Below the pieces are notes generated by a model that did no database searches, was not told the origin of the DNA, and worked only from the letters and a program-made list of their open reading frames with translations. A DNA stretch of 11,066 nucleotides, taken from Desulfobacteraceae bacterium (GTDB taxonomy: Bacteria > Desulfobacterota > Desulfobacteria > Desulfobacterales > Desulfobacteraceae). A program made the position numbers and the translations under genes. Shown here in pieces: positions 1 through 11,066 of this stretch (position 1 is the first letter of the stretch; each line of letters starts with the position of its first letter). The stretch is taken from assembly GCA_022712835.1 (NCBI GenBank), contig JAFLJU010000033.1, positions 1-11,066 of the forward strand, given 5' to 3'.

Positions 1-464
1 TTTTCTATAATCTCATGTTTCCCGTCAGATTTGTTAATAATATTCTCCAGGGAAAACTTATGGCCGCCTCGGATGTATTTGGTGTTTTTCTTGCCAACTT
101 CACCTTGGGAGTTTTAGGATTCAATAAATTTGCACAGAAACATTTAAATATGACAACCTCTAACGTAGATCTAGGACAAACCTTTGGTTCCTACGCCATC
201 GGGGATGGATTTTATCTGGTATTGCCGGTATTGGGTCCAACCACCCTTCGGGATGCCATCGGAAAGGCAGGAGACTATTTTATTACCCCCATCAATTATG
301 TAGAGCCCTGGGAGGTTAATCTAGGCGTAAACATAGTTGATAAAGTTAACAGAACCACTTTTCGAATTGGTGATTACGAAGCATTGAAGGATGCATCCTT
401 AGACCCCTACGTGGCCATAAGAAACGCCTACATTCAAAACCGCAGAAGTGAAATAGAAAAATAA
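1..464 (+). CDS. mlaA: MlaA/VacJ-family outer-membrane lipoprotein, 3' part
   Basis: This is the C-terminal part (about 154 residues) of an MlaA-type lipoprotein; the reading frame is open to the left edge, so the start, signal peptide and lipobox lie outside the window. MlaA proteins sit in the outer membrane and remove misplaced phospholipids for the Mla retrograde transport pathway. The recognisable parts are the stretch FVNNILQGKL near the beginning, the hydrophobic segment FGVFLANFTLGVLGF, and the hallmark GDGFYLVLPVLGPTTLRD about halfway. The first in-window ATG (position 15) is internal: the upstream codons continue the family pattern. The gene converges on the nitrilase-family gene, with 42 bp between the two stop codons and no clear terminator there. 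It has no evident functional link to the redox operon. Confidence 0.88.
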   Translation, partial: FYNLMFPVRFVNNILQGKLMAASDVFGVFLANFTLGVLGFNKFAQKHLNMTTSNVDLGQTFGSYAIGDGFYLVLPVLGPTTLRDAIGKAGDYFITPINYVEPWEVNLGVNIVDKVNRTTFRIGDYEALKDASLDPYVAIRNAYIQNRRSEIEK

Positions 465-506
465 GCCTGAATTTTTTAAAATGATTATCACAATCTTTTG
501 GGGTTT

Positions 507-1313
507 CTAATCGAAGAGATCCGATCTTCTATTGGGTAAAAAATAACGCATTTTGTGGGAGCGAACTCTTTCCAGAGTGGTCAGATCAATATCCACAAAA
601 TGAATTTTCTCTTCCGGATCAATAAATTTGGAAACAATGTTTCCATCGGGTCCTATCAAGAGTGCGATTCCAGGAAAAACAAGCCCCCCTGTGTTATCCC
701 CTGTCTGATTAACCGCCGCGATAAATACACCGTTATCAAATGCTCTGGCAGTTAAATGCCGCATCCATGATTGGTATTTTTCTTCTGGGGTACCTCTGGG
801 GGAGGCGTGGGGAATAAAAATAATATCTGCCCCTTTAAGAGCCATGGCAGTGGATAGCTCAGGGAAATGGGCATCGTAACAAAGCTGAATACCAAACCGA
901 ACACTCTTGTGAGAAAAAAGATTTGTGCTGTTTCCCGGAGAAAAATATTCTTTTTCATTGGGAGCCATATGAATTTTTCGGTATCGCCCCATGGGACAAT
1001 TGGGGGAAAAAACAAGGTGGGATGCACAGATCCGATCCTGACCCACTTGTTCTGCCAACCCCACTAGGATAGAAATATCCAATCTTTCAGAAGTTGTGGA
1101 CAAAACGTGAATCAACTCGGGAGAGACAGAGGTTGCAAGGGAGCAGCTTTTGGGACCTGCCAGATACCCAGACAGGTTCATTTCAGGAAATACCACCATC
1201 TGGGCATTTTTAGATGCGGCAAGGCAAATGGCTTCCATACTGGCAGCCAGGTTTTTTTCATAGGCTCCAGGGATGCTCTTCTGAACGACAAGGGCAACCT
1301 TTAGATTGTTCAT
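507..1313 (-). CDS. Carbon-nitrogen hydrolase (nitrilase superfamily amidohydrolase)
   Basis: A 268-residue cytoplasmic enzyme of the nitrilase superfamily, a usual length for a single-domain member. These enzymes hydrolyse amide or nitrile carbon-nitrogen bonds through a Glu-Lys-Cys triad, all of which is visible: Glu44 in FPEMNLSGY, Lys113 in YRKIHM and Cys145 in GIQLCYD. A further Glu120 follows the lysine, as is common in the family. The substrate cannot be read from the sequence; omega-amidase, N-carbamoyl amidohydrolase or deaminated-glutathione amidase types are all possible. The start ATG overlaps the ahbA stop as ATGA, so the two genes are probably translationally coupled. The gene ends 42 bp from the convergent mlaA-like gene. 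Confidence 0.88.
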   Translation of the reverse strand: MNNLKVALVVQKSIPGAYEKNLAASMEAICLAASKNAQMVVFPEMNLSGYLAGPKSCSLATSVSPELIHVLSTTSERLDISILVGLAEQVGQDRICASHLVFSPNCPMGRYRKIHMAPNEKEYFSPGNSTNLFSHKSVRFGIQLCYDAHFPELSTAMALKGADIIFIPHASPRGTPEEKYQSWMRHLTARAFDNGVFIAAVNQTGDNTGGLVFPGIALLIGPDGNIVSKFIDPEEKIHFVDIDLTTLERVRSHKMRYFLPNRRSDLFD

Positions 1314-1765
1314 ACCTTGAAATTGGCAGAAATTTTAAACACCCGTGTCGCCGGTAAGTTTAATATGGTTTTCACTCCGGTTTTAGCGGAAATTTCTTCA
1401 AGGCTTTGCTTGATGATCTCCACAGAAGGGGCGATAAAGGTAAACCAGATATTAAAATGGTGATCTCGCCGGTAATTATGGGTAACCCCTGAATAGGTGT
1501 TGACCGTTTGGGTGAACAGGTCAATTTTATCTTCGTCCACCATGGCAGCACAAAGGGTTGAATGATAACCTAGCCTATCAGGGCTGAAATTTCCCCCGAT
1601 TCTTCGGATCAGCATCTCCTCTTTCATGGTGTTGATTCTGTCTAAAAGCTCGTCTTCGGAAAGATCCAGCTTTTCTGCGATTTTTTTAAAAGGTCTGGGA
1701 TCTATGGGGAAATCAAGCTGGATGCTGTTAAGAATTTTTTTGTTGGTATCATCAAGTAAGGGCAT
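1310..1765 (-). CDS. ahbA: Siroheme decarboxylase, AhbA-type subunit
   Basis: A 151-residue protein of the Lrp/AsnC-like fold that in this branch is an enzyme rather than a regulator. AhbA/AhbB decarboxylate siroheme to 12,18-didecarboxysiroheme, an early step of the alternative heme pathway used by sulfate reducers and archaea. An N-terminal winged-helix-like region (about residues 5-55) is followed by the effector-like domain, which carries the signature THNYRRDHHFNIWFT (residues 95-109) and the C-terminal NLPATRVFKI. As I recall the families, this signature fits the alpha (AhbA) rather than the beta subunit, whose equivalent segment reads differently. I chose the ATG at 1765 because a GGAG lies 6 nt upstream; a TTG four codons further out is less likely. 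No ahbB is in the window. The product should feed heme to cytochromes and shares siroheme with dissimilatory sulfite reductase. Confidence 0.8.
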   Translation of the reverse strand: MPLLDDTNKKILNSIQLDFPIDPRPFKKIAEKLDLSEDELLDRINTMKEEMLIRRIGGNFSPDRLGYHSTLCAAMVDEDKIDLFTQTVNTYSGVTHNYRRDHHFNIWFTFIAPSVEIIKQSLEEISAKTGVKTILNLPATRVFKISANFKV

Positions 1766-1771
1766 ACTCAA

Positions 1772-1775
1772 CTCC
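1772..1775 (-). promoter_or_regulatory. Ribosome binding site of ahbA
   Basis: GGAG on the minus strand, 6 nt before the ATG at 1765. It supports this ATG over the in-frame TTG at 1777, which overlaps the same site. Confidence 0.65.
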
Positions 1776-1789
1776 AAAAGCTGTTAATA

Positions 1790-1823
1790 ATAAAGGCCCT
1801 GTTTGAAGAAACAGGGCCTTTAT
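1790..1823 (-). terminator. Hairpin terminator downstream of dsrC
   Basis: A perfect 15-bp inverted repeat (arms 1790-1804 and 1809-1823, core AAGGCCCTGTT) with a 4-nt loop, 34 nt past the dsrC stop. On the minus strand the 3' arm runs into TTTATTATTAAC, a broken U-rich tail, so it is a plausible intrinsic terminator for dsrC that may leak. On the plus strand it is followed by ATCAACT and an A-run, less suitable for termination. The ahbA start lies only 24 nt beyond the hairpin and I see no good promoter between them, so some read-through into ahbA is likely. Confidence 0.75.
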
Positions 1824-1857
1824 CAACTAAAAAAAAGGTGGATACGTATTTAATGAA

Positions 1858-2175
1858 CTATACACATCCGGTCGGTTTAGGAAGACCGGCCATTTTACAG
1901 GCACCTTTACCAGGTCCTGAGGGGAACAATTCATAGATGTGTTTCAGTTTGAATTTTGTAAGCTTGGAGAGAACACGAACCATGGGAGCGATACCATTTT
2001 TTTCGTAGTAGTCCTGAAGAACTTTAATCAGCTGCCAATGTTCGTCATTCAGCTCTTCGATTCCTTCCTGGCCTTTTACATAGTCAACCCACTCATCAGA
2101 AAACGTGTTGTAATCAAGAAGAAATCCATCTTCATCTATATCAAATGTCTTCCCGTTAAACTCAATGTTTGCCAT
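1858..2175 (-). CDS. dsrC: DsrC, sulfur-carrier protein of dissimilatory sulfite reduction
   Basis: A 105-residue DsrC/TusE family protein of normal length. In sulfate reducers DsrC binds DsrAB, receives the sulfite sulfur as a trisulfide between its two C-terminal cysteines, and is re-reduced by the membrane complex DsrMKJOP. Both redox cysteines are present: the flexible C-terminal arm has Cys93 (GACKMAGLP) and the penultimate Cys104 (PTGCV), 11 residues apart, which marks a true DsrC and not a TusE-like or RspA-like variant with one or no cysteine. The start has a GGAGG 8 nt upstream. It is separated from the upstream flavoprotein gene by 168 bp containing its own promoter and is followed by a hairpin terminator, so it is probably a separate transcription unit, as DsrC often is. 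Being next to an HdrA cluster suggests, but does not show, a shared role. Confidence 0.96.
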   Translation of the reverse strand: MANIEFNGKTFDIDEDGFLLDYNTFSDEWVDYVKGQEGIEELNDEHWQLIKVLQDYYEKNGIAPMVRVLSKLTKFKLKHIYELFPSGPGKGACKMAGLPKPTGCV

Positions 2176-2216
2176 TAAAAATTCCTCCAGTAAATAGTTT
2201 TTTTTTCTATCATTTT

Positions 2217-2231
2217 AAGACATACTGTCTT
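2217..2231. repeat. Short inverted repeat in the dsrC leader
   Basis: The perfect 6-bp inverted repeat AAGACA-TAC-TGTCTT lies between the predicted dsrC promoter and its ribosome binding site, inside the expected 5' untranslated region. It could be an operator or a small mRNA hairpin. A repeat this short can occur by chance, so its function is unproven. Confidence 0.35.
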
Positions 2232-2264
2232 GGCTTCAATAGTCGCATCGATAATTGAAAACTA

Positions 2265-2293
2265 AACATATCCCAGCATCGAATACTTGTCAA
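2265..2293 (-). promoter_or_regulatory. Sigma70-type promoter of dsrC
   Basis: On the minus strand a perfect -35 box TTGACA (2293-2288) is followed after exactly 17 bp by TATGTT (2270-2265), a 4/6 match to the -10 consensus. Transcription would start near 2258 and give a leader of roughly 80 nt before dsrC. The site lies in the 168-bp gap after the FlxA-like gene, the only large gap in the minus-strand series, which fits a new transcription unit. Confidence 0.6.
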
Positions 2294-2343
2294 CAAAGAA
2301 TAGGTATATTTTGAAAAAATCACCCTCCCCAAAAGCGGTATAT

Positions 2344-3189
2344 TTAATACTCTTTCGGGGTCTGGTTGATTTCATCAAGAGTAAAGACGGGCCCGTCTTT
2401 ACACACCAGTTCTTTTCCAATATTACACCGTCCGCACATCCCGATACCACACTTCATTCTGTTTTCCAGAGACATGATAATCTGGTGGGGTTTATACCCA
2501 AGTTGGGTAAGGGATGGCTGGGTGAATTTAATCATAATGGGCGGACCACAGATGATCGCATAGGTATCATCATCGGCCTTGGGCGCATTTTGTTCAACCA
2601 CCTGGGGAACAAATCCGGTATGGTATTTCCAGTCAGGGTCATCGGTACCATCTACTGTGATATGCATATTGATATCATCCCGCTTTTCCCATTCAAACAA
2701 CTCTTCCCGGTAAAGAAGCATGCCCGGAGACCTGGCCCCGTAGACCACATCAATGTTTTTAAATTTGGGCCGGTTGGCCGGATCCAGCATGTAAACAATG
2801 GAAGATCTTAAGGTAGTAAAGGCAAATCCGCCGCCAATGATGACCACATTTTTGTTTTCAAGCTTATCCCAGGGATACCAGTTGCCCAAGGGGCCGCGGA
2901 TTCCCATGATATCTCCGATTTTCATGTTGTGAAGATGAGAGGTAACCACACCGGTTCTGAAAACAGTAAATTTTACAAATCCTTTTTCAACCGGGGATGA
3001 CGCAATCCCAATGGGAATTTCTCCCACACCGGGAATGGATAATTCTGCAAATTGTCCGGCATGGTAAGCAAATTTTTCTTCATCCCCTTCATTGAGAAAA
3101 ACAAATGTGAATGTTTTAAGGGATTTGTCTTCAGTTGCAATTTGGATGTCATCAATGCGAACTGGATACGGCATATAGGGGTTTTCCAT
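2344..3189 (-). CDS. FlxA/AsrB-like FAD- and NAD(P)-binding oxidoreductase with a [2Fe-2S] centre
   Basis: A 281-residue soluble flavoprotein of the ferredoxin-NADP reductase superfamily, resembling FlxA, AsrB (anaerobic sulfite reductase subunit B), sulfhydrogenase gamma and PyrK. The N-terminal FAD barrel includes GQFAELSIPG (about residue 45) and PIGIASSP (59-66). A Rossmann NAD(P) site follows with GGGFAFTTLRS (119-129), and CGPP near 214. The C-terminus binds one [2Fe-2S] cluster through Cys247, Cys252, Cys255 and Cys263. Such proteins exchange electrons between NAD(P)H and an iron-sulfur partner, here most likely the product of the gene 21 bp upstream, since FlxA-FlxB and AsrB-AsrA pairs are conserved. 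AGGAG lies 8 nt before the start. It is the last gene of the redox operon. Whether NADH or NADPH is used cannot be told. Confidence 0.87.
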   Translation of the reverse strand: MENPYMPYPVRIDDIQIATEDKSLKTFTFVFLNEGDEEKFAYHAGQFAELSIPGVGEIPIGIASSPVEKGFVKFTVFRTGVVTSHLHNMKIGDIMGIRGPLGNWYPWDKLENKNVVIIGGGFAFTTLRSSIVYMLDPANRPKFKNIDVVYGARSPGMLLYREELFEWEKRDDINMHITVDGTDDPDWKYHTGFVPQVVEQNAPKADDDTYAIICGPPIMIKFTQPSLTQLGYKPHQIIMSLENRMKCGIGMCGRCNIGKELVCKDGPVFTLDEINQTPKEY

Positions 3190-3210
3190 GTATTTGGCTC
3201 CTTTTGTTCG

Positions 3211-4263
3211 CTAATCTTTTTTCTCAAAAGTGTTCATGGTATGGGCAACTTTACGAATATCGATGTTAACCGGACAACTTTTTACGCACCGACCGCATCC
3301 GACACACATGATTCCCTGGTCATATTTATCCAGAAAGTATTTGAGTTTATGCATGAACCGCTGCCGGACTCTTTGAACCTTGACGCCTCTGGGGTTGTGT
3401 CCTGTGGCATGGCGGGTAAATAAAGGAGACATGCAGGTATCCCAGTTTCTAAACCGGGAACTTTCCTTTTGCTTGGCCTCATCCTGGATATCAAAGCACC
3501 AGCAGGTGGGGCAGACATAGGTGCAAGTGCCGCAATTAATACAGGAAAATGCCACATCATCCCAGAAGGGGGCCTCGTGAAGATCCAAAAGAACTTTTTC
3601 CGAAAGCTTATCTGTCTCAATGCTTGCGGAAATGTTTTTTTCCGCTTCTTTTCGCAGGATATCAAACAGGGCCTGGCTTTCCTTATCATCAGCCGTGGTC
3701 TCAAACCCGCAGGCAACAGCATAGGCTTCTCCCTTGGGTGTTAGAACCTTTGCCAAAAATTTGTCATCAAGATCTGCCAGCAGGATATCCAGTCCTTCTT
3801 CACAAAAAGGACCGCAGTCAACGGATGTAGAAAAATCAAAGGGACCGGGTTTGGTGATACCAAGACCCACCAGGGTGGTGGCTTCATAGGCGTCACACCA
3901 ATAGGGATCTCTATAGTCATCTGTGTCAAAGTTCATTTTGACCAAGAGGATGGCTTTTGCATCATAGGGTCTGATACCCAAAACCGCACGGGGGGTGTAG
4001 GTATTCTCGGCCCGCTTCATGATATGGTGATCATCAACGGCTTCATTGAGGCTTGTGGTTAAAATGGTCTCAGTCTGGGGGAACAGCACCGATTTTGCCG
4101 ACATGACCGACTCATGGTAATCCATATCCGGTACAACATCTGCATCTAGTGCCTTTATTTTACACCCGTTTTTATCTTTAACCGGGCCAAAAAGCTGATA
4201 GGTCTTACGGGATTTATCAATGCCTTTGGCCCAGTCCTTTTTATCAATTGTTATAAATTTCAT
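3211..4263 (-). CDS. FlxB/AsrA-like iron-sulfur protein with two [4Fe-4S] motifs
   Basis: A 350-residue protein of the AsrA / sulfhydrogenase beta / FlxB family, which relays electrons between a FlxA/AsrB-type flavoprotein and a catalytic partner. The N-terminal domain has the family motif VLGIRPYDAKAILL (about residues 94-107) and a region around DCGPFCEEGLDILLADL. The C-terminal dicluster domain has CINCGTCTYVCP (Cys241, 244, 247, 251), closely followed by Cys254 and Cys256, and CVGCGRCVKSCP (Cys320, 323, 326, 330). It has no signal peptide or membrane segment. An AAGGG lies 6 nt before the ATG. It is 16 bp after the FrhB-like gene and 21 bp before the FlxA-like gene, so it is almost certainly in the same operon and complex. 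Confidence 0.87.
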   Translation of the reverse strand: MKFITIDKKDWAKGIDKSRKTYQLFGPVKDKNGCKIKALDADVVPDMDYHESVMSAKSVLFPQTETILTTSLNEAVDDHHIMKRAENTYTPRAVLGIRPYDAKAILLVKMNFDTDDYRDPYWCDAYEATTLVGLGITKPGPFDFSTSVDCGPFCEEGLDILLADLDDKFLAKVLTPKGEAYAVACGFETTADDKESQALFDILRKEAEKNISASIETDKLSEKVLLDLHEAPFWDDVAFSCINCGTCTYVCPTCWCFDIQDEAKQKESSRFRNWDTCMSPLFTRHATGHNPRGVKVQRVRQRFMHKLKYFLDKYDQGIMCVGCGRCVKSCPVNIDIRKVAHTMNTFEKKD

Positions 4264-4279
4264 TGTATGCCCTTTTTAT

Positions 4280-5227
4280 TTACTTGATAAAATCATTGGG
4301 ATCTTCAGGACTAAACGAATCAAGAGGAGGCCGCTTACTGATATCAAGACCGGCTTCCCAGCCAAAAAATTCCAAAGCATCTTTGTTCAGCTTTCGCGTA
4401 AAATCCCTGACATTGATCCCCATGGGGCAGGCTTCAACACACGCACCACAATCGGTACATCTTCCTGCACAATGGAAGGCCCTTAAAAAGTGAAAGGTGT
4501 CCACATCCGTTTTATTTTGTCCTTTCCCAACCCACTGGGGGCCAGCTTCGTCCACAAAACAAGTGGGACAATAGCAAATGGGACAGGCATTTCTACAGGC
4601 ATAACACCGAATACAATTTTTTGTCAGGTCGGAAAAATGCTGCCATTTATCATCGGGGTCCAGGGCTTCAATGCGGTCCACGTCGGGAAATGGGTTCTCA
4701 AGCACTTGTTCTTCCACAAGATCTGCTGCCAGAACATCATAGAGCACCGGGTTTTTGTGGGTACAAAGCGAACAGTTTTCCCTTAAATAATCTTGTTTTT
4801 TTAGGGTTTGGGTCAAGGACAATGACGAAACTGTCAGGGTGTCATCCGCTTCTTCAAATCCTGTGATCTCATCTTTAAAGAGAGCGGCTATTTTAAATTT
4901 ATCCACCATGCCGGAACAGGGAACGCCTATAATGACAATTTGCTCCCGTTGAATTTGATTTTCAACAATATGGGTGACAAGATTTCTGGAATCGCATCCC
5001 TTGGCAATAATGGCTATTTTGCCCTTTTGTTTTCTAGCATAATTGGCAAGGTTCAGTCCGCAGGTTGAATTAAAAACAAGTTTTTCGATCTCCTGCTTTG
5101 ATCCAACGGCAATGGGACTGGTTGCCATGGGAATGGTTCCCTTGGCAAAACCAATCACGCGTTCCACTTCCCCTCGTTCAAGGAGGTCAGCTGCAAGCTC
5201 CCTGATTTTTTTTATACAGGTATCCAT
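4280..5227 (-). CDS. FrhB-like iron-sulfur protein with C-terminal dicluster ferredoxin domain
   Basis: A 315-residue cytoplasmic protein. The first 160 residues resemble the N-terminal region of the FrhB/FdhB (F420 hydrogenase/dehydrogenase beta) family, with KGCDSR (Cys78), GVPCSG (Cys104) and NCSLCTHKNP (Cys152, Cys155). The C-terminal half binds probably two [4Fe-4S] clusters: CIRCYACRNACP (Cys205, 208, 211, 215) with further Cys218, 220 and 223, and CTDCGACVEACP (Cys257, 260, 263, 267). FrhB relatives bind flavin and pass electrons to F420 or other acceptors; what this one uses is unknown, since sulfate reducers of this kind are not known to rely on F420. It may correspond to FlxC of the Flx-Hdr system, which I cannot confirm. 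It starts 13 bp after the mvhD stop, with AAGG upstream of its ATG. Confidence 0.8.
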   Translation of the reverse strand: MDTCIKKIRELAADLLERGEVERVIGFAKGTIPMATSPIAVGSKQEIEKLVFNSTCGLNLANYARKQKGKIAIIAKGCDSRNLVTHIVENQIQREQIVIIGVPCSGMVDKFKIAALFKDEITGFEEADDTLTVSSLSLTQTLKKQDYLRENCSLCTHKNPVLYDVLAADLVEEQVLENPFPDVDRIEALDPDDKWQHFSDLTKNCIRCYACRNACPICYCPTCFVDEAGPQWVGKGQNKTDVDTFHFLRAFHCAGRCTDCGACVEACPMGINVRDFTRKLNKDALEFFGWEAGLDISKRPPLDSFSPEDPNDFIK

Positions 5228-5240
5228 AAAAATAACCTTT

Positions 5241-5666
5241 TTAGTTATAGTCCTTTACAAATTTCTTATTGGGCCCCAGCGCTTTTACCTTTTCGGAGAT
5301 TTCCCTGACCACGTCCACAAATTTCGTGGCTTCAGCCGAAGAGATCCAGGAGAAATGAATTCTGTCCCTTTCGACTCCCATGTGCTCCAAAAGATTGCCC
5401 ATTAAAGCAAATTTCCTGCGTGCATAATAATTACCATCCAGGTAATGACATTCACCGGGATGTCAGCCGGACACCCAGACCGCATCAGCGCCTTCCCTTA
5501 AGGCAGACAGCATAAATTTTGGACTTAACCGCCCTGTGCAGGGGATTCGGATGACCCGGATATCGGCAGGGTATTGCATCCTGCTGACGCCAGCTAGATC
5601 GGCAGCGCCATAGCTGCACCAATTGCACAGGAACGCAACGATTTTTGTATTATTGTTTTGTGTCAT
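5241..5666 (-). CDS. mvhD: MvhD/FlxD-family [2Fe-2S] protein, selenoprotein (UGA read as Sec)
   Basis: A 141-residue MvhD protein, full length only if the in-frame UGA at 5463-5465 is read as selenocysteine (Sec68). MvhD joins HdrA to its redox partner with a [2Fe-2S] cluster. Before the UGA the frame gives [15 protein letters not shown] (Cys14, Cys17) and IPCTGR (Cys43). After it the same frame continues for 73 codons to TAA with [12 protein letters not shown] (Cys73), an uninterrupted MvhD C-terminus. In most MvhD proteins the motif is GCHPGxCH, so Sec replaces its first cysteine. A hairpin just after the UGA fits a bacterial SECIS element. The ATG at 5666 is preferred over the one at 5693 because AAGGAG lies 9 nt upstream and the outer ATG is inside hdrA. 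It lies 13 bp after hdrA. Automatic callers would end this gene at 67 residues and lose the rest. Confidence 0.92.
5420..5465 (-). promoter_or_regulatory. Bacterial SECIS element for the mvhD UGA codon
   Basis: Starting 17 nt after the UGA (5463-5465), the RNA forms a perfect 6-bp stem, AUUACC (5446-5441) with GGUAAU (5435-5430), closed by the 5-nt loop UGGAU. The guanines in the loop are 24 and 25 nt from the UGA, where bacterial SelB-binding hairpins carry their apical G. Below the stem, imperfect pairing can continue to GUG (5455-5453) with CAC (5422-5420). Location, loop and size match the bacterial SECIS pattern; this is by eye, not folded. Confidence 0.75.
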
Positions 5667-5675
5667 TATTGAACT

Positions 5676-5681
5676 CTCCTT
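5676..5681 (-). promoter_or_regulatory. Ribosome binding site of mvhD
   Basis: AAGGAG overlapping the hdrA stop codon, 9 nt before the ATG at 5666. It sets the mvhD start and suggests translational coupling to hdrA. Confidence 0.75.
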
Positions 5682-8600
5682 ATACCGCTTCATTCAGCGC
5701 AAAGATTTGTGCAAATATCTGATTTGTGTCAAAACCCTTAAGACGGATGGCACCGGACCTGCAGGAGGCTACGCATAAACCGCATCCTTTGCACAAAACC
5801 GGATTGATCTGGGCGGTTCCCTCAAACCGGCCGTCGGTTTCAAAGGCAGGAGCCGAGTAAGGGCAGATGGATACACAAACCCCACAGGAGCTGCATGCCA
5901 TTGGGTCAACAGCAGCCACATTACCGCTGGTATGCACGGTTTCTTTTGCCAGCAGGGTAACCGCTCTTGATGCAGCTGCCTGGCCATGGGCAATGGCTTC
6001 GTCAATGGGTTTTGGATAGTGGGCAAGTCCGCAAAGGAAAACACCATCGGTTGCAAATTCCGACGGCCCCAGTTTTGCGTGTCTTTCCACAAAGAACCCG
6101 TCTTCATTAAGGGGCACCTTGAAGAAGTTGGCCAAGCGTTCATCTTTATTGGGAACAATGGCCGTGGCCAAGGTCACAAGATCGGTCTGAATTTCCATGG
6201 GCCGACCCAGCACGTGATCTATTGTGCTGATAAGCACTTTTCCATCCTGTATCGACACTTTGGGTTTATTGTCCACAGAGTACCGGATAAAGATGATCCC
6301 GGCCTCACGTGCCTGCTGATACTTATATTCCCGCTCCCCATAGGTTCTGATGTCCCTGTAGAGGATAAAAATTGACATTTCAGGATTGATTTTCTTCAAT
6401 TCCAATGCATTGTCTATGGAATGGGTACAGCATACCCTGGAGCAATAGGGACGTTCCTTTTCCCGGGACCCGACACATTGAATAAATACCGCTGACCCAA
6501 TGGATTTGAGGGCAGGGTCCTTTTCTATGAATCGTTTGTCCAGATCCAGGCTGGTGATGATCCGATCATCCTTTCCATAACTGTATTCAGTAGGAGTTGA
6601 CCCATGTGCACCTGTTGCAATAATTGCAACTCCGTGTTCAAGGGAGGATGTTTTTTCCTCGGTTAACAGCTCTGATTTGAAACTGCCCACAAAGCCTTCC
6701 ACATTTTCAAGGCTTGTGTTGAGATGGATGTGAACTTTTTCATTGTTTTGTACATCCTTGACCAAAAGGGCAAGCTCATCGGCAATCATTTCACCCTTAT
6801 AGGTGTGATAAAGCTTGTTGGCTTGTCCCCCGAGTTTTGCATCCCTTTCAATAAGATGCACCTCATACTCCTGTTCCGCCAGATTTTTGGCAGCTACCAT
6901 ACCGGAAATCCCACCGCCGATGACCATGGCAACGGGTTTGACCTGAAGTTCCGCTTCTTCCAGGGGTTCCATGAGTGCCACCTTGGCAACCGCCATGCGC
7001 ACCAGATCCTTGGCTTTTTGTGTGGCAAGATCCGGTGAGTCTTTATGAACCCAGGAAGCATGGTTCCGGATATTGGTCATTTCAAATAAATATTTATTCA
7101 ATCCGGCATTGATCAGGGTTTCCTGGAAAAGCGGCTCATGGGTTTTAGGGGTACAGGCCGCCACCACGATTCGGTTGAGTTTATTGGTCTTGATAATCTG
7201 ACTCATGCTCTCCTGGGTATCCTGGGAACATGAATAAAGAGAATCTGTATAATATTCAACATAGGGCAGGGATGCGGCATAGTCCCGGACTTCTGGAACA
7301 TTTACAACCCCTGCGATATTGGTACCGCATTTACAAACAAATACGCCGATTCTGGGACGTTCTCCCACAATATTTGTTTCCGGAATTACCTCGGGAATTT
7401 TGGTCAGCGTATTTCTGGCACTGGCAAGCATTGCGCCAGCTTCTCCAGCAGCAGCAGAGGAGTCCACAACTGCCTGGGGAATATCCTTGGGTCCCTGGAA
7501 AGCACCGGCAACAAAGATGCCTTTTCTGTTGGTTTCCACCGGTTTAAAGGTGGTGGTTTTGGCAAAATTTCCGTCGGTGAGTTCAATGCCCAGTTTTTTG
7601 GCCATATCAACGATTTCAGGAGAAATTTCCAGACCAATGGACAGAACGATCATGTCAAAAATTTCTTCAATATTTTTCCCATCATCACTTGTATAGGTGA
7701 TCATGAGGTCTCCGGTATCACCGACGGGCACAACCGTATGGACGCGGCTTCTCTGGAATCGAATTCCCTGGTCCTTGGCCCTGTTGTAATATCGCTCAAA
7801 ATCCTTGCCATGGGTTCGCATATCCATGTAGAAGATGGCGCAATCTAAGTCATCTCCGGCATGTTCCTTGGCAATGACGGCTTCCTTGAGGGCGTACATG
7901 CAGCAGACAGATGAACAATACTTGTTGTCGCATTTGTTCATGTCCCTTGACCCCACACATTGGAACCAGGCCACTTTTTTAGGTTCTTTACCATCGGACT
8001 GCCTGGTTAAATGACCAGATGTTGGACCCGATGCCGAAAGAATTCTCTCAAACTCCATGGCGGTCATAACATTGGGGTGGTTTGCATATCCGTAATTGTC
8101 AAATTTGGACGGATCAAAGGGTTCAAACCCAGGGGATAATACCACCGCCCCAGCGTCGATCTCGATGATTTCATCTTGCATGGTATGATCGATGGCATCC
8201 ATTTGACAAATTTCAGCACACACCTTGCACCCGCCGGTTTTAAAATGGATACACACATCCCGATCAATGGCAGGAGTGTTGGGGACTGCCTGGGCGTAGG
8301 GCACGTAAACCGGTTTTCTGCCCTTAAGGCCCATCTCATACTCCGAAGGAATAAGAGATGGATTTGCTTTGGTATATTCATTCTTGATTTTTTCAAGACT
8401 GATGTGACCGGTGGGACAAACCGAGGCACATGCACCACATGCCATGCAGACATCCGATTTTTGTCCAAAGGGAGTGTTGATCTTAAGATCCACGCCCCGG
8501 CCGGTGAAATTAATGGCGCTGTTGCCCATTTTATCACACATGCGCACACACAGGCCGCACAGGATACAATCATCCCCTTCTTTTTTGAAACGAGGCGCAT

Positions 8601-8934
8601 CAATATTGTATTGCTTGGCCAGTTTTTTTAACAGGGGGACCTCGGGACATCGGGCATATAGTGTCTCAATAATGAGTTTTCGACCCTGGTGAATCGTTTC
8701 TGTATCGGTGTTGATTTCCATGCCTTCCCAGATGGGATAGTTGCATGCCGTTACATACTTTGTCCTTCTGCCGTCAAACATTTCCACGGTGCAGATCCGG
8801 CACATTCCGGCCGGATCAAGGGCTTTATGATGGCAAAGTGTGGGAATGGTTATGCCGTATTTTTCAGCTACCTGAATGACATACTGACCCTCTTCGCCCT
8901 GTACTGTTTTGCCGTTTAATTTAAAAGTAATCAT
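5680..8934 (-). CDS. hdrA: HdrA-type FAD/iron-sulfur protein with NuoG-like N-terminus and duplicated HdrA core
   Basis: A 1084-residue soluble flavoprotein, much longer than the roughly 650 residues of methanogen HdrA, the site of flavin-based electron bifurcation. Order of parts: a NuoG-like [2Fe-2S] domain (Cys34, 45, 48, 64); two [4Fe-4S] motifs (Cys123, 126, 129, 133 and Cys163, 166, 169, 173); another Cys group (228, 236, 239, 243); an HdrA C-terminal-like half (about 205-510) with CVGSRD and SSVCC (326-345) but no FAD glycine motif; an HdrA N-terminal domain with CKCG (534, 536), Cys569 and Cys594; the FAD motif GGGISGM (673-679); a second CVGSRE and CSRVCC (820-836); and two C-terminal ferredoxin motifs (Cys1014-1024 and Cys1048-1058). 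The N-terminus probably docks the NuoEF-like subunits encoded just upstream. AGGAAGG lies 8 nt before the ATG. The motif CSRVCC keeps cysteine where some HdrA proteins have Sec. Confidence 0.92.
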
Positions 8935-8956
8935 GGGTTTAACCTTCCTGCATCCA

Positions 8957-9001
8957 AATGATTATTAGGATTTTATCATGTATAATTGCGGCATGATTAT
9001 T
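8957..9001 (-). repeat. Overlapping repeats between the nuoF-like gene and hdrA
   Basis: The 62-bp gap is the longest inside the operon. It has two direct copies of ATGATTATT (8958-8966 and 8993-9001) and, between them, ATCATG (8975-8980), which can pair with either flank (CATGAT at 8992-8997 or ATGAT at 8958-8962). This would allow two alternative small mRNA hairpins, one next to the hdrA leader. The arms are short and AT-rich, so chance is a real possibility. Confidence 0.3.
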
Positions 9002-10850
9002 TAATGACAATGGCATTAAACTTACAATTGTCGTAGCATATTCCACATTTGATACATTTTGCCTGATCCAGAATATGGGGTTCCTTTTTCGTGCCGGTGA
9101 TGGCTTGATGAGGGCACTTTTTTGCACACAGAGTACAGCCAGTACATGCAGTTTCATCAATTTCCAGATGGAAAAGAGGCTTGCAGACACCGGCGGGACA
9201 TTTTTTATCATTTATGTGTGCTTCATATTCGTCGCGGAAATAATGAATCGTTGACAGAACCGGATTGGGTGCTGATGTACCAAGGCCACACAGGGAAAAT
9301 TTTTCAATCATGGCTCCCAATTCCTCCAGAAGCTCTATATCCCCTTCACGGCCTTTTCCGTCGCAGATCCTTGTCAAAATTTCAAGCATCTGTTTTAATC
9401 CTTCCCGGCAGGGGTTGCACTGACCGCAGGATTCATCCTGGAGAAACTCCACAAAATACCGGGCAACTTCAACCATGCAGGTATCCTGATCCATGACAAT
9501 CATGCCACCGGATCCCATGATGGACCCCACCCTGGAAAGTTCATCAAAATCCACGCCCAGGTCCAGGTGGGCTTCAGGGATACAGCCACCGGATGGACCG
9601 CCGGTTTGAACGGCTTTAAATTTTTTCTTTTTGGGTACGCCGCCACCAATATCGAAGATAATAGTACGAAGGCTGGTTCCCATGGGAACTTCCACAAGGC
9701 CTGTGTTCACCACCTTGCCCACAAGGGAGAAAATTTTGGTCCCCTTGCTATGTTCTGTACCGATGGTGCAATACCAGTCAGCCCCACGGTTGATGATGGT
9801 GGGTACATTTGCCCAGGTTTCAACATTATTCAGGCAGGTGGGGCCATCCTTGAATCCCTTTTCAACGGTGTGGACATATTTTGCCTTAGGTCGGCCAGGT
9901 TTGCCTTCCAGGGATGCCATGAGAGCCGTGGATTCACCACAAACAAAGGCACCACCGCCGCGACTGATGGTGATATCCAGGTCAAAATCTGTACCCAGAA
10001 TATTTTTGCCAAGCAATCCATATTCTCGAATTTGTTCAATAGCCAAGGAAAGGTTTTTCACCGCCAGGGGGTACTCATGGCGGACATAAACATATCCCCG
10101 GGTTGAACCCATGGCAAGAGCTCCGATGATCATGCCTTCCAGCACACTGTGGGGGTTGCCTTCCAGAATACTTCGATCCATATAAGCCCCTGGATCCCCT
10201 TCGTCGGCATTACAAATCACATATCTCGGACCGTCAAATTTGGCACAGGTTTTCCACTTCACCCCTGCAGGAAATCCCCCGCCGCCGCGGCCCCTTAATT
10301 TTGATTTGGTTATTTCCTCTAATATAGTCGTGGGTGTCATGTCCGAAAGCGCTTTTGCCAGGGCGCTATAGCCGCCAACAGAGATATAATCATCAATGTT
10401 TGTGGGATCAATTTTGGCGTTATTACCAAGAATAACCCGCTGCTGCAGGCTGTAAAAAGGAATCTGATTTTCCAAAGAAACCTTTTTCTTGGTTGATTCT
10501 ATTTTAAAAAGACGGGCCTGGACAAGCTCCCCATTTTTAAGGGTTTTTTCTACAATTTCGGCCATGTACTCTTTTTTTAATTTTGAATAAAAGATCCCTT
10601 CAGGATGGATAACCATGATGGGCCCTTTTTCACAAAACCCATGGCAACCTGTTAATTTGACTTCAAATTTATCCTGAAGACCATGTTTGTTCAACTCGTT
10701 TAACAGCTCATCATATACACCGGAGGTACCGTATGCAGCGCAGCCGGAGCCAGCACACAAAGAGATCAGTCTTTTGTTTTGGCTGGTTCTCTCACTTATG
10801 ATGGAATCTCTATGCTTTTGTAAGGCGTCAATACTCGTAAGTTTTACCAT
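8997..10850 (-). CDS. nuoF: NuoF/HndC/HydB-like NADH-binding FMN iron-sulfur subunit
   Basis: A 617-residue protein with the layout of the flavin subunits of NAD-linked hydrogenases (HydB, HndC), longer than complex I NuoF. Its parts are: a thioredoxin-like [2Fe-2S] domain (Cys32, Cys37, Cys69, Cys73); the FMN/NADH core with GRGGGGFPAG (187-196), NADEGDPGAYMDR (214-226) and FVCGESTALMASLEG (302-316); the N3-type [4Fe-4S] ligands Cys475, 478, 481 and 521; and a C-terminal dicluster ferredoxin (Cys569, 572, 575, 579 and Cys599, 602, 605, 609). It should exchange hydride electrons with NAD(H) and pass them to HdrA, whose N-terminus resembles NuoG. The ribosome binding site is weak: only a G-run about 14 nt before the ATG. 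It follows the NuoE-like gene by 9 bp. No hydrogenase catalytic subunit is present in the window. Confidence 0.94.
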   Translation of the reverse strand: MVKLTSIDALQKHRDSIISERTSQNKRLISLCAGSGCAAYGTSGVYDELLNELNKHGLQDKFEVKLTGCHGFCEKGPIMVIHPEGIFYSKLKKEYMAEIVEKTLKNGELVQARLFKIESTKKKVSLENQIPFYSLQQRVILGNNAKIDPTNIDDYISVGGYSALAKALSDMTPTTILEEITKSKLRGRGGGGFPAGVKWKTCAKFDGPRYVICNADEGDPGAYMDRSILEGNPHSVLEGMIIGALAMGSTRGYVYVRHEYPLAVKNLSLAIEQIREYGLLGKNILGTDFDLDITISRGGGAFVCGESTALMASLEGKPGRPKAKYVHTVEKGFKDGPTCLNNVETWANVPTIINRGADWYCTIGTEHSKGTKIFSLVGKVVNTGLVEVPMGTSLRTIIFDIGGGVPKKKKFKAVQTGGPSGGCIPEAHLDLGVDFDELSRVGSIMGSGGMIVMDQDTCMVEVARYFVEFLQDESCGQCNPCREGLKQMLEILTRICDGKGREGDIELLEELGAMIEKFSLCGLGTSAPNPVLSTIHYFRDEYEAHINDKKCPAGVCKPLFHLEIDETACTGCTLCAKKCPHQAITGTKKEPHILDQAKCIKCGICYDNCKFNAIVIK

Positions 10851-10859
10851 AATTATTAT

Positions 10860-11066
10860 TTAACCCCCTTCTACCTCAGAGGTTTCCTTATATGTTTCCA
10901 ATATATCAAGCGCTTTGGATCGATCAAGGCCACCATGGATTTCTTTATCAACCGTAAGAACAGGACCGGATGCACAGCACCCGATGCACCGGACACCTTC
11001 CAGGGAAAATTGTCCATCTTCGGTTGTTTGTCCCTCGTCTATGTTCAATTCCTCTTTATAGGCATC
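10860..11066 (-). CDS. nuoE: NuoE/HndA/HydC-like 24-kDa [2Fe-2S] subunit, 3' part
   Basis: Only the last 68 residues are in the window; the frame is open to the right edge. The 24-kDa subunit binds a [2Fe-2S] cluster and works with the NuoF-type subunit. The visible part has the family pattern TTEDGQFSLEGVRCIGCCASGP, abbreviated here to its key residues: the second ligand pair is the first Cys of CIGCC and the last one (C-x3-C), with one extra Cys between them, followed by the conserved GP and a valine-rich stretch. The TTG at 11048 is not the start, since upstream codons continue the family sequence. It is the first visible gene of the operon; promoter and regulators lie outside. Confidence 0.88.
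   Translation of the reverse strand, partial: DAYKEELNIDEGQTTEDGQFSLEGVRCIGCCASGPVLTVDKEIHGGLDRSKALDILETYKETSEVEGG

Follow-up and report, generated by a model that had tools for sequence, protein, structure and literature searches.

We analyzed a stretch of 11,066 nucleotides from a Desulfobacteraceae bacterium (the window), in which seven tightly spaced genes lie on the minus strand. All seven were confirmed to be real and were found where the initial annotation had placed them, with intergenic gaps of 9 to 62 nt, and Pfam and NCBIfam were in agreement on their identities. They look like one operon, which has dsrC as its neighbor. The genes and the features within them are as follows:

10860..11066, minus strand: nuoE (BfuC-like [2Fe-2S] thioredoxin-fold subunit), last 68 codons only, the gene being cut by the window end
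8997..10850, minus strand: nuoF/bfuB (HydB-type, 617 aa), with an N-terminal [2Fe-2S] domain, an FMN/NADH domain, and a C-terminal 2x[4Fe-4S] domain
5680..8934, minus strand: NuoG-head/HdrA-HdrA fusion, 1084 aa, the single HdrA gene of the operon
8380..8934, minus strand: NuoG/BfuA-type head of the fusion (residues 1-185), assigned from its Cys pattern
7363..8367, minus strand: HdrA-I remnant (residues 190-524), with no GxGxxG FAD fold and no TNDC motif
5683..7362, minus strand: HdrA-II (residues 525-1084), with an N-terminal FeS domain, an FAD fold (GGGISG at 673), and a C-terminal 2x[4Fe-4S] domain
5241..5666, minus strand: flxD/mvhD, 141 aa, likely a selenoprotein (Sec68)
5463..5465, minus strand: in-frame TGA read as selenocysteine (VSGUHPGECHY), given the Sec/Cys exchange among relatives
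4280..5227, minus strand: flxC-like gene for an FdhB/FrhB-fold iron-sulfur protein, 315 aa
3211..4263, minus strand: flxB, AsrA/sulfhydrogenase-beta-like 4Fe-4S protein, 350 aa
2344..3189, minus strand: flxA, AsrB/sulfhydrogenase-gamma-like FAD and [2Fe-2S] NAD(P)H subunit, 281 aa
1858..2175, minus strand: dsrC, 105 aa, with C93 and C104, separated from flxA by 168 nt

This gene set agrees with the earlier description, in which two pyridine-nucleotide modules are grouped around a single HdrA. A gene-neighborhood search found the identical seven-gene order in 14 further unique loci, and the arrangement is therefore not a chance clustering. The reported lack of hdrBC or hydrogenase genes in cis also held: no hdrB/hdrC or hydrogenase gene was seen within the window, a motif search detected no CCG-motif gene in the operon in any of 14 relatives with a NuoG-headed HdrA, and in one relative, L001, the nearest large gene on the upstream side of nuoE is a divergent miaA (Pfam IPPT).

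The NuoF protein carries the ligands for the iron-sulfur clusters that characterize the bifurcating Bfu (HydABC-type) family. When published Bfu residues were mapped onto it by a constant offset of 20, which agrees with the 7t2r_B range, all five B2 ligands were present (C458, C496, H545, C551, and C556), together with C475/478/481/521 and eight B3/B4 cysteines. The B1-B4 ligands, including the five of B2 with the diagnostic His, occurred in 20 of 20 NuoF sequences (the window and 19 NuoG-headed relatives). C32, C37, C69, and C73, shared by the window NuoF and the other eight clade A sequences, are the putative ligands of the B5 N-terminal [2Fe-2S] cluster; all 11 clade B sequences have GMASCGIAAGA, with one Cys where clade A has the first pair. 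A full-length nuoE was found in L001 and L029, and the L001 product matches PF01257. Overall, the NuoEF module has the sequence hallmarks of Bfu enzymes linked to ferredoxin, consistent with the ferredoxin link suggested in the initial annotation. In Type 2 Bfu enzymes, as described in published work, BfuA has clusters A1, A2, and A4 but not A3 and A5, and extra subunits bring in the electrons. The NuoG head fits this pattern, since it has A1-, A2-, and A4-type clusters ([2Fe-2S] at C34/C45/C48/C64, [4Fe-4S] at C123/C126/C129/C133 and C163/C166/C169/C173) and the A3 motif is absent. The BfuA equivalent here is the head of HdrA and not a separate subunit.

The HdrA gene product consists of this NuoG head and two fused HdrA units. 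The head occupies the place of the FAD-I Rossmann fold of the ordinary double HdrA and, by its sequence, is joined to the inserted ferredoxin domain, the first FAD fold having been lost. The FAD-I fold and the TNDC motif, present in the ordinary form, were absent from the window and from 14/14 NuoG-headed relatives. No GltD-type domain was found before or after the head in the window HdrA, where the Rossmann match is HdrA-II. HdrA-I retains the second cluster of the inserted ferredoxin domain as well as E296 and K350, the equivalents of E356 and K409, which published work has tied to the electron-bifurcating site of HdrA. The K409-equivalent lysine of HdrA-I was found in 16/16 NuoG-headed HdrA proteins, with much of a 10-residue HdrA-I stretch also conserved. 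HdrA-II has D at both positions in the window and an acidic residue (D or E) in place of K409 in all 16. An FAD fold, K409, and E356 occur together in one thioredoxin-reductase-like unit in neither half; with HdrA-I lacking the FAD fold and HdrA-II having D/E at K409, neither half has a complete canonical bifurcating site. The AlphaFold model of the fusion was poor (pLDDT 63.9, pTM 0.46).

We tentatively prefer a reading, somewhat short of an even chance, in which this sulfate-reducing member of the Desulfobacteraceae makes a soluble complex of the Flx-Hdr type and a Bfu (HydABC-type) module replaces the bifurcating FAD half of HdrA. The Bfu module would take over from the FAD bifurcation site and ferredoxin port of HdrA, NuoEF would couple NAD(H) and ferredoxin via an FMN/Fe-S mechanism, like NuoEF in Stn, and HdrA would act mainly as a wire. 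The conservation of K350/E296 and of the HdrA-I stretch is odd if the flavin is gone, and counts against such a takeover. The same retained K409/E356 equivalents would fit ordinary Flx-Hdr chemistry with HdrB-type partners acting in trans, in which HdrA still splits the electrons of NADH between DsrC (high potential) and ferredoxin, with NuoEF as a second NADH/ferredoxin port. This alternative also gains from the adjacent dsrC and from CCG-family proteins in 22/22 genomes (10 to 46 matches each), although these were also found in 10/14 control genomes and are thus not HdrB-specific; it is unlikely given the loss of the first FAD fold and the TNDC motif, an HdrA-II without K409, and no CCG gene in cis in the 14 relatives. 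A two-stage cascade is very improbable. Such a bifurcation has been proposed for Bam, whose parts (NuoEFG, HdrA) resemble those found here, and bifurcation cascades have been proposed for type II HdrA; HdrA would reduce DsrC and thereby bring NADH electrons to a lower potential, after which a second split at NuoEF would yield ferredoxin far below -500 mV. However, it depends on a functional bifurcation site in HdrA, and this site looks dismantled; such low potentials also have no support in the present sequence evidence.

The initial annotation had regarded the Flx-like pair as a second, unrelated addition. Instead, the FrhB-like, MvhD, and FlxBA-like genes together are one FlxDCBA module, located directly upstream of dsrC. 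The FrhB-like protein has an FdhB/FrhB fold and is FlxC-like by its place in the operon. The FlxDCBA order was the same in relatives such as L123 and L134, where ferredoxin/CCG genes immediately precede it. The module is named for the Flx subunits (FlxA, FlxB, FlxC, and FlxD), assigned here from gene order and domain evidence. The flxD gene appears to encode 76 aa owing to the in-frame TGA, and 141 aa with the TGA read as selenocysteine. Over 136 loci, the site had U in 85 and C in 41, the pattern was unmatched in 4, and FlxD was missing in 6; this Sec/Cys exchange rules out a 76-aa fragment, and FlxD is likely a selenoprotein. A search for the selenocysteine hairpin gave no Rfam match, and folding of the putative hairpin gave a weak signal (z of -1.79, with 10/200 shuffles equally good).

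A survey of 132 unique loci, in which the CCG and head assignments of the operon walk are motif searches, showed that the FlxDCBA and double-HdrA core recurs with varying partners. These may be CCG (HdrB-type) proteins, an inserted GltD, or NuoEF with the NuoG head, and in some loci the core has no partner in cis. NuoF was present in 14/14 NuoG-headed relatives and in 0/70 ordinary and 0/26 GltD-insert loci, as counted by an operon walk that leaves out the NuoF of L088 and L129, placed there before a different HdrA. Within the locus, FlxDCBA varies least, whereas NuoEF is present in some relatives and absent from others. The trees contain several changes of HdrA head type, and the window NuoEF belongs to a clade different from that of the NuoEF in its closest HdrA relatives. 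It is possible, if doubtful, that an evolutionary engine swap took place here: HdrA-FAD bifurcation would have been replaced more than once by NuoEF/FMN in one conserved operon, leaving HdrA as a wire, and NuoEF would have been exchanged independently of the NuoG head. This would be the HdrA counterpart of the change from Nfn to Stn and would give an NADH- and ferredoxin-coupled DsrC oxidoreductase. The NuoG-HdrA fusion also occurs in the named cultured species Desulfatitalea tepidiphila, D. alkaliphila, and Desulfatirhabdium butyrativorans.

Some relatives bear on whether one complex is formed at all. L137 and L138 have NuoEF-HdrA without an adjoining FlxD, and L088 has NuoEF with a NuoG-headed HdrA followed by a second, ordinary HdrA with FlxDCBA. 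The former indicate that the NuoEF-HdrA and Flx sides can stand apart, which counts against the one-complex view, and all three would suit two separate enzymes, NuoEF-HdrA and FlxDCBA, on a shared transcript. We consider this improbable, since the window and 14 relatives have one HdrA and one FlxD, the head and NuoEF go together in 14/14, and HdrA keeps the C-terminal ferredoxin domain that, according to published work, meets MvhD in methanogens.

FlxA has D180 in a TVD motif, and an aspartate was found there in 122/123 FlxA sequences, whereas an aligned NADPH-using sulfhydrogenase I subunit has S. By the rule known from cytochrome b5 reductase, Asp at such a position means NADH, and D180 suggests NADH rather than NADPH as the cofactor of FlxA. 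An NfnA-family protein (NF004862, which we take to be NfnA) was found in 38/38 genomes searched, counter-evidence to NADPH/NADH exchange as the missing function. F420 was considered as the substrate of the FrhB-like subunit; CofD was found in 0/18 genomes, with the control matched in three archaea. The NfnA and CofD results make NADPH and F420 poor candidates for the missing partner, and the FlxA aspartate and the NfnA result disfavor the NADH/NADPH split proposed in the initial annotation. The latter two also bear on a Stn/Nfn-like transhydrogenase, in which FlxA would oxidize NADPH and NuoEF would reduce NAD+ and ferredoxin. Stn does this using the same NuoEF module, and Bfu thermodynamics would favor NADPH or another third substrate with a potential near -400 mV. 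However, FlxA resembles the NADH-type relatives in D180, the NfnA side, which is what the search covered, was matched throughout, and the FlxA proteins of the closest Desulfobacula-type loci, with and without NuoEF, are 90 to 98% identical to that of the window, which leaves this explanation decidedly unlikely.

Since FlxA and NuoF are both NAD-linked, no useful reaction results without a third partner, for which DsrC is likelier than NADPH. The neighboring DsrC keeps both C-terminal cysteines and is a candidate for the thiol/disulfide carrier that had been suggested. In 30/38 genomes, no more than 4 kb separates the Flx operon from the one canonical dsrC of the genome; the adjacency was seen in 13/14 NuoG-headed genomes (one being without it) and is not specific to the NuoEF form, as 13/16 ordinary genomes have it too. 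A promoter scan gave a 10/12 match upstream of dsrC, but 26 were found against 19.2 +- 4.2 expected, and the match is given no weight here. DsrC reportedly interacts with FlxABCD-HdrABC, and we infer a functional link between the operon and dsrC from this and the gene order. In the preferred Flx-Hdr-type complex with a Bfu module, electrons would pass from FlxA (NADH) through FlxB, FlxC, and FlxD(Sec) to the C-terminal ferredoxin domain and FAD of HdrA-II, and from this FAD through the HdrA-I clusters and the NuoG head to the FMN of NuoF. The third redox partner, reached via HdrA, would most likely be DsrC in its thiol/disulfide or trisulfide form, with or without a CCG protein from another locus as intermediary, and the complex would thus keep NADH, ferredoxin, and DsrC in balance.

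Among known systems, FlxABCD-HdrABC (Flx-Hdr) of Desulfovibrio and relatives has the FlxDCBA module, HdrA, and the likely partner DsrC in common with the locus. It differs in having hdrB/hdrC in the operon, unlike the window and all 14 NuoG-headed relatives; here, HdrA is double, the NuoG head replaces its first FAD half, and NuoEF lies upstream. Bam (class II benzoyl-CoA reductase, a Type 2 Bfu) shares a NuoEFG-like module and HdrA, and has an MvhD-like BamF. In the window, however, the NuoG head is fused to HdrA and FlxCBA stands in place of the tungsten enzyme, the BamBC subunits of which were absent from the annotated genes. In Stn (Sporomusa-type Nfn, Nfn-Bfu), NuoEF is the site of bifurcation and the FAD of GltD does not bifurcate, so that there, likewise, NuoEF bifurcates while a flavoprotein that is bifurcating in another family does not; the NuoEF partner here is HdrA-Flx instead of a GltD/NuoG fusion, and NADPH use is not expected. 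In HdrL (type III HdrA), GltD is spliced into the same HdrA region, the inserted ferredoxin domain, but that form keeps the first FAD fold and is without NuoEF, unlike the NuoG-headed HdrA. The initial annotation had left it undecided whether the arrangement had been described. NuoEFG with mvhD and hdrA is known from Desulfotignum phosphitoxidans (2013), where nuoEFG-mvhD and nuoGEF-mvhD-hdrA units were noted; the passages on these units mention no HdrA/NuoG fusion, Flx module, or dsrC.

The bifurcating end of a sulfate-reducer enzyme that would move electrons between NADH, ferredoxin, and (probably) DsrC appears to have been swapped for the type found in hydrogen-making enzymes, suggesting that such engines are exchanged in nature like plug-in parts. 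Which cofactor bifurcates in HydABC/Stn-type versus HdrA-type enzymes is an active question, and since close relatives have one or the other engine plugged into a shared Flx core, the two could be compared on one background. The locus lies beside dsrC in many sulfate reducers of the Desulfobacteraceae and may explain an electron route from NADH and ferredoxin to cytoplasmic sulfite reduction.

The seven-gene operon on the minus strand of the window reads nuoE (3' part), nuoF, a NuoG-head/HdrA fusion, flxD (mvhD), the gene for the FrhB-like, i.e., FlxC-like, protein, and the AsrA-like and AsrB-like genes (FlxB and FlxA), with intergenic gaps of 9 to 62 nt. On the same strand, dsrC lies 168 nt beyond the AsrB-like gene and is followed, within 510-1777, by the siroheme decarboxylase subunit gene ahbA and then a carbon-nitrogen hydrolase gene, an order also seen after dsrC in many Desulfobacteraceae loci; the gene opposite this stretch is presumably MlaA-like. 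For the FrhB-like protein, the Pfam matches were to iron-sulfur families only. Since its AlphaFold model (pLDDT 88.3) matched the FdhB subunit of Fdh-Hdr (7bkb_E; TM 0.74, E 1.6e-17) and, more weakly, FrhB, the name FrhB-like in the initial annotation proved correct.

Scanning genome contigs with the FrhB-like protein gave 36 loci, and 100 further regions brought the set to 136, of which 132 were unique. At E <= 1e-25, the protein was found in 68/86 genomes of the Desulfocicer family and 226/395 sampled genomes of the phylum. The flxD gene of the window has an in-frame TGA, and selenocysteine readthrough yields 141 aa; across the 136 loci, including the 4 duplicates, this site was U in 85 and C in 41, with the pattern unmatched in 4 and FlxD absent in 6.

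The constant part of the loci was HdrA-FlxD-FlxC-FlxB-FlxA. By motif, the HdrA carried an ordinary FAD head in 70 of the 132 unique loci, a GltD insert in 26, and a NuoG head in 14, the remaining 22 being cut (6), without an HdrA found upstream (10), or of no head class (6). In an operon walk, NuoF was present in 14/14 NuoG-head loci and in none of the other loci, a count that leaves out L088 and L129, where NuoF precedes a different HdrA. L088 (G146:C2) combines NuoEF and FlxDCBA in a single operon with two HdrAs, the first NuoG-headed and the second ordinary, possibly an intermediate or a hetero-pair of HdrAs. Genes with the HdrB-type CCG motif were found in the operons of 16/70 ordinary, 6/26 GltD-insert, and 2/6 unclassed loci, and in 0/14 NuoG-head loci. 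Six ordinary-head HdrA-Flx operons (L009, at 1603-4434, L022, L059, L060, L082, and L089) are preceded by a CCG protein and a nitrate reductase gamma-like membrane protein with several ferredoxin-type (4Fe-4S) motifs and one CxxCH; the upstream pair, for which Pfam was run on L009 alone, suggests that this core also has a quinone-linked version.

Where an ordinary double HdrA carries two FAD folds, the window HdrA has one, within its second unit. The final [4Fe-4S] motif in the NuoG head aligns with the first-cluster column of the ferredoxin domain inserted in HdrA, and the second cluster of that domain comes next. In methanogen HdrA, this domain is described as handing electrons on to ferredoxin; in type III HdrA, the GltD insert adjoins it (PMC9012536, PMC12054007). 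K409 and E356 are cited as signatures of bifurcation in HdrA (PMC12054007), and their equivalents in the window, K350 and E296, lie in the first unit, which has no FAD fold. The K409 position was K in 16/16 first units of NuoG-headed HdrA and D or E in 16/16 second units, where the fold is, so neither half holds a complete canonical site, though K350 stays conserved. In L003, L004, L010, and other loci with the ordinary head, another in-frame TGA (TNDCAMU) lies close to the first FAD fold, at a site that is C in some lineages; NuoG-headed HdrA has lost this site.

The NuoEF module resembles the Bfu enzymes, which are defined by a BfuBC core and whose B2 ligands include a His that non-bifurcating homologues lack (PMC9304861). 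The window NuoF and 19 relatives have the full set of B2 residues (five) together with the cysteines of B1, B3, and B4, the nearest solved structures by sequence were 9mqx_B and HydB-type subunits, and the NuoG head lacks the A3 motif, which is the Type 2 Bfu pattern. Stn, as described in PMC10482914, serves as a precedent for relocating the bifurcating engine, because its NuoEF-like module bifurcates but its GltD-type flavin does not.

The NuoF proteins of NuoG-headed loci formed two clades in a tree whose bootstrap had not settled. The window NuoF (8997-10850) falls in clade A and that of L001 (4361-6271) in clade B, together with L002, despite L001 and L002 being the closest HdrA relatives of the window (91% identity for L001, 93% over 808 body columns). 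The HdrA body rejected clade A as a single clade (p-AU 2.4e-53, quick tree). Near the N-terminus, clade B has GMASCGIAAGA, with a single Cys, in 11/11, in place of the CxxxxC pair of clade A. On the FlxC tree (FastTree, long branches flagged), the NuoG head (15 rows) required 10 changes, at least 6 of them forced by starred branches. Since 10 changes are fewer than in every one of 500 label shuffles (mean 14.4), the head is also partly inherited.

A search with the NuoG head matched 1458 of 1881 candidate proteins at E <= 1e-10, not necessarily all fusions; the 120 matches listed include named cultured species and were nearly all 1,077-1,093 aa, with four shorter (916, 826, 810, and 618). Close heads (>= 66% identity) occurred in 10/86 family and 8/395 phylum genomes. 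In G050 and G403, NuoEF-HdrA stands without FlxD (L137, L138), and the Flx operons found there (L080, L083) carry an ordinary head. More distant NuoEF-(NuoG-HdrA) operons (L142-L153) have no Flx and mostly have MvhD (NuoEF-HdrA-MvhD in L142 and L144-L153), with ferredoxin- and CCG-motif genes upstream in L142 and L143.

As for redox partners, the TVD aspartate of FlxA, an NADH-type mark, was kept in 122/123 sequences; an NfnA-family protein was present in 38/38 genomes searched and CofD in 0/18. One dsrC-family match above 100 bits was found per genome (38/38), within 4 kb of flxC in 30/38: 13/14 NuoG-head, 13/16 ordinary, and 4/8 GltD genomes. In G480, one of the eight others, flxC sits close to the end of a contig. 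In one study, DsrC reportedly interacts with FlxABCD-HdrABC. An HdrB-type partner might also act in trans, since CCG-family proteins exist in 22/22 genomes.

Parts of this arrangement have precedents: nuoEFG with mvhD and hdrA was noted in Desulfotignum phosphitoxidans (PMC4046663), and HdrL was named in PMC2702500. Flx, MvhD, and FrhB have no match in the main text of PMC9304861, on the Bfu enzymes, and neither a NuoG-HdrA fusion nor a NuoEF-HdrA-Flx operon was named in the search results and passages of open-licence papers covered. The operon anatomy and the modular exchange are well supported, and we infer by reasoning that bifurcation by NuoEF would take the place of that at the HdrA FAD.
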